From Peptococcaceae bacterium (lineage in GTDB: Bacteria > Bacillota > Desulfitobacteriia > Desulfitobacteriales > Syntrophobotulaceae), in assembly GCA_012839895.1 (NCBI GenBank), contig DUML01000013.1, forward strand, positions 1 through 64,000: a DNA stretch of 64,000 bases. The letters run 5' to 3'. The stretch's first letter is position 1. Each line of letters starts with the position of its first letter. Made by a program: the position numbers and the translations under genes. The notes beneath the pieces were generated by a model, which did not search any database, had not been told where the DNA came from, and saw only the letters and a list, made by a program, of their open reading frames with translations. Of this stretch, positions 1-64,000 are shown in pieces.

Positions 1-67
<67 letters not shown>

Positions 68-392
68 AACCACGGAACAGTACGAAAACCATGGTTTTCG
101 CTAGTGTCGATTGCAAAGGTCAGGATGACCTAGTGCAGCAATGTCACGGATGACATGGAGCTGCCGCCACGGATGACATCAGCAATCGACCTATTACAGA
201 GCTTTGATTCTGCTCCTCTTATCTCATATCATTTGACGAGTCAGGCTTTTTTTATCTTGTTGTTCAGTTTTCAATGACCTGTGCGCCTCTTGGCGACGGA
301 ATTATATCTTAGCAAGTTTTTTCTTCAAAGTCAACTGCCAATTTTTTCCTCATTTTCTTCCTGTCGCTTTTTGTCTTCTTTTTGTTGGCGCG
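68..392 (-). other. 16S rRNA leader with nested hairpins
   Basis: Transcribed leader between the rRNA promoters and 16S. It contains TTGAAAACTGAACAA near 260-276, a typical Firmicute rRNA leader element. Closer to 16S there is a compact set of inverted repeats: an 18-bp perfect palindrome (83-100), a 6-bp hairpin (117-122 with 126-131), a 6-bp hairpin closing a UCCG loop (141-146 with 151-156) inside a 5-bp stem (135-139 with 160-164), and a 9-bp stem (106-114 with 182-190) enclosing the last two. TGTCATCCGTG occurs twice. This probably serves pre-rRNA folding, antitermination or processing; that role is inferred. Confidence 0.7.
301..328 (-). promoter_or_regulatory. rRNA promoter P2 (proximal)
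   Basis: On the minus strand a perfect -10 TATAAT (306-301) follows TTGAAG (328-323) with a 16-bp spacer. Transcription would start near 294. It is weaker than P1 in its -35 but lies on the same strand, giving the tandem layout usual for rRNA operons. Confidence 0.5.
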
Positions 393-398
393 ATTAGT

Positions 399-427
399 AA
401 TATACCAAAGATAGATTATCCTTTCAA
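399..427 (-). promoter_or_regulatory. rRNA promoter P1 (distal)
   Basis: On the minus strand TTGAAA (427-422) is followed after exactly 17 bp by TATATT (404-399). Start of transcription would be near 392, giving a leader of about 325 nt before 16S. Sequence around and upstream is A/T-rich, as expected for a strong rRNA promoter. Confidence 0.65.
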
Positions 428-564
428 GCAGGTTTAATCTGCTTTAAACATAATTAGTGGAGATTATATTGCTATTTGGTTGAGAATACTTCGAATATCT
501 AAAGGATAATCATTTTTTTTAAAATATGCAAAAATATCAAAAATTATTCTTAATTCTCAATTCT

Positions 565-2105
<1,541 letters not shown>

Positions 2106-2108
2106 CCA

Positions 2109-2148
2109 TTTAAGCCCGTAATGGTCCTTTAAGTATTACGGGCTTAAA
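2109..2148 (-). repeat. 14-bp hairpin between greA and lysS
   Basis: Bases 2109-2122 pair perfectly with 2135-2148, leaving a 12-nt loop. Read on the minus strand it follows greA but is not followed by a U-tract, so it is not a standard terminator. It could reduce read-through, or protect or process the greA-lysS transcript. Confidence 0.55.
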
Positions 2149-2211
2149 ACTTATTATTTAATTTGTACCTTCAAAAAATAACAAAGGTGAGGTTGGACCT
2201 CGAATAACTGC

Positions 2212-2682
2212 TTAACGGATATCCAGGATTTTGTAACGTATTACTCCGGCAGGTACGTTTACTTCTATAGTACTGCCTTTCTCCTGGCCTAGGACAGCCT
2301 TACCAACCGGAGATTCATTGGATATCTTATTTACTGCCGGGTCGGCTTCAGCCGAACCAACAATAGTGTATTCCTCTTCGTCTCCGTTTTCAATGTCTTT
2401 CAGTAAAACAGTGCTGCCGATAGACACAACATCCTTTTGGTCATTATCATCAATAACCCTTGCATTCCTAAGCATCTTTTCCAGGGTTATTATTCTACCC
2501 TCTATAAAAGCCTGCTCATTTTTGGCATCCTCGTATTCGGAATTCTCAGAGATATCCCCGTATTCAATTGCTTGTTTGATCCGTTCGGCAACTTCCTTTC
2601 TTCTCTGGGTTTTTAAAATTTCCAGTTCTTCCTCCAGTTTTTTGAGTCCGTCCAATGTTAAAATTACTTCTTTTTCGGGCAT
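2212..2682 (-). CDS. greA: Transcription elongation factor GreA
   Basis: Rescues backtracked RNA polymerase by stimulating cleavage of the transcript 3' end. At 156 residues it has the usual length: an N-terminal antiparallel coiled coil (about 1-75, opening [20 protein letters not shown], with the acidic tip region [11 protein letters not shown]) and a C-terminal FKBP-like globular domain. The ATG is preceded by GGAGGGG. A consensus promoter lies about 120 bp upstream, so greA likely heads the transcript that continues into lysS. Confidence 0.97.
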
Positions 2683-2754
2683 AAAAAATACCCCTCCCTC
2701 TTCCTTCTTGAGGCTATATTTTTGTTATTCTTATATGTGAGTCATTATATACAT

Positions 2755-2775
2755 TAGTGTCCAAATTATACACTA
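2755..2775. repeat. Inverted repeat in greA 5' leader
   Basis: TAGTGT (2755-2760) and ACACTA (2770-2775) form a perfect 6-bp inverted repeat with a 9-nt A/T spacer, inside the untranslated leader between the promoter and greA. It could be an operator or a small hairpin. No regulator is identifiable. Confidence 0.35.
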
Positions 2776-2805
2776 GAAAATTCTCCCTTGTTGTATTAAT
2801 CTCGT

Positions 2806-2834
2806 ATTATAAGTAACCTCTCTAGCATTGTCAA
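2806..2834 (-). promoter_or_regulatory. Perfect sigma-A promoter for greA-lysS
   Basis: On the minus strand TTGACA (2834-2829) is followed after exactly 17 bp by TATAAT (2811-2806), a full match to the vegetative consensus. Predicted start near 2799 gives a leader of about 117 nt. It lies between dusB and greA, separating them transcriptionally. Confidence 0.85.
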
Positions 2835-2898
2835 GAAACTTAACGTTTTTTGACATGGAAGGAACCCGGCTCAGAAGTAAAGACTAAAAAATTTAGCC

Positions 2899-3864
2899 CT
2901 AATTCTCCTGTAAAAAAGCCTTTTGCAGCAGCTCTTTCATTTGGGCTGCATCAGAAGTAACCATAAGCTGCTGGCGGAATTGCGCCGCATTCCTGGTTCC
3001 TTTAAGATACCAAGCTGCATGTTTACGCATTTCATTAATTCCTATTTTTTCACCTTTATAGGTTATAACCTTCTCTAAATGCTTTAATACTATAGCCAGC
3101 TTCTCTATAGCGTCCGGTTCAGGCCAAATTTCTCCCGTCTCTAAAAAATGTTGAGTTTTACCGATTAGCCAAGGATTACCCAAAGCCCCCCGAGCGATCA
3201 TTACCCCGTCACAACCTGTTTCCTGCAACATTTTCAAGGCATCAAAAGGTGTCTGGATATCACCGTTGCCAATCACAGGTATTTTAATTTGCTCTTTTAT
3301 CCTGCGAATCCAGCTCCAGTCAGCTTGTCCTGAATAGTATTGTTCCCGGGTACGGGCGTGGAGAGTTAGCATACTTATACCAACAGCTTCCAAGCGGGCT
3401 GCCAAATCCGGGGCAACAATGGAATCACTGTCCCAGCCGAGCCTGAGTTTCGCCGTGACGGGTACATCGACAGCTTTTACAACCTTTGCCGCTATCTCTA
3501 CCGCTAAAGGAATATTCTTAAGCAAAGCGGCGCCTTCTTTATTCTTAACAATTTTAGGTGTAGGGCAGCCCATATTAATATCTATAACATCGGCACCGTA
3601 CGTCACTGCGATGCGGGCCGCTTCAGCCATGACCTCCGGTTCGGAGCCAAAAAGCTGAACAATACGCGGCCTATCTTCCCCGCTTAAATCCAACATTTTA
3701 ATTGTTTTGGAATTATTATAAATTAAGGCCTTATCACTGATCATTTCCGTAAAAGTGTATTTCCCGCCAACGAGACGAATTATTTCCCGGAAAGCTTTAT
3801 CAGTGATTCCGGCCATAGGTGCCATGAAAACAGGTTTAGTGAGTTCAAATTCCCCTAGTTTCAT
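2899..3864 (-). CDS. dusB: tRNA-dihydrouridine synthase DusB
   Basis: FMN- and NADPH-dependent enzyme that reduces uridine to dihydrouridine in the tRNA D-loop. The 321-residue protein is a TIM barrel followed by a helical domain. Visible family signatures are APMAGITDKAFR near the N-terminus, DINMGCPTPKIVKNKEGAAL with the catalytic cysteine around residue 100, and GNGDIQTPFDA in the phosphate-binding part. GGAGG lies 6 bases before the ATG. It belongs to the fol-dus-lys neighbourhood conserved in Firmicutes (yacF in B. subtilis). It ends with TAG, showing that amber is an ordinary stop here. Confidence 0.97.
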   Translation of the reverse strand: MKLGEFELTKPVFMAPMAGITDKAFREIIRLVGGKYTFTEMISDKALIYNNSKTIKMLDLSGEDRPRIVQLFGSEPEVMAEAARIAVTYGADVIDINMGCPTPKIVKNKEGAALLKNIPLAVEIAAKVVKAVDVPVTAKLRLGWDSDSIVAPDLAARLEAVGISMLTLHARTREQYYSGQADWSWIRRIKEQIKIPVIGNGDIQTPFDALKMLQETGCDGVMIARGALGNPWLIGKTQHFLETGEIWPEPDAIEKLAIVLKHLEKVITYKGEKIGINEMRKHAAWYLKGTRNAAQFRQQLMVTSDAAQMKELLQKAFLQEN

Positions 3865-3905
3865 AAGCCTCCAACTTTATTGGGTGTTCTTTTCATGAAT
3901 CAATA

Positions 3906-3930
3906 GCTTCGCTTAAGCTCAGGGTGACAT
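3906..3930 (-). repeat. Dispersed GTCA-CTGAGC-GCGAAG repeat, copy 1
   Basis: The minus strand reads GTCACCCTGAGC, then TTAAGCGAAGC. This is the same short element as at 48639-48666. It lies in the 73-bp space between dusB and coaX. Elements of the type TCATTCTGAGCGNAGCGAAG are common intergenic repeats in many bacterial genomes. Confidence 0.5.
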
Positions 3931-3937
3931 CTCTTGA

Positions 3938-4702
3938 TTAGGTATTTTTCTCATAAATCAGCAGTAACCCTTCTAAAGTTAAGAATGGATCGACTAATTG
4001 GATCATTTCCGAGTCTTCAGCTATTAATTCTGCCAGACCTCCGGTCGCTATTACCTTTGCATTGCTGCCAATTTCTTTCATCATTAATTGGACTATCCTG
4101 TCAACCAGGCCGCAATAACCATAATAAATCCCAGCCTGCATACCGCTGATAGTATTCTTGGCAATAACGCCTTTGGTCTTTGTTATTTCTACCCTGGGCA
4201 ATTTTGAAGCCCTCTGAAACAGGGCTTCGGTGGAAATACCTATACCGGGGGCTATAGCGCCTCCTAAATACTCACCTTTGCCGCTGACAACGCAAAAAGT
4301 AGTAGCGGTACCGAAATCAACGATAATTAATGGCCCGCCGTATTTATTATAAGCGGCTACAGCATTAACAATGCGGTCCGCGCCAACTTCCCGGGGATTG
4401 TCATATACTATGGATATGCCGGTTTTTACCCCTGGGCCCACAACAATAGGTTTTACCCCGAAGTATTTCTTAACCATTTTTTCCAGAGTAGGGGTTAACG
4501 GCGGTACTACAGAGGAAATAATCGCTCCATTTATCCCTTCAAATGTAAGCTGATGAAAGTCAAAAAGGTTTTTGACTTTCATGGCATACTCATCTTCTGT
4601 ACTGAATTTATCGGACTTAATCCTCCAATGATGGATAAGTACCCGTTCTTTATAAACACCAAGCACAATATTGGTATTCCCAACATCAAAGACTAAAATC
4701 AT
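3938..4702 (-). CDS. coaX: Type III pantothenate kinase CoaX
   Basis: Phosphorylates pantothenate, the first step of coenzyme A synthesis. The 254-residue protein has the acetate/sugar kinase-actin fold: phosphate-1 motif [12 protein letters not shown] at the N-terminus, [16 protein letters not shown] near residue 105, and [13 protein letters not shown] near 125. Type III enzymes are usually insensitive to CoA feedback. GGGAGAGG precedes the ATG. It lies 46 bases downstream of nadC, and panC and panD are also in this block, so NAD and CoA precursor genes are grouped. Confidence 0.97.
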
Positions 4703-4748
4703 ACCTAAACCTCTCCCTTAAGCAATCCTGAAGCCGATGCCCTTAGAT

Positions 4749-5627
4749 TTAAGCCTTGTTCCCTTTATTGATTTGTTTTTGAATCGAAGGCTTAGTCTCA
4801 TCCACGACCAAAGAAAAATCTATAGCTTGCACCGAATGAGTAAGCCTGCCTACGGAAATAATATCAACGCCCGTCTCAGCCACAGCCCTGATATTCTCTT
4901 CCCGTATTCCCCCGGAAGCTTCCACTATAGCCCTCTTGTTAATTAATTTAACTGCCGTTCTCATATCCTCTAAGGACATATTATCCAGCATTATAACGTC
5001 TACTCCGCAATTTACAGCTTCCTCAACCTGCTCAAGGGTCTCACATTCCACTTCAATTTTCACCATATGGCCTATTTTCGTCCTAACCCTGCGAACTGCC
5101 TCAGGCAACCCCCCGACTGCGGCATGATGATTATCTTTCAGCATTACTGCATCATAAAGGCCAAAACGGTGGTTACTGCCGCCTCCTACCCGGACGGCAT
5201 ACTTTTGTAAACTTCGCATACCCGGCATAGTTTTACGGGTATCTGTAACCTTAACTTGAAAATCAGCCACTAAGTCTACTAAACGCCTGGTAATGCTGGA
5301 AATACCGGAAAGATGCTGTAAAAAATTCAAAGCGGTCCTTTCCGCTTGCAGAATTCCTGCCAGTGGCCCGTTTATTGTCATAACCAGCATACCGGGAGAG
5401 ATAGGATCCCCGTCCTTGACCTTAAGGTTAACCGTAATCCGGGGATCCACCTTTTTAAAGACCATTTCCACAATTTCCACACCGCAAATAATGCCCTTTT
5501 CTTTAGCAAATAATTTGGCTTCACCCCAATAATCTTCGGGAATTATCAAGGTGCTTAAATCTCCGGTTCCAATATCTTCTTTTAAAGCTCTTTCAACTAA
5601 TTCTTCAAATTGAAACATAGCGAACAT
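4749..5627 (-). CDS. nadC: Nicotinate-nucleotide pyrophosphorylase NadC
   Basis: Converts quinolinate and PRPP to nicotinic acid mononucleotide, the third step of de novo NAD synthesis. The 292-residue length is typical. Signatures are DIGTGDLST near the N-terminus, TALNFLQHLSGI, DTRKTMPGMRSLQKYAVRVG, and GLYDAVMLKDNH for PRPP and quinolinate binding. The start overlaps the end of nadB by 23 bp and has AGAGG upstream, pointing to translational coupling. It is the last nad gene of the nadA-nadB-nadC transcript. Confidence 0.97.
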   Translation of the reverse strand: MFAMFQFEELVERALKEDIGTGDLSTLIIPEDYWGEAKLFAKEKGIICGVEIVEMVFKKVDPRITVNLKVKDGDPISPGMLVMTINGPLAGILQAERTALNFLQHLSGISSITRRLVDLVADFQVKVTDTRKTMPGMRSLQKYAVRVGGGSNHRFGLYDAVMLKDNHHAAVGGLPEAVRRVRTKIGHMVKIEVECETLEQVEEAVNCGVDVIMLDNMSLEDMRTAVKLINKRAIVEASGGIREENIRAVAETGVDIISVGRLTHSVQAIDFSLVVDETKPSIQKQINKGNKA

Positions 5628-7209
5628 GGCTCACACCTCTTTGCTGCACGGAATGCTTTTGCCATTCATTCCGCGTTTCAGGGAAATCGCTGCGATAATG
5701 CCCTCCCCGGCTTTCTTGCCTGCTTAAAGCAGCTTGCACAATTACTAAGCTTAAGGTCAACATGTTGGCCACTTCCAGACTTTTCTGCTTTGTATCCGGT
5801 TCATACTCTTCCCAGAGAACTTGCAAGCGGTCCATTGCCTCCTTAAGCCCTTCTGCGTCCCGAATAATTCCAACTTTTGACCACATAATCTCCCGTATTT
5901 TTTCTAACATCCTTTCCGCGTCTGGGGACGGTTTTGGCGCTGTTACGGGATAATTTGCAGGGGGCACTATGTCCTCCCATTTATTTAACGGGCTGTTCTT
6001 AGCCCGGATCCTCTCCGTTATAGCTTTGGCAAAAACTAACCCATCTAGAAGAGAATTGCTAGCCAAGCGATTAGCTCCATGTACTCCATTGCAAGCGCAC
6101 TCCCCGCAAGCATAGAGATTGGCCAAATTAGTCTCGCCGGCAATATTAACCTTTACTCCGCCCATTAAATAGTGAGCCGCCGGCCCTACGGGCACCGGAG
6201 TAGTGGTTAAATCTATACCATATTGCAAACAATTTTTATAGATAGAAGGGAACCTTTCTTTAACCCTTGTCCCTAAATTCCTAAAATCCAGGAAAACTTG
6301 CCCCTCTCTCATCTCGTTCCAAATAGCCCTGGCCACAACGTCTCTGGGGGCTAACTCCTGGTCAGGAATGCTCTCCATAAAGTATTCACCCCTGGAGTTG
6401 ATTAATTTGGCTCCTTCTCCCCTGGCTGCCTCGGAAATTAAAAAAGTCGGAGCGCCCTTTAATAATAAAGCAGTGGGGTGAAACTGGATAAACTCCATAT
6501 CCATTAGTTCCGCTCCGGCCCGGTAAGCGGCGGCTATACCATCCCCTGTAGTTACTTCCGGATTGGTAGTGTATTTATAAAGGCGGCCTAACCCTCCCGT
6601 CGCCAGTATTACCGCTTTTGCCAACCAAGCTTCCAGCCGGCCGGTATTGTTATTTAAAGCCAGAACCCCGGCAACTGCCCCCTGGTTATTTATAAGCAAA
6701 TCAATTACAAAAACATTTTCCTGGACTTCTATAGAACGTTTTTTAATGTCTGCCACCAGTACTTTTTCAATTTCCTCTCCTGTGGCATCTCCCTTGGCGT
6801 GAAGGACACGGCTCTTACTGTGAGCTGCCTCCCTGGTAAACTTCAGCCGGTCATTCAATTTGTCAAATTGGGCCCCCATGGCAATAATCTCCCGGACACA
6901 TTCCGGTCCGTTTTCGGCCAATATTTTAACCGCTTCTATATTGCAAAGGCCCGCGCCGGCTTTAATTGTATCCCCAAAGTGGAATTCCGGAGAATCATCC
7001 TCATTAAGGGCAACAGCAATTCCTCCCTGAGCGTGCTCCGTATTACTCTCCCGAATATTGCTCTTGGTTAATACGGTTACTTTAAAGTCTGCGCTAAGTT
7101 TAATTGCCGTAAACAAGCCGGCTATGCCACTGCCGAGAACAAGCATTTCCGTGGTTTTTCTTTCTACATCGTTTTTATTCCAAGGTATAAGATAATTGCT
7201 GTCTCTCAT
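5605..7209 (-). CDS. nadB: L-aspartate oxidase NadB
   Basis: FAD enzyme oxidising L-aspartate to iminoaspartate, the substrate of NadA. In anaerobes fumarate can replace oxygen as electron acceptor. The 534-residue protein shows the FAD-binding GSGIAGLFTAIKLS (about 27-40), the flavoprotein motif TEHAQGGIAVAL, the succinate dehydrogenase-like segment MEFIQFHPTAL and GGVKVNIAGETNLANLYACGE. AGGAG precedes the ATG. It overlaps nadC by 23 bp and follows nadA after a 151-bp gap that carries a tandem repeat and a hairpin. Confidence 0.97.
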   Translation of the reverse strand: MRDSNYLIPWNKNDVERKTTEMLVLGSGIAGLFTAIKLSADFKVTVLTKSNIRESNTEHAQGGIAVALNEDDSPEFHFGDTIKAGAGLCNIEAVKILAENGPECVREIIAMGAQFDKLNDRLKFTREAAHSKSRVLHAKGDATGEEIEKVLVADIKKRSIEVQENVFVIDLLINNQGAVAGVLALNNNTGRLEAWLAKAVILATGGLGRLYKYTTNPEVTTGDGIAAAYRAGAELMDMEFIQFHPTALLLKGAPTFLISEAARGEGAKLINSRGEYFMESIPDQELAPRDVVARAIWNEMREGQVFLDFRNLGTRVKERFPSIYKNCLQYGIDLTTTPVPVGPAAHYLMGGVKVNIAGETNLANLYACGECACNGVHGANRLASNSLLDGLVFAKAITERIRAKNSPLNKWEDIVPPANYPVTAPKPSPDAERMLEKIREIMWSKVGIIRDAEGLKEAMDRLQVLWEEYEPDTKQKSLEVANMLTLSLVIVQAALSRQESRGGHYRSDFPETRNEWQKHSVQQRGVSHVRYVSI

Positions 7210-7259
7210 TTTGTTCTCCTGCCCGCTTCAAAAAAAATTAAAAGGGGTTTTTCTCTATC

Positions 7260-7305
7260 AGCCAAAATGGCACCTTCAGAATTAGCCAAAATGGTACCTT
7301 CAGAA
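7260..7305. repeat. Two-copy 24-bp tandem repeat between nadA and nadB
   Basis: AGCCAAAATGG-CACCTTCAGAA occurs at 7260-7281 and again, with one base changed, at 7284-7305 (period 24). Each copy contains the near palindrome GCCAAAATGGC/T. It lies in the nadA-nadB gap next to a hairpin with a U-run. Function unknown. Confidence 0.6.
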
Positions 7306-7337
7306 AAAGTGCGTCAGCAAAACCTTACTACGCACTT
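7303..7337 (-). terminator. Probable terminator or attenuator after nadA
   Basis: On the minus strand an 8-bp stem (7337-7330 with 7314-7307, 15-nt loop) is followed directly by a run of five T residues. It lies just downstream of nadA and could lower expression of nadB-nadC relative to nadA. It is modest in strength. Confidence 0.45.
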
Positions 7338-7360
7338 AATCTCCAGTTTCACTGCAAAAA

Positions 7361-8284
7361 TTATTTTTTGGTAACTTCCAGCATTCTTTCCAGGGCACCG
7401 ACAGCTCTCTCTCTGATCTCTTTGGAAACAGTAACCCGAGGCGAGAGATTAAGCAATGAGTCTCTCACTTTTTCTAAGCTGGTTTTCTTCATGTTGGGAC
7501 ATACAGCATTCTCGGAAAGCAAATAAAACTTTTTGCCGGGGCAACGTTTTTTAAGCTCATGAAGTATGCCGCATTCTGTCCCGATAATAAATTCCTGGTC
7601 GGGGGAATTCTCGGCGTATTTAATAATCCCGGCTGTTGAGCCGACATAATCAGCCTCCCGCCAGACCTCTTCCCGGCATTCCGGGTGAACTAAAATCTTG
7701 ACCCCCGGGTGCTCCCGGCGGCTGCGTAAAACATCATCTTTAGTCAACCGCTGATGAGTCGGACAAAAACCCGCCCAGACTCTAATGGGCCGGTTAGTCT
7801 TGGCAGCGATATAATTGCCAAGGTTGGCATCAGGCACAAACAAAATGTCCTCTCCTGCCAAAGACTCCACTACTTTTTCCGCATTGGAGGATGTACAGCA
7901 AATATCGCTTTCAGCTTTAACCTCGGCTGAAGAATTGACGTAACATACTACTTTGGCCGTGGGATATTTGGCTTTTTCCGCCCGCAAATCTTCGGCATCG
8001 ATCATGTCAGCCATTGGGCAGCCTGCGCTTTTTTCCGGCAAAAGGACAATTTTTTCCGGGGATAAAATTGCAGCACTCTCGGCCATAAAATGTACCCCGC
8101 AAAAAACTATGACATCTGCTGTCGTTGCTGCGGCCTGCTGAGCCAATTGAAGGGAATCGCCTACAAAATCCGCTATATCCTGAACCTCAGGCGGTTGGTA
8201 ATAATGAGCAAGGATAACGGCGTTTCTCTCCCGGCGTAGAGCATTAATTTCTTCAACGAGCTGCTTTCTTTGCTCCTCATTCAT
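7361..8284 (-). CDS. nadA: Quinolinate synthase NadA
   Basis: Iron-sulfur enzyme condensing iminoaspartate with dihydroxyacetone phosphate to quinolinate. Cysteines expected to hold its single [4Fe-4S] cluster lie in VFCGVHFMAESA and GTECGILHEL, with further conserved cysteines in between (CYVNSSAEVK). The ATG at 8284 is chosen over an in-frame GTG at 8314. AAAGGAG precedes the ATG, the GTG has no ribosome-binding site, and the predicted transcription start near 8319 would leave only about five bases before it. The protein is then 307 residues, a normal length. First gene of nadA-nadB-nadC. Confidence 0.96.
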   Translation of the reverse strand: MNEEQRKQLVEEINALRRERNAVILAHYYQPPEVQDIADFVGDSLQLAQQAAATTADVIVFCGVHFMAESAAILSPEKIVLLPEKSAGCPMADMIDAEDLRAEKAKYPTAKVVCYVNSSAEVKAESDICCTSSNAEKVVESLAGEDILFVPDANLGNYIAAKTNRPIRVWAGFCPTHQRLTKDDVLRSRREHPGVKILVHPECREEVWREADYVGSTAGIIKYAENSPDQEFIIGTECGILHELKKRCPGKKFYLLSENAVCPNMKKTSLEKVRDSLLNLSPRVTVSKEIRERAVGALERMLEVTKK

Positions 8285-8325
8285 TGGAAAGCTTGCTCCT
8301 TTCCTTATTAGCACCTTTTTTCTAA

Positions 8326-8354
8326 ATTCTATGCCGCCCTTCTTAAAGTGTCAA
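8326..8354 (-). promoter_or_regulatory. Promoter of the nad operon
   Basis: On the minus strand TTGACA (8354-8349) is followed after 17 bp by TAGAAT (8331-8326), five of six bases matching the -10 consensus. The -35 overlaps the stop codon of panD. Predicted start is near 8319, 35 nt upstream of the nadA ATG. Confidence 0.7.
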
Positions 8355-8734
8355 GCCTTGGTGCCATGTATTTCCTCTTTGGCAATCTCCACAGGCCTGT
8401 TATCTTTATCTACAAAAACTATTTTGGGTACATAATTCACGGCTTCTTCATCCGTATAAATGCCATAAGATATAATTATTACTTCGTCTCCCACTTGGAC
8501 AAGCCTTGCTGCCGCTCCGTTCAAACAAATCATGCCGGAATGCCTTTCTCCCGGGATAACATAGGTTTCCAGCCTGGCTCCGTTATAATTATTAACTACC
8601 TGAACTTTTTCGTTGGGTAGAATATCAGCCTTTTCCATTAAATAACTGTCAATAGTAATACTTCCCACATAATTTAAGTTAGCTTCAGTGACTTTTGCTT
8701 TATGGATTTTGGATTTCATCATGTGCCTGTACAT
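8351..8734 (-). CDS. panD: Aspartate 1-decarboxylase PanD
   Basis: Pyruvoyl enzyme that makes beta-alanine from aspartate for pantothenate. The 127-residue proenzyme has the self-cleavage site Tyr22-Val-Gly24/Ser25 in [10 protein letters not shown]; Ser25 becomes the pyruvoyl group. The basic opening [14 protein letters not shown] is typical. GGAGG lies at the end of panC, and only 3 bases separate the panC stop from the panD start, so the two are co-transcribed. Its own stop is inside the -35 of the nad promoter. Confidence 0.97.
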
Positions 8735-8737
8735 CCT

Positions 8738-9601
8738 TTACACCTCCACCAGAATATTATCGATCAGCCGTGTCGACCCAAAGTACACGGCTAAAGCAAT
8801 GACCACAGCGCCGGAAATTCTCTCTATTTTGGCCAGGTTGTCCGCCCGGCGTATTTCTATATATTCAATTTTCCCGTTCGTCTCGTTCGTTATTCTTTGC
8901 CTAATTTTCTCCCTCACCACATTTACATCTCTTTCGCCGCCAGCTATAAGTTGAGCGGCTTCTTGCAAAGAACGGTAAAGGACCGGGGCCTGGCGGCGTT
9001 CCTCCGGCCGAAGGTAAGCGTTGCGGGAACTCATGGCTAAACCGTCCTCTTCTCTGACTGTCGGGGCTAAGAGTACCTGTACCGGAATATTTAAATCTTT
9101 AACCATTTGTTTAATAACAACATACTGCTGGTAATCTTTTTGCCCGAAATAAGCAAAATCGGGCAAGACAATATTAAACAGTTTAGATACTACAGTGGCT
9201 ACTCCCTCAAAATGGCCCGGCCGGTGGGAGCCACACAAATCGTCGGTAACTTTCGCTACATTGACCCTGGTAAGGCTCGGCCCGTCAGGGTACATTTCCT
9301 GTACGGAAGGGGTAAAGAGCAAGTCAACGCCGGCTTCCTGGGCCAAACGGGTATCTCTCACCAGGTTGCGGGGATAGCGGTCATAATCCTCATTAGGTCC
9401 AAATTGAAGGGGATTAACAAAGATGCTCATAACAATGTAAAATTTCTCATAATCTTCGTCCTGTTTTCTGACGGCCTCCACCATGGAAAGGTGCCCGGAA
9501 TGAAGAAAACCCATGGTCGGGATAAGGACAACCGTCTTCCCTTGTTCCCGGGCCACCGCAACGTTTTCGCGCAAAGTGTTAATATACTCCGTGATTTTCA
9601 T
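8738..9601 (-). CDS. panC: Pantoate-beta-alanine ligase PanC
   Basis: Joins pantoate and beta-alanine with ATP to give pantothenate. The 287-residue protein shows the nucleotidyl-transferase HIGH-like motif in PTMGFLHSGHLSMVEAVR, then FGPNEDYDRYPR, RPGHFEGVATVV and the KMSKS-like region around SSRNAYL. GGAGG is 8 bases before the ATG. It precedes panD; the beta-alanine supplier and user are thus adjacent. panB is not in the window. Confidence 0.97.
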   Translation of the reverse strand: MKITEYINTLRENVAVAREQGKTVVLIPTMGFLHSGHLSMVEAVRKQDEDYEKFYIVMSIFVNPLQFGPNEDYDRYPRNLVRDTRLAQEAGVDLLFTPSVQEMYPDGPSLTRVNVAKVTDDLCGSHRPGHFEGVATVVSKLFNIVLPDFAYFGQKDYQQYVVIKQMVKDLNIPVQVLLAPTVREEDGLAMSSRNAYLRPEERRQAPVLYRSLQEAAQLIAGGERDVNVVREKIRQRITNETNGKIEYIEIRRADNLAKIERISGAVVIALAVYFGSTRLIDNILVEV

Positions 9602-9647
9602 TAGGTTTACCTCCGGTTTCTTTTTTGGCAGTTCCCTGTATTTATTC

Positions 9648-9707
9648 TTTATATAATGTCACTTTTAAAATTAAGCCTTTATATAATGTCATTCTTTATA
9701 ATTAAGC
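9648..9707. repeat. Imperfect 30-bp tandem repeat
   Basis: TTTATATAATGTCA followed by an A/T stretch and ATTAAGC occurs at 9648-9677 and 9678-9707. The second copy covers the stop codon of the DUF2520 gene. On the minus strand each copy reads TGACATTATATAAA, which could act as a regulatory site before panC. No function can be assigned. Confidence 0.5.
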
Positions 9708-10576
9708 AAAATTTTTAGCCTTTCTAAGGATTGCGGGCTATAAGCGGAGCCCTGGCGGCGTTTACGCTCTTGGCCTAATTCCAGAGCCAGCCGACCCAGT
9801 GCTTGATAGATTTCCTGAAGTTCCTGGGGCATTTCCTGCAAATGTTTGGCCACAACTTCCGCATCCCCCCGGGCTATTGGGCCTGTCAGAGCGCAATGCA
9901 ACCCAACTCTGTCGATATTATGAAGAGCGCCTTGCATTAGAGGGAGCAAAGAATTCAAAGCATCCTGCCGGTCGATCCCCGCCAGTCCAAAAAGTTTAAC
10001 ACCTAAATAAGCCAAAGAAACCAAATAATTGGAAGCTACCACAGCGCCGGCATGGTAGAGAGTCTTTTGCTCCGGTTTTATATTATGAGGAATGCCGCCT
10101 AAAATCCGGACAAGTTCTCTTCCCAACTGCTCACATTCCTCATCACTGCCTTCGATTCCAAAATGGACGCCTGCCATGATTTTCAAGGCGCTATCCACAT
10201 CGGCGAATGCCTGGAGGGGGTGAACGGAAAGGTACCTGACGGGAGTCTCCGGATTTTTGCACATGACAGCCGACTGCAGAGAGCCTGAGCAGTGAATCCA
10301 AACTTGCCCCGGTTTATGTTCCGAAACCTTGGCTAATTCTTCCGCAACCTTTTCTATTTCTCCGTCAAGGGTAGTAATAAAAAGCAAGTCGGCTTCCCGG
10401 GCCAAGATACTTAAGGGCAAATGGGGGCTATGCAAATAACGGCTAAAATTTTCATAGGAAGCTTTTGAGCGGGTATTGACGCCAATACACTTAAGACCCG
10501 CTCTTTCCAGCAAAACTGCCAGAGCCGTTCCGACTACCCCTGTTCCAATCACAGCAAAAGTGTGGTCAAGAAGCAT
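9689..10576 (-). CDS. Rossmann-fold DUF2520 oxidoreductase-like protein
   Basis: NAD(P)-binding Rossmann domain (FAVIGTGVVGTALAVLLERAG at the N-terminus) followed by the helical DUF2520 domain (roughly residues 130-260, with HPLQAFADVDSALKI and HAGAVVASNYLVSLAYLG). The fold resembles ketopantoate reductase and pyrroline-5-carboxylate reductase. Because panC and panD follow, it may act as a ketopantoate reductase-like enzyme, but this is inference. The ATG at 10576 has GGGAGG upstream; a GTG six codons earlier overlaps that site and is unlikely. A long-range hairpin lies in the leader. Confidence 0.85.
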   Translation of the reverse strand: MLLDHTFAVIGTGVVGTALAVLLERAGLKCIGVNTRSKASYENFSRYLHSPHLPLSILAREADLLFITTLDGEIEKVAEELAKVSEHKPGQVWIHCSGSLQSAVMCKNPETPVRYLSVHPLQAFADVDSALKIMAGVHFGIEGSDEECEQLGRELVRILGGIPHNIKPEQKTLYHAGAVVASNYLVSLAYLGVKLFGLAGIDRQDALNSLLPLMQGALHNIDRVGLHCALTGPIARGDAEVVAKHLQEMPQELQEIYQALGRLALELGQERKRRQGSAYSPQSLERLKILLNYKE

Positions 10577-10597
10577 TAAAAATACACCTCCCACTTT

Positions 10598-10655
10598 GGT
10601 GAAGGTGTGTACTTATCTTAAAATAGCCAATTCTAAGGTTTGCTCTGCCTTCACC
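10598..10655 (-). promoter_or_regulatory. Leader inverted repeat upstream of DUF2520 gene
   Basis: GGTGAAGG (10598-10605) and CCTTCACC (10648-10655) are perfect 8-bp complements 42 bases apart, just before the ribosome-binding site. The stretch 10595-10788 has no gene and also holds a TATAAT (10775-10770, minus) without a good -35. A translation-level control element is possible but unproven. Confidence 0.3.
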
Positions 10656-10788
10656 GTCTCAGTAGTTATCCAAGCGGTTAATCCGTTCGCAGCATTTTTA
10701 GGAGTTTATTTGGATTATTCCCTAAAACTACAGTACAATTCCTTTGGATATTGTCCATAGCTCCAATACATTATAAAACAAAAAAACC

Positions 10789-11274
10789 TTAAGCGAAAGA
10801 TATTTTTTTCACTTTCCCTTCCCCTTTTACTTCTTGAATCGGCCTCCCGGAAGGCAAAACTAACTCCGGTTCAATCTCTCTTAAGGGCGCCAGGACAAAC
10901 TCCCTTCTTTCCATATAAGGATGGGGTAGGGTTAGTTCCTGGGAATTAATTCTATAATTATGATAAGTAAGGATATCGATATCAATTACCCTTGGCCCCC
11001 AGTGCAGCTTCCGCTCTCGCCCAAGTAAATGTTCAATTCTTTGACAATAACGCAGCAAGCTAAGAGGCTCCAGGGTTGATTCAATTTTCACAGCCAAGTT
11101 ATAAAAAGGCTCTTGCTCAACTCCTCCCCAGGGTTCGGTCTCATAAAAACCGGACACTTTTATTATCTTAAGGGACGGATGAAGGGTTGGAGAATCTTCT
11201 AAAAGGTTTAAAGCCCTTTCCAAATTCCCTTTTCTATCCCCAAGGTTGCTGCCTAAGCTTAAAAACCCAATCAT
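10789..11274 (-). CDS. folK: HPPK, folate pyrophosphokinase FolK
   Basis: Transfers pyrophosphate from ATP to 6-hydroxymethyl-dihydropterin. The 161-residue protein has SLGSNLGDRKGNL at the N-terminus, the loop FYETEPWGGVEQEPFYN, and the family signature GPRVIDIDILTY with magnesium-binding aspartates. Its ATG overlaps the folB stop as ATGA, showing tight coupling in the order folP, folB, folK, the same order as in Bacillus. Confidence 0.97.
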   Translation of the reverse strand: MIGFLSLGSNLGDRKGNLERALNLLEDSPTLHPSLKIIKVSGFYETEPWGGVEQEPFYNLAVKIESTLEPLSLLRYCQRIEHLLGRERKLHWGPRVIDIDILTYHNYRINSQELTLPHPYMERREFVLAPLREIEPELVLPSGRPIQEVKGEGKVKKISFA

Positions 11275-11654
11275 TTTGCTTTCTCCCTGAATATTTCTAC
11301 CGATACATCTCTAAATACCCCAGGCAAAGGGGCATTTGGTTTATGCACTTCTACCCGGACCGCTTGGCAATCAAATCCCGCCAGGACTTGGGCGGCAATC
11401 GCCTCAGCTAAAGATTCCAGTAATTGAAATCTCTCTTTCTCTACACAGGCCTTAACTGTCTCATATACTTCGGCATAGTTTACAGTCTCTTCCAGCTTGT
11501 CCCTGCCGCTAAGCCATTTTCCAGGGTAAAGATCCACATCAACCAGAAACTTTTGCCCTAATTTTTGTTCTTCGGGCAAGACCCCATGATAAGCGTAAAA
11601 TTCCAGCCCTCTTAAATGAATAACGTTAACTGTCCTGTAGTAATTATTCTGCAT
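11271..11654 (-). CDS. folB: Dihydroneopterin aldolase FolB
   Basis: Cleaves dihydroneopterin to hydroxymethyl-dihydropterin, the substrate of FolK. At 127 residues it is standard. Signatures are LRGLEFYAYHGVLPEEQKLGQ and a conserved late lysine in VEVHKPNAPLPG. It overlaps folK by 4 bp and lies 98 bases below folP. Confidence 0.96.
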   Translation of the reverse strand: MQNNYYRTVNVIHLRGLEFYAYHGVLPEEQKLGQKFLVDVDLYPGKWLSGRDKLEETVNYAEVYETVKACVEKERFQLLESLAEAIAAQVLAGFDCQAVRVEVHKPNAPLPGVFRDVSVEIFREKAK

Positions 11655-11752
11655 AACTGCTCCTTCCCGGTGTAAACCACCCTAGGCTTATATGCAACCT
11701 TCTCTTTCAAACTTATCTATCTTAGACTCATCTAAGTCTTATTCTCAGCCTA

Positions 11753-12598
11753 TTACTTTTTTCTTTGTATAACCAAATCGGTCATCATAGCTGCCTTTTT
11801 GTTGGCCGCCACATCATGTACCCGGATAATATCCGCCCCGGCTGCTATTCCCAGGGCATTTAAAGCTATAGTAGGCTCCAGCCTCTCTTCCACCGGGAGA
11901 TTTAAAGTCCTGCCGATAACGGACTTGCGGGAAACTCCCAGCAGCAAGGGATAAGGCAGTGACTTAAGTTCAGATAACCTGCTTAAGACTTCCAAGTTTT
12001 GTTCCGGGGTTTTCCCGAACCCTATCCCGGGGTCAATTATTATTCTATCTTCTTTTATCCCCGACTTTAAAGCTTTTTCCACGCTTTGTTCCAGAAAAGC
12101 CAGGATTTCCCCTAGTAGATCCGTATACTCGGTATTCTCTTTATTATGCATAAGGACAACCGCCGCCTGAGAAGCAGCTATTACCCCGGCCATAGCCGGA
12201 TCCCGTTGCAAGCCCCAAATATCATTAATAATATGTGCGCCGTAATTTAAAGCCTTCTCCGCCACTACCGCCTTTTGGGTATCTACCGAGACGGGAACAG
12301 GGCAACGGGGAAGGAGTTCTTTCAAAACAGGTTCCAGACGAGCCCATTCTTCCTCTGCCGTAATTCCGGCATAGCCCGGACGGGTGGACTCAGCGCCAAT
12401 ATCCAGGATATCGGCTCCTTCCCGGATAAGCCTTGCTGCTTGCTCTAAAGCCTTCTCCGGTTTTAAATACCGTCCCCCGTCGCTAAAAGAATCCGGTGTA
12501 ACGTTTAAGATCCCCATAATCAGTGTCCTTTGACCAAGGAGCAATTCCCGGTCCCTGCAAGGCAAGACCCTGATGTTAACTCCTGCGGCAGGCTCCAT
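11753..12598 (-). CDS. folP: Dihydropteroate synthase FolP
   Basis: Condenses the pterin pyrophosphate with p-aminobenzoate; the sulfonamide target. TIM barrel of about 281 residues with MGILNVTPDSFSDGGRY, IGAESTRPGY, DPGIGFGKTPEQNLEVL and a C-terminal RVHDVAANKKA. The ATG at 12598 has GGAGG 10 bases upstream; an in-frame TTG two codons earlier has too short a spacing. First of folP-folB-folK. Confidence 0.97.
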   Translation of the reverse strand: MEPAAGVNIRVLPCRDRELLLGQRTLIMGILNVTPDSFSDGGRYLKPEKALEQAARLIREGADILDIGAESTRPGYAGITAEEEWARLEPVLKELLPRCPVPVSVDTQKAVVAEKALNYGAHIINDIWGLQRDPAMAGVIAASQAAVVLMHNKENTEYTDLLGEILAFLEQSVEKALKSGIKEDRIIIDPGIGFGKTPEQNLEVLSRLSELKSLPYPLLLGVSRKSVIGRTLNLPVEERLEPTIALNALGIAAGADIIRVHDVAANKKAAMMTDLVIQRKK

Positions 12599-12666
12599 CT
12601 TCAAATACCCTCCTTGCCGTATCTTAGCTTAGCTTGCTCTTTATTCAACGTTTTAAACAAAAGGAG

Positions 12667-12704
12667 AGAGCAGCCTGCCGGAATCCAAACCAGCAAACTG
12701 CTCT
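12667..12704 (-). terminator. Hairpin downstream of DUF881 gene
   Basis: AGAGCAG (12667-12673) pairs with CTGCTCT (12698-12704) across a 24-nt loop, between the DUF881 gene and folP. The minus strand shows no U-tract directly after it, so it is a weak terminator candidate at best. Confidence 0.3.
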
Positions 12705-12733
12705 TTGATTATAAGCGAAAACCGGTAAAAATG

Positions 12734-13447
12734 CTATTGTTGTTTAGTCTCTTTAAACGGCTTGGCATACTCAAAACTGTAACCGCCTTTGTAGGAAGGA
12801 ATGTTGACTATTTCCCTGAAAATCTCCACTTTCATGCCGGCTTGTTTAAGAGGCGCGGCTTCCAGCTTGGTCAGGTAATCGAGAAGAATTTCCTGGTCCC
12901 CGATAGCCAGCAGTTCGTAGGTCGTCCCTCCCACTCTACTGATAGGAACAGAATTAACCAAAATAGTGGATGTCCCGCTCATAACGATTGAAGTGGTGCT
13001 GACAACCCTTTGGCCATTAATGCTTATGGCCTCAGCGCCGGCAAACCGCATAGTATTTATAATCCGCCGTAAGTCATCAGTATTCAGGGGAAATAAGACA
13101 TGGATATCCGGGCCGCTATCCTGAATGGTCATCCTTACTCCCGGCCCACGGACGGGAATGGTTCCATCGGCTATTCTCAGCTTATCAAGTCTTGCTATTA
13201 AGAAAGGGTTATTTATCTCTTTGTTTTTATACTTTTCTAATTCACTGGTTAGTTTTTTATACTCTTCTTGAAGCTGTTTATTTCTTTCCTGGAGAGTATT
13301 CATTACCGACCGCATTTGGTTCAATCTCTCCTGCTGAATCTGTTCAGCCACATCAACTTCTTTTTGGGTCTGCACTTGGAGAGAAATAAGGAAACCTATG
13401 GCAACGGCGGCGATGGTAGCCACAGTTATGATGTGCTTGTTAAACAT
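12734..13447 (-). CDS. DUF881 membrane-anchored protein
   Basis: Family of unknown function (YlxW/YlxX-like). One N-terminal membrane helix (HIITVATIAAVAIGFLISLQ, about 4-23) is followed by a coiled coil (about 28-75) and an extracytoplasmic DUF881 domain (AGAEAISINGQRVVSTTSIV). The ATG at 13447 comes 4 bases after the stop of the upstream DUF881 gene, with GGAGG in between. The protein ends KPFKETKQQ and stops with TAG. It is paralogous to its neighbour and probably forms a complex with it. Confidence 0.9.
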   Translation of the reverse strand: MFNKHIITVATIAAVAIGFLISLQVQTQKEVDVAEQIQQERLNQMRSVMNTLQERNKQLQEEYKKLTSELEKYKNKEINNPFLIARLDKLRIADGTIPVRGPGVRMTIQDSGPDIHVLFPLNTDDLRRIINTMRFAGAEAISINGQRVVSTTSIVMSGTSTILVNSVPISRVGGTTYELLAIGDQEILLDYLTKLEAAPLKQAGMKVEIFREIVNIPSYKGGYSFEYAKPFKETKQQ

Positions 13448-13451
13448 TTCC

Positions 13452-14162
13452 TTAACCCTCCTTGACCGGCTCCGCATATTTATAATCATACTCTTTCCCT
13501 GCTGGAACAGTAAGGGGTTCTTCCGGAGTTTCCAATTTACGGGTTATCCCGTATTGCTGTTGGTATTCACCAAGCTTATCCCAAAAATAAAACTGCAAAG
13601 CGGAGGTCAAGTCACTCTGGTTGCCTATAGCTACGATCCTGTAAGGCGGCATTTGTCTTGTGCCATTAATCCGGATATAAGCCCCACTGCAAAAAATCTC
13701 GGTATGGGTAGTGATGCGCTGGTTGTTAACGGCGATGGCTTCTGCTCCCCCATTCCAGAGGATATTAATCAAGGTGCGCAGATACTCTTCATGGATAACA
13801 TAATTCCCATAATCGGAATCTCGCTCCAAGTCAGAGTCATCGAGAGTAATCCTTATCCCGGGGCCGGTTAATTCGACTAGGGCAGCATTCATCCGCGCTT
13901 GATCCAACTGTTGGGAGGCTAAGGCCGCTGCACTCTGACCGGCTTTTAGCTTGTTAAGCTCATCCCAAAGTTTTTCATTTTCTTTGGCCAACTGTTCATT
14001 TTCCAATTCCAGTTGAAGCAGGCTGGGCAAATTGGCATCTTGATGCAGCACATCTTGATTGGCTGTGTAGTAAGCTTTCACAAGAAGGACGGAAGTAACG
14101 CCAATCACAAATAATCCTAAGGAAATCAAGCTTAAAGCTAAATTTTTCTTAACCTGCATCAT
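13452..14162 (-). CDS. DUF881 membrane-anchored protein, paralogue
   Basis: Second DUF881 protein, 236 residues: an N-terminal membrane helix (LALSLISLGLFVIGVTSVLL), a short coiled coil rich in Glu and Leu (LELENEQLAKENEKLWDELN, about 50-69), then the conserved domain with GPGIRITLDDSD and GGAEAIAVNNQRITTHTEI. Its product is expected on the outer face of the membrane. It is followed 4 bases later by the other DUF881 gene. In many Firmicutes such pairs lie near division genes; here they sit between ndk and folP. Confidence 0.9.
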   Translation of the reverse strand: MMQVKKNLALSLISLGLFVIGVTSVLLVKAYYTANQDVLHQDANLPSLLQLELENEQLAKENEKLWDELNKLKAGQSAAALASQQLDQARMNAALVELTGPGIRITLDDSDLERDSDYGNYVIHEEYLRTLINILWNGGAEAIAVNNQRITTHTEIFCSGAYIRINGTRQMPPYRIVAIGNQSDLTSALQFYFWDKLGEYQQQYGITRKLETPEEPLTVPAGKEYDYKYAEPVKEG

Positions 14163-14257
14163 TTATTCACCTCAGCTTAGGAACTAAACAGCTTGCAAGA
14201 CATTAAGGTTTAAGCAATAGATTTGTGAAAAATAACAAACCTAGCCCTATATTATAA

Positions 14258-14281
14258 AGGACACCCTTTAGCAGGTGTCCT
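14258..14281 (-). terminator. Terminator-like hairpin after ndk
   Basis: AGGACACC (14258-14265) and GGTGTCCT (14274-14281) form an 8-bp GC-rich stem with an 8-nt loop. On the minus strand it follows the ndk stop and is trailed by TTTATAAT, a short imperfect U-run. Confidence 0.6.
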
Positions 14282-14286
14282 AGTTG

Positions 14287-14736
14287 CTATTCACTCAGCC
14301 AGTCATCACCAGCTTTAGGATAAGAAAAAATTTCTTCAGGACGGAAGTAAAGAGATATCTCCCGCTCGGCACTTTCCAGGGAATCTGAGCCATGAATCAC
14401 GTTTCGGCTGATATCCAGTGCATAACTCCCCCGAATAGAACCCGGATCCGCATTCAGGGGATTAGTAGCTCCCATCAGGAGCCGAGCTTGGGCGACCGCG
14501 TTTTTGCCTTCCCAAACCATCGCAATAACGGGAGAAGACATAATATACTGAACTGTAGGCTCAAAAAAGCTTTTGCCCCGATGTTCACGATAATGCTCTT
14601 CAGCCAAAGCTCTGTCAACTTTGAGCATCTTTAAAGCTACTAACTTTAGACCTTTTTTTTCTAACCTGGCAATAATTTCACCGACTAAACCTCTTTGCAC
14701 GGCATCCGGCTTCAGCATCAGAAATGTTCTCTCCAC
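14287..14736 (-). CDS. ndk: Nucleoside diphosphate kinase
   Basis: Transfers phosphate between nucleoside tri- and diphosphates through a phosphohistidine. The 149-residue protein has [20 protein letters not shown] at the start and the catalytic site [16 protein letters not shown] (the His of the NxxHGSDS motif). GGAGG precedes a GTG start. It lies between ftsH and the DUF881 pair and stops with TAG. Confidence 0.97.
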
Positions 14737-14770
14737 AGTAACCCTCCTAATCTAACCTTGCCACGGATCC

Positions 14771-16819
14771 TTACTCTTTACTTCTTGTGGCTTTAAACTT
14801 CGATGTTCTTTTAAGTTTAATTTTTCTTTTCTCCCTGTCTTGCTCAGTGGGAGCATTCAGGTCTTCATTTCCGTCTTCGTCATTTTCATCAAAGGCCTCA
14901 TCTTCAGGCCATTTATTTTCCTCTTCTTCAACAGCTTCAGCTTCAGGCTCAGCTTCCTTAGCTTTCTCAGCTTGTTCGCCCTTAGCCGGAGGAAGAGCGG
15001 CTAAATCCTGTTTACGGCTTTCGTCGTAGTCGGCAATAATTTTACGGAATTCGTCTGCTTCCAAGGTCTCTCTTTCCATTAGAGCCTGGGCAATAGCATG
15101 AAGAATATCCATTTTTTCAATTATAATATCTTGAGCCCTCTGGTAAGCCTCATCAATTATCCGGCGGATTTCATTATCTATAGCCTGGGCGACAGATTCG
15201 CTGTAATTGCGATCCCGGGCAATATCCCTGCCTAAGAATACTTGTTCTTCCTTATGGCCAAAAGTAATTGGCCCCAGCTCGTCAGACATGCCCAATTCGG
15301 TAATCATTTTGCGAACAATACTGGTAGCCCTTTCCAAATCGTTGGAAGCGCCGGTACTAATTTCATTGAGCACCAAAGCCTCGGCTACCCTGCCTCCCAG
15401 GAGCATTACTACCTGGTCTAAAAGCTGGGATTTGGTCATATAGTTGCGGTCTTCCTTAGGGAGAAGCAGCGTATAACCGCCGGCTCTCCCTCTGGGAATA
15501 ATGGATACTTTATGAAGCGGATCGGTATGAGGGAGATATTCCCCTAACAGAGCATGGCCCGCTTCATGGTAAGCCACAAGTTTCTTTTCGAAATCGCTAA
15601 TAACCCTGCTTTTCTTTTCCGGCCCGGCAATCACTCTTTCAATGGAGTCTTCCAAAGCCTTCATGCTAATTTTCTTCTGGTTGCGGCGAGCGGTTAGCAA
15701 AGCAGCTTCATTAACCAAGTTGGCCAAGTCGGCACCGGTAAAGCCCGGAGTCCGGCGAGCCAGAACCTCCAGGTTAACATCTTGCGCCAAGGGCTTGCCT
15801 CTGGTATGCACTTTAAGAATTTCTTCCCGCCCTTTAATATCAGGCACATTCACAACAACTTGGCGGTCAAAACGCCCCGGCCTGAGTAAGGCAGGGTCGA
15901 GAATATCGGGTCTGTTGGTGGCAGCGATAATGATAATCCCTTCATTGCCGTTAAAACCATCCATTTCCACCAGGAGCTGGTTTAAGGTTTGCTCTCTTTC
16001 ATCGTGACCCCCGCCTAAGCCTGCTCCACGGTGCCGGCCAACAGCATCGATTTCATCGATAAAAACGATACAGGGTGAATTCTTTTTGGCTTGTTCGAAT
16101 AAATCCCTAACTCTGGAGGCCCCGACTCCAACAAACATTTCTACAAAATCAGAGCCGCTGATACTAAAGAAAGGTACACCGGCTTCCCCGGAGACGGCCT
16201 TAGCCAAAAGGGTTTTCCCCGTTCCAGGAGGTCCAAAGAGAAGCACGCCTTTAGGAATTTTAGCACCGATGTCGGTAAATTTCTTAGGAGATTTAAGAAA
16301 TTCCACGATTTCTTCCAATTCTTCCTTAACTTCATCAACGCCGGCAACATCTTTGAAGGTTACCTTCTTGTCATCTGCTACCAGGCGAGCCCGGCTCTTG
16401 CCAAATTGCATGACTTTGCTGCCGCCACCCTGGGTGGTCTGCATCATATAAAAGAATATGCCAAAGATTAAAAGCATCATAAACAGGGTAGGCAGCACCG
16501 ATATCCACCAAGGCGGGGTTTCCGGCGGTTCAAAGCGATGCTGGATATTCTGTTTTTCCAGGTCATCAAGAAGTTTTTGATCACCCGTAGGGCCTGTCAC
16601 TTCATAAACCTTGCCATCATTCATTGTGACAGTGTAAATATTAACCGGGTCATTTACTACCACTGATACATCACTGACTCTGCCGGCGGCAACAGCTTGT
16701 TTAAATCCATAATAATCAAGGCTGGTGTCCTTCTCAGCAGGAGGATTAGCCCACTTAATAAGCACTATAGCCAGTAGGATAATCATTAAATAAATTGCTA
16801 CATTTTTAAATATTTTCAA
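14771..16819 (-). CDS. ftsH: ATP-dependent zinc metalloprotease FtsH
   Basis: Membrane AAA+ protease that extracts and degrades membrane and regulatory proteins. From a TTG start at 16819 it has 682 residues: membrane helix near 7-22, extracytoplasmic segment, second helix near 105-125, Walker [10 protein letters not shown] (about 195-203), Walker [10 protein letters not shown], the second region of homology [19 protein letters not shown], and zinc site HEAGH (about 418-422). GGAGG stands 8 bases before the TTG. An upstream ATG at 16870 coincides with the predicted transcription start and cannot be used. The C-terminal ~60 residues form a long acidic then basic tail. Confidence 0.97.
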
Positions 16820-16877
16820 TCCGGAGATCCTCCTCTCTTTGCGGAACCCAATAACAGTAGTAAAAAACAATATGTTA

Positions 16878-16906
16878 ATTATAGCATGCCAAGATGTCTT
16901 TTACAA
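16878..16906 (-). promoter_or_regulatory. ftsH promoter
   Basis: On the minus strand TTGTAA (16906-16901), 17-bp spacer, then a perfect TATAAT (16883-16878). Predicted start near 16871 leaves a leader of about 52 nt to the TTG start codon. Confidence 0.7.
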
Positions 16907-16941
16907 TCAATTCAAAATAGGAACAATATAGGAAAAGCTAA

Positions 16942-18339
16942 CTAAACCTTGGCAATAATGCCATATAGCTTAAGTGCCGATTCATTTTCCGGGAGCAAAA
17001 CATCGCTGCGGGAAACCCCGGGAATCCAAACTACAAGCCCGTCAAGAACTAAAAATGGGATCCGCCCCCGTTTTTCCTCCGGAATTTGTTTATCCTGAAA
17101 AACCTTCTTAATTGTTTTATGCCCTAAATTAGCAAAATACATTCGGTCGCCAGGCCTTCTCAGCCGGCAAATTAAAGGTTTTTTTAACTCTAAAACTTGC
17201 TTTTGGCTTAATTCTGTCCACCAGAGAATGCCTTCATCCCGCTTAAGTTCAGTAAATATTCCTGCTTTTAAACCTAAACCAGGAAGCAAATGCCACTCAT
17301 TAAGAGTTAAACTGACCTCCCAGTCCCAGGCAAATTGATTTTGGTCTGAACTTTCTCTTGCAACCTTTTCCGGCAGGCTGAATAATAAGCCTTCCCTGCA
17401 AGCTTCCACTTTTAACCCGGGAAGATTCTGTTTCCAACCTGTCTTACGGCCTTCTTTCATTAAAAGCTTAATAAATTTATATTCTATCCCCCTGGGCTCC
17501 CCGCTTAGAAGGGCAGCAGAAAGCCGCAAAAGACGAGAAAGAATAGCCGGAGGCAATTCCCAAGCTTCAGCGGCAAGCAGATAAGACCCATGGCCCTTTT
17601 GCTTCCCATATTTGACCCACGCTTGGCTAACTTGGGAGCTGATATAGTCCTCATCCCAACGCAAAAGTTCAGCAGTCCGGCCTAATGCTTCCTGAATTTT
17701 CTTATTATATTTGTTTTCCAGTTCCGGTATTAATTCCAACCTTATTCTGTTTCGAGCATAAAAAGGCTCATAATTACTTTTATCGAGAGCATAAGGAAGC
17801 CCGTTTTCATGGCAATAAGCTATCAAATCTTCCTTGCGGATACCCAAGAGAGGCCTAATTATCCCCTCCTTGGCAGGATAAATCCCTGCCAACCCGGCTG
17901 TCCCACTTCCCCTGAGCAAGCGGTAAAGGACAGTCTCGGCCTGGTCGCCCAGATGATGGGCTGTGGCCAGCAAATTACAACCATACTTAACCATGTCTTC
18001 CTTAAATCGAGCATATCGCCACTCCCGAGCCGCCTCCTGAAAGCTTTTTTGGCAGCTGGCCGCATATTCTTTAGCCTTAAATTCATGCAGGATAAAAGGC
18101 ACTCCCCAGTCCTCGGCCAAATTTCTGACCAGTTCCGCTTCTGCTGCGGCTTCTTTCCTGACTTGGTGATTAACATGGCTAATATAGAGAGCTAAATTTT
18201 GCTCCGGACTGTCCTGTGTATAACGGTAAAGAATATGCGCTAAAGCAACAGAATCCGGCCCCCCGGAGACAGCTATCAGGATGGTTGATCCGGACGGAAT
18301 CATCTCTGGCAGTACTTCCGCTTTCAAATCGGCATACAT
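16942..18339 (-). CDS. tilS: tRNA(Ile)-lysidine synthase TilS
   Basis: Attaches lysine to C34 of the CAU-anticodon tRNA-Ile so that it reads AUA. The 465-residue protein has the PP-loop SGGPDSVALAHIL near residue 25, AHHLGDQAETVLYRLLRGSG and DKSNYEPFYARNRIR in the N-terminal ATPase, and C-terminal tRNA-binding domains (RLRRPGDRMYF; KKVFQDKQIPEEKR). GGAGG precedes the ATG. Position between spoIIE and ftsH matches Bacillus, but hpt, usually between tilS and ftsH, is absent. Confidence 0.96.
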   Translation of the reverse strand: MYADLKAEVLPEMIPSGSTILIAVSGGPDSVALAHILYRYTQDSPEQNLALYISHVNHQVRKEAAAEAELVRNLAEDWGVPFILHEFKAKEYAASCQKSFQEAAREWRYARFKEDMVKYGCNLLATAHHLGDQAETVLYRLLRGSGTAGLAGIYPAKEGIIRPLLGIRKEDLIAYCHENGLPYALDKSNYEPFYARNRIRLELIPELENKYNKKIQEALGRTAELLRWDEDYISSQVSQAWVKYGKQKGHGSYLLAAEAWELPPAILSRLLRLSAALLSGEPRGIEYKFIKLLMKEGRKTGWKQNLPGLKVEACREGLLFSLPEKVARESSDQNQFAWDWEVSLTLNEWHLLPGLGLKAGIFTELKRDEGILWWTELSQKQVLELKKPLICRLRRPGDRMYFANLGHKTIKKVFQDKQIPEEKRGRIPFLVLDGLVVWIPGVSRSDVLLPENESALKLYGIIAKV

Positions 18340-18381
18340 TAATAGTTCCTCCGCTGGTTGGCAACCGATTCTATCATTAAT

Positions 18382-18410
18382 AATTTATATACATTAAACT
18401 TTTTTGTCAA
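18382..18410 (-). promoter_or_regulatory. Possible tilS promoter
   Basis: On the minus strand a perfect TTGACA (18410-18405) lies in the spoIIE-tilS gap. The -10 is ambiguous: TAAATT after 17 bp or TATAAA after 15 bp. Confidence 0.45.
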
Positions 18411-18412
18411 AA

Positions 18413-20497
18413 TTAGTTTTTCCTGCGGAGAACCAAGACAACCCCGTCATCCACTAAGTTCCCGCCGGCCAACCTGATTGTTTCTTTAATTATATTATCG
18501 GCTAATTCTTGTGCAGAAGCAAGAGGAGAACTTTCCAAGAAAACTTTAAGCCAGTCTTCTTCTTGCTTCCCCACATCTAAAATACCGTCGGTAACTATAA
18601 CTAAAGTTTCGTCCTTGAATTTAACATCCAAGACAGGTATTTCAATATCATTTAAAATCCCGGCCGGTAGACTGGAAGTTTTAAGAATCTCCACCTTACC
18701 CTTTCTTAGCAAATAGGTTGGAGCCGCTCCAATTTTAATTAATTTAGCACTATCCGTTTCCAAATCAATAATGGCCATATCCACAGTCACAAAACTTTCT
18801 TCCGGTGAACGTAAGACTAAAATGGAATTCAAAGCTTTAACTGCTCCTTCCGGTTCAAAGCCCGTACTCAAAAGCTGTTCCAAAATAGTTAAAGCCGCAG
18901 CACTCATTCTGGCCGCTTCCTCGCCGACCCCCATACCATCGCAAACAATTAGGGCGCTTTTATTGGGAGAAAGGGGCACGGAATTAAAGTTATCCCCGCT
19001 GATCCCATTGCCGGTCTTGATAACTGTCCCTACACCAATGTCAAGCTGCAGCCTATGTTGCCGGGACCAAACCAATGGTTTCCCCTCTTCCAGGTTATGT
19101 TTGGAATGAAGCTCTTTGGCCAAATGTCCAATTACTTGAGCAACATGGCGGTACTGGTCAGCTAAAGACTCCCGGTTTAAGGCCAGCCTTTTCTGCCATA
19201 TCTCCCTGTCTTTCTGCTGCTCCAAAATAAACCTTACAGCAATTCTTACTTCCTCCAATTTCCCGCAGTACTTTTTCCATTCGGAGGGAATTATTTCTCC
19301 GGCAGTCTCCGGATTATTCATCTGCTCTTCCTCATAAGCAAACAAGTCATAGATAAAATTATAAGTGCGGTAGAATTCCCTTTCCCAGCAGTAATCAACC
19401 ATAGCGCAGTTTTTGCAAATTCTTCCCACCAAAACATTCATTAGCTCCGGTACTTCCGGTTTTAACTTCGATTCCAGACCTGCGGCCTGAAAACTATAAG
19501 CGAGCTGGTCAAAGATATCCGCTAAAGTCTTAACTTTACTGATGGTTGTCTCAATCTCAGGCATAACCCTCTTTTTAAAAGTAACCTTATCTTTTCTTTT
19601 ACCCGGCAGCACTAAAAACAATAGTAACCCTAAGCCGGCGGAATAAAGATGAGAAGTCAAAAAGCTCTCGTTCACAAAGAAAGTAACCATTAAAACCATA
19701 GAGCTGTAAGCCACTGCTATTCCTACTTTGCCAAAGTTTTGAAACCCGCCGCAAACAAAACCTAACAATCCGTAAATACCGGCATCAAGCAAATTGCCCA
19801 GCCCGAAATCCCATTTCAAAAGAAAACCTAGAATTGCACCGGCGCCGGCTCCCGCGCCCGCACCAAATCTGTCGGAAATAAACAAAATGAAAAAACCTAA
19901 AACAGCTATTTGGCAATTAATCTTACCAAAAGTTAAGCCTTGTAAACCGCTTAAACATACCGCTAAGATTAGGAGCCAAATCATGCCCTGCTCGCTGGTA
20001 AAACTTCCTTTAAGCAGGTTTTCCTTCTGCAGAAAAGCGTGAAAAAAAATTACCGAAAAACCTGCCGCTAAAGTGCTCTGAGCTAATAAAAGGATTAGGG
20101 CTTCTTCGCCAATTCCCGCCGTTAACTGCAAAACCAACAAACCGGGAAAGATAGTGCAAAAAGCGGTAAAAATAGGCAACAGGAAAATTTCCGCTTTATG
20201 ACCCTTAATTCGCGGTAGCAGCAAAACGCACAGCAAACAGGCAGGCAAGACTTCACCAATAACAGCCAGGTTTCGTATGCTTAAAATACCGATAATTATT
20301 CCCAAGAAACCAAAGAAAACTTTTTTATCTTTGTCCAAAGACAATACCGCCATATAGGCAATGGCGAAAGGATAAATCCCTAAAATGTTGGCCCTGGCCA
20401 ACATACTGCCCAATAGAGCAATGAGCAAGCAAACCGGTAAAGAAACCGAAAACTTTTGTAATATTTTTTCCGCTTTAAAAGCAGCCCATTCAGCCAT
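18413..20497 (-). CDS. spoIIE: Stage II sporulation phosphatase SpoIIE
   Basis: Membrane PP2C-type serine phosphatase that dephosphorylates SpoIIAA and so activates sigma-F in the forespore; in Bacillus it also binds FtsZ. The N-terminal ~300 residues hold about ten membrane helices, followed by a cytoplasmic linker with a cysteine cluster (GRICKNCAMVDYCWE) and a C-terminal PP2C domain (IVCDGMGVGEEAARMSA; FVTVDMAIIDLET; VIVTDGILD). About 694 residues, shorter than the ~820 of Bacillus. The ATG at 20497 with GAGGTGG before it is preferred to an ATG six codons upstream. Confidence 0.95.
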   Translation of the reverse strand: MAEWAAFKAEKILQKFSVSLPVCLLIALLGSMLARANILGIYPFAIAYMAVLSLDKDKKVFFGFLGIIIGILSIRNLAVIGEVLPACLLCVLLLPRIKGHKAEIFLLPIFTAFCTIFPGLLVLQLTAGIGEEALILLLAQSTLAAGFSVIFFHAFLQKENLLKGSFTSEQGMIWLLILAVCLSGLQGLTFGKINCQIAVLGFFILFISDRFGAGAGAGAGAILGFLLKWDFGLGNLLDAGIYGLLGFVCGGFQNFGKVGIAVAYSSMVLMVTFFVNESFLTSHLYSAGLGLLLFLVLPGKRKDKVTFKKRVMPEIETTISKVKTLADIFDQLAYSFQAAGLESKLKPEVPELMNVLVGRICKNCAMVDYCWEREFYRTYNFIYDLFAYEEEQMNNPETAGEIIPSEWKKYCGKLEEVRIAVRFILEQQKDREIWQKRLALNRESLADQYRHVAQVIGHLAKELHSKHNLEEGKPLVWSRQHRLQLDIGVGTVIKTGNGISGDNFNSVPLSPNKSALIVCDGMGVGEEAARMSAAALTILEQLLSTGFEPEGAVKALNSILVLRSPEESFVTVDMAIIDLETDSAKLIKIGAAPTYLLRKGKVEILKTSSLPAGILNDIEIPVLDVKFKDETLVIVTDGILDVGKQEEDWLKVFLESSPLASAQELADNIIKETIRLAGGNLVDDGVVLVLRRKN

Positions 20498-20526
20498 AAT
20501 AGCCACCTCTTCCATTTAATGGCAAT

Positions 20527-20560
20527 ATTATAGCCTATCCGGCCTGCGAAGCTTGTCAAA
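20527..20560 (-). promoter_or_regulatory. spoIIE promoter with 21-bp spacer and 0A box
   Basis: On the minus strand TTGACA (20559-20554) and TATAAT (20532-20527) are both perfect but lie 21 bp apart. Such long spacing is the known hallmark of Spo0A-activated sigma-A promoters at spoIIE and spoIIG of Bacillus. CTTGTCAAA on the plus strand (20552-20560) matches eight of nine bases of the 0A-box consensus TTTGTCRAA and overlaps the -35. Confidence 0.7.
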
Positions 20561-20697
20561 CCCAGTAAGACCTTAGAGCCATGATTAGCCCAACTTCTGC
20601 CCAATATGCAGAAGATTATAACGGGACAACACTTTCTTATGGCTTTTTGACAAAAACCGTTTTCTATCGTCGTAAGTTTTTGAGCAGTAATAGTATA

Positions 20698-20869
20698 TTT
20701 TTTGCATTACCCGCTCACCACGCGCCGAAGCTGTTCACTTGCTGCTACAGCTACTGCACCGAAACCTTCGGGTACTATACCCGCTGTGAACCACGGTGCA
20801 GTTTAACGCTGTAGCAGCTGCACTCACGACGCTTCTGTGCTTTAACGGTTCGCTAAGTAATGCAAAAAA
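20698..20869. repeat. 172-bp nested imperfect palindrome
   Basis: Nested complementary arms share roughly one centre: 13 bp (20698-20710 with 20857-20869), 11 bp (20741-20751 with 20808-20818), 9 bp (20753-20761 with 20794-20802) and a 6-bp central stem with a 3-nt loop (20769-20774 with 20778-20783). It fills most of the 510-bp gene-free stretch 20516-21025 between spoIIE and divIC, on the far side of the spoIIE promoter. No convincing coding frame is seen in it. It may be a MITE-like element or a structured RNA. Confidence 0.7.
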
Positions 20870-20879
20870 TGCACATTAA

Positions 20880-20910
20880 AAAAAGATGCCTCCCTAGAAG
20901 ACACCTTCTT
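20880..20910 (-). terminator. Rho-independent terminator after divIC
   Basis: On the minus strand AAGGTGTCTTC pairs (with G-U pairs) with GAGGCATCTT around a short loop, followed by a run of seven T residues. It lies about 115 bases past the divIC stop and ends the yabQ-divIC transcript before spoIIE. Confidence 0.7.
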
Positions 20911-21025
20911 CAATAATTTTCTTCAAATTAATATTTCGTTAAATGCTCTCGGTTTTCAGTAGCACTAATAAGGATAACTGGTATTTGCCAGATGGCCAAA
21001 AAACTGTTTTTCTGTATAAATCCGC

Positions 21026-21340
21026 TTATTCGGAAGGAGCGCTTTCCTTTGGTGCGATTACTATTTCTCCCTTTCTTACTAAACCCAGTTTTTCCCGGGC
21101 CAATTGCTCAATATAACTGGGCGTATTTAGCTTTTCGATTTCCTGGCGAAGCTGGTTGTTAGCGGCCACTAAGTTATTCCTTCGTTCTAATAACTCAACT
21201 TTTTCTTTTTCCATGGATTGATCCAAGAGGAATAATTGATAGGACCAACTCCCGGCCAGCATTAAAGATATACCCATCACAAGGATAAATAAAGGGCTCG
21301 TTTTCCGCTTTCTTTTTCTGCCAGTAACCCGTTTAGTCAT
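21026..21340 (-). CDS. divIC: Septum formation initiator DivIC/FtsB family
   Basis: Small bitopic division protein, 104 residues: basic cytoplasmic tail (MTKRVTGRKRKRKTS), one membrane helix (PLFILVMGISLMLAGSWSYQ, about 16-35), an extracytoplasmic coiled coil (about 42-75) and the family end motif YIEQLAREKLGLVRKGE. It overlaps the upstream small HTH gene by 8 bp. Position between yabQ and spoIIE is the same as in Bacillus. Confidence 0.93.
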   Translation of the reverse strand: MTKRVTGRKRKRKTSPLFILVMGISLMLAGSWSYQLFLLDQSMEKEKVELLERRNNLVAANNQLRQEIEKLNTPSYIEQLAREKLGLVRKGEIVIAPKESAPSE

Positions 21341-21572
21341 AATCCTCTGAATCCTCCGTTACACTGTTAAACAATCCCAATTCGGTTGCAGATATTATGC
21401 AAACAATCTGATACCCTTTAGCTTTGGCCCTGGCTAACATTGTTGCCACAGATGAAACACTGACATTGAGAATCCGGGCTATCTCCTCGCTTGAATGACC
21501 ACTCTCTTTGAGCATGACCACTTGCCTTTCCCGAAAGCTGAGCTTTTCCAATCCTCTAATTTCCCAATGCAC
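21333..21572 (-). CDS. Small sigma-70 region 4-like HTH protein
   Basis: A 79-residue protein whose first 55 residues form a sigma region 4 or LuxR-type helix-turn-helix (LSFRERQVVMLKESGHSSEE, then IARILNVSVSSVATMLARAK). It has no region 2, so it is not a full sigma factor; it could be a DNA-binding regulator or a remnant. The C-terminal 20 residues are acidic. AGGAG lies before a GTG start. It overlaps divIC by 8 bp and is probably co-transcribed with yabQ and divIC. Confidence 0.75.
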   Translation of the reverse strand: MHWEIRGLEKLSFRERQVVMLKESGHSSEEIARILNVSVSSVATMLARAKAKGYQIVCIISATELGLFNSVTEDSEDYD

Positions 21573-21698
21573 ACCAATCTCCTATAGTACAAAGTAACTA
21601 CAAACTAACTACAAATTAATAGCCTCTAAGTATCTGTTATTATAAACACTACAATCTGCAAATTCAATACTAACCAAAATATTTTCCCATAAGTCCTA

Positions 21699-22169
21699 TT
21701 ATTCCCTAGGTCTTTTGGTAATTCGACTTTTTACTTTGGTCACAGTTTCCCTGCCCATAGCTTCACTAAAACGGTAAACAAGCATTGAAAACCAACATAA
21801 CAAACCATAAGGAATACTCATCAAAGCAGCAAGAATCCGGTATACCCCTAAAAAGAAACCTTTAATAACTTTACGGATAAAACGGATAAGTTGGCCGCTT
21901 AACTTTAGGGCCTGGGAAAAGAGTTTTTTGCAAAAAGGGCTCAAAATGCGGAGATAAAGGACAAGCCCGAGTAAAACTCCGCCAAAGAGATAAAAACGCC
22001 ACTCTAAATAATTGGCTTTTTGCGCAAAGTAAAAAATCACCAGTAAAGCTGCCAGAGAAAAAAATAAGTCCCCGATAAAGGTCAACACCTTATTAAAGCC
22101 AAACCGCCAACGTACTATCCGATAAAAGTCAAAAAATAATCCTACACAAGCCCCGCTTAGAACAAGCAC
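21699..22169 (-). CDS. yabQ: Spore cortex protein YabQ
   Basis: Membrane protein needed for spore cortex formation, made in the mother cell in Bacillus. Four to five hydrophobic segments; the family feature GLFFDFYRIVRWRFG lies near the N-terminus and the C-terminal tail is basic (TKVKSRITKRPRE). The given start is a GTG without a clear ribosome-binding site. An ATT at 22193, eight codons upstream in frame, has AAAGGAG 8 bases before it and would add SELAILT, matching the usual longer N-terminus of the family, so ATT initiation is plausible. Confidence 0.88.
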   Translation of the reverse strand: MLVLSGACVGLFFDFYRIVRWRFGFNKVLTFIGDLFFSLAALLVIFYFAQKANYLEWRFYLFGGVLLGLVLYLRILSPFCKKLFSQALKLSGQLIRFIRKVIKGFFLGVYRILAALMSIPYGLLCWFSMLVYRFSEAMGRETVTKVKSRITKRPRE

Positions 22170-22222
22170 TGTTAAAATTGCTAACTCACTAATAGAACTT
22201 ACTCCTTTCCCCGCTGGTATTT

Positions 22223-22504
22223 TTATTTAAAGACCCTTTCCCAGACTCCTCTGCCCGAGGACTCTTTTGAACGTCCTGTAAGGTAGGATAGTATGTCTAC
22301 TTGCCCTTCAATCTCCAGTTCAGAATTTTCCAGATTGAGGTTTTGCACGCCTAAATCCTGTCCCTTAATAACTAATCCCCCTTTGACTGTATCCAGAACA
22401 ATCTCTTTGGTATCAAAAGAACTAACTTTCCTTACTCCCGTAATGCGCAAAAGTTTCCTGTCTTCCATAATCACCTTATGGATTCTTTCTTCCTTTTCGC
22501 TCAT
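22223..22504 (-). CDS. yabP: Sporulation protein YabP
   Basis: A 93-residue YabP/YqfC-family protein, required for cortex assembly in Bacillus. Family features are the beta-rich middle with REDRKLLRITGVRKV-like sequence (here MEDRKLLRITGVRKVSSFDT), KGGLVIKGQDLGVQNLNLE and the C-terminal GQVDILSYLTG. It lies between rqcP and yabQ, conserved order. Confidence 0.94.
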   Translation of the reverse strand: MSEKEERIHKVIMEDRKLLRITGVRKVSSFDTKEIVLDTVKGGLVIKGQDLGVQNLNLENSELEIEGQVDILSYLTGRSKESSGRGVWERVFK

Positions 22505-22561
22505 CTCTTCTCCCCCGTTTCCACCTTTTTCTGTCTAATCAATATTCGGGAAAGACTCTAT

Positions 22562-22828
22562 TTATAACTCTTCTCCTTTTTTTTGGTCCCGTAGAACTTC
22601 GTAGAGAGTATGAGCCTCTTCAGCCCTGACATTAGGTGGAACAGCGAGTACTTTTACCTCAAAGATGTGGTTTTTTAGGTCAAGGGTTATGATGTCCCCA
22701 GGTTTAACATCTGCTGAGGGTTTTGCTATCCGGCCGTTAACCATCACTTTTTCTCCCTCACAAACATCTTTAGCTACTGTTCTTCTTTTGATGATCCTTG
22801 CAATTTTAAGATATTTATCCAGTCTCAA
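22562..22828 (-). CDS. rqcP: S4-domain ribosome quality control protein RqcP
   Basis: Small RNA-binding protein (YabO, Hsp15 family) that helps RqcH add alanine tails on stalled 50S subunits. The 88 residues are mostly an S4 domain: MRLDKYLKIARIIKRRTVAK, then VNGRIAKPSADVKPGDII. The start codon is TTG with GGAGG 9 bases upstream. Followed by yabP after 57 bases. Confidence 0.92.
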   Translation of the reverse strand: MRLDKYLKIARIIKRRTVAKDVCEGEKVMVNGRIAKPSADVKPGDIITLDLKNHIFEVKVLAVPPNVRAEEAHTLYEVLRDQKKGEEL

Positions 22829-22871
22829 AACCTTTGGCCTCCTTTATTTAAGCTAAATATATAAACTAAAA

Positions 22872-22906
22872 AAGACCCTTCGCCAACCAAAATTTTGACG
22901 AAGGTA
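22872..22906 (-). terminator. Second terminator after HU gene
   Basis: On the minus strand CCTTCG and CGAAGG enclose a 16-nt loop and are followed by GTCTTTTTT. It lies in the HU-rqcP gap just past the UUCG-type terminator. Confidence 0.5.
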
Positions 22907-22912
22907 TTGGAA

Positions 22913-22943
22913 AAAAAACAAGGTTCCGAAGAACCTGTTTTTT
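22913..22943 (-). terminator. Rho-independent terminator after HU, UUCG loop
   Basis: AGGTTC (22921-22926) and GAACCT (22931-22936) form a stem with loop CGAA on the plus strand, UUCG on the minus strand. T-runs occur on both sides (about eight on the minus strand, seven on the plus strand), so it could work in both directions. Confidence 0.85.
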
Positions 22944-22962
22944 TACTTAGGTTTTAATTATT

Positions 22963-23235
22963 TTAATTTACAGCTTCTTTTAAGGCTTTGCCGGCTTTAA
23001 ACCCGGGAACCTTGCAAGCGGGGATAACGATTTCTTCTTTGGTCTGTGGATTTCTGCCCACACGCTCTTCACGCTGCTTAACTTCAAAAGTCCCGAAACC
23101 AACTAACTGAACCTTCTCACCTCTGGCCATAGCCTCGCTAATGGCCTCAAAAACAGCAGCTACGGCCTTTTCGGCATCCTTTTTGGTCATTTCGGCCTTC
23201 TCTGCTACCGCAGCAACGAGTTCCGCTTTATTCAA
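22963..23235 (-). CDS. hup: HU-family DNA-binding protein
   Basis: Small basic histone-like protein that bends and compacts DNA, 91 residues. It opens [20 protein letters not shown], with the beta-arm segment [19 protein letters not shown] and ending [18 protein letters not shown] at 23235 with GGGAGG 7 bases upstream is the likely start; an earlier in-frame TTG lies before that site. It stands between mazG and rqcP and is followed by two terminators. Confidence 0.96.
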
Positions 23236-23310
23236 GAATCTCCCTCCCAAGTATATAAACTTTAAGTCCCTATATTCGCTATTAAATCTTAATATCCTGC
23301 TAAAGAGGTA

Positions 23311-24498
23311 TCAAAATGAGTCTAGAGTACCATATTTTTCTTTCTTTTTTACCTCATCCCAATATAAATCCATCTCTTCAAGGCTTAAATCTTCAATTCG
23401 AAGTCCCTGGCTCTCAATTACACTAAGCATGGCCAAGAACCTCTCTTGGAATTTTCTGGTTGCTTGTCTTAAAGCTTCTTCAGCATTCACCCCCAAAAAA
23501 CGTGAAAGATTAACAATGGAAAACAGTAGATCACCAAATTCATTTGCAATTTTTTGCTTATTATTAATTTCTTGCTTAAGCTCAGCTATTTCCTCATAAA
23601 CTTTAGCTAGAGGCCCTTGGTAATCTTCCCAGTCAAATCCCACCTTCGCCGCTTTTCTTTGAGTGTCTTCAGCCAGCATCAAAGCCGGTAAGCCTTTTGG
23701 GATCTTAAAGAATTCCCTTGCAGCCGGAACAGGCCCACTTTGCGCCTTCCTCTCGTTCTTTTTGATAGCCTCCCAGTTACGTAAAACTTCCGTGCTTGAT
23801 TCCACAACGACGGAACCGAAAACATGCGGGTGGCGTCGAATAAGTTTATCCCCAATGCCTTTCAGGACATCCTCAATGCCAAAAATATTGGCTTCCTCCG
23901 CCAACTGGCAATGAAAGACAACCTGTAATAATAAGTCTCCCAATTCTTCGCATAAATTATTCATATTTTTGGTATCCAAAGCTTCCAGTACTTCATAAGT
24001 TTCTTCCAATAAATATTTCTTAAGGCTGTCATGAGTCTGTTCTTTATCCCAGGGGCATCCATTACTTGAGCGCAACTCACGCATTATTTCCACTAGTCTT
24101 ACCAAGGAACTGTCATCCGCTAAAAGGTCTGTCCTCACAGTGAAGGAGGAATCCAAGGCACTCTGAAGACAAGTTACTACTCTCCCTTCCTTTAAAGGGT
24201 TGCCCGGTAAGGCCAGTACTATTTCCCGTTGTTTATTTTGCGTCTTTCCTGGTAATTCGGCACATAATAAGCTTTGAGCTATTTCCTCCGGCCCGATTTC
24301 CCCTCCTTCACCCACAGTCTCGACCTCCGGGCAAAGGCCAAAGTAGGGAATTTTTTCTCTCTCCAAATCTGCTACGGCAGGGTGCTTGGGGGAACAAACA
24401 TAGACTGCATCGGCTCCTGTCAAAACTCTATAAACCTTCAAGGGGAGCTTGTCCAAAGAACCTGAGCCCAGACCCACAATATGCAAGACTGATTTCAT
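23311..24498 (-). CDS. mazG: MazG-type nucleotide pyrophosphohydrolase with shortened methylase domain
   Basis: The C-terminal ~265 residues contain two MazG repeats (SNGCPWDKEQTHDSLKKYLL, EETYEVLEALD, then a second EIAELKQEI...EFGDLLFSIVNLSRFL) that hydrolyse NTPs or dNTPs. The N-terminal ~130 residues are related to tetrapyrrole methylases (IVGLGSGSLDKLPLKVY; VLALPGNPLKEGRVV). In YabN-type proteins this domain has about 220 residues, so here its C-terminal half seems to be missing. The total of 395 residues compares with about 480-490. GGAG precedes the ATG. Confidence 0.93.
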   Translation of the reverse strand: MKSVLHIVGLGSGSLDKLPLKVYRVLTGADAVYVCSPKHPAVADLEREKIPYFGLCPEVETVGEGGEIGPEEIAQSLLCAELPGKTQNKQREIVLALPGNPLKEGRVVTCLQSALDSSFTVRTDLLADDSSLVRLVEIMRELRSSNGCPWDKEQTHDSLKKYLLEETYEVLEALDTKNMNNLCEELGDLLLQVVFHCQLAEEANIFGIEDVLKGIGDKLIRRHPHVFGSVVVESSTEVLRNWEAIKKNERKAQSGPVPAAREFFKIPKGLPALMLAEDTQRKAAKVGFDWEDYQGPLAKVYEEIAELKQEINNKQKIANEFGDLLFSIVNLSRFLGVNAEEALRQATRKFQERFLAMLSVIESQGLRIEDLSLEEMDLYWDEVKKKEKYGTLDSF

Positions 24499-24521
24499 GC
24501 TTTCAATCTCCTTTCAGGATG

Positions 24522-24550
24522 ATTATATCCAGAAAGGCTAGAAAGTGCAA
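24522..24550 (-). promoter_or_regulatory. mazG promoter
   Basis: On the minus strand TTGCAC (24550-24545), 17 bp, TATAAT (24527-24522). It lies directly behind the hairpin at 24552-24575, so mazG has its own start after spoVT ends. Confidence 0.5.
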
Positions 24551-24551
24551 A

Positions 24552-24575
24552 GGCTGTCAACCATAGTCAACAGCC
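24552..24575 (-). terminator. Terminator-like hairpin after spoVT
   Basis: A 10-bp stem (including two G-U pairs) with a 4-nt loop in the spoVT-mazG gap. Read on the minus strand it is followed by TTTGCAC, a weak U-run. Confidence 0.5.
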
Positions 24576-24629
24576 CCTTAGTCACACCATTAATTTAGTT
24601 TCCCGATTGGTCCATTAAATTAATTCTCC

Positions 24630-25178
24630 CTACTGTTCCATTTGTTTGGCTAAAAAGCCTGCAGCAGTCTCCACAAGTTTAACCTCAAGGTCTCCCATTT
24701 TGGTATTTGGATCTTTGGACATCAAAATAACTACCCCGATTGGGTCACCCTCAGCAATGATAGGCGCAATAACTTGGCTGGTAACCTTCCCCTTATCTTC
24801 TCCTTCTGAATCTCTCAAAATAGAAGTATCGCCGGAAGTAAAAATAGTTTTTCTTTCTTCCATGGCTTGCTCGGCTGCTGGTCCGAGGGGTTTATTCAAA
24901 TACTCTTTTTTCGATGCTCCTGCAACTGCGATAATAACATCCCTGTCTCCGATACAGGCAATATGCCCAGTAGCTTCAAACAAGGAGTCGGCATATTCCT
25001 TGGCAAAATCGCCTAATTCACCGATTGGTGAATATTTTTTAAGTATGACTTCTCCTTCTCTATCCACAAAAATCTCCAGTGGATCGCCTTCTCTTATTCG
25101 TAAAGTCCGTCGGATTTCTTTTGGAATTACTACGCGGCCCAGATCATCAATTCTTCTGACAATTCCGGTTGCTTTCAA
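24630..25178 (-). CDS. spoVT: Stage V sporulation regulator SpoVT
   Basis: AbrB-family transcription factor of the late forespore. The N-terminal swapped-hairpin DNA-binding domain (MKATGIVRRIDDLGRVVIPK, about 1-50) is followed by a GAF-like domain (about 55-180, FEATGHIACIGDRDVIIAVAG). The 182 residues match the usual ~178. It is preceded by a sigma-G-like promoter, in agreement with Bacillus. Downstream is a hairpin and then mazG. Confidence 0.97.
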   Translation of the reverse strand: MKATGIVRRIDDLGRVVIPKEIRRTLRIREGDPLEIFVDREGEVILKKYSPIGELGDFAKEYADSLFEATGHIACIGDRDVIIAVAGASKKEYLNKPLGPAAEQAMEERKTIFTSGDTSILRDSEGEDKGKVTSQVIAPIIAEGDPIGVVILMSKDPNTKMGDLEVKLVETAAGFLAKQMEQ

Positions 25179-25218
25179 TGAGTCCTCCCTCCTTTTTCCA
25201 AAGCAACTGATTCAATCT

Positions 25219-25249
25219 TAGTATATATCTGGAGTTGTTTTATTATTCA
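25219..25249 (-). promoter_or_regulatory. Sigma-G-like promoter of spoVT
   Basis: On the minus strand TGAATA (25249-25244), 18-bp spacer, TATACTA (25225-25219). The sigma-G consensus is close to TGAATA-N17/18-CATACTA, so only one base differs. It lies about 40 bp upstream of spoVT. Confidence 0.65.
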
Positions 25250-25468
25250 TATTTTTCCATGGCAGCAAAATAAGAAATAACCTCCTGAAAGTTTGCTTTT
25301 TCCTAGGATTTGAGCAAATCTGACATTTTATTCATGGGTCATAGAATATAATTCCTATTTATACAAATTAAACCAAAAATTCTTCCAGATCCTTCATGCA
25401 CAGAAAACTTGCTCAAATACGGAAATGAGTAACCGTGCGAATGGAGTATTTGGTCAAGTTCAGTGACA
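25250..25468. other. Gene-free stretch between prsA terminator and spoVT promoter
   Basis: The gap 25179-25549 holds the spoVT promoter, the prsA terminator and, in between, only A/T-rich sequence with a 10-bp inverted repeat (ATTTGAGCAA at 25308-25317 and its complement at 25409-25418, 91 bases apart). I see no credible coding frame. Confidence 0.4.
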
Positions 25469-25501
25469 AAAGAAGGTGCCTCCAAAGAAGGCACCTTCTT
25501 T
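25469..25501 (-). terminator. Rho-independent terminator after prsA
   Basis: An 11-bp perfect stem (25471-25481 with 25489-25499), extended by A-T pairs, with a 7-nt loop. It carries T-rich sequence on both sides and so may serve both strands. On the minus strand it ends the prsA transcript. Confidence 0.8.
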
Positions 25502-25549
25502 AATATTTGGCTTATTTACTCACTGTTTTTTATTTTACCCAATATAATC

Positions 25550-26476
25550 TTAACTATTTGGCTTCAAATCTTCGGCATAGTCTATTTTGGCTTCCTCCCG
25601 TAATTTGGCAAAATAACTTTGGACTTTTTGGTTCTTGGCATACAGGAGGGTGTGTTCCGCAACTTGTTCTTTCGCCTTTTCAAAGTCAGGAACAATGGCT
25701 TCCTTATGGTCTTCCACCAAAATTATATGATAACCAAAATCGGTCTTAACAGGTTTCTCTGAAATTTTGCCAACTTCCTGGCTGAAAGCCGCTTCTTCAA
25801 AAGCCGCTACCATTTCACCGCGGCGGAAATAACCAAGGTCGCCCCCGGTAGTTTTAGCTGCAGGCTCGATTGATTTTTCTTTAGCCAATTCAGCAAAATC
25901 CTTGCCGGCTTTCAATTCTTCGATTATCGCTAAAGCTTCTTCCTCAGTTTTAACCAGGATATGCCGGGCTTTAACCTGTTCATCCTGACCGCCGTAACTG
26001 GAATAATTAGCTTCAAAAAACTGCTTGATTTCCTGCTCACTGACCGTAACATCTTTAGCAACAAAATAGGTAAAAGCTATATACTCCAAAACTTCATTTT
26101 CAGTCATAGCCTGCTCTTCCAGCCAAGCCTGATAATCCTTAATCTGGCTTTTTAATTCATCCCATTGCTTTGTAACTTCCGGATCCTTCAAATCCCAGTT
26201 ATTCTTAACTACCTCCTGGTGGATTAATTCTGTCCCGATTAAACCTTCCAGGACTTCGTTCTTGACACTCTCGAAAGAGGTTTTGTATTCAGCGCTGTCT
26301 AAATCGACCCCTTGAGTTTTGAAATATTTCTTAATAGCCTTTAGCTTAGTTTCGTAAAGCTCCCTGGGGACAGCCTGATCATTCACTTTAACCGCAAAAT
26401 CCTCTCCTTGAGCACACCCTGTTAAAAGGGCTAGTATTGTGAAAATCGTAACTGCTATTAGCGTTATTTTTTTCAT
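25550..26476 (-). CDS. prsA: PrsA-type foldase lipoprotein (peptidyl-prolyl isomerase)
   Basis: Surface lipoprotein that helps exported proteins fold. It has a signal peptide with lipobox LLTGC (Cys about 21), a SurA-like N-terminal chaperone region (about 35-165) and a parvulin/PpiC domain (about 168-260, [50 protein letters not shown]). The 308-residue length is normal. It sits between mfd and spoVT. Confidence 0.92.
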
Positions 26477-26520
26477 TAAAATTAACTCCTTAAATAAAAA
26501 CTGATAGAAACTGATAAATA

Positions 26521-26549
26521 ATTATACCAAGGATAAAGCCGGAAGGCAA
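26521..26549 (-). promoter_or_regulatory. prsA promoter
   Basis: On the minus strand TTGCCT (26549-26544), 17 bp, TATAAT (26526-26521). It lies about 45 bp upstream of the prsA ATG, so prsA can be expressed apart from mfd. Confidence 0.6.
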
Positions 26550-26599
26550 TTTAAACTCGACTCAAGCCACTTGGCAAAATATACTTAAAGTCTCACGGC

Positions 26600-29500
26600 T
26601 TATTCTTTGTTCTTTTCTTCGGAGTTAGCGCCAGAATTCGCTCCCTGTTCCAGGCGGGCTTTTAAAATAGTGAGGATTCTTAAAATGGCTTTAAAGATAT
26701 CTTCAATATTAAGCAGCCGCAGGCGCACCTTTAATTCCAGTTTCCCTTCTTCCGCCGCCGCAAAAGATAAAGGGTAAGGAGACTCGGCGGCCATAGCCAT
26801 AAGCTCTTCCCCGCTTAAACCGGGATCAGAAGCAAAACGTAAAGTAATATTATGCTTCTGCTGGACAATTTGTTCAATTTTTAGTTCTTTAGCCCGCATC
26901 TTGATGCGGACAATTTGCAGCAAATTCTCCACCTCGACCGGCGGAGTGCCAAACCTATCCACCAATTCATCGAGAATATCGCTTAGCTCCTCCTCACTGG
27001 TAACGGCAAGCATCCGCTGATAAAGGGTGGCTTTGGTTTGTTTGTCCACAATGTATTCGTCAGGCAACAAAGCCTTGACTTGAATATCGATAGACGGTTC
27101 CACAGTTTCTTCCACTTTTTCACCTTTAATCTCTTGCACCGCTTCTTTCAGCATCTGCATATAAAGGTTAAAACCAACGGCTGCCAAATGGCCATGCTGC
27201 TCGCCGCCAATCAAATTTCCCGCTCCCCTAATCTCCAAATCCCGCATGGCAATCTTAAAGCCGGAGCCAAACTCAGTAAACTCCCTGATAGTTGCCAGCC
27301 TCTTTTCGGCCTCTTCCGTCAATATTTTTTGCGGCTGGTAAAGGAAGTAGGCAAAAGCCTTGCGGTTAGAACGGCCCACCCGCCCTCTAAGCTGATAAAG
27401 CTGGCTTAAACCGAATCTATCTGCTTCATCAACAATCAGGGTATTGACATTAGGCATATCTAAGCCGGTCTCGATGATAGTGGTACAGATTAAAACATCC
27501 TTTTCTTTTTCCAAAAAAGAAATCATTTCCCTTTCAAGTTGAGTTTCACTCATCTGGCCATGAGCTATTCCGCAACGGGCTTCCGGGACTAACTCGTTAA
27601 TGAGCCTTAAAACCCTGTCTAAAGATTCCACCCGGTTATGCACATAGAAAACCTGCCCGCCCCGGTTCAGCTCCCTCCTGATCACATCCCTTACTAATTC
27701 CGGATTAAATTCGGCTACAAAAGTTTGCACAGGGAATCTATCTTCAGGCGGTGTATTAATAACACTCATATCCCTTAAGCCTACCAGGGACATATGCAAA
27801 GTCCTGGGTATGGGCGTAGCGGAAAGAGTCAAAACATCCACATTGGTTTTTAAAGCCTTAATCTTCTCCTTATGGGCCACCCCGAATCTTTGCTCTTCAT
27901 CCACAATGAGTAACCCCAGATCTTTAAAATTTACCCCGTCCGAAACTAAACGGTGGGTACCGACCACAATATCTACCGAACCGTCTTTTAAACCCTGAAT
28001 TATTAATTTTTGCTCCTTGGGGGTGCGGAAACGGCTAAGCATTTCAATTTTCACCGGGTAATCCAGGAACCTTTCCCGGAAAGTATTGTAATGCTGCTGG
28101 GCCAAAATAGTGGTGGGCACTAAAACGGCAACTTGTTTGCCGCTGGAAACGGCTTTAAAAGCCGCTCTTAAAGCCACTTCAGTTTTACCGTAACCCACAT
28201 CCCCGCAAAGAAGACGGTCCATAGGCCGCGGTTTCATCATATCTTTTTTAACTTCTTCAATACACTGGAGCTGATCCGGCGTTTCCTCATAGGGGAATCT
28301 CTCTTCAAATTCCTTTTGCCAGACGCTGTCTGCAGGGAAAGCAAAGCCTCGGGCCTTTTCCCTTTGGGCATAAAGTTTCAACAAATCAAGGGCCATTTTC
28401 TTAACGGCGCTTTTAGCCTTGGTTTTTACTTTATTCCATTCGTTGCCGTTTAACCTGTTAAGCTTGGGTGCGCTATCGCCATCCGTTCCTAAATATTTCT
28501 GGAGAAGCTGAAGCTGGTCCAAAGGGACATAAAGCTTGTCTTCACCTGCATATTTAATGGCAAAATAATCTTTGTCAATGCCGTCAACGGTTATCTTTTC
28601 TATCCCAAGAAATTTGCCAATGCCGTGGTAAAGATGAACCACATAATCCCCGGGCTTCAAATCCCCAAACTTCAAAATATGGTCTTCCTTTTGGGCTTTG
28701 CGGGGCTTGGCCTGAATTTTACGTTCCCTCTTGTAAATTTCAGCCTCAGTAAGAATAACCAATTTATTAATGGGCAATTCAAACCCTTGGTTTAAAGATA
28801 AGGGATAAAGATGCACACCGCTTAAGCTAAGGTCATCATCAAACTGAGAGATGCGGGAAGCAATCCCCCGGTCTTTCAGCCCTTGGGCCAGTCTCTTACA
28901 GTTTTCCTCCCCACCGGCAAACAAAGCAATGGTATAGCCGGCGTTCTTCCATCTCTCGATTTCGTCCACCAGGAGAGAAGTTTTGCTATAACCCGCCAGA
29001 GGACGAGCGGTTATATTAATGACCCGTCGAGGCTGGAATCCGGGAATTTCCCGTAACAAATTAGATAAGCCGATTAGCTGCCTGTCACCGCATTGCAAAA
29101 AGTCCTCAAAACCGATGAACAAGGATTCAGGATTAATAAATTCTTCCCCTCGTTCCAAATTTTCCGTAAACTCCATTTGCCGCTGCTTATGTTGGAAATC
29201 CAACTGTTCCTTTAGTCTAAGGGGCTCATCTAAAAAAAGCAGGCAATCTTTGGCTAGCCAATCAAAGAAAGGAACATATTTTTCAGGCAAAATACTTAAA
29301 TAAGGGTAAATATTTTCATCTAAAAACCCTTCGTCCAAGCGGTTTCCAACATACTCAACTTTTTTATTGAGCCTTTGGACCGCTTCCGTCCTGCCCAGAC
29401 GCTGTAAACGGCCTACCGCTTTCCTGGCCCGGGCTTTAATATCCCATTTTAGGTTCTGCAACTCACGCGAGGCAATAACATATTCCTGAACAGGCACAAT

Positions 29501-30175
29501 TAAAGCCTCGTTTAATGTACTCAGAGACTTCTGGGTTTCCAGGTCAAAAGTACGGATAGAGTCCACTTCATCATCAAAAAATTCAATCCTGAGGGGCTCC
29601 CGGTCATGGGGGGCAATATCTAAAATTCCTCCCCTTAAGGCAAATTGGCCCCTGCCTTCCACAATTTCTTCCCGCACATAGCCCGACTCTACTAAAAGTC
29701 TTAAGATGTCAGGCAAAGAATAGCGCTCCCCTAACTTGAAATGCAAGCAGTTTTTTAACCAGCGTTCCGGTTGGGGGAGTTTTCTAAGGAGAGCCTGCAC
29801 AGGCGCCACGATAATCTTCGGTAAGGATTCCTTGGGCTCAGGATGGACTAAAGCGCTTAAGACTTTAATTCTCTCAGCGGTTATTTCATGGCTACGACTT
29901 AAAACCTCAAAAGGTAGCCATTCCGTAGAGGGAAACAGGAGGATTTCCCTGTCTTTAAGCCAGGTCTGTAAGTCGCTTACCCACTTCTGGGCTTGTTCGT
30001 CACTGTAGGTAATAATAAGGCCTTGGTGCCTGGAACGTAAGACCTGAGAGGCAAAAGCAGCCTTTTGACTGCCGGTAAGATTATAGACTATTTGGGGAGA
30101 ATCTTTTCTGCCCAAAGCAGCTCTAACATCTTCAATCTCAAAAGCCTTGTACAAAAAATCATTAATATTAGGCAT
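26600..30175 (-). CDS. mfd: Transcription-repair coupling factor Mfd
   Basis: Removes RNA polymerase stalled at DNA lesions and recruits UvrA. The 1191-residue protein has the full layout: UvrB-like N-terminal domains, RNA polymerase interaction domain (about 490-560, GDYVVHLYHGIGKFLGIE), SF2 motor with Walker A GDVGYGKTEVALRAAF, DEEQ box VDEEQRFGV and motif III LSATPIPRTL, RecG-like relay (RGRVGRSNRKAFAYFLY) and C-terminal TRCF domain. The ATG at 30175 with GGAGG 7 bases upstream is chosen; an earlier in-frame ATG lies before that site. Between fin and prsA, as in Bacillus. Confidence 0.97.
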   Translation of the reverse strand: MPNINDFLYKAFEIEDVRAALGRKDSPQIVYNLTGSQKAAFASQVLRSRHQGLIITYSDEQAQKWVSDLQTWLKDREILLFPSTEWLPFEVLSRSHEITAERIKVLSALVHPEPKESLPKIIVAPVQALLRKLPQPERWLKNCLHFKLGERYSLPDILRLLVESGYVREEIVEGRGQFALRGGILDIAPHDREPLRIEFFDDEVDSIRTFDLETQKSLSTLNEALIVPVQEYVIASRELQNLKWDIKARARKAVGRLQRLGRTEAVQRLNKKVEYVGNRLDEGFLDENIYPYLSILPEKYVPFFDWLAKDCLLFLDEPLRLKEQLDFQHKQRQMEFTENLERGEEFINPESLFIGFEDFLQCGDRQLIGLSNLLREIPGFQPRRVINITARPLAGYSKTSLLVDEIERWKNAGYTIALFAGGEENCKRLAQGLKDRGIASRISQFDDDLSLSGVHLYPLSLNQGFELPINKLVILTEAEIYKRERKIQAKPRKAQKEDHILKFGDLKPGDYVVHLYHGIGKFLGIEKITVDGIDKDYFAIKYAGEDKLYVPLDQLQLLQKYLGTDGDSAPKLNRLNGNEWNKVKTKAKSAVKKMALDLLKLYAQREKARGFAFPADSVWQKEFEERFPYEETPDQLQCIEEVKKDMMKPRPMDRLLCGDVGYGKTEVALRAAFKAVSSGKQVAVLVPTTILAQQHYNTFRERFLDYPVKIEMLSRFRTPKEQKLIIQGLKDGSVDIVVGTHRLVSDGVNFKDLGLLIVDEEQRFGVAHKEKIKALKTNVDVLTLSATPIPRTLHMSLVGLRDMSVINTPPEDRFPVQTFVAEFNPELVRDVIRRELNRGGQVFYVHNRVESLDRVLRLINELVPEARCGIAHGQMSETQLEREMISFLEKEKDVLICTTIIETGLDMPNVNTLIVDEADRFGLSQLYQLRGRVGRSNRKAFAYFLYQPQKILTEEAEKRLATIREFTEFGSGFKIAMRDLEIRGAGNLIGGEQHGHLAAVGFNLYMQMLKEAVQEIKGEKVEETVEPSIDIQVKALLPDEYIVDKQTKATLYQRMLAVTSEEELSDILDELVDRFGTPPVEVENLLQIVRIKMRAKELKIEQIVQQKHNITLRFASDPGLSGEELMAMAAESPYPLSFAAAEEGKLELKVRLRLLNIEDIFKAILRILTILKARLEQGANSGANSEEKNKE

Positions 30176-30211
30176 CAGGAAACCTCCTGCCAAAATAGCC
30201 GCCAAATTAGC

Positions 30212-30305
30212 TTCAGCAGTTTAAATTAATTTCTGCAGTTTTAATTTTCTATAGTTTCTATAGATTGATTAATTTCAGCAATTTAACTAATTTCCGCTGT
30301 TTTTA
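30212..30305. repeat. Four degenerate TTCNGC-NRTTT repeats
   Basis: TTCAGCAGTTTA (30212), TTCTGCAGTTTTA (30231), TTCAGCAATTTA (30274) and TTCCGCTGTTTTTA (30292) occur in about 95 bases between fin and mfd. This may be a decayed short tandem repeat or clustered regulator sites. Confidence 0.45.
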
Positions 30306-30337
30306 ATTTACTTAAGCAAATTATTTTGGATTATTGT

Positions 30338-30514
30338 TTAATGCAAATAGGCTCTGCTATTAATATCCAGCTCTTGCATACATTGAGGGCATAAAGCATA
30401 AGCCACATTTCCCACTATCTCCAAGGAAAGATCCATGTCAGTGGCTCCAAAAGCTTCCCTATCAAGTTCGCCAAGAATAGCGTCGCAACAACGGCAAATT
30501 TTAAGCATATACAT
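30338..30514 (-). CDS. fin: Anti-sigma-F factor Fin (YabK, DUF2757 family)
   Basis: Small zinc-binding protein; in Bacillus it shuts off sigma-F so that sigma-G takes over in the forespore. Here it has 58 residues with two CxxC pairs (KICRCCDAILGELD and ALCPQCMQELD), against about 76 in Bacillus. The identification rests on the paired cysteines and the conserved pth-fin-mfd order; overall similarity is low. The ATG at 30514 has GGGAGG upstream. Longer in-frame readings start before the predicted promoter. Confidence 0.75.
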   Translation of the reverse strand: MYMLKICRCCDAILGELDREAFGATDMDLSLEIVGNVAYALCPQCMQELDINSRAYLH

Positions 30515-30537
30515 AGGAAAAAACACCTCCCGTGTAA

Positions 30538-30567
30538 TAGGCTTACCTTTCCCACGGCAGGTTATAC
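30538..30567 (-). promoter_or_regulatory. Sigma-F-like promoter of fin
   Basis: On the minus strand GTATA (30567-30563), 15-bp spacer, GGTAAGCCTA (30547-30538). The sigma-F consensus is roughly GYWTA-N15/16-GGNRANANTW; one fixed base differs. Transcription would start within a few bases of the ribosome-binding site of fin, so the fit is tight. Confidence 0.45.
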
Positions 30568-30672
30568 TCGCCGGAACCAGAACCTTAAGCATTAATTAAA
30601 AATACTTATTATTATTATAGAAAATATTTAATAATAATTGCTATTATAAAAATTATTTTAAATAATCATATG

Positions 30673-31236
30673 CTAATTATATGTATTCATTGCTTGGGCG
30701 CCCCGGCCTTCCAGCCAAAGCAAAACAGCCTGGTGGGCCGCTTCCATAGCCTCAGCCAAAACTTTCTTTTCTTCCCTGGAAAAGGACGACAAAACATAGC
30801 TTACAACATCTTCATCTTCCGGGGGGCGGCCTACTCCGATTCTTAGCCGCCAAAAATCCTGGGAACCTAATTCCTGGATAATGGATTGCATACCCTTATG
30901 GCCGCCGGCACTCCCTTTGGGCCGTAGCCTTATTTTGCCTAAAGGAAGATCCATATCATCAAAAACTACCAAGATATCTTCCGGAGAAAGCTTATAATAG
31001 CTGACCAGCTCTTTGACAGCCAAACCGCTTAAATTCATATAAGTATAAGGTTTGAGAAAAAAAACTCTTTCTTCTCGTACCCGACCTTCGGCCACTTTAC
31101 CGCGAAAATCGCTGCGGTATTTATAACCTAAATCTTTAACTATCCTGTCCAAGAGCATAAACCCAACATTGTGCTTGGTTTCGCTGTATTTTAAACCTGG
31201 ATTTCCCAAGCCGATTATTGCTTTCATATTTTTCAC
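30673..31236 (-). CDS. pth: Peptidyl-tRNA hydrolase
   Basis: Releases tRNA from peptidyl-tRNA that drops off ribosomes. The 187-residue protein has GLGNPGLKYSETKHNVGFML at the N-terminus with the catalytic His, KPYTYMNLSG, the aspartate-containing VVFDDMDLPLGKIRLR and GSAGGHKGMQSII. Known as spoVC in Bacillus. It faces the plus-strand PRC-barrel gene across an 88-bp divergent gap. Confidence 0.97.
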   Translation of the reverse strand: MKNMKAIIGLGNPGLKYSETKHNVGFMLLDRIVKDLGYKYRSDFRGKVAEGRVREERVFFLKPYTYMNLSGLAVKELVSYYKLSPEDILVVFDDMDLPLGKIRLRPKGSAGGHKGMQSIIQELGSQDFWRLRIGVGRPPEDEDVVSYVLSSFSREEKKVLAEAMEAAHQAVLLWLEGRGAQAMNTYN

Positions 31237-31324
31237 CTTCCGGCATAATCTCCCTGGGCGGCGAATAAATTGGAACGAGAGAAATATGTGGTCTCGATAA
31301 TTTAATTAAGAAGGAGGAATAACT

Positions 31325-32059
31325 GTGCTGCCCAGTAAAAAATTTTTATCCCTGCCTATCATCTCTTTAAAAGAAGGCCAACAAATCGGGTTTGTCCGCA
31401 ATCTGGTCATTAACCCTAAGACTAGATCCGTAGCAGCATTAATAGTTGACCCTAAGGGATTCTTCAAGGAACAAAGGATAATCCCTTTTAACCGGGTAGT
31501 AAGCATTGGTGAAAATGCCATTACTGTCAGCACGGAGAGCCAAGTGGAAAAAGCAATTAATTTACCCGATATCCTCGATCTGCTGAAAGAAAAAACAGCA
31601 ATTATCGGGATTAAAATCATTACCACTAATGGCAAAACGCTTGGCATAGTAGATGAATTTTATGTTAACCCCGAGGACGGCAGTATTGTTTGCCTGGACT
31701 TTTCCGGCGGAAAAATTGAAGGGCTCTTTAACGGTAAACTACGGATTAAAGCTAACGAAATCTTAACCATGGGCTCCGACGTTATTGTTGTCGCTAAAGA
31801 TTGTGAAGAAAGGATTGAAATCCTAAGTAAAGGACTTAATGAAAATGTTAAATCAATTCTTCAGACAGCTTCCGGCAAAGCGGCCGAAAAAAAACATAAG
31901 CTCAGTAACTCCTGGCGAAACAGGAAAAGCAATAAACTAAAAGAAAATAAAGAAGAACCAAGTAGCGAACAATACAAGCCGGAAGAAGACAAAGAGGCAG
32001 CTGCTTCCGGAACAGTCGAGAAACCGTCGGAAGAAGGTCAAAGTGAAGTGCAGGCCTAA
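31325..32059 (+). CDS. PRC-barrel domain protein
   Basis: A 244-residue cytoplasmic protein with two PRC-barrel repeats (about 8-80, SLKEGQQIGFVRNLVINPKT; and 92-165, ITTNGKTLGIVDEFYVNPED). The C-terminal tail (about 185-244) is low in complexity, first basic and then rich in Glu. PRC barrels occur in the H-subunit of photosynthetic reaction centres and in RimM; function here is unknown. AGGAGG stands 7 bases before a GTG start. It is the only plus-strand gene in the first 47 kb and runs convergent to prs, with 6 bases between the stops. Confidence 0.85.
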   Translation: MLPSKKFLSLPIISLKEGQQIGFVRNLVINPKTRSVAALIVDPKGFFKEQRIIPFNRVVSIGENAITVSTESQVEKAINLPDILDLLKEKTAIIGIKIITTNGKTLGIVDEFYVNPEDGSIVCLDFSGGKIEGLFNGKLRIKANEILTMGSDVIVVAKDCEERIEILSKGLNENVKSILQTASGKAAEKKHKLSNSWRNRKSNKLKENKEEPSSEQYKPEEDKEAAASGTVEKPSEEGQSEVQA

Positions 32060-32065
32060 GGGTCT

Positions 32066-33007
32066 TTAGGTGAATAATTTGCTCACAGACAAATCTTCAT
32101 GGATTCTGACAATTGCTTCTCCTAAAAGGGGAGCAACGGAAAGTACTTTCATTTTACTAATTTTTTGCTCTTTTTTCAAAGGGATGGTATTGGTAACGAC
32201 TACTTCCTTAATAACTGACCTTTCCAGCCGCTCAACAGCTGGCCCGGAAAGAACCGGGTGTGTACAACAGGCATAGACTTCAGTTGCCCCTTGTTCCACC
32301 AGCACCTCAGCAGCCTGGGTTATTGTACCGGCGGTATCAATAATATCGTCAATTAATACTGCTGTTTTTCCTTTTAATTCTCCAATAACGTGCATAATCT
32401 CGGAAACATTAGGCTCAGGCCGCCGTTTGTCAACAATGGCCAAAGAAGCTCCTATTCTCTCTGCGAAACTCCTCGCTCTGCTCACCCCGCCGATATCCGG
32501 TGAAACCACACAAACATTGCGAAGTTTTTTCTCCATAAAGTATTCGGCAAGAATCGGCACCCCCGGCAAGTGGTCAACCGGGATATCAAAGAACCCTTGA
32601 ATAGCAGGAGCATGGAGATCCATTGCCACTACCCGGTCAGCCCCGGCAGTAGTGAGAATATTAGCGATTAATTTAGCTGTGATTGGTTCCCGCGCCCGAG
32701 CTTTTCTTTCCTGGCGAGCGTACCCGTAATAAGGGACTACGGCAGTAATCCGGTAGGCAGAAGCCCTGCGCAAGGCATCTATAAGAATCAAAAGTTCCAT
32801 CATACTGTCATTGGCCGGTCTGCAGGTAGGCTGAACTACAAAAACATCTGCCCCCCTGACGCTTTCATTTATTGCGATGCTTATTTCCCCATCCTGGAAA
32901 GTTTTAACTTGGGCGTCCCCCAGTGAAATCCCCAGATAATCGGCAATCTCCTGTGCCAATTCCCGATTGGAATTTCCGCAGAAAATTTTTAGTTCTTTAG
33001 TAGCCAT
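32066..33007 (-). CDS. prs: Ribose-phosphate pyrophosphokinase
   Basis: Makes PRPP from ribose 5-phosphate and ATP, feeding purine, pyrimidine, NAD (nadC here) and amino acid synthesis. The 313-residue class I enzyme has [36 protein letters not shown], and the PRPP-binding loop [26 protein letters not shown] lies before the ATG, 9 bases after glmU, so the two are co-transcribed. Confidence 0.97.
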
Positions 33008-33016
33008 GTTTACCCC

Positions 33017-34378
33017 CTACTTGTCTTTGGCTTTTTGCCAGTTTTCAATGATTTTTTGCTGCGACCTTTCTACGGCGAGTGCTTTAGGCGGTACATCTTT
33101 AGTGATGGTGGACCCTGCTCCTATAACTGACCCCGCCCCTATCTTAACCGGAGCAACAAAATTAGTATTGCTACCCACAAAACAATTATCCCCGATTATT
33201 GTCGGGTATTTATTTTGGCCATCATAATTGCAAGTGATGGTTCCGGCCCCAATATTAACATTTTTTCCCAAACGGGAATCTCCTATATAGCTTAAGTGCG
33301 GAACTTTGGAACCTTCACCAACTACACTGTTCTTAATTTCCACAAAATCACCGATTTTTACCCCTTTCTCCAAGACCGTCCCGGGACGCAAATAAGCGAA
33401 AGGCCCTACCATTGCCCTTTCTCCGATAATAGCCTCCCGGACAACGGAGTTTTCAATCTGGCATCCTTTCCCGCAATGACTGTCAATTATGGTAGTCCCA
33501 GGGCCAATAACAGCACCTTCTTCAATTCGGGTCTTACCTTTAATGAAAGTAAAGGGCAAAAGGATAACATCCTTGGCGAGCACTGCCTGAGCATCCACAA
33601 AAACGGATGAAGGGTTAACAATTGTTACGCCCTCCATCATCCAATGTTTGCGAATCCGATCATACAGGATTTCCTCCGCTTCAGCCAATTGGACCCGGTT
33701 ATTAATGCCCAATGCTTCGCTGGAATCTTCGGTACACAAAGTCTCAATCTTAGCTCCTTGCGCCAAAAGGATCTCAAAAACATCAGTCAGGTAATACTCT
33801 CCTTGGACATTTTGAGGAGTGATTTTTTGTAAGGCCGCTTTTAAGACTGAGCTTTGGAAACAGTATGTTCCGGTATTTATTTCTTTAATCTCTTTTTGTT
33901 TGGGGTCAGCGTCTTTTTCTTCAATAATACCCTTAAACAAATCCTTTTCTTTAAGAATCCGGCCATAGCCAAAAGGGTTTGCCATTATAGCTGACAATAC
34001 TGTCGCTGCCGCCCCGGAATTGCGATGCCAATCCAGCAAAAGCCGAAGTGTCTCTACGGAAAGAAGGGGTTGATCCCCGCTTAGTACCAAAACAGTACTC
34101 TCATCCTTTAAATAAGGGACTGCTTGCATTAAAGCATGGCCTGTACCTAATTGCTCTTCCTGAACAATAATTGTTGATTGACCTGCCAGGTATTCCGCCA
34201 CTAATTCCCGTCCATGACCGACAATAGTCAACACTTCTTCGATGCCAAGTTTCTGGACTTTATCCAGAACATGCCCTATAAGTGGTTGTCCCGCCATCCG
34301 GTGCATTACTTTAGGTAATTCCGATTTCATCCGGGTACCTTTGCCTGCCGCTAGGATGACTGCTGTACACTGAGACAT
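33017..34378 (-). CDS. glmU: Bifunctional UDP-GlcNAc synthase GlmU
   Basis: Acetylates glucosamine 1-phosphate and then uridylylates it for peptidoglycan. The 453-residue protein has the N-terminal pyrophosphorylase domain (LAAGKGTRMKSELPKVMH; LSGDQPLL; EYYLTDVFEILLAQG) and the C-terminal left-handed beta-helix acetyltransferase (about 250-453, FAYLRPGTVLEKGVKIGDFVE; VGSNTNFVAPV). GGAGG precedes the ATG. spoVG-glmU-prs order is the same as in Bacillus. Confidence 0.97.
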   Translation of the reverse strand: MSQCTAVILAAGKGTRMKSELPKVMHRMAGQPLIGHVLDKVQKLGIEEVLTIVGHGRELVAEYLAGQSTIIVQEEQLGTGHALMQAVPYLKDESTVLVLSGDQPLLSVETLRLLLDWHRNSGAAATVLSAIMANPFGYGRILKEKDLFKGIIEEKDADPKQKEIKEINTGTYCFQSSVLKAALQKITPQNVQGEYYLTDVFEILLAQGAKIETLCTEDSSEALGINNRVQLAEAEEILYDRIRKHWMMEGVTIVNPSSVFVDAQAVLAKDVILLPFTFIKGKTRIEEGAVIGPGTTIIDSHCGKGCQIENSVVREAIIGERAMVGPFAYLRPGTVLEKGVKIGDFVEIKNSVVGEGSKVPHLSYIGDSRLGKNVNIGAGTITCNYDGQNKYPTIIGDNCFVGSNTNFVAPVKIGAGSVIGAGSTITKDVPPKALAVERSQQKIIENWQKAKDK

Positions 34379-34532
34379 TTTTTTAGTAAACCTCCAAATA
34401 ATTTGTTGGACAGTTCTAAAGATAATAATTTATCTTTAGAATAACATAAATAAGAGTAATTTTACACCATCGAATTACTTTCTGGCAAGTTTATCCTCTT
34501 ATTTAAGTATAAAGGCAATTGCCTACAAACAC

Positions 34533-34562
34533 AAAAAAGAGACCTTTAATTGACGGTCTCTT
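34533..34562 (-). terminator. Rho-independent terminator after spoVG
   Basis: AAGAGACC (34537-34544) pairs with GGTCTCTT (34555-34562) across a 10-nt loop. On the minus strand six T residues follow. It separates spoVG from glmU. Confidence 0.85.
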
Positions 34563-34616
34563 TCTATCAATAACAAAAACAACAATAAAAAGTCCTCTAT
34601 AAAAGGAAAGGATAAA

Positions 34617-34874
34617 CTATTCCAGGTTTTTACCATACTCTTCTAAAACCTTAGACTGGATCTTTTCTCTGGCTGCAGAGGAAATCGGGTGGGCTATGTC
34701 GCGAAAATCGCCTTCCGGAGTCTTACGACTAGGCATCGCCACAAATAGGCCATTTGTGCCTTCGACGACTTTAACATCATGCACAACGAATTCATTGTCA
34801 AATGTAACCGATACCACTGCTTTCATTTTACCTTCTGTGTTAACCTTACGAACTCTGATATCCGTAATTTCCAT
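34617..34874 (-). CDS. spoVG: Septation regulator SpoVG
   Basis: Small conserved nucleic-acid-binding regulator, 85 residues: [20 protein letters not shown], then [20 protein letters not shown] and [15 protein letters not shown]. The ATG at 34874 matches the family start; an in-frame GTG five codons earlier overlaps the ribosome-binding GGGTGG. A sigma-H-like promoter lies about 50-75 bp upstream, as in Bacillus. Confidence 0.96.
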
Positions 34875-34922
34875 TTTGAGGATCACCACCCTTCCCTTCT
34901 GCCTGCAAAAAACTCTTCTACA

Positions 34923-34951
34923 CTATTCTCTATTTGGCAAAAAACTCCTTC
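34923..34951 (-). promoter_or_regulatory. Sigma-H-like promoter of spoVG
   Basis: On the minus strand GAAGGAGTT (34951-34943), 11-bp spacer, AGAGAATAG (34931-34923). Against the sigma-H consensus RNAGGAWWW-N11/12-RNNGAATWW each half has one mismatch, and the spacing fits. Confidence 0.55.
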
Positions 34952-34999
34952 TTTTCCTGGAAAAAAATTTTCACTTTTTCTATTTTTTGACCAAAATAT

Positions 35000-35806
35000 C
35001 TAGATTTTATTGGCTTTAACAATAGTTTTCCCGCTTTCCGGATCAATCTCTGCCAGTTGCAAAAGGGCCAAGTAGTCTTCAACCAGTCTCCCGGTATGCC
35101 AAAGAGCATCTTCCATTAATATCCCAAGGCCAACCACCTCAGCCTCGAACTCTTTCATCAGGCTAATAATTCCTTTTGCTGTTCCCCCGGCTTTAATAAA
35201 ATCATCGATTATAAGTACTTTTTTTCCTGAAGCAAGGGCTCGCCGGGCCAAAGTCATGGTCTGAATTCTCTTGGAAGACCCGGAGATATAATTAATACTT
35301 ACAGAGGAACCTTCAGTAACTTTACTGCCGTGCCGGACTATGACCGTCGGCACCCCAAGAGAATCAGCTGTCATTAAAGCCAGCGGAATACCTTTGGTTT
35401 CGATGGTTACAACAGCCTCGGGATTTTTAGCCCTGAAGATGCTGGCAAAAATCAACCCCAAAGTCCTAACAACCGCAGGGTCATAGAGCAGGTCTGCCAT
35501 ATAAAGGAAACCGCCCGGAAGCATACGATCCTCCGTGCTTAAAGTAGCGGCCAGTTTTTCCAGAAAGTTCTGGGCTTCTTCTTTGCCAATCCCGGGCAAA
35601 TATTTTACACCGCCGGCCGCTCCCGGTACTGTTTCCAGTGTCCCCCTGCCGGTTAACTGTAAAGTTTCTTTAATGACAGCAAGATCCTCGCTAATTGTGG
35701 ATTTGGCCGTTTCAAAATGTTCTGCAAAAAACCCCAAAGGCAAAAGCTCATTGGGACGGGATAAAAGAATTTCTGTTAAACAAAGGATTCTTTCTGTTTT
35801 CTTCAT
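35000..35806 (-). CDS. purR: Pur operon repressor PurR
   Basis: PRPP-responsive repressor of purine genes. Winged-helix N-terminal domain (about 1-72) and phosphoribosyltransferase-like domain with the PRPP motif VLIIDDFIKAGGTAKGI. The 268-residue length is typical. AGAG precedes the ATG. The gene order ispE-purR-spoVG is as in Bacillus, where yabJ lies between purR and spoVG; here it is absent. Confidence 0.96.
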   Translation of the reverse strand: MKKTERILCLTEILLSRPNELLPLGFFAEHFETAKSTISEDLAVIKETLQLTGRGTLETVPGAAGGVKYLPGIGKEEAQNFLEKLAATLSTEDRMLPGGFLYMADLLYDPAVVRTLGLIFASIFRAKNPEAVVTIETKGIPLALMTADSLGVPTVIVRHGSKVTEGSSVSINYISGSSKRIQTMTLARRALASGKKVLIIDDFIKAGGTAKGIISLMKEFEAEVVGLGILMEDALWHTGRLVEDYLALLQLAEIDPESGKTIVKANKI

Positions 35807-35870
35807 TTGCTCATCTCTTTATAACTACTTTTTTAATACTTAAATTATAGTCAATGCCAAGTATTTTTTA

Positions 35871-36764
35871 TTATGCAGTATTCAAAGTCTTGACCAGCCA
35901 GGTATGTCTAACGCCCTTCTCTTGCAAAGCTTGGACAACTTTTTGGCCGTGCTCTTTGTTTTTGGCAATCCCGAAAACGGCCGAACCGCTTCCCGACATC
36001 AGGGCTCCCAGACAACCTTCCTGAAGCATGATGTCTTTAATAACCTTTATTTCGGGCAAAAGCTGAAAAGCTACCTTTTCCAAAGAATTAAAAAGGTGTT
36101 GCCCAATTTTATCAGTTGCGCCTTCCTTTAATAACTTGACCCATAATTCTCGCTCCAAGGAAGCGTACCTGCAGGACTCATCAAATAGACGGTATGCCTC
36201 GGCTGTACTTATTCCACCCTCAGGCTTGGCCAAAACCATGTCCATTTTGGGTGCCGGTGGAAGGGGACTTAAATCTGTTCCCGTTCCTTCCCCCCATTGG
36301 GTTCCACCCCGGAGGCAAAAGGCAGTGTCCGAACCGCATCGGCAAGCAAGCCAAAGAAGCTCCGTCATGGAAAAAGGGTTCCCTGAGAGTAAGTTTAAGG
36401 CTCTTAAGACCGCAGCGGCATCACTGCTCCCCCCGGCCAGCCCGGCTTGCAGGGGAATGTTTTTTTCAATTTTTATCTCTATCCCGGATAGACTTACCCC
36501 GGGAACAGAAGTTTGATAACTATCCCAGAAAAGCCTGGCAGCTTGATAAGCAAGGTTTTGTTCTCCGCTTAAATTGCCGCATAAACAGCTAATATCTTTG
36601 GTCTTGGTAAGAGTCACTTGGACGCGGTCGGCAAGAGAAACCGATTGAAAGATTGTCTGTAAATTATGGTAACCGTCGGTTCTTTTCCCAGTAATAGCCA
36701 GGGACAAATTTATTTTAGCCGGGGCGTCAAGTGTTAGTGATTTTTCTATCATAGTAAATTCCAT
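35871..36764 (-). CDS. ispE: 4-diphosphocytidyl-2-C-methylerythritol kinase IspE
   Basis: GHMP kinase of the non-mevalonate isoprenoid pathway. The 297-residue protein shows APAKINLSLAITGKRTDGYH, the ATP loop IPLQAGLAGGSSDAAAVLRA and LMSGSGSAVFGIA near the C-terminus. No strong ribosome-binding site is seen before the first ATG; an internal ATG four codons on (MIEKSL) is an alternative. Confidence 0.96.
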   Translation of the reverse strand: MEFTMIEKSLTLDAPAKINLSLAITGKRTDGYHNLQTIFQSVSLADRVQVTLTKTKDISCLCGNLSGEQNLAYQAARLFWDSYQTSVPGVSLSGIEIKIEKNIPLQAGLAGGSSDAAAVLRALNLLSGNPFSMTELLWLACRCGSDTAFCLRGGTQWGEGTGTDLSPLPPAPKMDMVLAKPEGGISTAEAYRLFDESCRYASLERELWVKLLKEGATDKIGQHLFNSLEKVAFQLLPEIKVIKDIMLQEGCLGALMSGSGSAVFGIAKNKEHGQKVVQALQEKGVRHTWLVKTLNTA

Positions 36765-36825
36765 ATTATTATAGCATTATTTTCCTATATTATAGCTGTT
36801 TTCTGATTATACTTCCAGAAAAATC

Positions 36826-39462
36826 TTAACCAAGAGAAGTTTTCGCTTCCTTCTCCTCTCTTGGCTGAACTATAAGCTCAGAGAGAATTGCCCTTAAAGG
36901 TTCAGCTTTTTCATAAAAAGCGACCACCAAGTCATCCTTGCCGGCTGTCAGCAAAGCCTGCCGGAAGGCTTCTTTTTCATCTAAAACGATTTTTAACTGC
37001 TCAGGTTCTTTGCCTTCCAACAAGGCCTGCTCATAGATTATTTTGGCAACTTCACCAGGTTTTCTCCCTCTTAAGTCCTGGTCTTCTTTAATGAAAAGGA
37101 TATCAAAGCCCCAAGCGGCTTCTTTCGCCAAGTTCCTGACAGTGCAGTCACTGCGATCTCCCGGCAAACCTACACAACAGATACTTCGTTTATATTTCAA
37201 ACATTGCAGGGTCTTGGCAATTTCTTTTACCCCCGCCGGGTTATGAGCATAATCCAAAATTACTCTCCGTCCATCCTTTAACACATAATACTCTAGGCGC
37301 CCCTCGTTGTCTTTTATATCGTGACCAAAACCGCAAACGGCGCGGCGGATTTGTTGAACGTTGTACCCCAAGGCCCAAAAAGCGCTTACTCCGGCCAAGA
37401 CATTTTGCACGTTGTGAAGGGCCTTCCCTCCCCAGGTAAGAGGGATTTTGGCCAGGTTACAGACAAAAGTGCTGGAAGTGCCCTGACAAAGCAGGATTCT
37501 CCCTTTATCAACCACAAATGCTGTACCGCCCAAAGCCAGGTGTTTACAAATTTTTTTGTTTTGCAGTTTAGTACTGAAAAAAATAACCCTGCCTTTGGTC
37601 TTTTTTGCCAGACTGGCTACCCGGGGATCATCGGCATTTAAAACTACATAACTATGTTTTTGAACAACTTCTGCCACCAAGCTTTTAACTTTAGTAAGGT
37701 CCTCCAAGGTATCAATACCGTCTTTGCCTAAATGGTCTTCCGTAATATTGGTTATAACCGCAACATCGGCATAATCATAGCCAAGGCCCGCACGCAAAAT
37801 ACCGCCCCGGGCCGTTTCCAGGACTGCTACCTGGACCTGGGGATGTCTTAACACCACTTGGGCGCTGTGTGGCCCGCTGAAGTCTCCTTTAGCCAAAAGC
37901 CTGTTATTAATATAAATGCCTTCGGTGGAAGTCATCCCCACGGTCAAATTTTGTTTTTGCAGCATTGCGCTTATTAAGCGGACTGTGGTTGTCTTGCCGT
38001 TTGTCCCCGTCACTGCTACAATCGGGATCCGACCATTGCCCTGAGGGAAAAGCATTTTCACTATTTGGAAACCAACATCCCGGCCTTGGCCGTAGCTGGG
38101 CTGAAGATGCATTCTTAAGCCCGGGGCGGCATTAACCTCAATAACTTTTCCCCCTTGTTCCTGGTAAGGCCTGCTAACATCCTTAAGTATCAAATCTATT
38201 CCTACAATATCCAATTTGAGAAGTGAAGCCACATAAGTAGCCAGTTCGGCATTGGCAGGGTGAACCAGTTCGGTTACATCTTTGGCGCTGGCTCCCGTAC
38301 TTAAATTTGCGCTCTGCCGGAGCACAATGCGCTCTCCCCTTGCCGGTACAGAAGAGAGTGTTAACCCTTGACGGTAAAGATCCATAACCACTACCGAATC
38401 TAAAGCTATTTTTGTTAAATAGTTCTCATGCTCCTCCCCGCGCAGGGGATTACGGTTCTCTTTCTCAACCAACTCTTTAATCGTGGAACAGCCGTCGCCA
38501 ATTACAAATGGGGGAATTCTCTGAGCGGCAGCCGCCAGTTTTCCGTCAATCACCAGAAAGCGGTAGTTATTGCCTTCAACATATTCTTCAATAATGATTT
38601 GTGAATCGTATATTTCAGCCAGCCGGAAAGCAGCCAAGACTTCACTTTCGGTTTGGAGATTAAGGGAAACTCCTTTCCCTTGATTGCCCCGGCAAGGCTT
38701 TACAACCACACCTGGCCCCAATTCCCGGAAAGCGGCCAAAATCTCCTCTTCGCTTCTGACAACCCTTCCTTGGGGAACAGGCACGGCCGACGCTCTTAAA
38801 ATTTGCCGGGTAAGCTGCTTATCCCCGGCGATATCCACCCCAATGCAAGACGTCCTGTCCGTCATAGCCGCTTGAATCTTCCTTTGGTAACGCCCGTACC
38901 CCAATATGTAAAGGCTGCCATCCACTCTCTGTATTGGTATTCCCTGCCGGGAACAAGCCTCTAAAATTGCCCGGGTAGAAGGCCCGGGGCTATATTGGGA
39001 ACGTATCTTCTTAATTTTTTCTACAAGCGGGGCAATATCCGGTTCTTGCCCTTGGGCCAACTGATTAACCACTTCGACTGCCATATAAAAAGCTTCCAGG
39101 GCCGCCTCTTTACACTGGTACTCATAAACAACTTCATATTCCTGCCGGGCTTCATCAAACAGTCGAGTTTTTCCGTATCGAACATTTTCTCCTGCCAGAG
39201 CCAATAATTCGATTGCCGTGTGCTCTAAAACATGCCCCGGTAAAGTCCCTTCCTCTAAACGCTCCATAAAACCGCCGATCCGCCCGCGGGAACAAGTATG
39301 TGTAGATAGGGTAGGCAAGCATTTCAAAAGCCGGCTATTAAAACCTCCCAGTTCCTTGGTTGTTTTCCCCTCCCAATCGGAAATATCTACTACTCCTCGG
39401 ACAATGGGGCGATAACTAAAAAAATTTGCACCCTCTATTGCCCTGACCTGACATATCTTCAT
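36826..39462 (-). CDS. cphA: Cyanophycin synthetase CphA
   Basis: Makes cyanophycin, a polymer of aspartate with arginine side groups, storing nitrogen and carbon. The 878 residues include an N-terminal domain, an ATP-grasp domain (about 210-470, VVVKPCRGNQGKGVSLNL; YVEGNNYRFLVIDGKLAA) and a Mur ligase-like domain (about 485-860, AVTGTNGKTTTVRLISAM; RGGILRAGLGY; LDYAHNPAG). GGAGG precedes the ATG. Cyanophycinase is the next gene upstream. Such pairs are known in spore-forming Clostridia. The 238-bp gap before it has two CACCCTAATA copies and no clear promoter. Confidence 0.95.
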   Translation of the reverse strand: MKICQVRAIEGANFFSYRPIVRGVVDISDWEGKTTKELGGFNSRLLKCLPTLSTHTCSRGRIGGFMERLEEGTLPGHVLEHTAIELLALAGENVRYGKTRLFDEARQEYEVVYEYQCKEAALEAFYMAVEVVNQLAQGQEPDIAPLVEKIKKIRSQYSPGPSTRAILEACSRQGIPIQRVDGSLYILGYGRYQRKIQAAMTDRTSCIGVDIAGDKQLTRQILRASAVPVPQGRVVRSEEEILAAFRELGPGVVVKPCRGNQGKGVSLNLQTESEVLAAFRLAEIYDSQIIIEEYVEGNNYRFLVIDGKLAAAAQRIPPFVIGDGCSTIKELVEKENRNPLRGEEHENYLTKIALDSVVVMDLYRQGLTLSSVPARGERIVLRQSANLSTGASAKDVTELVHPANAELATYVASLLKLDIVGIDLILKDVSRPYQEQGGKVIEVNAAPGLRMHLQPSYGQGRDVGFQIVKMLFPQGNGRIPIVAVTGTNGKTTTVRLISAMLQKQNLTVGMTSTEGIYINNRLLAKGDFSGPHSAQVVLRHPQVQVAVLETARGGILRAGLGYDYADVAVITNITEDHLGKDGIDTLEDLTKVKSLVAEVVQKHSYVVLNADDPRVASLAKKTKGRVIFFSTKLQNKKICKHLALGGTAFVVDKGRILLCQGTSSTFVCNLAKIPLTWGGKALHNVQNVLAGVSAFWALGYNVQQIRRAVCGFGHDIKDNEGRLEYYVLKDGRRVILDYAHNPAGVKEIAKTLQCLKYKRSICCVGLPGDRSDCTVRNLAKEAAWGFDILFIKEDQDLRGRKPGEVAKIIYEQALLEGKEPEQLKIVLDEKEAFRQALLTAGKDDLVVAFYEKAEPLRAILSELIVQPREEKEAKTSLG

Positions 39463-39700
39463 TGTAACGGGTTTCCTCCTGCTAAGTTTTACCTACCCAT
39501 CTATTTTTTCCCGTTTACTTTTTTATATTCTTTTCCTGCCAAATTTCCCATCCTGCAAAATTTCCATCCCGCTATTTTTCCACACTTAGCAACCCCTAAG
39601 CCCCAAAGCAATAAAGACTAGTTCTAACTGACACAATCGGCCGCACCCTAATACACCCTAATAAACGCAACTAACCTCTCCACATTAAATACTTATTTCC

Positions 39701-40525
39701 TTACCGCTTTACTGGGCTGCTGGTTCGCTCCCGCAAAGCAAACTCATAACCCGCGCATAACACATGCACTTTGACCGGGGCAAAAGCAAGCGGCCTGCCG
39801 CTAAAAAGTTCGTCCACGTTGGAAAGGTCCGCCTGGGAGGCGTCAATTATTAGGGCTGTACCCCTGCCAATCACCTCCAGCTTTCCATCGGTGCGGACAT
39901 GAACTGCAGTGTCTTCGTCTATGCCAATCCCCAACACATCCGGATTTAAAGCCACTGCGGTAAGAAGCCGGCCAATCCGGCCTCTTTGGGCAAAATGTTG
40001 GTCAACAATAACTCCTTTTATAAGCCCCAAACCAGGCGCCATTTGAATTAAATCTTCCCCGGGAGTATCCCCGGCTCCTCCGATTATCATGGTATCGGAC
40101 ATTACCGAAGCTCCGGCGCTGGTACCGGCAATTATTACCTGCCGCTCATAAGCTTGCAATAAAGCTTTCCCCAATACAGTCCCCCCGAGCATGGCAGTAA
40201 TCCGCAGTTGGTCTCCGCCGGTAAAAAAAATGCCACTGGCCCGGGTTATTTTATCCACATTCTTTTGCGAATGAGCGTGCTCCCGGTGATAAATGTTAAG
40301 GATCTCCAAGTCCGAACAGCCAAAGCTTGTAAAAAGTTTTTTATAAGGCTCGGCGGCTTCTTCCGCATTCTCGGAAGCCGCTGTAATAACACAGATTCGG
40401 GACTCCCTGCCTCCCGCTTCCTGAAAAAAATACTTTAAAATCTTGCAATCCTTATGCTTGTCCTCCGCACCTCCAATAATAAGCAGATTTCCACTAACAT
40501 ACTGTGACATAAAATCCCTCCGCAC
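39701..40525 (-). CDS. cphB: Cyanophycinase CphB
   Basis: Serine peptidase (S51 family) that cuts cyanophycin into beta-Asp-Arg dipeptides. The 274-residue protein has the nucleophile elbow GTSAGASVMSDTMIIGG (Ser about 140), IFFTGGDQLRITAMLGG and VDQHFAQRGRIGRLL. No export signal, so it acts in the cytoplasm on granules made by CphA. It follows yabG after 32 bases, so the two may be co-expressed late in sporulation. Confidence 0.94.
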   Translation of the reverse strand: MRRDFMSQYVSGNLLIIGGAEDKHKDCKILKYFFQEAGGRESRICVITAASENAEEAAEPYKKLFTSFGCSDLEILNIYHREHAHSQKNVDKITRASGIFFTGGDQLRITAMLGGTVLGKALLQAYERQVIIAGTSAGASVMSDTMIIGGAGDTPGEDLIQMAPGLGLIKGVIVDQHFAQRGRIGRLLTAVALNPDVLGIGIDEDTAVHVRTDGKLEVIGRGTALIIDASQADLSNVDELFSGRPLAFAPVKVHVLCAGYEFALRERTSSPVKR

Positions 40526-40557
40526 TCTAATTTGCGGAAATCTGCTTTATTTATGCA

Positions 40558-41385
40558 TTAATGTTCTATTCTAGGGTAGCCACGCCGCATTTGCCCTCTG
40601 GTCTCAATGCCGCCTACGCCATCTGTTCCTGTTATGGTATGGTTAATAATATCTTTTAACGATACCGTTCTATCAATGGGAGTATAAGCTATGCTTTCCA
40701 CGAGAAAAACAGGATCCAAAGCGTGAATTAACATTCTTTTCGGCGAAGAAGCAAAATTTGCACCGGCCTCAATAATGGCTTCAAAATTGGACTGGCAGCC
40801 TCCGGCAAAAATCACCAGGGCATCCTTATTGGGCTGAAACTTCCTGGCTTCCTGCACCGCCTGCACAAAATAAGCCGAACTACGGTAACTGGACAGGCTT
40901 TTCAGGTCCTTTTTCCCTTTCAACAAAGAGTCATGTCCCGTTAAAACCAAAATATCCGTGGGGTTTTCTTGAAACACCTTGGCAATAACCTTCGGCTGCT
41001 CCACTTCCGACTTACAAATACCCTTAGCCTGAAGGCCAAGCTGCTTATAAGTCCTAAGGCATTGTTCCAAATAATCTTTATCCCCATCTAAGTGCAGAAT
41101 ACGACCCGGTATTTCAAAATATTCTTCTTCCACCTTAAACTTACGGTCAAAAACCACTTTGCGAAACTTTTTATAAACTTCTTGCGAATCCGCAAGCTGA
41201 TAATGCATTACCTCCCGTTCTGTTTTCAGAACAAGGTCATCAAGGTAAGCGTCTGCTATTAAACGGTAATCCAACCCTCCAAGGATGGCTATTTTCTCTC
41301 TCCCAACTTTTTTTATATCCAGTATTTTAAAGTAAAAGTCCTGGTTATAAGAACGGCGGGCTACAACACTGCCTATTTTAAACAT
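40558..41385 (-). CDS. yabG: Sporulation-specific protease YabG
   Basis: Cysteine protease that processes spore coat proteins in Bacillus. The 275 residues match the family (N-terminal barrel GSVVARRSYNQDFYFKILDI; DILVLTGHDSLLKG; FAGGCQSNFEAIIEAGANFA; C-terminal VGGIETRGQMRRGYP). A CATACAAT element upstream fits a mother-cell sigma factor. cphB follows closely. Confidence 0.95.
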   Translation of the reverse strand: MFKIGSVVARRSYNQDFYFKILDIKKVGREKIAILGGLDYRLIADAYLDDLVLKTEREVMHYQLADSQEVYKKFRKVVFDRKFKVEEEYFEIPGRILHLDGDKDYLEQCLRTYKQLGLQAKGICKSEVEQPKVIAKVFQENPTDILVLTGHDSLLKGKKDLKSLSSYRSSAYFVQAVQEARKFQPNKDALVIFAGGCQSNFEAIIEAGANFASSPKRMLIHALDPVFLVESIAYTPIDRTVSLKDIINHTITGTDGVGGIETRGQMRRGYPRIEH

Positions 41386-41686
41386 TATTTTACCCCTCCC
41401 TGCCGTTAAAACCTAAGTGTCCAATGAACACACTCTTTCAATATCATTGTATGTAAGAAAAAACATTTTGCTTGAAACGGCCAGAGAAGAATTATTATCT
41501 TGTTTAAGCCATTCTAAAAAGCATAAAACCTGTCGCCAACTAAAGCGACAGGCATATCAAACTTTATCTTAGCTTAACAAAATGCTAAATCTCTCTTTTA
41601 AATCTCTCTTTCCAATCTTGGAATTTTAATCAAAGATGCATACGACTTGTCCAAGAATTAGCCGCAGGAATTAGCCACAGGAAAAA
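41386..41686 (-). promoter_or_regulatory. yabG upstream region with sigma-E/K-like -10
   Basis: The 301-bp gap between the chromate transporter genes and yabG. On the minus strand CATACAAT (41453-41446) is an exact match to the mother-cell (sigma-E, also sigma-K) -10 pattern, about 60 bp before yabG; the -35 (CAAGC after 16 bp) is unconvincing. The rest holds the terminator at 41525-41552 and no coding frame. Confidence 0.4.
41525..41552 (-). terminator. Rho-independent terminator after chrA pair
   Basis: CCTGTCGC (41529-41536) pairs with GCGACAGG (41545-41552), 8-nt loop; TTTT follows on the minus strand. It ends the chrA transcript before yabG. Confidence 0.8.
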
Positions 41687-42229
41687 TTACTTGGAGCGTT
41701 TTTTTCCCCAGACGGCATAGCCCAGGAGCATAGAAGCGACAATGATAAAAGCAGGATGCAAAGAAGTAAGGACTATAATACCCACCGTCACCAGCGCGAT
41801 TAACCAAGTACTTAAATCGGGGAAAGATTTCCTGCCCATCTCATAAGCAGTATGAGCAATCAAAACTACCACTACCGGACGGACTGCCTGGAGCATAGCC
41901 TGGAGCGCCGGCGATTGGGAATAAGTCATAATCAGGTTTCCTAAAAGGACCACCACTAAAACCATCGGGCCAATTGTCCCCAGCAAGGCTGAAAAAGCCC
42001 CCGGCCAGCCTGCCACCCTATAGCCTACATAAGCCGCCATCTTCGTGGCAATCGGCCCCGGAAGAGCATTGCTGATTGCCAAGGCATCGGCATATTCCTC
42101 GTTATTCATCCATTTATATTTGTCAACCGCTTCGGCTTGAATAAGGGGCACTACTGCCGGCCCGCCTCCGAAGCCAAGGTTACTCGCTCTGGTAAAAGCT
42201 ATAAATAAATCCCATAAATCCTTAACCAT
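41687..42229 (-). CDS. chrA: Chromate transporter, half-size ChrA (copy 1)
   Basis: A 180-residue membrane protein of the CHR family, which exports chromate or imports/exports related anions. The N-terminal signature NLGFGGGPAVVPLIQAEAV is followed by about five membrane helices; SNALPGPIATKMAAYVGYRV is conserved. Short CHR proteins normally work as pairs. It is 48 bases downstream of a closely similar second copy. Confidence 0.92.
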   Translation of the reverse strand: MVKDLWDLFIAFTRASNLGFGGGPAVVPLIQAEAVDKYKWMNNEEYADALAISNALPGPIATKMAAYVGYRVAGWPGAFSALLGTIGPMVLVVVLLGNLIMTYSQSPALQAMLQAVRPVVVVLIAHTAYEMGRKSFPDLSTWLIALVTVGIIVLTSLHPAFIIVASMLLGYAVWGKKRSK

Positions 42230-42277
42230 TTGGATCTCCTTTCCAAAAGTAAGTAGTTTACCAATCCTGACTGCCTA

Positions 42278-42805
42278 TTAATAAAAAACAATAAGACCAA
42301 AAACCATGGAAAGGACAATCAGAATAGCAGGATGAATTTTTAGCCATAACAGAGAAACCGCTGTTACTGCGCCTATACCCCAGGTAATAAGATTAGGGAA
42401 TGAAGTGAAACCCATCTCCACGGCTGTTTGCGCCACAAGCACCACTACCACCGGCCGAACCCCTTTTAAAGCGCCCTTGAGCCCGGGAGAATTGCTATAT
42501 TTCATCAAAACATTTGTCAAAACTATTACCGCAACAAAAGTAGGCCCAATTGTACCCAGCAGGGCTGCCAAAACTCCCGGCCAGCCTGCTACCAAATAGC
42601 CGATATATGCGCCTAACTTAGGGGCAATCGGGGCAGGTAGGGCGTTACAAACCGCTAAAGCATCGGCAAACTGTTCATTAGTTATCCAATGGTATTTATC
42701 AACAGCTTCCACTTGAATCAGGGGAATTACTGCCGGTCCGCCCCCAAACCCCAGGTTAGACGCCCGGGTAAAGGCAATAAAAAGGTCCCAAAGCTGACTG
42801 AGCAA
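42278..42805 (-). CDS. chrA: Chromate transporter, half-size ChrA (copy 2)
   Basis: A 175-residue CHR-family protein highly similar along its whole length to the next gene (NLGFGGGPAVIPLIQVEAVD; CNALPAPIAPKLGAYIGYLVAGWPG split over 60-84). About five membrane helices. The two presumably form one transporter. The substrate need not be chromate; sulfate-like anions are possible. Confidence 0.92.
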   Translation of the reverse strand: MLSQLWDLFIAFTRASNLGFGGGPAVIPLIQVEAVDKYHWITNEQFADALAVCNALPAPIAPKLGAYIGYLVAGWPGVLAALLGTIGPTFVAVIVLTNVLMKYSNSPGLKGALKGVRPVVVVLVAQTAVEMGFTSFPNLITWGIGAVTAVSLLWLKIHPAILIVLSMVFGLIVFY

Positions 42806-42963
42806 AAAACATCATCTCCTAGTATTTTATTTTTTCTTGTTTCATTTATTTAATCTTGTTAAAAAATTAACAAATTAGTTTTGACCTTGCAATTACTTTT
42901 TCCTTACCCTGCTTAGTATAACAAAAGAATTAACATATTGAAAAGCCTGTTTCATTTTAGTTC

Positions 42964-43875
42964 TTAACCCGGAAAATTTAAAGCCTCAACTATTTGCTGG
43001 TATTCTAGAATACCCACATTTTCCGCCCTTAATTCCGGATTGATCCCGGCAGTTTTCAGTGCCTTTAAGATGTCCTCTTTAGGCTTGCCAAGACCTAAAG
43101 AAAGTGAATTGAGCAAATTTTTTCTTCGCTTGGCAAATGCCGCCCGCACTACCTGGAAGAAAAGCTGTCGGTCAGCGGTAAAACCAGGGTATGGCCTGAT
43201 TTTCAACTTCATTACTGCAGAAGTCACTTTAGGTTGCGGCCAAAAGGCCGAAGGCGGGACATCAAAAAGTTTCTCCACTTCAGCCGATATTTGCAAGGCA
43301 ATGGATAAAATGCCGTAATCTTTTCCTCCGGGCTTGGCCCTCATTCGTTCCGCTACTTCCTTCTGGACCATAACAGTCATCCCCAGTAGGGAATCCTTTT
43401 GTTCTACAAAGTGCATAAGTAGTGGGTTCGTTATGTAATAGGGAAGATTGCCGACCAACCAGCCTTTTTCCCGGCCCCAAAGGTCGGAGAGCCGGATTTT
43501 CAAGGCATCGGCATGCAAAATTGTTATTGGTTGCCCGGCAAACTCTTTCTGCAAAAGGGCAACCTTTTCCCCGTCGAGTTCAACAGCCCAAAGATGTTTA
43601 ACCCTCCGGAACAAAACCCTCGTCAATCCTCCGGGGCCGGGACCGATTTCAATCAAAGGGAAATTCCCTTCCGGAATCCCTTCCTCTACAATTCTCTCTA
43701 TGATCCTATCATCTATTAAAAAGTTTTGTCCAAGGGATTTTTTAGCCCGTCCACCCTGACGCAAGACCCGCCGGGTATACTGAGCGGCAGTCTCCTGCCG
43801 GAAGTTATTTAAGTCCGGTTTTTCCACTTCTGTCCAAAGTCCTTTCTCGTTAAATAGGCTTGTTCTCTTCCTCAT
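42964..43875 (-). CDS. rsmA: 16S rRNA dimethyladenosine transferase RsmA
   Basis: Dimethylates the two adenines in the 3' hairpin of 16S rRNA (KsgA). SAM motif EIGPGPGGLTRVLFRR, catalytic NLPYYITNPLLMHF and AFWPQPKVTSAVMKLKI are clear. The 303 residues include an N-terminal extension of about 40 residues before KKSLGQNFLIDD. The first ATG overlaps rnmV by 26 bp and lacks a ribosome-binding site; a GTG at codon 17 is another option. Confidence 0.95.
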   Translation of the reverse strand: MRKRTSLFNEKGLWTEVEKPDLNNFRQETAAQYTRRVLRQGGRAKKSLGQNFLIDDRIIERIVEEGIPEGNFPLIEIGPGPGGLTRVLFRRVKHLWAVELDGEKVALLQKEFAGQPITILHADALKIRLSDLWGREKGWLVGNLPYYITNPLLMHFVEQKDSLLGMTVMVQKEVAERMRAKPGGKDYGILSIALQISAEVEKLFDVPPSAFWPQPKVTSAVMKLKIRPYPGFTADRQLFFQVVRAAFAKRRKNLLNSLSLGLGKPKEDILKALKTAGINPELRAENVGILEYQQIVEALNFPG

Positions 43876-44509
43876 TTTCAGGAGGAAGGGAAGCTAAGGC
43901 CTCAAGAAATTCCCTTTTCCTAAGGCCAAAGCGGTTTACCCTGTAAAGAAATTGTTTAGCATTAGTATCCCCGATTCCTAAAATCTTTCCCAAAGCTCTT
44001 CTTTTGCCGGCTGAGCCGGCTTGACCCACTAGCCCGTGTTCCAACAAATCCTGCATGCTGATTTCCCCGTCACTTTGAGCCTTAGACGCAGTCCCCGGGC
44101 TTAGACTTTTTTCCCCGAGGACCTTAGCAAAAGCCTTTCTAATTTCCTCAGGGGAGACATTTTCCAGGCCAAGGTCATCACCTTTCTCATTATAAGCGCA
44201 AGCCCGGGAAAGAAAAACCTGGCGGGCATTAGGCACTCTCCTTAAGATTCTTTCCCGAATCTTCTGTCCGGCAAAATCCGGATCAGTGCAGACTATTACC
44301 CCTCTTCGCACGGCCATCTCGGCTATTAGGTTCAATTTTTCTTCAGTTAAGCCAAAGCCTTCCGTCCAGATTACATCCACCGGTCCAAAGGCTCTTCTAA
44401 TGGCTTGGGCATCGTTTTTTCCTTCGACGACAATTAGTTCTTGAATAGCCATTCCCTTCTTGGGCTCTATTTGTTGTTCCGTATCGTTAATGCTCAACTG
44501 TTTTCTCAT
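43850..44509 (-). CDS. rnmV: Ribonuclease M5
   Basis: Matures 5S rRNA. TOPRIM domain with ELIVVEGKNDAQAIRRAFG, then DVIWTEGFGL and VCTDPDFAGQKIRERI, and a C-terminal RNA-binding half ending LYRVNRFGLRKREFLEAL. The given start adds 19 residues before MAIQELIVVEG, the usual family start (ATG at 44452, preceded by AGAAGGG at short distance). It overlaps rsmA, the classical rnmV-rsmA pair. Confidence 0.94.
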   Translation of the reverse strand: MRKQLSINDTEQQIEPKKGMAIQELIVVEGKNDAQAIRRAFGPVDVIWTEGFGLTEEKLNLIAEMAVRRGVIVCTDPDFAGQKIRERILRRVPNARQVFLSRACAYNEKGDDLGLENVSPEEIRKAFAKVLGEKSLSPGTASKAQSDGEISMQDLLEHGLVGQAGSAGKRRALGKILGIGDTNAKQFLYRVNRFGLRKREFLEALASLPPENEEENKPI

Positions 44510-44673
44510 CCTTTTAATTCCTTATTGAATTCCTCGTCTGAATTACTTAGACTAAAAAATACTCAACTTTAATCCTTAACTATCTACCCTATCTTTCTGT
44601 CCTCTTACTATAAAAAGTTTTTTCTTTTACTGTATACCGCAAAAATCTCCGTATACCGTTAAAGGTCAAGCAG

Positions 44674-45489
44674 CTAACTGTCAGGCTGTTTAAGCTCCCG
44701 GAAGGCTAAAGGGTAAGTAGCCTGGGTTCTTTCCAGGATAAGATCGAGTTTTCGTTCTATGTCCGCAAGGCCTTTCTCCAGATAGCTTATTCTTTCTTTC
44801 AACTTAGTAAAGCTAACAAACAAGGAATCAAAATAACAAGCCGTTTCCGTACTTATTGCCTCCGCATAATCTACTCCTTCTTGGATATCCTCAAGGCGGG
44901 TTTCCACCGTATACTCCATATTCAAGATCTTTTTGAGAAGGTCCTGCATCTCTTCCTGGAGTGCCGAGTTGGAATTAAGCATATTTTTACCCAGTTCTTT
45001 GGTTGCTTCCCTAAACCTATTAAAAAATATTTCACTCTGTTTTTCAATAAAAAGTGAAAGCAGTCTTCCCGGGAGCAAAATATTTGTCCGCCCGTCTCCC
45101 CTTATTTTATAAGTCCCCCCAGCTGTACAGTAGGGTTTTTCTTTACCGGATGGAATTTCAATCCTAAAGAAAGGTTTGCGGGCATAGTTTTCAATAATAA
45201 TATTAACCTCGACGGGGGGGACACAGCTTTCCGATTTGCTAAGGATATAAAGCTTTTCTTTATCTCCAACGGGGCAACCGATAATTTTCCCTTTTTGCAT
45301 GCTGCCCTCTTCTTCACTCTCGCTAACTCCTACCAGTATTGCTCCGCCTTTCGCCGAATTGGCAAAAGCCACCAGATCTGTGGCTTCTACTCCTTTGACT
45401 GTTTGCTTGAATTCAACATCCAAGCCTTCCTGGCGTTGAAGAAGGGCTTTAGCCCTGCGCGAAATTGACATATAGACATCTTTTTCCAT
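44674..45489 (-). CDS. AlbA_2 (Schlafen-type) domain protein with coiled coil
   Basis: The N-terminal ~125 residues match the AlbA_2 putative DNA/RNA-binding domain: LDVEFKQTVKGVEATDLVAF, ANSAKGGAILVGVSE, and a GTYKIRGDGRTNIL loop. The C-terminal half (about 135-262) is predicted mostly helical and coiled-coil, unlike the usual HATPase or winged-helix extensions of this family. GGGGG lies before the ATG. It lies between rnmV and a P-loop ATPase; function unknown, possibly regulation or RNA handling. Confidence 0.75.
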   Translation of the reverse strand: MEKDVYMSISRRAKALLQRQEGLDVEFKQTVKGVEATDLVAFANSAKGGAILVGVSESEEEGSMQKGKIIGCPVGDKEKLYILSKSESCVPPVEVNIIIENYARKPFFRIEIPSGKEKPYCTAGGTYKIRGDGRTNILLPGRLLSLFIEKQSEIFFNRFREATKELGKNMLNSNSALQEEMQDLLKKILNMEYTVETRLEDIQEGVDYAEAISTETACYFDSLFVSFTKLKERISYLEKGLADIERKLDLILERTQATYPLAFRELKQPDS

Positions 45490-45718
45490 AGGCTTATCCC
45501 CCGCTTCCAGTCAAATCATTCATCTAATTATTGCCGAAGAGGATGCCAAACAATTATTATTTTCCTTGATTCTACACCTATAAATTATCCCTGTTTCCAG
45601 CATGCTAATCCTTTACATAGTATTTCGCACATACTACTACGCCGCCAAATTGTACCTTTTCGTCCCGACTAAAGCGCCATTACATTCGCTCTGTAAAACC
45701 ATTATAAGAGCCATGAGC

Positions 45719-46852
45719 CTAATTATATAAAGGAACTGTAACAGGCTCAAGCTTACCCTCCGCCAATCCTAAGATCCTCTGGAAAAGCTCTTCCTGCTTC
45801 TTCTCTAAAGCGGCAAAGTCCATATGAGGTATATAATATTGTTCCAAGACATCATGTTCTGCTTTAGCCTTATTAATATGCTTAATGCCATTATTAATTA
45901 AATCCTCCAGAAGACGGCTGTCGCCGGCAATATCCTCTTGATAAGCTTTAAGCTTCTTCCCGTCCAGCAGTTCCTGAAAATTAATAACCTCAGTGCAATT
46001 GTTTTTCATTTTACTGCTGGCAGTCAGAGCAAAACTCAGATTTTTCAGCAGGACAGTCCCGATTTTGGTCGGGATAAGGGGAGTATGATATATTTCCACT
46101 TCCTGCCCCATTTGAATTGCTTTGGCGGCAATTTTTTGCATAAGCGTGGATTTGCCGGTACCCATGGGTCCTTCAAGAAAATAAACCCGTTCAATACCCT
46201 GCAATATGGAATCGGTAAAATCAATGTGCCCTTCCGGCGTGTAAGCCGAGGAGAATAAGTGCCTTTCTTTGCCGAGGCTGTTTTTGGATTCAGGCAGGTA
46301 TGTACCCTCCAACAAATCCTTCTCCAATTTCTCTGTAATTTTATTTACCTCAGCAAAATCCATACAGCACCGGTGCATTTCCATTAGGTTCTCGGCAATC
46401 GGCCTCGCTGCCCTTAAGAACCCGTAAGCTCTGGCAAAAAGGCGGCTTACTTCCTGGGTGGAAGCAATGATTTTTTCAGTATTCCGCTCCATAGCCTCCA
46501 AATCCCAAAATTCGCCCATGTTAATTATTTCGTCGAGCCCGCCGGGATATTTAGGGTCAATAATATGTGGCGCTGTGCCGTCAACCATGACAATTCCCGC
46601 TTCCAGAATGGCGATACCGTCTAAAGAACGGTTGTCGGAAGAACAATGGTGAAACTCGACATCATAGCCCAGATCGACCATCTTTTGGCCGATTCTTTTC
46701 ATTAAAGTTGATTTGCCAACCCCCGGCCCGCCTTTAATTATAAATGTTCTCCTGGTGCCTTTTTCTAAAAGATAACGATAATAGGAAAAAAAACCTTCAG
46801 AGGTGTTTCCCCCGGGAAATACTCTCTTAATTTTACCTGGCATGTTATCCAC
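45719..46852 (-). CDS. Two-P-loop ATPase (PRK06851-like)
   Basis: A 377-residue cytoplasmic protein built from two related NTPase halves, each with a Walker A: IIKGGPGVGKSTLMKRIGQK (about 38-57) and FLEGPMGTGKSTLMQKIAAK (about 215-234). Each half continues with a similar HH-containing strand (EFHHCSSDN; EIYHTPLIP). Conserved in spore-forming Clostridia, role unknown. The 229-bp gap on its downstream side shows nothing notable. Confidence 0.8.
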   Translation of the reverse strand: MDNMPGKIKRVFPGGNTSEGFFSYYRYLLEKGTRRTFIIKGGPGVGKSTLMKRIGQKMVDLGYDVEFHHCSSDNRSLDGIAILEAGIVMVDGTAPHIIDPKYPGGLDEIINMGEFWDLEAMERNTEKIIASTQEVSRLFARAYGFLRAARPIAENLMEMHRCCMDFAEVNKITEKLEKDLLEGTYLPESKNSLGKERHLFSSAYTPEGHIDFTDSILQGIERVYFLEGPMGTGKSTLMQKIAAKAIQMGQEVEIYHTPLIPTKIGTVLLKNLSFALTASSKMKNNCTEVINFQELLDGKKLKAYQEDIAGDSRLLEDLINNGIKHINKAKAEHDVLEQYYIPHMDFAALEKKQEELFQRILGLAEGKLEPVTVPLYN

Positions 46853-47108
46853 TCCTTATGATGTTTTTACACTGCAGTTTATTGCCACGCTTAATTTTCA
46901 GTGCATGTCTTTAGATAGCCGGATTTTCAGAAAGCTGCAGGCAGGGCGGTAACAACTTTTCTCTTTACAGGGTACTAGTATAGTATTGCCAAAATTAATA
47001 ATTTGTTTAGATTTAGTTAAGAGATTGTCAATAGTCCCTGGTTAGAATAGAGTTAGGAAAGCTTTCTGGTCTTATTTAAGTCTTTTGAAGCAAAGGAGAT
47101 GCATAATA

Positions 47109-48356
47109 ATGAAACTACAAAAAAGAACAGCCTTAATTATCAGTTTTTGTTTAGGGCTGCTTCTCATTGCCACTACAGCTCTGGCCGACATAGCCACCAA
47201 AAGCGGCTATGAACAATTAAAAGACGCTGTAAAAACTACTGCTGAACGCTGCAGTACAAGTCTAAACAGCTTCACCATTGATGTCTCTATGGTTATTAAA
47301 GACAATGGCGCTGTTTTAAACTCTGAGAACTCAGTCAGCAAATATGACATGACCCAGGGGATTATCGAAGAAACCAACTACAGCCAAAATGCAAAAGGCG
47401 AATCCACCAGCTATTATTCCTATCGGGATAAATCAACAGATATTCGCCAACATGCCGGAGATGAAAAATACTATGTGACCGAATACGCCGAGGAAAATAA
47501 CCCGGTTGTCTTTCACAACCCTTTCGCGGAAGATGAAGCCGCCGATATTGAGAGAATAGTTGACGCCTTGGTGGGAAGCTTAAGAGACCAAGTCATGGTG
47601 GAAGAAAATGAGGATGGCAGTAAAGAAATCTATGGCTCCTTGAGTGAAGTCCAAATTCCTGCTTTAATCAATGCCATAACTTCTTTCCAAGTGAAACAGG
47701 GGTTTTACTATTGGAACAATAATGAAAAAACTCGCCTGGTGGAAGATATTTATGTCAAAGAAGTCAGCGGCAATGCTCATGTCAATGCCGACGGCCTTTT
47801 AGAAAGCCTCCTTGGTACTGGGATTATATCCGGCCGGGATGAACAAGGAAATGTACATGAAATAACTATAGACGTTTTATTCAACCTCTCAGCTATTAAC
47901 TCTACCACTATCACTAAACCAGACCTTAGCGGTAAAGAAGTGGTTAAGCAGGAAGGCAAAGTCCGTCCCGAGCCCAATTTTGCAATCGCCAATCCTGAGA
48001 AATATATCGGACCTTACAGCAATGACATTATCATAGTTAAAGACGGGCGCTTCGTAAAAATCGGGGAGAGAAAACTGGAAATCACCCAATTAAGTGATAC
48101 TAATATTAGCGGTACCTATACTGAGATTTACCGGGAAGGTTATGAAGATTACGCCGTCAACAAAATGGAGTTTACCTTCAGCGGCTCAGTTGAAAGATAT
48201 TCCAATAACTTCGAGATTGAGTACACTGACGCTTCCGGAACTACCAACACAGGCAACATCTATATTGATGAGTACAATGCCAAAATAAACCTCTGGCTAA
48301 ACAAACCTTTTGAGAATTTGCAGTATGACCCCATATTCAGCCCCGTTCTAGATTAA
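47109..48356 (+). CDS. Secreted protein of unknown function
   Basis: A 415-residue protein with a clear signal peptide (basic MKLQKRT, hydrophobic ALIISFCLGLLLIATTALA, cut likely after ALA near residue 26). The mature part is rich in beta-forming, polar and acidic residues. I see two parts: about 27-300, and a C-terminal domain after IGPYSNDIIIVKDG resembling a lipid- or ligand-binding beta structure. I do not recognise the family. GGAG stands about 10 bases before the ATG at 47109; a TTG eight codons upstream lies before that site. It stands alone and is followed by a strong hairpin. Confidence 0.75.
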   Translation: MKLQKRTALIISFCLGLLLIATTALADIATKSGYEQLKDAVKTTAERCSTSLNSFTIDVSMVIKDNGAVLNSENSVSKYDMTQGIIEETNYSQNAKGESTSYYSYRDKSTDIRQHAGDEKYYVTEYAEENNPVVFHNPFAEDEAADIERIVDALVGSLRDQVMVEENEDGSKEIYGSLSEVQIPALINAITSFQVKQGFYYWNNNEKTRLVEDIYVKEVSGNAHVNADGLLESLLGTGIISGRDEQGNVHEITIDVLFNLSAINSTTITKPDLSGKEVVKQEGKVRPEPNFAIANPEKYIGPYSNDIIIVKDGRFVKIGERKLEITQLSDTNISGTYTEIYREGYEDYAVNKMEFTFSGSVERYSNNFEIEYTDASGTTNTGNIYIDEYNAKINLWLNKPFENLQYDPIFSPVLD

Positions 48357-48455
48357 ACCGGCACCGAAAAGCGGCTGAATCTTCAGTCCCAGACGTGACA
48401 ACCACCTTCGCTCATAAAAATTCCCTCACCTGAAAAAATCCCCTAACCTAAAACA

Positions 48456-48484
48456 CCTATCGCTGTAATTTTTACAGCGATAGG
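48456..48484 (+). terminator. 13-bp hairpin after secreted protein gene
   Basis: CCTATCGCTGTAA (48456-48468) pairs perfectly with TTACAGCGATAGG (48472-48484) around a 3-nt loop, about 100 bases past the stop. T-rich sequence begins some 12 bases later. The gap 48357-48698 otherwise holds only A/T-rich sequence and the repeat at 48639-48666. Confidence 0.65.
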
Positions 48485-48638
48485 CTCTTCTCATTTTTAA
48501 TTTTTTTATATTATTGCTTATTATTTTTTACTATTTGTTATATTGTTACTTTATCGCTTGATTATTTCTAATTCTGGCTCCGGTTTACATTTGAGGCCTA
48601 ATTGGTTAATAATAGAAATAAAGGCTTGTAAACCGTTT

Positions 48639-48666
48639 GCCATTCTGAGCGCAGCGAAGGATCTTA
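48639..48666 (+). repeat. Dispersed TCTGAGC-GCAGCGAAGG repeat, copy 2
   Basis: GCCATTCTGAGC, then GCAGCGAAGGATCTTA, the same element as at 3906-3930. It lies directly before a TATAAT (48668-48673) upstream of the ABC transporter gene. Confidence 0.55.
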
Positions 48667-48698
48667 GTATAATCTCTTAATTATCCGAAAGGAGAACT

Positions 48699-49439
48699 AT
48701 GGAAAAAGTAATTGAAATTTCGGACCTAACTAAGATCTATCCCAACGGTAGAGGGATAGAAGGCATAAATCTGGACATTTATGCCGGGGATATCTTCGGC
48801 TTTTTAGGACCTAACGGTGCCGGTAAAACAACCGCTATGAAAATAATGACCGGACTCATAAAGGCCGATCGGGGCGATGTGCGCATTTTCGGCCACAGTA
48901 TCCGAGATGAATACGAAAAAGCCATGGCTCATGTGGGCTGCTTAATCGAAATAGCCGACTCTTATCCTTTCCTGACAGCTTATGAAAATTTAAAGCAAAT
49001 GGCCCGCTACTACCCGGATGTTGATGACCAAAGGATTGAAGAGGTTTTGCAACTAACCGGCATCCTCAAATACAAACAGGAAAAACCGCGCAGATTTTCC
49101 TTAGGGATGAAACAGCGCTTAGGTTTAGCCGCAGCAATTCTGTCCCGCCCCAAAGTGCTCATCCTGGATGAACCTTTAAATGGGCTGGATGTGGAAGGAA
49201 TGATTGAAATTCGCAAACTCATCCTGCATTTGGCTCAAAACGAAGGCACAACCTTTTTTATCTCCAGCCACTTGATACATGACGTAGAACTTACCTGCAA
49301 CCGCATCGGGGTCATCTTTGAAGGCAAACTTTTAAGCGTTGACCGTACCGAGAATATCCTAAACAATTATGCCACCCTGGAGAATTACTTTGTGAGTGAG
49401 GTAGAAAGATATGGCCGCATTTCTAGCAGCGCTTATTAA
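48699..49439 (+). CDS. ABC transporter ATP-binding protein
   Basis: A 246-residue ATPase with Walker A GPNGAGKTTAMKIM, signature RRFSLGMKQRLGLAAAIL, Walker B VLILDEPLNGLD and switch His (FFISSHLIHDVE). The type resembles those paired with ABC-2 membrane proteins in antibiotic or lantibiotic efflux. GGAG precedes the ATG. It overlaps the permease gene by 29 bp, and a sensor kinase and response regulator follow in the same direction, so the four form one operon. Confidence 0.93.
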   Translation: MEKVIEISDLTKIYPNGRGIEGINLDIYAGDIFGFLGPNGAGKTTAMKIMTGLIKADRGDVRIFGHSIRDEYEKAMAHVGCLIEIADSYPFLTAYENLKQMARYYPDVDDQRIEEVLQLTGILKYKQEKPRRFSLGMKQRLGLAAAILSRPKVLILDEPLNGLDVEGMIEIRKLILHLAQNEGTTFFISSHLIHDVELTCNRIGVIFEGKLLSVDRTENILNNYATLENYFVSEVERYGRISSSAY

Positions 49440-50163
49440 TGAGTTAGAAAAACTGTCCAAAAAGAAAAAAGCCCTCCTGGCCTTAATCTTATCTTTGGCT
49501 GTGATCGTTATCGGCCAGCTTTTGGTAGTCGGAGTGCGCTCCGGCTTAGGGATAAGAGGAGCTGGCAGTGTGGAATTTCCGGTCCTGGTCTTATCGGTAG
49601 TTATTAACACCATTTTGCCCCTATTCACTGCTTTAGTCGCTATTGATTGTTTTTCCGGAGAGTTTGCCCATAATCTGATACGGATAACCCTTACCCGACC
49701 GGTATCCCGCTTTAAAATTTTTGCTGCCAAAGTTAGCGCCATTGCCTTATTTATCTTGGCTAATCTCCTACTGCTCCTTTTGTTTTCCAGCTTGGCCGGT
49801 TTTTTATTTAATGCCAATTCCGCCTCCTTTAGCGCTTTTGGGAAGACCATAGTTACTTATCTGGTCAGTCTCTTCCCCCTCCTGGTATTAGCTTTGGGAA
49901 TTATCCTGCTTACCAATATCTTTAAAAGCGGAACAACAGTCTTTTTTGTGTCAATCTTAGCCTTTCTGATCTTGAAAGCAGCCGGAATTCTCTTTCCCCA
50001 GTATGCAAGCTTGCTGGTCACTTCTCAATTGGATTGGTACCATCTCTGGCTTTCCACTTCTCTTCCCCTGGCCAAAATTCTCCGGACATTCTTGCTCATG
50101 CTGGGGTATGCTATAATATTCTTTACCGCAGGCTATTACCTCTTCGATAAGAAAGAGTTTTAA
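49411..50163 (+). CDS. ABC-2 type transporter permease
   Basis: A 250-residue membrane protein with six hydrophobic segments (e.g. ALLALILSLAVIVIGQLLVV; IFAAKVSAIALFILANLLLL; LVSLFPLLVLALGIILL). It opens MAAFLAALINELEKLSKKKK, typical of ABC-2 permeases with a cytoplasmic lead-in. GAGG precedes the ATG. Partner of the preceding ATPase; substrate unknown, by context a drug, peptide or envelope compound. Confidence 0.88.
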   Translation: MAAFLAALINELEKLSKKKKALLALILSLAVIVIGQLLVVGVRSGLGIRGAGSVEFPVLVLSVVINTILPLFTALVAIDCFSGEFAHNLIRITLTRPVSRFKIFAAKVSAIALFILANLLLLLLFSSLAGFLFNANSASFSAFGKTIVTYLVSLFPLLVLALGIILLTNIFKSGTTVFFVSILAFLILKAAGILFPQYASLLVTSQLDWYHLWLSTSLPLAKILRTFLLMLGYAIIFFTAGYYLFDKKEF

Positions 50164-50178
50164 TTCTTGGGTGAAAGA

Positions 50179-51621
50179 ATGAAATTGACGAAACGCTTAA
50201 TTTTAGCCAATGCTGCAACAGTGATTGTGCCTTTGCTCATCACTGCTCTGGTAGCATTGGTTTATATCTATTTTATCGCTAATTTTTTTGGCACGGAAAT
50301 CAGCTATACCAGCTACCAAAAACTTTCGGAAATTCGCCTGGAACTTACCGGCAGCCAAAGCCGTTTGCTCAATAACCCGGAAATTATTAAGCAAGAGACC
50401 TTCCATGCTTATTTGCGGGAACAAATGGCGAACCTTAACGGCGAGGTAATTATTCTCAAAGACGATCATTTACTCTTCAGTTCCCGTAATTTCAGTAAAA
50501 TCGAGATAGCAAAAGCTTTGGAAATAGCTGACCGTTCTGCGCCCCAACCCTTCTCTAAAGAATATTTGAAAGTTGGGAATGTCCAATATAATGTGGAACA
50601 AATCACTGTTCCTTTTCCGGATGCTACAGAAGGCAAAATTCTCTTGTTGGCTCCCTATGACCGGGCAGGCCAAAACTTTCTCAATTTGTTGCTCCTCTTA
50701 AGTTTTACCTTCCTCCTCTCCTTTTTGCTTACCAATATTGTTATTTCCTATCAGTTTTCCCGGAGAATTGTTCAACCTTTGCAATATTTACAAAAAGCAG
50801 CTGCCGAAATCAGTAAGGGCAATCTTGATCTGGCCATAGCGGAAGAAGGCGACCAGGAAATCCAAGAGCTTTGCCGGGCCTTGGAGCTGATGCGCTTAAA
50901 ACTAAAAGAGTCAATCTTAACTCAGCTAAAATACGAAGATAACCGCAAAATGCTGGTATCCAGCATCTCCCACGATTTAAAAACACCGGTCACTACCATC
51001 AAAGGCTATATAGAAGGCATTCTTGACGGGGTCGCCAATACCCCGGAGAAGACCGACAAATATTTAAAAACTGTTTACCACAAAGCCAGACAGGTTGACC
51101 AAATGATTGACGACCTCCTGCTCTATGCCAAATTGGACCTTAAACAGCTTCCCTTTGATTTTGCCCCGACAGATGTTGCCAAATACCTGGAAGAGTTTTG
51201 CGCAGAATGTGAGCCGGAATTGGAGCAAGCCGGAATAAAGCTCACCTGCGTTAGCCAGCTAAGCAAAAAGCAAATTCTAAATCTGGATCGGGAAAGAATG
51301 CGCCGAGTGTTCACCAACCTTCTGGATAACTCCCGCAAATATATGGATAAACCTATGAAAGAAATAAAAATTACCTTAAGAGAAACGCCCCAGAGCATTG
51401 TTCTCGAATTCCGGGATAATGGCGCCGGTATCAGCAAAGAAGATTTACCCCATATATTTGACCGTTTTTATCGTTCCGACCAATCCCGTAGTGAAGTTAA
51501 AGGAAGCGGTTTGGGGCTGGCTATCGCTAAACAAATCGTTGAAGGCCATGGAGGTAAAATCTGGGCGGTAAGCCACGGTGCGGAAGGGACCAGTATTTTA
51601 ATTTCTTTGAAAAAGCGGTAA
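50179..51621 (+). CDS. Sensor histidine kinase
   Basis: Membrane kinase of about 480 residues: helix near 10-35, extracytoplasmic sensor region (about 40-165), second helix (FLNLLLLLSFTFLLSFLLTN), HAMP linker (VQPLQYLQKAAAEISKGNL), phosphorylated His in SISHDLKTPVTTIKGY, and HATPase with NLLDNSRKYM, FRDNGAGISKEDL and GSGLGLAIAKQIVEGHGG. The ATG at 50179 is preferred to a TTG four codons earlier. It probably senses the transporter's substrate or cell-envelope stress. Confidence 0.93.
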   Translation: MKLTKRLILANAATVIVPLLITALVALVYIYFIANFFGTEISYTSYQKLSEIRLELTGSQSRLLNNPEIIKQETFHAYLREQMANLNGEVIILKDDHLLFSSRNFSKIEIAKALEIADRSAPQPFSKEYLKVGNVQYNVEQITVPFPDATEGKILLLAPYDRAGQNFLNLLLLLSFTFLLSFLLTNIVISYQFSRRIVQPLQYLQKAAAEISKGNLDLAIAEEGDQEIQELCRALELMRLKLKESILTQLKYEDNRKMLVSSISHDLKTPVTTIKGYIEGILDGVANTPEKTDKYLKTVYHKARQVDQMIDDLLLYAKLDLKQLPFDFAPTDVAKYLEEFCAECEPELEQAGIKLTCVSQLSKKQILNLDRERMRRVFTNLLDNSRKYMDKPMKEIKITLRETPQSIVLEFRDNGAGISKEDLPHIFDRFYRSDQSRSEVKGSGLGLAIAKQIVEGHGGKIWAVSHGAEGTSILISLKKR

Positions 51622-51639
51622 CTAAAGAAGGTGCTTAGC

Positions 51640-52338
51640 ATGAAAAAGATTCTGATAATTGAAGATGACCTCAGCATAGCCGAACTGCAAAAAGACTACC
51701 TGGAAGTGGCCGGATTTACCGTCAAAATCTCCCCTGACGGGCGGAAAGGCCTCCGGGATCTGCAGCAAGATGATTACGACCTGGTGATTCTTGATATTAT
51801 GCTTCCCGGAATGGACGGCCTGGAAATCTTACGCCAAATCCGAGCGGAAAAAGACATTCCGGTTCTCCTGGTTTCGGCCAAAAAAGAAGAAATAGACAAA
51901 ATAAAAGGCTTAAGCCTCGGGGCTGACGATTATATTACCAAACCTTTCAGCCCGGGAGAATTAGTGGCCAGGGTCAAAGCCCACCTTGCCAAATATGAAC
52001 GTTTAACACAAAGGTTCAGCAACATTCCTGACTCCAGGCAGGTCTTAACCATAAGGGGGCTCAAAATTGACAAAGCATCCCGGCGGGTTTTTGTCAATGA
52101 AGCGGAGGTTAACTTGGCCCAAAAGGAATTTGAGTTGCTCCATTTCCTGGCCCAGCATCCCAACAGGGTATTCGGCAGGGAGGAACTTTTCGAGCGCATT
52201 TGGGGGCTGGATTCCCTGGGAGATTCAGCAACTGTCACGGTTCATATAGCCAGGATTCGCGAAAAAATTGAAAGCGATCCCTCCAATCCCCAATATATTG
52301 AAACTGTTTGGGGAGCCGGCTACCGCTTCCGGGTATAA
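51640..52338 (+). CDS. OmpR-family response regulator
   Basis: A 232-residue regulator with receiver domain (acidic pair EDD, phosphoacceptor in LVILDIMLPGMDGLE, Lys in DDYITKPFSPGEL) and C-terminal winged helix (ELLHFLAQHPNRVFGREELF; TVTVHIARIREKIE; VWGAGYRF). The ATG at 51640 has GAAGGTG upstream. Last gene of the transporter and two-component operon; likely controls its own transporter. Confidence 0.95.
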   Translation: MKKILIIEDDLSIAELQKDYLEVAGFTVKISPDGRKGLRDLQQDDYDLVILDIMLPGMDGLEILRQIRAEKDIPVLLVSAKKEEIDKIKGLSLGADDYITKPFSPGELVARVKAHLAKYERLTQRFSNIPDSRQVLTIRGLKIDKASRRVFVNEAEVNLAQKEFELLHFLAQHPNRVFGREELFERIWGLDSLGDSATVTVHIARIREKIESDPSNPQYIETVWGAGYRFRV

Positions 52339-52355
52339 ACCTTCGCGGGATATTA

Positions 52356-52381
52356 TTAGTATTCTGAATTAGTATTCTGAA
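52356..52381. repeat. Two copies of a 13-bp direct repeat
   Basis: TTAGTATTCTGAA occurs at 52356-52368 and immediately again at 52369-52381, just past the response regulator stop. Could be replication slippage. Confidence 0.5.
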
Positions 52382-52545
52382 CTTAATCGAGGTTTTTCTA
52401 AAAAGTTATTATTTTAGCAAAAGTTTATAGTTTTTTTATATCTTCTTTCCTTTTATTTCCTATTATTTCCTACATTTAAATCCTGCTTCGACTGTTTTCA
52501 TGCAAAAATTCATGTATATCACCATTATTATTAATCGCAAATCTA

Positions 52546-52574
52546 TTGCATTGTTTACATCTTCCTTCTATAAT
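52546..52574 (+). promoter_or_regulatory. Promoter of the Phd-type antitoxin gene
   Basis: TTGCAT (52546-52551), 17-bp spacer, TATAAT (52569-52574), about 57 bp before the gene. Confidence 0.55.
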
Positions 52575-52630
52575 TTGGATAAAGACCATATATTTTGGCT
52601 TAAGACCATGCAAACCAAGGGATGGTGAAA

Positions 52631-52990
52631 ATGGATCTGCGCAATGTGTTCGATAGCATGATTTCAGTCTCGGAGTTAGGACGCGGCCAGGCTTCCAAAG
52701 TTATTCAAGCAGTCGAAGATCACGGTAACCCTTACATAGTTGTAAAGAACAACAAGCCTCAGGCAGTAATTATTTCTGTCAAAGAATATACGGAATTGCT
52801 GAAAGCTAAGGATTTTGTAGAATCTCTGCAATCTGCCCCCAACCCGCTGTACAATGACCTTAATCCCGCTGATGCTCAACTCTATGCTCCAGCCAACCGG
52901 TTCAGGCAGCAAAACATGCGCCCTAACAAAACAGCAATACTTACCGAGGATGAGATTAACATCTTTTTAGAAAATGAAGGAAATGATTAA
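52631..52990 (+). CDS. Phd/YefM-type antitoxin-like protein, no toxin nearby
   Basis: The first ~60 residues match Phd/YefM antitoxins, which bind DNA and neutralise a partner toxin: SVSELGRGQASKVIQAVEDH, then YIVVKNNKPQAVIISVKEYTEL. The remaining ~55 residues are polar and likely disordered. Total 119 residues. The gene has its own promoter and ends at a strong terminator 20 bases later. No small toxin gene (Doc, YoeB or RelE type) follows, so it may be an orphan or a stand-alone regulator. Confidence 0.8.
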   Translation: MDLRNVFDSMISVSELGRGQASKVIQAVEDHGNPYIVVKNNKPQAVIISVKEYTELLKAKDFVESLQSAPNPLYNDLNPADAQLYAPANRFRQQNMRPNKTAILTEDEINIFLENEGND

Positions 52991-53010
52991 TACTAAACTG
53001 TAGTGTTTAG

Positions 53011-53036
53011 GCTGTCCTCCTGGGACAGCTTTTTTA
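53011..53036 (+). terminator. Rho-independent terminator
   Basis: GCTGTCC (53011-53017) pairs with GGACAGC (53023-53029), followed by seven T residues. It ends the antitoxin transcript. Confidence 0.92.
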
Positions 53037-53064
53037 TTGAGTTACACATACCCTGGAATTACCC

Positions 53065-53094
53065 TTGAACTGCTTTCTTTTCTTGTACTATAAT
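53065..53094 (+). promoter_or_regulatory. Promoter upstream of iorA
   Basis: TTGAAC (53065-53070), 18-bp spacer, TATAAT (53089-53094). AGGAGG follows directly at 53095-53100, so transcripts from here would start at or after that ribosome-binding sequence. Confidence 0.55.
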
Positions 53095-53110
53095 AGGAGG
53101 ATAAGATACA

Positions 53111-53209
53111 ATGTGTTATCTAAGATATTATACTGCAACCTTTGGGATTAATACACCGATTTACAGGGGAATTACCCCGCTGAAACATAGATGGAGAGGA
53201 TTGGGATAA
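53111..53209 (+). CDS. Possible 32-residue aromatic-rich leader ORF
   Basis: An ATG with AGGAGG 10 bases upstream opens a 32-codon frame starting MCYLRYYTATFGINTPIYRG. It has four Tyr, one Phe and one Trp, and its TAA overlaps the iorA ATG as TAATG. Since IorAB acts on aromatic 2-oxo acids, an aromatic amino acid-sensing leader peptide with translational coupling is conceivable. Against this, the promoter at 53065-53094 would not transcribe the AGGAGG. Could be chance. Confidence 0.4.
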   Translation: MCYLRYYTATFGINTPIYRGITPLKHRWRGLG

Positions 53210-54987
53210 TGAAAAAGTTGCTTACAGGAAACGAGGCTATCGCCCGGGGTGCCTGGGAAGCCGGCGTAGTTGTCTGTACAGCCTACCCTGGAACTCCCAG
53301 CACGGAAATAACCGAAAATGCCGCAAAATACCCGGAAATGTACGCGGAATGGTCTCCTAATGAAAAAGTTGCTCTGGAAGTTGGGATTGGAGCTTCCATG
53401 GCCGGCGGACGAGCTTTAGTCGCCATGAAGCATGTGGGCGTGAATGTGGCGGCCGACCCACTTTTTACCGTAGCCTACACCGGTGTAAACGGCGGCCTAG
53501 TGTTGGTCTCTGCAGACGATCCCGGTATGCACAGTTCTCAAAATGAACAGGATAACCGCCATTTTGGCCGGGCTGCAAAAATCCCGGTAATAGAACCCTC
53601 CGACAGCCAAGAAGCTAAAGACTTTGTAAAACTCGCTTTTCAATTAAGCGAAGAATTTGATACACCGGTCATGCTAAGGATCACTACCCGGGTCGCTCAC
53701 TCCCAATCCTTAGTTAGCCTGGAAGAACGACAGGAGATCGGGCTTAAACCCTATGAGAAAAACCCTTCTAAATACGTTATGATGCCCGCTAACGCCCGCC
53801 GCCGCCATGTCCTGGTGGAAGACAGGCTAGCTAAACTTAAAGCCTATGCGGAAACTTCACCCCTTAACAGGATTGAATGGCGAGATACAAAGATAGGGGT
53901 AATAACGAACGGCGTAACTTACCAGTACGTGAAAGAAGTCTTAAAAAATGCTTCTATCCTTAAATTGGGCATGACTTTCCCCTTACCGGAAAACCTAATC
54001 CGGGAATTTGCCCAAAAAGTGGATAAGCTTTACGTTATCGAAGAATTAGAACCCTTTATTGAAGACCAGGTCAAGGCCTGGGGAATCCAAGCCCTTGGCA
54101 AAGATATCTTCCCGGTAATCGGCGAACTCCTGCCGGAAGTAATTGCAGAAAAGATGGCGACGGAAACAGACGGAAATTCGCCCACAGAAGCCAAGAAGCA
54201 AATTGAAGCAGCTCCCGGCGCCACCCAGGAGATACCCGTCCGTCCCCCGGTCTTATGTCCCGGTTGCCCTCACCGCGGCCTCTTCTACGTGCTTAACAAG
54301 CTGAAAGTCACAGTCGCCGGCGATATCGGCTGCTATACTTTAGGGAGCTTGCCTCCTCTAAGCGCTATGGATTCCACCATCTGCATGGGCGCCAGCATCG
54401 GCAACGCCATGGGCATGGAAAAAGCCCGGGGTAAAGAATTTGCCCGGAAGCTGGTAGCGGTAATCGGGGATTCCACCTTTATTCACTCCGGAATTACCGG
54501 GCTCATTAATACCGTCTACAATAAAGCTACCACCACGACAATTATCCTGGATAACCGCACGACCGGCATGACAGGCCACCAGGATAACCCCGCTACCGGC
54601 CTTACCCTGAAAGGGGAGCCCATCCAAGAAGTTGACCTGGTTCTCCTGGCTAAAGCAGTGGGTGTGCAAAGAGTCGCAGTCATCGATCCTTTTGACCTTA
54701 AGGAAACTGAACAGGTTATTAAAGAGGAGCTGGCTGCTGAAGAACCTTCGGTTATTATTGCCAAACGCAAATGCGCCTTAATTGAAAAAAATAAGGATAC
54801 AACTCCTTATTTTGTCCTGGAAGATGCCTGTATAGGCTGCATGCGCTGTATGAAACTGGGCTGCCCCTGTATTATTAAAGAAGGCAATAAAGTCCGGATT
54901 AATCCTACTCAATGTGTAGGTTGTGAACTTTGTGCCAAGGTTTGTACCAGCGGCGCTATTCAGAAAGGGGAGCAGTCCAATGGCTGA
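53209..54987 (+). CDS. iorA: Indolepyruvate:ferredoxin oxidoreductase, alpha subunit
   Basis: Oxygen-sensitive thiamine diphosphate and iron-sulfur enzyme that oxidatively decarboxylates aryl pyruvates from Trp, Phe and Tyr to aryl acetyl-CoA, reducing ferredoxin; it may also run in reverse. 592 residues: pyrimidine-binding domain (MKKLLTGNEAIARGAWEAGV; AYPGTPSTEI), linker, ThDP domain (CPGCPHRGLFYVL; GDIGCYTLGSLPPLSAMDS; IGDSTFIHSGITG) and two C-terminal 4Fe-4S clusters (CIGCMRCMKLGCPCI; CVGCELCAKVC). The ATG at 53209 has GGAGAGG upstream. Confidence 0.96.
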   Translation: MKKLLTGNEAIARGAWEAGVVVCTAYPGTPSTEITENAAKYPEMYAEWSPNEKVALEVGIGASMAGGRALVAMKHVGVNVAADPLFTVAYTGVNGGLVLVSADDPGMHSSQNEQDNRHFGRAAKIPVIEPSDSQEAKDFVKLAFQLSEEFDTPVMLRITTRVAHSQSLVSLEERQEIGLKPYEKNPSKYVMMPANARRRHVLVEDRLAKLKAYAETSPLNRIEWRDTKIGVITNGVTYQYVKEVLKNASILKLGMTFPLPENLIREFAQKVDKLYVIEELEPFIEDQVKAWGIQALGKDIFPVIGELLPEVIAEKMATETDGNSPTEAKKQIEAAPGATQEIPVRPPVLCPGCPHRGLFYVLNKLKVTVAGDIGCYTLGSLPPLSAMDSTICMGASIGNAMGMEKARGKEFARKLVAVIGDSTFIHSGITGLINTVYNKATTTTIILDNRTTGMTGHQDNPATGLTLKGEPIQEVDLVLLAKAVGVQRVAVIDPFDLKETEQVIKEELAAEEPSVIIAKRKCALIEKNKDTTPYFVLEDACIGCMRCMKLGCPCIIKEGNKVRINPTQCVGCELCAKVCTSGAIQKGEQSNG

Positions 54988-55561
54988 GAATATGAACGTC
55001 TTAATTGTCGGAGTAGGCGGGCAGGGTACAATACTCGCCAGCCGTGTTCTTTCCGGAGTAATCCAAAAAATAGGCTTAGATGTTAAAGTTTCGGAGATTC
55101 ACGGGATGGCACAGCGAGGCGGCAGTGTTGTCACCCAGGTCAGATATGGTAAAGAAGTAGCTTCGCCGATCATCCCTAAAGGTCAAGCAGATATTATCCT
55201 TGCTTTTGAAAAGCTGGAAGCTTTACGCTGGCTGCCTTATTTAAAGGAAGAAGGCAGCATCCTGATTAATGACCAACGCCTGGATCCCATGCCGGTCATT
55301 ATGGGGACTGCCCAGTACCCGGCAGATGCTTTGGACATTATCCGCAGCCGCTGCCGCAAAGTTATCGTGATTGATGCTCTTAAAATAGCCTTGGAGGCCG
55401 GAAACCCCAAGACGGTAAATGTGGTCCTCCTGGGACTCCTGGCCAAGTACCTTGACATCGAAAAAGAAATCTGGCTGGATGTCTTAAAGGAGACCGTGCC
55501 GGCTAAATTCCTGGAAGTAAATATCAAGGCTTTTGAGGCCGGCTTTGCTTCAACTGCCTAA
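54980..55561 (+). CDS. iorB: Indolepyruvate:ferredoxin oxidoreductase, beta subunit
   Basis: Gamma-domain partner of IorA, 193 residues: VLIVGVGGQGTILASRVLSG at the N-terminus and the conserved SEIHGMAQRGGSVVTQVRYG. The ATG at 54980 overlaps the iorA end by 8 bp with GGGGAGCAG upstream. No other subunit follows; the 3' end overlaps a convergent small ORF by 12 bp. Confidence 0.95.
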   Translation: MAENMNVLIVGVGGQGTILASRVLSGVIQKIGLDVKVSEIHGMAQRGGSVVTQVRYGKEVASPIIPKGQADIILAFEKLEALRWLPYLKEEGSILINDQRLDPMPVIMGTAQYPADALDIIRSRCRKVIVIDALKIALEAGNPKTVNVVLLGLLAKYLDIEKEIWLDVLKETVPAKFLEVNIKAFEAGFASTA

Positions 55562-55753
55562 CATTGCTTCAATTTGCTTTTTGGCCTTCTTATCAAGCAC
55601 TTCCCCGGTTAGGGCTTTGAAAATAAAACTTTCAATTTCCTGCCGGGGATAACTTTTGTGGATCAGGATAAGAATAGTCAGGATATCAAGAGCCATCAGT
55701 TCCCGGGCAATCAAATCCGCTAGATGAGGCTTATAAGGGATAATCAGCGCCAT
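55550..55753 (-). CDS. Small protein of unknown function
   Basis: A 67-residue ORF on the minus strand, tail-to-tail with iorB (12-bp overlap). Sequence opens MALIIPYKPHLADLIARELM and has a hydrophobic stretch (LDILTILILI). Its ATG overlaps the stop of a 34-residue ORF upstream. I do not recognise it. Mostly helical in appearance. Confidence 0.45.
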   Translation of the reverse strand: MALIIPYKPHLADLIARELMALDILTILILIHKSYPRQEIESFIFKALTGEVLDKKAKKQIEAMLGS

Positions 55754-55848
55754 TTAACCAGTTGGGTCAGGTCATTTGCCACCAAAGTCCTGGAGAATTC
55801 CTTCAGGTTGTCTTTCCTGGCAGCCAAAAGCTTTTCCCTGTCCAGCAA
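55744..55848 (-). CDS. 34-residue ORF upstream of the small protein
   Basis: A TTG with GGAGG about 8 bases upstream opens 34 codons (LDREKLLAARKDNLKEFSRT...), overlapping the next ATG by 10 bp. Strongly charged and helical. Together with the following gene it looks like a coupled pair of micro-proteins; no known family recognised. Confidence 0.35.
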   Translation of the reverse strand: MLDREKLLAARKDNLKEFSRTLVANDLTQLVKWR

Positions 55849-55860
55849 ATCTATCCCTCC

Positions 55861-56337
55861 CTAAAGCAGCTGATACAGGGCCTTTTCATAATCTTTAACA
55901 AAATAACGCTTGCCTTTTTGGATTACTTCATGGCCTTCCATCTCTAAGAGCAGCTTGTGCTGTTCTATCCCTCCGGGATATTTGGGATTTAGCTCCCCGC
56001 CTTTTTTCAGGGTACGCCAATAAGGGGTTATATCTTTACTCCCCAGGTTCTCCCGTTCCTAGGACGCATTAGCAACAAGATTAATAAAAATTCCGGCTGT
56101 CAGTTGACAAGTAAAATCGGCATTGTGAAGCTTGGCTAGGTAAGCTCTAATTTCATCATAAGTAATGAGCTTGCCAGCAGGAATTTTTTTCATTACCTCA
56201 TCATACTGCAGAGGAGCAGCAATCAGCATCCGGCCACAGCCAAAGCGCTTGGCCATTTTATTACTGGGGTCTATAAACTCCACTTTAGGCAAATCGCCAG
56301 GGGTGTGGAGTTTTTCGTTAAAAGTCTTTTTAGGCAT
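55861..56337 (-). pseudogene. MGMT-family (alkyltransferase-like) gene with amber stop
   Basis: A continuous frame of about 158 codons interrupted by a single TAG at 56061-56059. The first part opens MPKKTFNEKLHTPGDLPKVE and includes LITYDEIRAYLAKLHNADFT and AGIFINLVANAS; after the stop the same frame continues EREN and then DITPYWRTLKKGGELNPKYP to a TAG at 55863-55861. The two parts join without a gap as in MGMT-family proteins of Clostridia, which lack the PCHR methyl-acceptor site. GGAG precedes the ATG at 56337. A simple GAG-to-TAG change would explain it. TAG is also used as a normal stop nearby. Confidence 0.8.
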
Positions 56338-56503
56338 GACACTATCTCCTTCCAAACTATTGGACTACTTGATATTGGGCTAATTTAATATCGGGCTAAT
56401 TGGATTCCTGCGACTGCTCTATATTGTTATTGCCGTTTATCTGCTTTGTTTCTCTCGCTTTCCTACCTTTCCCGCTTTCCTACTTCTTCCGCTTCCTACA
56501 TTG

Positions 56504-56806
56504 TTACTTTGTACTTTCTTCTTCGACAGACGTTACCTTCAGGCCAAACCAATGAATAAAGCCACAGCGCTTGCAGGTTAACGTTGTGGCACCTTCATTC
56601 AGCCAATCCAGATCTAGAAACGTCAAGCCTCTGGTATTTAGTAAGGCTGTCCCTTTATCAAAACGGTCATAATTGCAGTGCAGGCAGGTTATTTGCTTAC
56701 CATCCTGTGATATGTACTGGAATCCTTTTTCCTTTTGCTCTAATTCCTTTAAATATTCTTCGCTTTTTTGTCTAAGCCTTTCCAGTTCTTCCTTGTTATA
56801 GTACAT
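56504..56806 (-). CDS. Small zinc-ribbon protein
   Basis: About 100 residues: a charged helical N-terminal third (MYYNKEELERLRQKSEEYLK) and two CxxC knuckles, ITCLHCNYDRF and LTCKRCGFIHWFG, about 37 residues apart, probably binding one zinc. The ATG at 56806 follows a purine-rich GGGGGGAAA; an ATG 16 codons upstream is possible. Function unknown. Confidence 0.7.
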   Translation of the reverse strand: MYYNKEELERLRQKSEEYLKELEQKEKGFQYISQDGKQITCLHCNYDRFDKGTALLNTRGLTFLDLDWLNEGATTLTCKRCGFIHWFGLKVTSVEEESTK

Positions 56807-56868
56807 TTCTTGATTTCCCCCCTTTGAACAGCAACTCAACATTTCTATGGTCATTCATCTTTGCTGTC

Positions 56869-57199
56869 CTATGTCCTAAAAATCAAGATGAAGATCTCCA
56901 GCCATTCCGCTTTTTGCAAAAAACTGCCTTCAACATTTTCCTCCATTCGTTCGAAAAGCTTTAAAGGAACAGCAAAGGAAAGAATATTTTATCAAAATGT
57001 AATTAGCTAAAACCAAAAAGGCCGCCAATTGATCAGGATAAGCCAGGAATACTATCACTTGCGGCTTTTCTTCGGGTGTTACTTTGGCTAAAGCTCCAGA
57101 AAGTGAAGACCCCCTGCCGGTTTTTCATCGGTCCATATTATTGCCACTAGGCGAATTTTGCAAACCAATGGCTTGGGCAATTTTGCTTTCTAAAGCAAT
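56869..57199 (-). pseudogene. Degraded DUF169 gene
   Basis: Three pieces of a DUF169 protein can be read on the minus strand in different frames. The N-terminus LESKIAQAIGLQNSP is followed, after a one-base insertion near 57150, by VAIIWTDEKPAGGLHF. After a deletion of most of the centre comes PEEKPQVIVFLAYPDQLAAF and LVLANY. In a third frame the C-terminus reads FAVPLKLFERMEENVEGSFL. GGAGG still precedes the old start region. At least two frameshifts and a large internal deletion make it non-functional. Confidence 0.75.
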
Positions 57200-57245
57200 C
57201 TACCTCCTAAAATTACCCAGCCCAGTTGGCGAAACATCTACCCGT

Positions 57246-57941
57246 TCATTCCTCTTGCAGGGCATAATCCACAGCCCCCAGTGCATGAATTACAGTGGTA
57301 TCAAACAAGGGAACCGGGGAATCCTTCGGCTTTACCAGCAAGCCAATCTCAGTGCACCCTAAAATAATCCCTTCTGCCCCTGCCTCCACTAAGTCTTTAA
57401 TAATCTCCTGCAGTTTAACCCGGGAATCTTCTTTAATAATCCCTAAACATAATTCCTGAAAGATTATTTTATTAACAATTTCCCTGGCTTCTTGCGGAGG
57501 AGTGAGTATTCTCAGACCTTTAGCTTCTAAACGGCCTTTGTAAAAATCTTCTTCCATCGTATAAATCGTACCCAACAGCCCGATTGTTTGTAAGCCTGCC
57601 TCCAGGACTTTTGCAGCCGTAAGGTCGGCAATATGCAGCAAAGGAATACCAATTCCGGCTTGTATCTGCTCCGCAACTTTATGCATAGTATTGGTACAGA
57701 TAAGGATAAAATCAGCTCCTGCTTTTTCCAGGCTTTGAGCGGCTTGCCTTAAAACCCTTCCGGACTCAGGCCACTCATTGTTCCTTTGGTAATTCTCGAT
57801 CTCGTCAAAATCAACGCTGTATAAAAGACACTTGGCAGAATGTAAGCCCCCAAGCCGGCGTTTGACTTCCTCATTAATAATTTGGTAATAAGTGACGGTT
57901 GATTCCCAGCTCATACCGCCAAGCAATCCTATTGTTTTCAT
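57246..57941 (-). CDS. Aspartate/glutamate racemase family protein
   Basis: A 231-residue PLP-independent racemase. Opens MKTIGLLGGMSWESTVTYYQ; catalytic cysteines in FILICTNTMHKVA (about 83) and IILGCTEIGLL (about 194). This subgroup includes broad amino acid racemases and ArsR-unrelated YgeA. GGAGG stands before the ATG. It is the first gene of the run leading to the DUF169 remnant. It could supply D-amino acids; substrate unknown. Confidence 0.9.
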   Translation of the reverse strand: MKTIGLLGGMSWESTVTYYQIINEEVKRRLGGLHSAKCLLYSVDFDEIENYQRNNEWPESGRVLRQAAQSLEKAGADFILICTNTMHKVAEQIQAGIGIPLLHIADLTAAKVLEAGLQTIGLLGTIYTMEEDFYKGRLEAKGLRILTPPQEAREIVNKIIFQELCLGIIKEDSRVKLQEIIKDLVEAGAEGIILGCTEIGLLVKPKDSPVPLFDTTVIHALGAVDYALQEE

Positions 57942-58041
57942 AGCTCCTCCGTAGTAAAAGTTTTATAATTTGTCTTTTTTAGCGGCCCTCTCCGGCCAAC
58001 CGGAGAAAATTACTTTCTTTTTCGCAATTATTTATAATCCT

Positions 58042-58572
58042 TTACCGGGTTCCCCCTTCTCCGTCTTTGCTGTTAACTCCCAGGGTTTTAATTGCTTTAA
58101 CCAAATTAATTAAACCTTGCGGGCTGAGAAAAATAATCAGTCCAACAATTAACTCTGTAATATTCCCCATTAAATAGGGCAAGGAACTGCGAAAAAGGCT
58201 AGGATTCTGAAGAGCGAACAGGCTAGTTAAGGTCGAGACTATTTGAGGGAGAGATCTTCCTACAAAATATAAACCAAGTACGGAAAACAGCACTCTCTGT
58301 AAGTCCTCAGCAGATATGCTAAAATCACCCATACCTGCAATATTCTCTCCCTTAGAGATAAAACCTGCTAGCTTTGGAGAAAAAAACCATAAAATAATTC
58401 CCATAAGAATATAGGCAATTAGGTTAGAAACATTTATAGCATAAGTAGTATCGGTCTGGGATGACGAAATCGCTTGAAGAGTCGCTACAGCGGCAAGCGC
58501 GCTAACCCCTTTGATTAATAAAAATACAGCGAGAAGTTTTACCGCCAAACCGGCAAGGTTATGTTTATTCAT
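58042..58572 (-). CDS. Membrane protein of unknown function
   Basis: A 176-residue protein with four hydrophobic segments: LAVKLLAVFLLIKGVSALAA, ISNLIAYILMGIILWFF-like, a weaker segment with FSVLGLYFVGRSLPQI, and ITELIVGLIIFLS. It ends in a charged tail. AAAGGAG precedes the ATG. No family recognised. Confidence 0.65.
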   Translation of the reverse strand: MNKHNLAGLAVKLLAVFLLIKGVSALAAVATLQAISSSQTDTTYAINVSNLIAYILMGIILWFFSPKLAGFISKGENIAGMGDFSISAEDLQRVLFSVLGLYFVGRSLPQIVSTLTSLFALQNPSLFRSSLPYLMGNITELIVGLIIFLSPQGLINLVKAIKTLGVNSKDGEGGTR

Positions 58573-58840
58573 AGCCCTTATTCTCCTTTAACTTTAGTAT
58601 TTAGCTTAGAATACCTGTCTATATTTTTTCTATTTCCTTTCTTAACTTTAGTGTTTTGGCAAGTTTCTTTCCTGCCTTTGCAACGAGTTTATACGCATCC
58701 AAACAGAACTGTCATCTTCCGAAAATACTTCAAAACAATAACACCTATCGAGAAAGGCTTTTACATCCGCTGTTACATTATAGAAATACTATATATGTAT
58801 ATATGAACAAATTTACATACATTCATTTTATTTTTTGATC

Positions 58841-59116
58841 CTATAAATTACCTGATGGATGTAAGTCAGTTACCGAAATAGGATACCACTTAAGACCTCC
58901 CTTTGTATTTCTGACAATTCCAACACTTAGTTTTTCACCCGAGTTATAGAATACAAGGATCCCTTCCTCAATTAATTCATAATGAAAAACCTCTGAACGT
59001 TCAACCTTCTCCCGGTTCAAAGTGTCATTCACTTCTTGCATGATACTTTGGCTATTACTGTACCCCGTAAGAGTTATTAAAATAATTAATACGGCCCAAA
59101 AAATACGCCTTTTCAT
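58841..59116 (-). CDS. Small exported protein of unknown function
   Basis: About 91 residues with an N-terminal signal (MKRRIFWAVLIILITLTGYS). The mature part has a helix with NREKVERSEVFHYELIEEG and ends GGLKWYPISVTDLHPSGNL. GGAGG is 7 bases before the ATG at 59116. The LTGY segment resembles a lipobox without the cysteine. Role unknown. Confidence 0.65.
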   Translation of the reverse strand: MKRRIFWAVLIILITLTGYSNSQSIMQEVNDTLNREKVERSEVFHYELIEEGILVFYNSGEKLSVGIVRNTKGGLKWYPISVTDLHPSGNL

Positions 59117-59212
59117 GAGACTCCTCCTTGCATTCCGCCCGAGTAGGCTTATCCAGATATCATTCTTCGTGTTCCCGAAGTCTGGTACAGCCAAAAGTGT
59201 ACTTACTCATAA

Positions 59213-59680
59213 TCATTGCATCCCTGAAATCTTTCCGACAGTCTCCTCAATGATTATCTTATATACCAAAACACGCTCAATTTCTTCATCCGTGAATTGA
59301 TACTGTTCTCCTCCGACTTCATAATGTTTGACTATTTGCCCTAATCCATATTTCTTCTCTTCGGGCTCATCCACTAATTCTGCCCTTCCATGAACAACTA
59401 CTGTCAAGTAGCGCGCAGTCCAATTGCATGGTTTTTCACTTTCAATTATGCTGACATCCTGCTCAAATTCTACGCAGACATTTTTATTTACCTTCAGTAT
59501 TTCTACTTTTTCTCCACTTTTAGCAGAGTGAAAATATATGTTTTTTCCGTCAAAACCGAAACATAGTGGAATTATGTAAGGGCGATCCCCTTTTACTAAG
59601 CCAACTCTGCAAACAGTTGCATTATTTATTACGCTATGTAAAGTTTCTATGTCGGATATTTGTTTATCTTTCCTTCTCAT
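59213..59680 (-). CDS. Pyridoxamine 5'-phosphate oxidase-like flavoprotein (NimA type)
   Basis: A 155-residue split-barrel FMN-binding protein related to nitroimidazole reductases: VCRVGLVKGDRPYIIPLCFG, FDGKNIYFHSAKSGEKVEIL and VCVEFEQDV, with a late YLTVVVHGRAELV. GAGGG precedes the ATG. Such proteins reduce small compounds in anaerobes; substrate unknown. Confidence 0.88.
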   Translation of the reverse strand: MRRKDKQISDIETLHSVINNATVCRVGLVKGDRPYIIPLCFGFDGKNIYFHSAKSGEKVEILKVNKNVCVEFEQDVSIIESEKPCNWTARYLTVVVHGRAELVDEPEEKKYGLGQIVKHYEVGGEQYQFTDEEIERVLVYKIIIEETVGKISGMQ

Positions 59681-59862
59681 GCATTTCCCTCTTTCTCAGA
59701 CCATGATTCACTTTTGATATATATTTAACTTCCTTGTTGTATTTGCGTTTCGAATTGTAATGCTTTGATATTGTTCTTTTAAATCATGCATAGAAATTTT
59801 TTTCCGCCAACATTTATTCCTCTGAGCAGCGCAATATATTTCATAATAAAACTCCAATTCAC

Positions 59863-60380
59863 TTCAAGTATTCTCTACCGGCAAGTGAAAACAAAATGTA
59901 CTTCCCTGGCCCAATTGGCTTTACGCCCAAATCCTGCCGTTATGCTTTTCAACAATTTGTTTACAAATATAAAGGCCATGTCCTATCCCTTTACTCTCGC
60001 TTCTGCCCGCTGCCGTAGGTTTTCCCTGATAAAACTGCTCAAAAATCCGCTCCAAATGGTCCGGAGCAATGCCGGGACCGGTATCCTGAACAGCAATAAG
60101 AACGCCGCTTCCGGATTTTTTTGGCGAAAACCTTCACCGAGCCCTCCCGGGTAAATTTGGCGGCATTGGCCGGCAAGTTCAGCAACACTTGGATCAGCAT
60201 ATTCTTATCCCCTGTAATTTCCGGCAAACCGGTTCAATATCCACCTGTACCGAAAGTCCGGCTTTTTCCATGACCGGCCGGGTGATGGCCATAAATTTGC
60301 CGGAACGCAAATCGAATTTGTTTAAGCCTCCGCCAAGGGTTCCAATCCATAAAGTTCCGAATTGATCCGCTGAACTTATT
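59863..60380 (-). pseudogene. Remnant of a propeller-type sensor histidine kinase
   Basis: On the minus strand the remnant starts with a two-component propeller blade (QFGTLWIGTLGGGLNKFD) joined directly to the end of a kinase. PVMEKAGLSVQVDIEP is followed, after a one-base loss near 60229, by PEITGDKNMLIQVLLNLPAN. An extra base in a run of seven T residues (60116-60122 on the plus strand) shifts the frame to GVLIAVQDTGPGIAPDHLER and then GIGHGLYICKQIVEKHNG. An in-frame TAA (59923-59921) interrupts before GQGSTFCFHLPV. The sensor body, HisKA and most of the rest are missing. Confidence 0.8.
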
Positions 60381-60848
60381 TAAAAATACTGCAAAAAAAG
60401 ATTCTCCATGTGATTGTTCGTGCAACGAACGACCAACATAAGTTTCAATTAAAGGAGGTCCGAAAGGCATCTCTCGATCCAAGTCATCAACATTTGAGGC
60501 AAAATTATAGAAACTTTCTGCCCTTAAGAAAAAGCCATTTCGAGGCATTTTTGTTCCTTTTACAACTCTCAGGTAATTATGCAAATCCGTTTGGGTGGCT
60601 CTGGAAGTAAAATTAAAATTCTTGGTTCCCCCTTCAGCATTGAATCCATAAGCAACGGCTATTGCTTCTAGAACCGTTGACTTTCCGGAACCATTTTCAC
60701 CGATGATAAATGTAACTTTAGGGTGAAATGATAATGACCGTAGCTCTCTTATTGCAGGCAAATTAAATGGGTATTCTGAAAATGACGGTACATTGTCTCT
60801 GTCTAATTCTATATATCTTATGTACTGTTCAAGGTTGCTTGATTTCAT
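60234..60848 (-). pseudogene. Truncated AAA ATPase fused to foreign tail
   Basis: The first ~158 residues match small OLD/RecF-like ATPases (COG3910 type): FHPKVTFIIGENGSGKSTVL Walker A (about 41-60) and the signature LHEQSHGESFFAVFLNKF. The Walker B (LDEPE) that should follow at once is absent. After about base 60374 the frame runs into the kinase remnant read in the wrong frame and stops at 60234. The protein cannot be a working ATPase. A deletion joining two genes is the simplest cause. Confidence 0.8.
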
Positions 60849-61068
60849 TAAATTATCTAAATTCTCCTCCTTAACTCTCCAATTGCTGTCAAAACTCTAA
60901 CTTAGTTGTTCTCTGACCCCGGCAGCCCCTTAGAAAATCTTGCTACTTATGATTCCTCTGTGTTGGCTTCCGTGACGTTAAACACGTCGCCTTCTACTTT
61001 CATCACGCTAACGAGGCTAAATGTGCTTTTGGCGGCACCAAATTAAAACTAAATTGTTTCCGCCCAGA

Positions 61069-61782
61069 TTAAATGCCTAACTTTCTTCTTCCCAATTTGA
61101 TTAAATCACTGTATGTGTCCCATATTTGACCAGTTAATTCATGGATGGTGTCTACGACTTTGTTGAAACGTTCCGGTTGCTCAAACGCCCATTCGGGAGG
61201 AACACTAACCATTTCACTATTTACTGGAAATGTATTGAAAGCAATTTCTTTCCTAAAATTTTCTATTAACTTATATAATTTAGATCTTAATCCTTCCAAA
61301 TCAACATCTAGAAATTCAAATTCCGGTTTCTGGCAAAGATGATAAAATTCATTTATTGGTTCTAGTCGAGAATATCGAAATGCAAACCCTGCAAAATTAT
61401 TATCCCTAATGAACTCCATTACTTCATCACTTTTTAATATCCTTTGAATTTCCAAAAACACCTTTTGGTCTAGTTCAAGATGATCCTCATTAGCTACAAT
61501 TCCCCCACTGGCTTTTACTTTCAAGTACCAATTATCCCTATGCTTCTTCAATTCCGACTCGCTATAAGCCATCCCATTTGGATACTTATGATTGTATGCC
61601 TTTATCTCGGCATGACAATCAAAACACAACGGAATACAGTTTTCGTATGTATCTTCTCCACCATCTTCCTTCTGAATAATATGATGTAGCACAATCTTCG
61701 ACCCACAAAATTTATGGCATAAACAACAATGCCTGCCAGAATCCACCAAGGCCCTTTCAGCAACATCTTTTGGAAAACTCAT
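61069..61782 (-). CDS. HNH endonuclease domain protein
   Basis: A 237-residue protein. The N-terminal ~70 residues form an HNH nuclease module with two cysteine pairs (CCLCHKFCG and PLCFDCHAE) and IVLHHIIQKEDGGED, then ENCIPLC. The C-terminal ~160 residues are helical and unknown (EPERFNKVVDTIHELTGQ-like). GGGGGAG precedes the ATG. It could be a defence or mobile-element nuclease; it stands alone in a gene-poor stretch. 61783-62000 and 60849-61068 hold short inverted repeats only. Confidence 0.82.
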   Translation of the reverse strand: MSFPKDVAERALVDSGRHCCLCHKFCGSKIVLHHIIQKEDGGEDTYENCIPLCFDCHAEIKAYNHKYPNGMAYSESELKKHRDNWYLKVKASGGIVANEDHLELDQKVFLEIQRILKSDEVMEFIRDNNFAGFAFRYSRLEPINEFYHLCQKPEFEFLDVDLEGLRSKLYKLIENFRKEIAFNTFPVNSEMVSVPPEWAFEQPERFNKVVDTIHELTGQIWDTYSDLIKLGRRKLGI

Positions 61783-62000
61783 GCTAATCTCCCCCAGAAT
61801 TTTACCTCATAAATAAAAATAAACAATACACCTTTATTTATAAATATCGTCTCATTTCGGCTATAATTTGAGAAGTTCAGCGACGTCTCAACTACTTGCA
61901 TCGTTCTCTCGTTGCGGGACTCCTCTGTTAGGCGTCGTGCGAGCCAGGCACTTCGATTGTGAAAAACCGAAACTTTCTTCAAACTCAAAACCCCATCGTA

Positions 62001-62477
62001 TTAAAATTTCGATTGTATTTCTTTAAGATGTTGTAAATGGATACCAATATGACCTATTCCCAAGATAATGACAGAAACCATAAGCCAAATAACTTTTCCA
62101 TAGACTCCGAGAAAAAAGAAGGCAACAACCGGCAATGTAGCACTTGCAACAGGTATACCGAAAAAACTACTGTAAAAGTCTTTTAACGTCTTATTGCTTT
62201 TAAAGTAGCGTATCCACCAACATTCATACAAAATCATAAGTATAAACGCTACAATTAACCAGAGGCTCCAAGCCGACCAACTGCGAATATTAAAGTCAGA
62301 AAACATGAGAACTGTGCACGTAACACATACTTGTCCAACTCTCTCCAAAACAAGTAATACCTTATTCTCATTTTGATAGTTGTATTCCTTTGGCTGATGC
62401 TTTGTCCATATCAAGTTAGGAACGGTCAGCATCAGCAAAAAAATTAATCCAACGTAAGAAAAGCCCAAATGCCCCAT
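62001..62477 (-). CDS. Membrane protein of unknown function
   Basis: A 158-residue protein with about five membrane helices; it opens MGHLGFSYVGLIFLLMLTVP, followed by NLIWTKHQPKEY. Ends HLQHLKEIQSKF. GGAGG precedes the ATG. Similar uncharacterised proteins are common in Firmicutes; no function known to me. Confidence 0.7.
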   Translation of the reverse strand: MGHLGFSYVGLIFLLMLTVPNLIWTKHQPKEYNYQNENKVLLVLERVGQVCVTCTVLMFSDFNIRSWSAWSLWLIVAFILMILYECWWIRYFKSNKTLKDFYSSFFGIPVASATLPVVAFFFLGVYGKVIWLMVSVIILGIGHIGIHLQHLKEIQSKF

Positions 62478-62697
62478 ATATGTTCCTCCGTTAATTCCAT
62501 AACGTCCCCGTACTATATAATACCTGCACCTACAATACCAACATCCTCAAAAGTCTATTTGCGCAATCCGCACTAGGACAACGTGGAGTTCCTGCCACTA
62601 ATTTCACTTAACGTTCCCGGGATTACCGCGGCGACCTACTAGACGCATATTGACAAAGTTGCAGTAAAACCGTGTTATATAAAGTCGTGCGCCCAAA

Positions 62698-62728
62698 TTT
62701 AGGGGCCGACAGGATGTCGGCCCCTAAA
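62698..62728 (-). terminator. Strong 13-bp hairpin
   Basis: Bases 62698-62710 pair perfectly with 62716-62728, 5-nt loop, with a core of GGGGCCGAC. It lies 7 bases past the stop of the membrane gene at 62736. No long U-run follows on either strand. Confidence 0.65.
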
Positions 62729-62735
62729 CGCTCTC

Positions 62736-63296
62736 TTAATAACTTCTTATCTTCTTAAATAAATTACATAAAGATACTGTTGCTATTAGTATAGCTGCAC
62801 CCATACCTAAATTCATGCAAATAAAAACAACGACAGATTTGTCCAACAAATAAGCAGTTACACATAGAAACATCATAATCCCATTTGCCAGGAATGCATA
62901 CTTGATAACCTTTTCAATCTTAGCGTTTCCAAGAGCCAATCCTGCAAAAACACACGATAGTCCAAAGAAAATTGTCCATCCTAGCATATTAATTGCTGCC
63001 ATTAATGAGATTGGGTTAGCCTGAATGAACTGTTCAAGCCCATTCGTTTGGCCAATGTTTATTTGCATTCTTACTGTGCTAATCTGCACAAAATAATTAA
63101 TGCTAATCAAAGTAAGGAAACCGATTCCAAATAGTTCTGCCAATTTTGCATAATATTTTTTGGTTCCTACTGCAATTTCTTCTATACTACAAACCTGAAT
63201 TACAAAGCTTACACCATAGACGATCATTGAAATCATCGCTATATGCTTAAATATTTGGTTTGTTGTCTAACCGGCTTTTAAAGCTATGCCATTCAT
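62736..63296 (-). pseudogene. Membrane protein gene with early amber stop
   Basis: AAAGGAG 8 bases before an ATG at 63296 opens MNGIALKAG, followed by TAG (63269-63267). The same frame continues TTNQIFKHIAMISMIVYGVS and on to an uninterrupted membrane protein of about 175 further residues with five or six helices. The only later ATG (63236) has no ribosome-binding site. Either the gene is broken, or translation restarts inside. Family unknown. Confidence 0.6.
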
Positions 63297-63356
63297 ATGA
63301 AAATCTCCTTTACTTAATTATGGTCATAATTACGGTTATTTAGGTAAAGGTAGATC

Positions 63357-63563
63357 TCATTCTAACTTATGTGTAAAAAGAATTATTTCGGTAAATGGAA
63401 AGAAACAAACTTCAAGAAGAATTAGAAAAGCGCATAGAATGAAAACACTGATTTCATAAGAGGCTGTGTGATAACAGCTGAAAGCAACTGGAACGAATAT
63501 CAAGCAAAACACTAACGCTATTAAAAATATAGTTACAATTATTTTCATTCTACTTTTTCTCAT
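63357..63563 (-). CDS. Small two-helix membrane protein
   Basis: 68 residues with two hydrophobic segments (IIVTIFLIALVFCLIFVPVA and ISVFILCAFLILLEVCFF). AGAAGGG precedes the ATG. Unknown. Confidence 0.5.
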   Translation of the reverse strand: MRKSRMKIIVTIFLIALVFCLIFVPVAFSCYHTASYEISVFILCAFLILLEVCFFPFTEIILFTHKLE

Positions 63564-63727
63564 GCCTATCTGCCCTTCTCGAACATTTCTTACAATTAAA
63601 TTATACCATAAGTATCCTCTGCCATTACGATGTGGCGAAATCCCGCGCGATTCTATAATTCCCGACGCACCATACTACTTCCATCTAGGCAAAGTGTCAG
63701 GAATTTTCTGTTAAAAACTGCTATTTG

Positions 63728-64000
63728 CTACTTTATTTTATATTTTTCAAATGCCTTATCTGCATCTAAATGAACATCCTTAAAAAAGAGAATCAGCCAT
63801 ACAATAAAAGCAATAATGGCAATATATTGAGAAATAAAGTATGCTAAACTCGCTCCAATTGCCATAATAATTGTCCATAAAAGCAATGAATTTCTTTGAT
63901 CTTTGCTGAGCTTTTTCTTATCGTATAAATCCCTTTGCGAATTTGGCATTGTATTGAATCCACTAATCAACATAGCAGCTTTTTCACCCAATATCGTAAA
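63728..64000 (-). CDS. DUF3784-like membrane protein, 5' end cut by window
   Basis: The frame is open to the window edge. Visible features are LISGFNTMPNSQRDLYDKKK, the hallmark of DUF3784 proteins (usually GYNTM...YDKKKL after an N-terminal helix), and two membrane helices, ending DADKAFEKYKIK. The N-terminal helix should lie beyond base 64000. A TTG at 63991 is not needed as start. Confidence 0.65.
   Translation of the reverse strand, partial: FTILGEKAAMLISGFNTMPNSQRDLYDKKKLSKDQRNSLLLWTIIMAIGASLAYFISQYIAIIAFIVWLILFFKDVHLDADKAFEKYKIK

Follow-up and report, generated by a model that had tools for sequence, protein, structure and literature searches.

Does the long imperfect palindrome between divIC and spoIIE in this Peptococcaceae genome belong to its locus, or is it one copy of something that moves? 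An earlier note on the window (the whole stretch of 64,000 nt that was analysed) had offered three answers: a miniature inverted-repeat element, a structured small RNA, or a DNA element tied to sporulation or chromosome organisation.

The palindrome and its site

The 172-bp imperfect palindrome was confirmed at 20698-20869. Perfect arms of 14 bp (20697-20710 with 20857-20870), 11 bp (helix 5 in Table 1) and 9 bp (20753-20761 with 20794-20802) shared one common centre, and the apex, as read from the sequence, was closed by the 6-bp pair CGGGTA/TACCCG. The arms of 11, 9 and 6 bp noted earlier were thus recovered, while the outer arm measured 14 bp and not 13. Folded as RNA, the 172 nt gave -70.3 kcal/mol on the plus strand (z -7.7) and -74.7 kcal/mol on the minus strand (z -5.6) against dinucleotide shuffles, and none of 200 shuffles reached these energies on either strand, in agreement with the rod-like fold proposed for both strands. 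No plausible coding frame was found in the palindrome, as the earlier note had judged, and an Rfam search returned zero family matches, relaxed threshold included. The features of the element and its neighbouring terminator are collected in Table 1, where A3 and A4 stand for the alignments of 34 and 102 copies described below.

Table 1. Features of the hairpin element and the adjoining terminator, in window positions
Feature	Position	Strand	Basis or remark
Whole mobile hairpin element including outer stem	20693..20874	- (strand inferred to fold)	9 full genome copies, most sharing outer stem GTATATTTTTTGCATTAC; site empty in relatives
Helix 1 (outer stem), left arm, pairs 20857-20867	20700..20710		Two-sided changes: 10/11 pairs in A3, 11/11 in A4
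Helix 1 (outer stem), right arm	20857..20867		Two-sided changes in A3
Helix 2, left arm, pairs 20847-20853; encloses conserved tandem mismatch (G.A/A.G on -)	20713..20719		Alignments
Helix 2, right arm	20847..20853		Alignments
Helix 4, left arm, pairs 20831-20835	20727..20731		A3
Helix 4, right arm	20831..20835		A3
Helix 5, left arm, 11 bp, perfect here, pairs 20808-20818	20741..20751		Arm search and A3
Helix 5, right arm	20808..20818		Arm search and A3
Helix 6, left arm, pairs 20795-20801	20754..20760		Arm search and A3
Helix 6, right arm	20795..20801		Arm search and A3
Apical part, conserved order-wide, plus-strand consensus AAACCTCTGGG...TGTGAACC; second palindromic repeat inserted here in other genomes	20761..20794		Copies compared
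divIC intrinsic terminator, neighbour outside the element: hairpin GGTGTC/GGCATC then T-run	20877..20913	-	Read from sequence

The palindrome sits in a 510-bp gap between divIC (21026-21340, minus strand) and spoIIE (18413-20515, minus strand). It follows directly on the divIC terminator, which was missed by a consensus terminator scan and which stands at the same place after divIC in relatives without the element. The spoIIE promoter lies on the minus strand with TTGACA at 20554-20559, TATAAT at 20527-20532 and a spacer of 21 bp, a spacing which we take to be typical of Spo0A-dependent promoters; its hexamers are conserved in relatives, and the element sits about 134 bp upstream of it. The placement between these two signals given by the earlier note was therefore borne out, and the regulatory region of spoIIE is intact despite the insertion. 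Upstream of the promoter, TTTTTGACAAAAA at 20644-20656 was seen by eye as a possible Spo0A box.

In the 16 relatives in which both genes could be placed, the divIC-spoIIE gap measured 244-353 bp in 15 and 524 bp in one, and none of the 16 carried the element. The window copy is therefore a lineage-specific insertion, later than the split from these relatives. The suspected link with sporulation or chromosome organisation was not supported, as other copies stand beside unrelated genes and the same site is empty in relatives. A comparable picture was found at a second site (L326), which across species holds full copies, left-end remnants or an empty gap. At orthologous positions of three related genomes, the element stands singly or as a tandem pair. 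No uniform target duplication was seen by eye in 16 flanks, and the empty sites of relatives were too diverged for the exact ends or a target duplication to be read. Elsewhere in the window, at 10650-10757 on the minus strand, the Rfam pan motif was matched with a score exactly at the gathering threshold.

Copies with a conserved core and variable ends

The search of the genome and its relatives that the earlier note had recommended yielded copies in abundance. The own genome holds nine full copies (88-100% identity) and about nine partial ones, spread over many contigs in both orientations; most share the outer 14-18 bp, and outside the outer stem their flanking sequences show no relation to one another. 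By blastn the element was found in 12 of 61 genomes, own included; related copies, 73-88% identical, came from further genera of the same family and from one other family of the order. A pattern scan named Paradesulfitobacterium ferrireducens, Peptococcaceae bacterium CEB3, Acididesulfobacillus acetoxydans, two Gracilibacter MAGs and several Peptococcaceae MAGs as hosts. Scanned with a covariance model built from 34 copies, 57 of the 74 genomes of the order contained the element, as did 15 of 399 sampled across the phylum, four of these 15 lying outside the class; fuller rescoring of three single genomes gave 45, 39 and 53 matches. A phage or plasmid origin was dropped, as no match was obtained in phage and plasmid collections or in a pattern scan of viral contigs.

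Compensatory covariation of the helices, as in a structured RNA of any kind, was present among the copies. In A3, the alignment of 34 copies that was not fitted to the covariance model, 91% of pair cells were standard pairs, and 192 two-sided changes were counted, where shuffles gave 53 and slid partners 19-36. In A4, the alignment of 102 distinct copies fitted to the model and therefore leaning towards structure, 90% of pair cells were standard, and 1067 two-sided changes were counted against 289 in shuffled and 131-191 in slid controls, at 40 of the 41 pairs. The helix changes in both alignments were nearly all from one Watson-Crick pair to another. The arms thus stay complementary while their sequence changes, most plainly in the outer stems, which between genomes (e.g. 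GTATATTTTTTGCATTAC, GGCAAGAATTATTGC, GATATCCGAATATTAC and GCATGAATGAAATGAATTGC) are mutually unrelated and each complementary to their own other arm. What is conserved across the copies is the interior, especially the apex and the mismatched positions between the helices.

Several asymmetries distinguished the two strands. Within the helices, A.C on the plus strand, equal to G.T on the minus strand, occurred 114 times against 46 for plus-strand G.T; with each pair counted once per genome, G.T was found 82 times on the minus and 45 times on the plus strand (p = 0.001, kinship between genomes still being in the count). At two neighbouring mismatch positions the plus strand has T.C and C.T (in 93 and 88 of 101 copies, respectively), so that the minus strand carries a tandem G.A; of the 39 conserved unpaired residues, 27 are purines when read on the minus strand. 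These sequence signatures suggest that it is the minus strand that folds. Together with the covariation they fit a folded single strand, whether RNA or DNA, which leaves room for the structured RNA of the earlier note; DNA appears at least as likely as RNA because the share of wobble pairs is low, which would be unusual for an RNA helix.

How the element may spread

The reading that we favour, with a probability of about 0.55, is a non-autonomous, gene-free mobile hairpin whose folded minus strand would be recognised in trans through its core and apex. A trans-acting enzyme would bind the folded minus strand, as single-stranded DNA or as an RNA copy, through the core and apex instead of through sequence-specific ends, and would copy or move the hairpin, mostly into non-coding gaps downstream of genes. 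Copies once placed may be amplified in tandem and degrade through deletions of the slippage type. The hairpin may have no host function and be a selfish sequence tolerated beyond terminators, which we suggest with low certainty. A broader form of this idea is tentative: a class of mobile DNA defined by its folded core and not by its ends, in which a single strand would be recognised through the apex and tandem G.A internal loops and moved by a putative new enzyme, the ends being free to change and the copies nesting in, or being nested by, other palindromes.

An ordinary MITE, i.e. a deletion derivative of an IS moved in trans by a DDE transposase acting on terminal inverted repeats, is the first rival of the favoured reading. 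The element is short, non-coding, multi-copy and dispersed like a MITE, and the outer 14-18 bp common to most own-genome copies would suit such an origin. Conserved terminal inverted repeats in common with a transposase-bearing parent were, however, not found: the ends are unrelated between genomes and the interior is conserved, which is the reverse of an ordinary MITE. No uniform target duplication was seen by eye. The miniature inverted-repeat element of the earlier note therefore stands as a short, gene-free, dispersed and mobile palindrome, and falls as regards conserved ends. Among the loci examined, neither a transposase-bearing parent sharing the ends of the element nor an autonomous copy was found; no copy had a gene between its arms, the largest central insert being 93 bp.

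Two candidate enzymes were set aside by their occurrence. The Y1 (RAYT) domain PF01797 was absent from the element-carrying genomes G000, G005, G003, G027, G161 and G391, several of them element-rich, and present in G010, G021, G038 and G051, where the model found no element. IS1182 had looked likely as a general mobiliser from G012, which we infer to be a Dehalobacter-like genome. There, five identical copies of the hairpin are carried by an IS1182-family element, in the stretch that separates its left-end hairpin from its transposase gene (L292, about 3270-5460, and four further near-identical copies of this element); one Gracilibacter copy (G009) also stands some 90 bp upstream of an IS1182-like transposase gene. 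Both cases would speak for a MITE. The IS1182 transposase was nevertheless absent from the element-rich G005, G027 and G391, matched only below the cut-off in G000, and was abundant in G021, which lacks the element by the model. The IS1182 associations are therefore read as hitch-hiking, and we consider an ordinary MITE unlikely.

A multi-copy regulatory or housekeeping small RNA with a host function would account for the strong covariation, the conserved apex, the purine-rich loops and the tandem G.A on one strand. Against it stand the patchy presence of the element (from 0 to more than 50 copies within one order), the lack of a conserved genomic position with the same locus empty in relatives, the few wobble pairs for an RNA helix, and a promoter scan that found none next to the window copy. 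The orientation of most copies also disagrees with this explanation. At 122 sites, the neighbours of copies between tandem genes ran with the plus strand of the element in 54 cases and with the minus strand in 26; 24 copies lay between convergent genes, only 4 between divergent genes, and a crude ORF call placed 9 within open frames. At most tandem sites the inferred folding strand thus runs counter to the adjacent genes, which argues against a simple read-through RNA. These placements otherwise count in favour of the mobile hairpin, apart from the nine copies in open frames, which stand against it. Overall, a small RNA serving the host is improbable.

Targeting of terminators was considered as well. 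Over 169 sites, terminator-like hairpins were mildly enriched at the plus-strand left end (22 in the nearest bin against 8-16 elsewhere) and not enriched at the opposite end; strict terminator targeting was therefore not retained, although the own-genome copies had shown it clearly by eye. Separately, short hairpins of the form GGGGC.RTTGC...GCAAT.GCCCC followed by T were seen 15-40 bp from many own-genome copies (left flanks of L002, L003, L004, L008, L014, L015 and L016), and represent either a recurrent kind of terminator or a further family of small repeats.

The covariation itself could arise without recognition of a fold, in that template-switch correction at a cruciform could keep the arms of a dispersed palindrome alike; the compensatory changes would then reflect mutation and not selection. 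Palindromes are prone to template-switch events, the changes pass almost purely between Watson-Crick pairs with few intermediates, and shortened derivatives with rejoined arms are common, a kind of deletion expected of palindromes. Such correction would, however, erase the mismatched positions between the helices, which persist, and the mismatch types are strand-asymmetric; we give this explanation little chance. The earlier note had foreseen a chance remnant if no other copies existed and the arms diverged without compensation, but copies and compensatory changes were both abundant, nothing was found in favour, and with the folding z-scores a chance palindrome is ruled out for practical purposes.

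Known palindromic repeats and nested copies

The literature searched on palindromic, nested or repeated elements in these bacteria held no description of this family. The element is thus an order-wide family of gene-free mobile hairpins without an Rfam model and without a description in that literature. Palindromic MITE-like repeats have been reviewed, namely ERIC/IRU, YPAL/RU-2, RUP, NEMIS/Correia and the Rickettsia palindromic elements (PMC2229807). Like the present element, these are about 100-200 bp long, gene-free, intergenic, dispersed and palindromic, and an end-to-end fold as found here is predicted for several of them (PMC2229807). By description, the present element is set apart from them in that its core is conserved across the whole order and its outer stems are unrelated and covarying.

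The Bacillus cereus group repeat Bcr1 has a 167-bp model among stem-loop families (PMC2267715). Compared by description, it resembles the element in its similar size, intergenic position and predicted conserved structure. Bcr1 also shows compensatory changes. REP/BIME sequences occur with RAYT (Y1) transposases (PMC2817692, PMC3733652). They are likewise palindromic and intergenic, but are built from units of 20-40 bp, and the Y1 domain is lacking in several genomes rich in the present element. In REP/BIME, the enzyme recognises the folded strand. Integron attC sites are imperfect palindromes as well; they are recognised as a folded single strand, and their sequence is largely free. In attC the stem base holds the conserved boxes, and in the present element the base is the variable part. 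IS1272, of the IS1182 family, has been reported to replace stem-loops by structure, its inverted repeats being recognised in this way without target duplication (PMC5678879). That case shows that recognition by structure exists and does not demonstrate action on the present element, which lies inside or beside IS1182-family elements in two genomes and whose occurrence is not tracked by IS1182.

If recognition through the core is true, it would point to a new recombinase or reverse-transcription route that acts on folded strands throughout an order of anaerobes. That route could then be tested in a large natural data set, in which a genome holds dozens of copies and orthologous sites are full, tandem, remnant or empty. 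At the least, the family is an order-wide repeat that affects the assembly and annotation of these genomes.

Nesting was seen among the copies. In five genomes, a second palindromic repeat of the TTGCCATCCATGGCA type, about 50 bp long, interrupts copies of the hairpin at the apex or close to it; it was located at L090 2591-2644, L066 1575-1625 and L098 2403-2496, and in L099, L194 and L356. Paradesulfitobacterium copies carry further hairpins inside one arm, and in L144 and L161 hairpins within hairpins form compound copies with units flanked by runs of a GGAGTCA-type heptamer. Inverted target duplication as the source of the matching stems, suggested by unit B of Paradesulfitobacterium, was dropped because the 'empty' form is equally explained by deletion between CTTGC repeats.

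Orthologous intergenic arrays from three related genomes (L315, L321 and L322; L312, L314 and L323) differ in how many tandem units they hold, each unit being 220-245 bp long and containing the element. In L312 (2677-4158) an IS3-type element is inserted in a repeat copy, with an apparent ACAAT duplication seen by eye.
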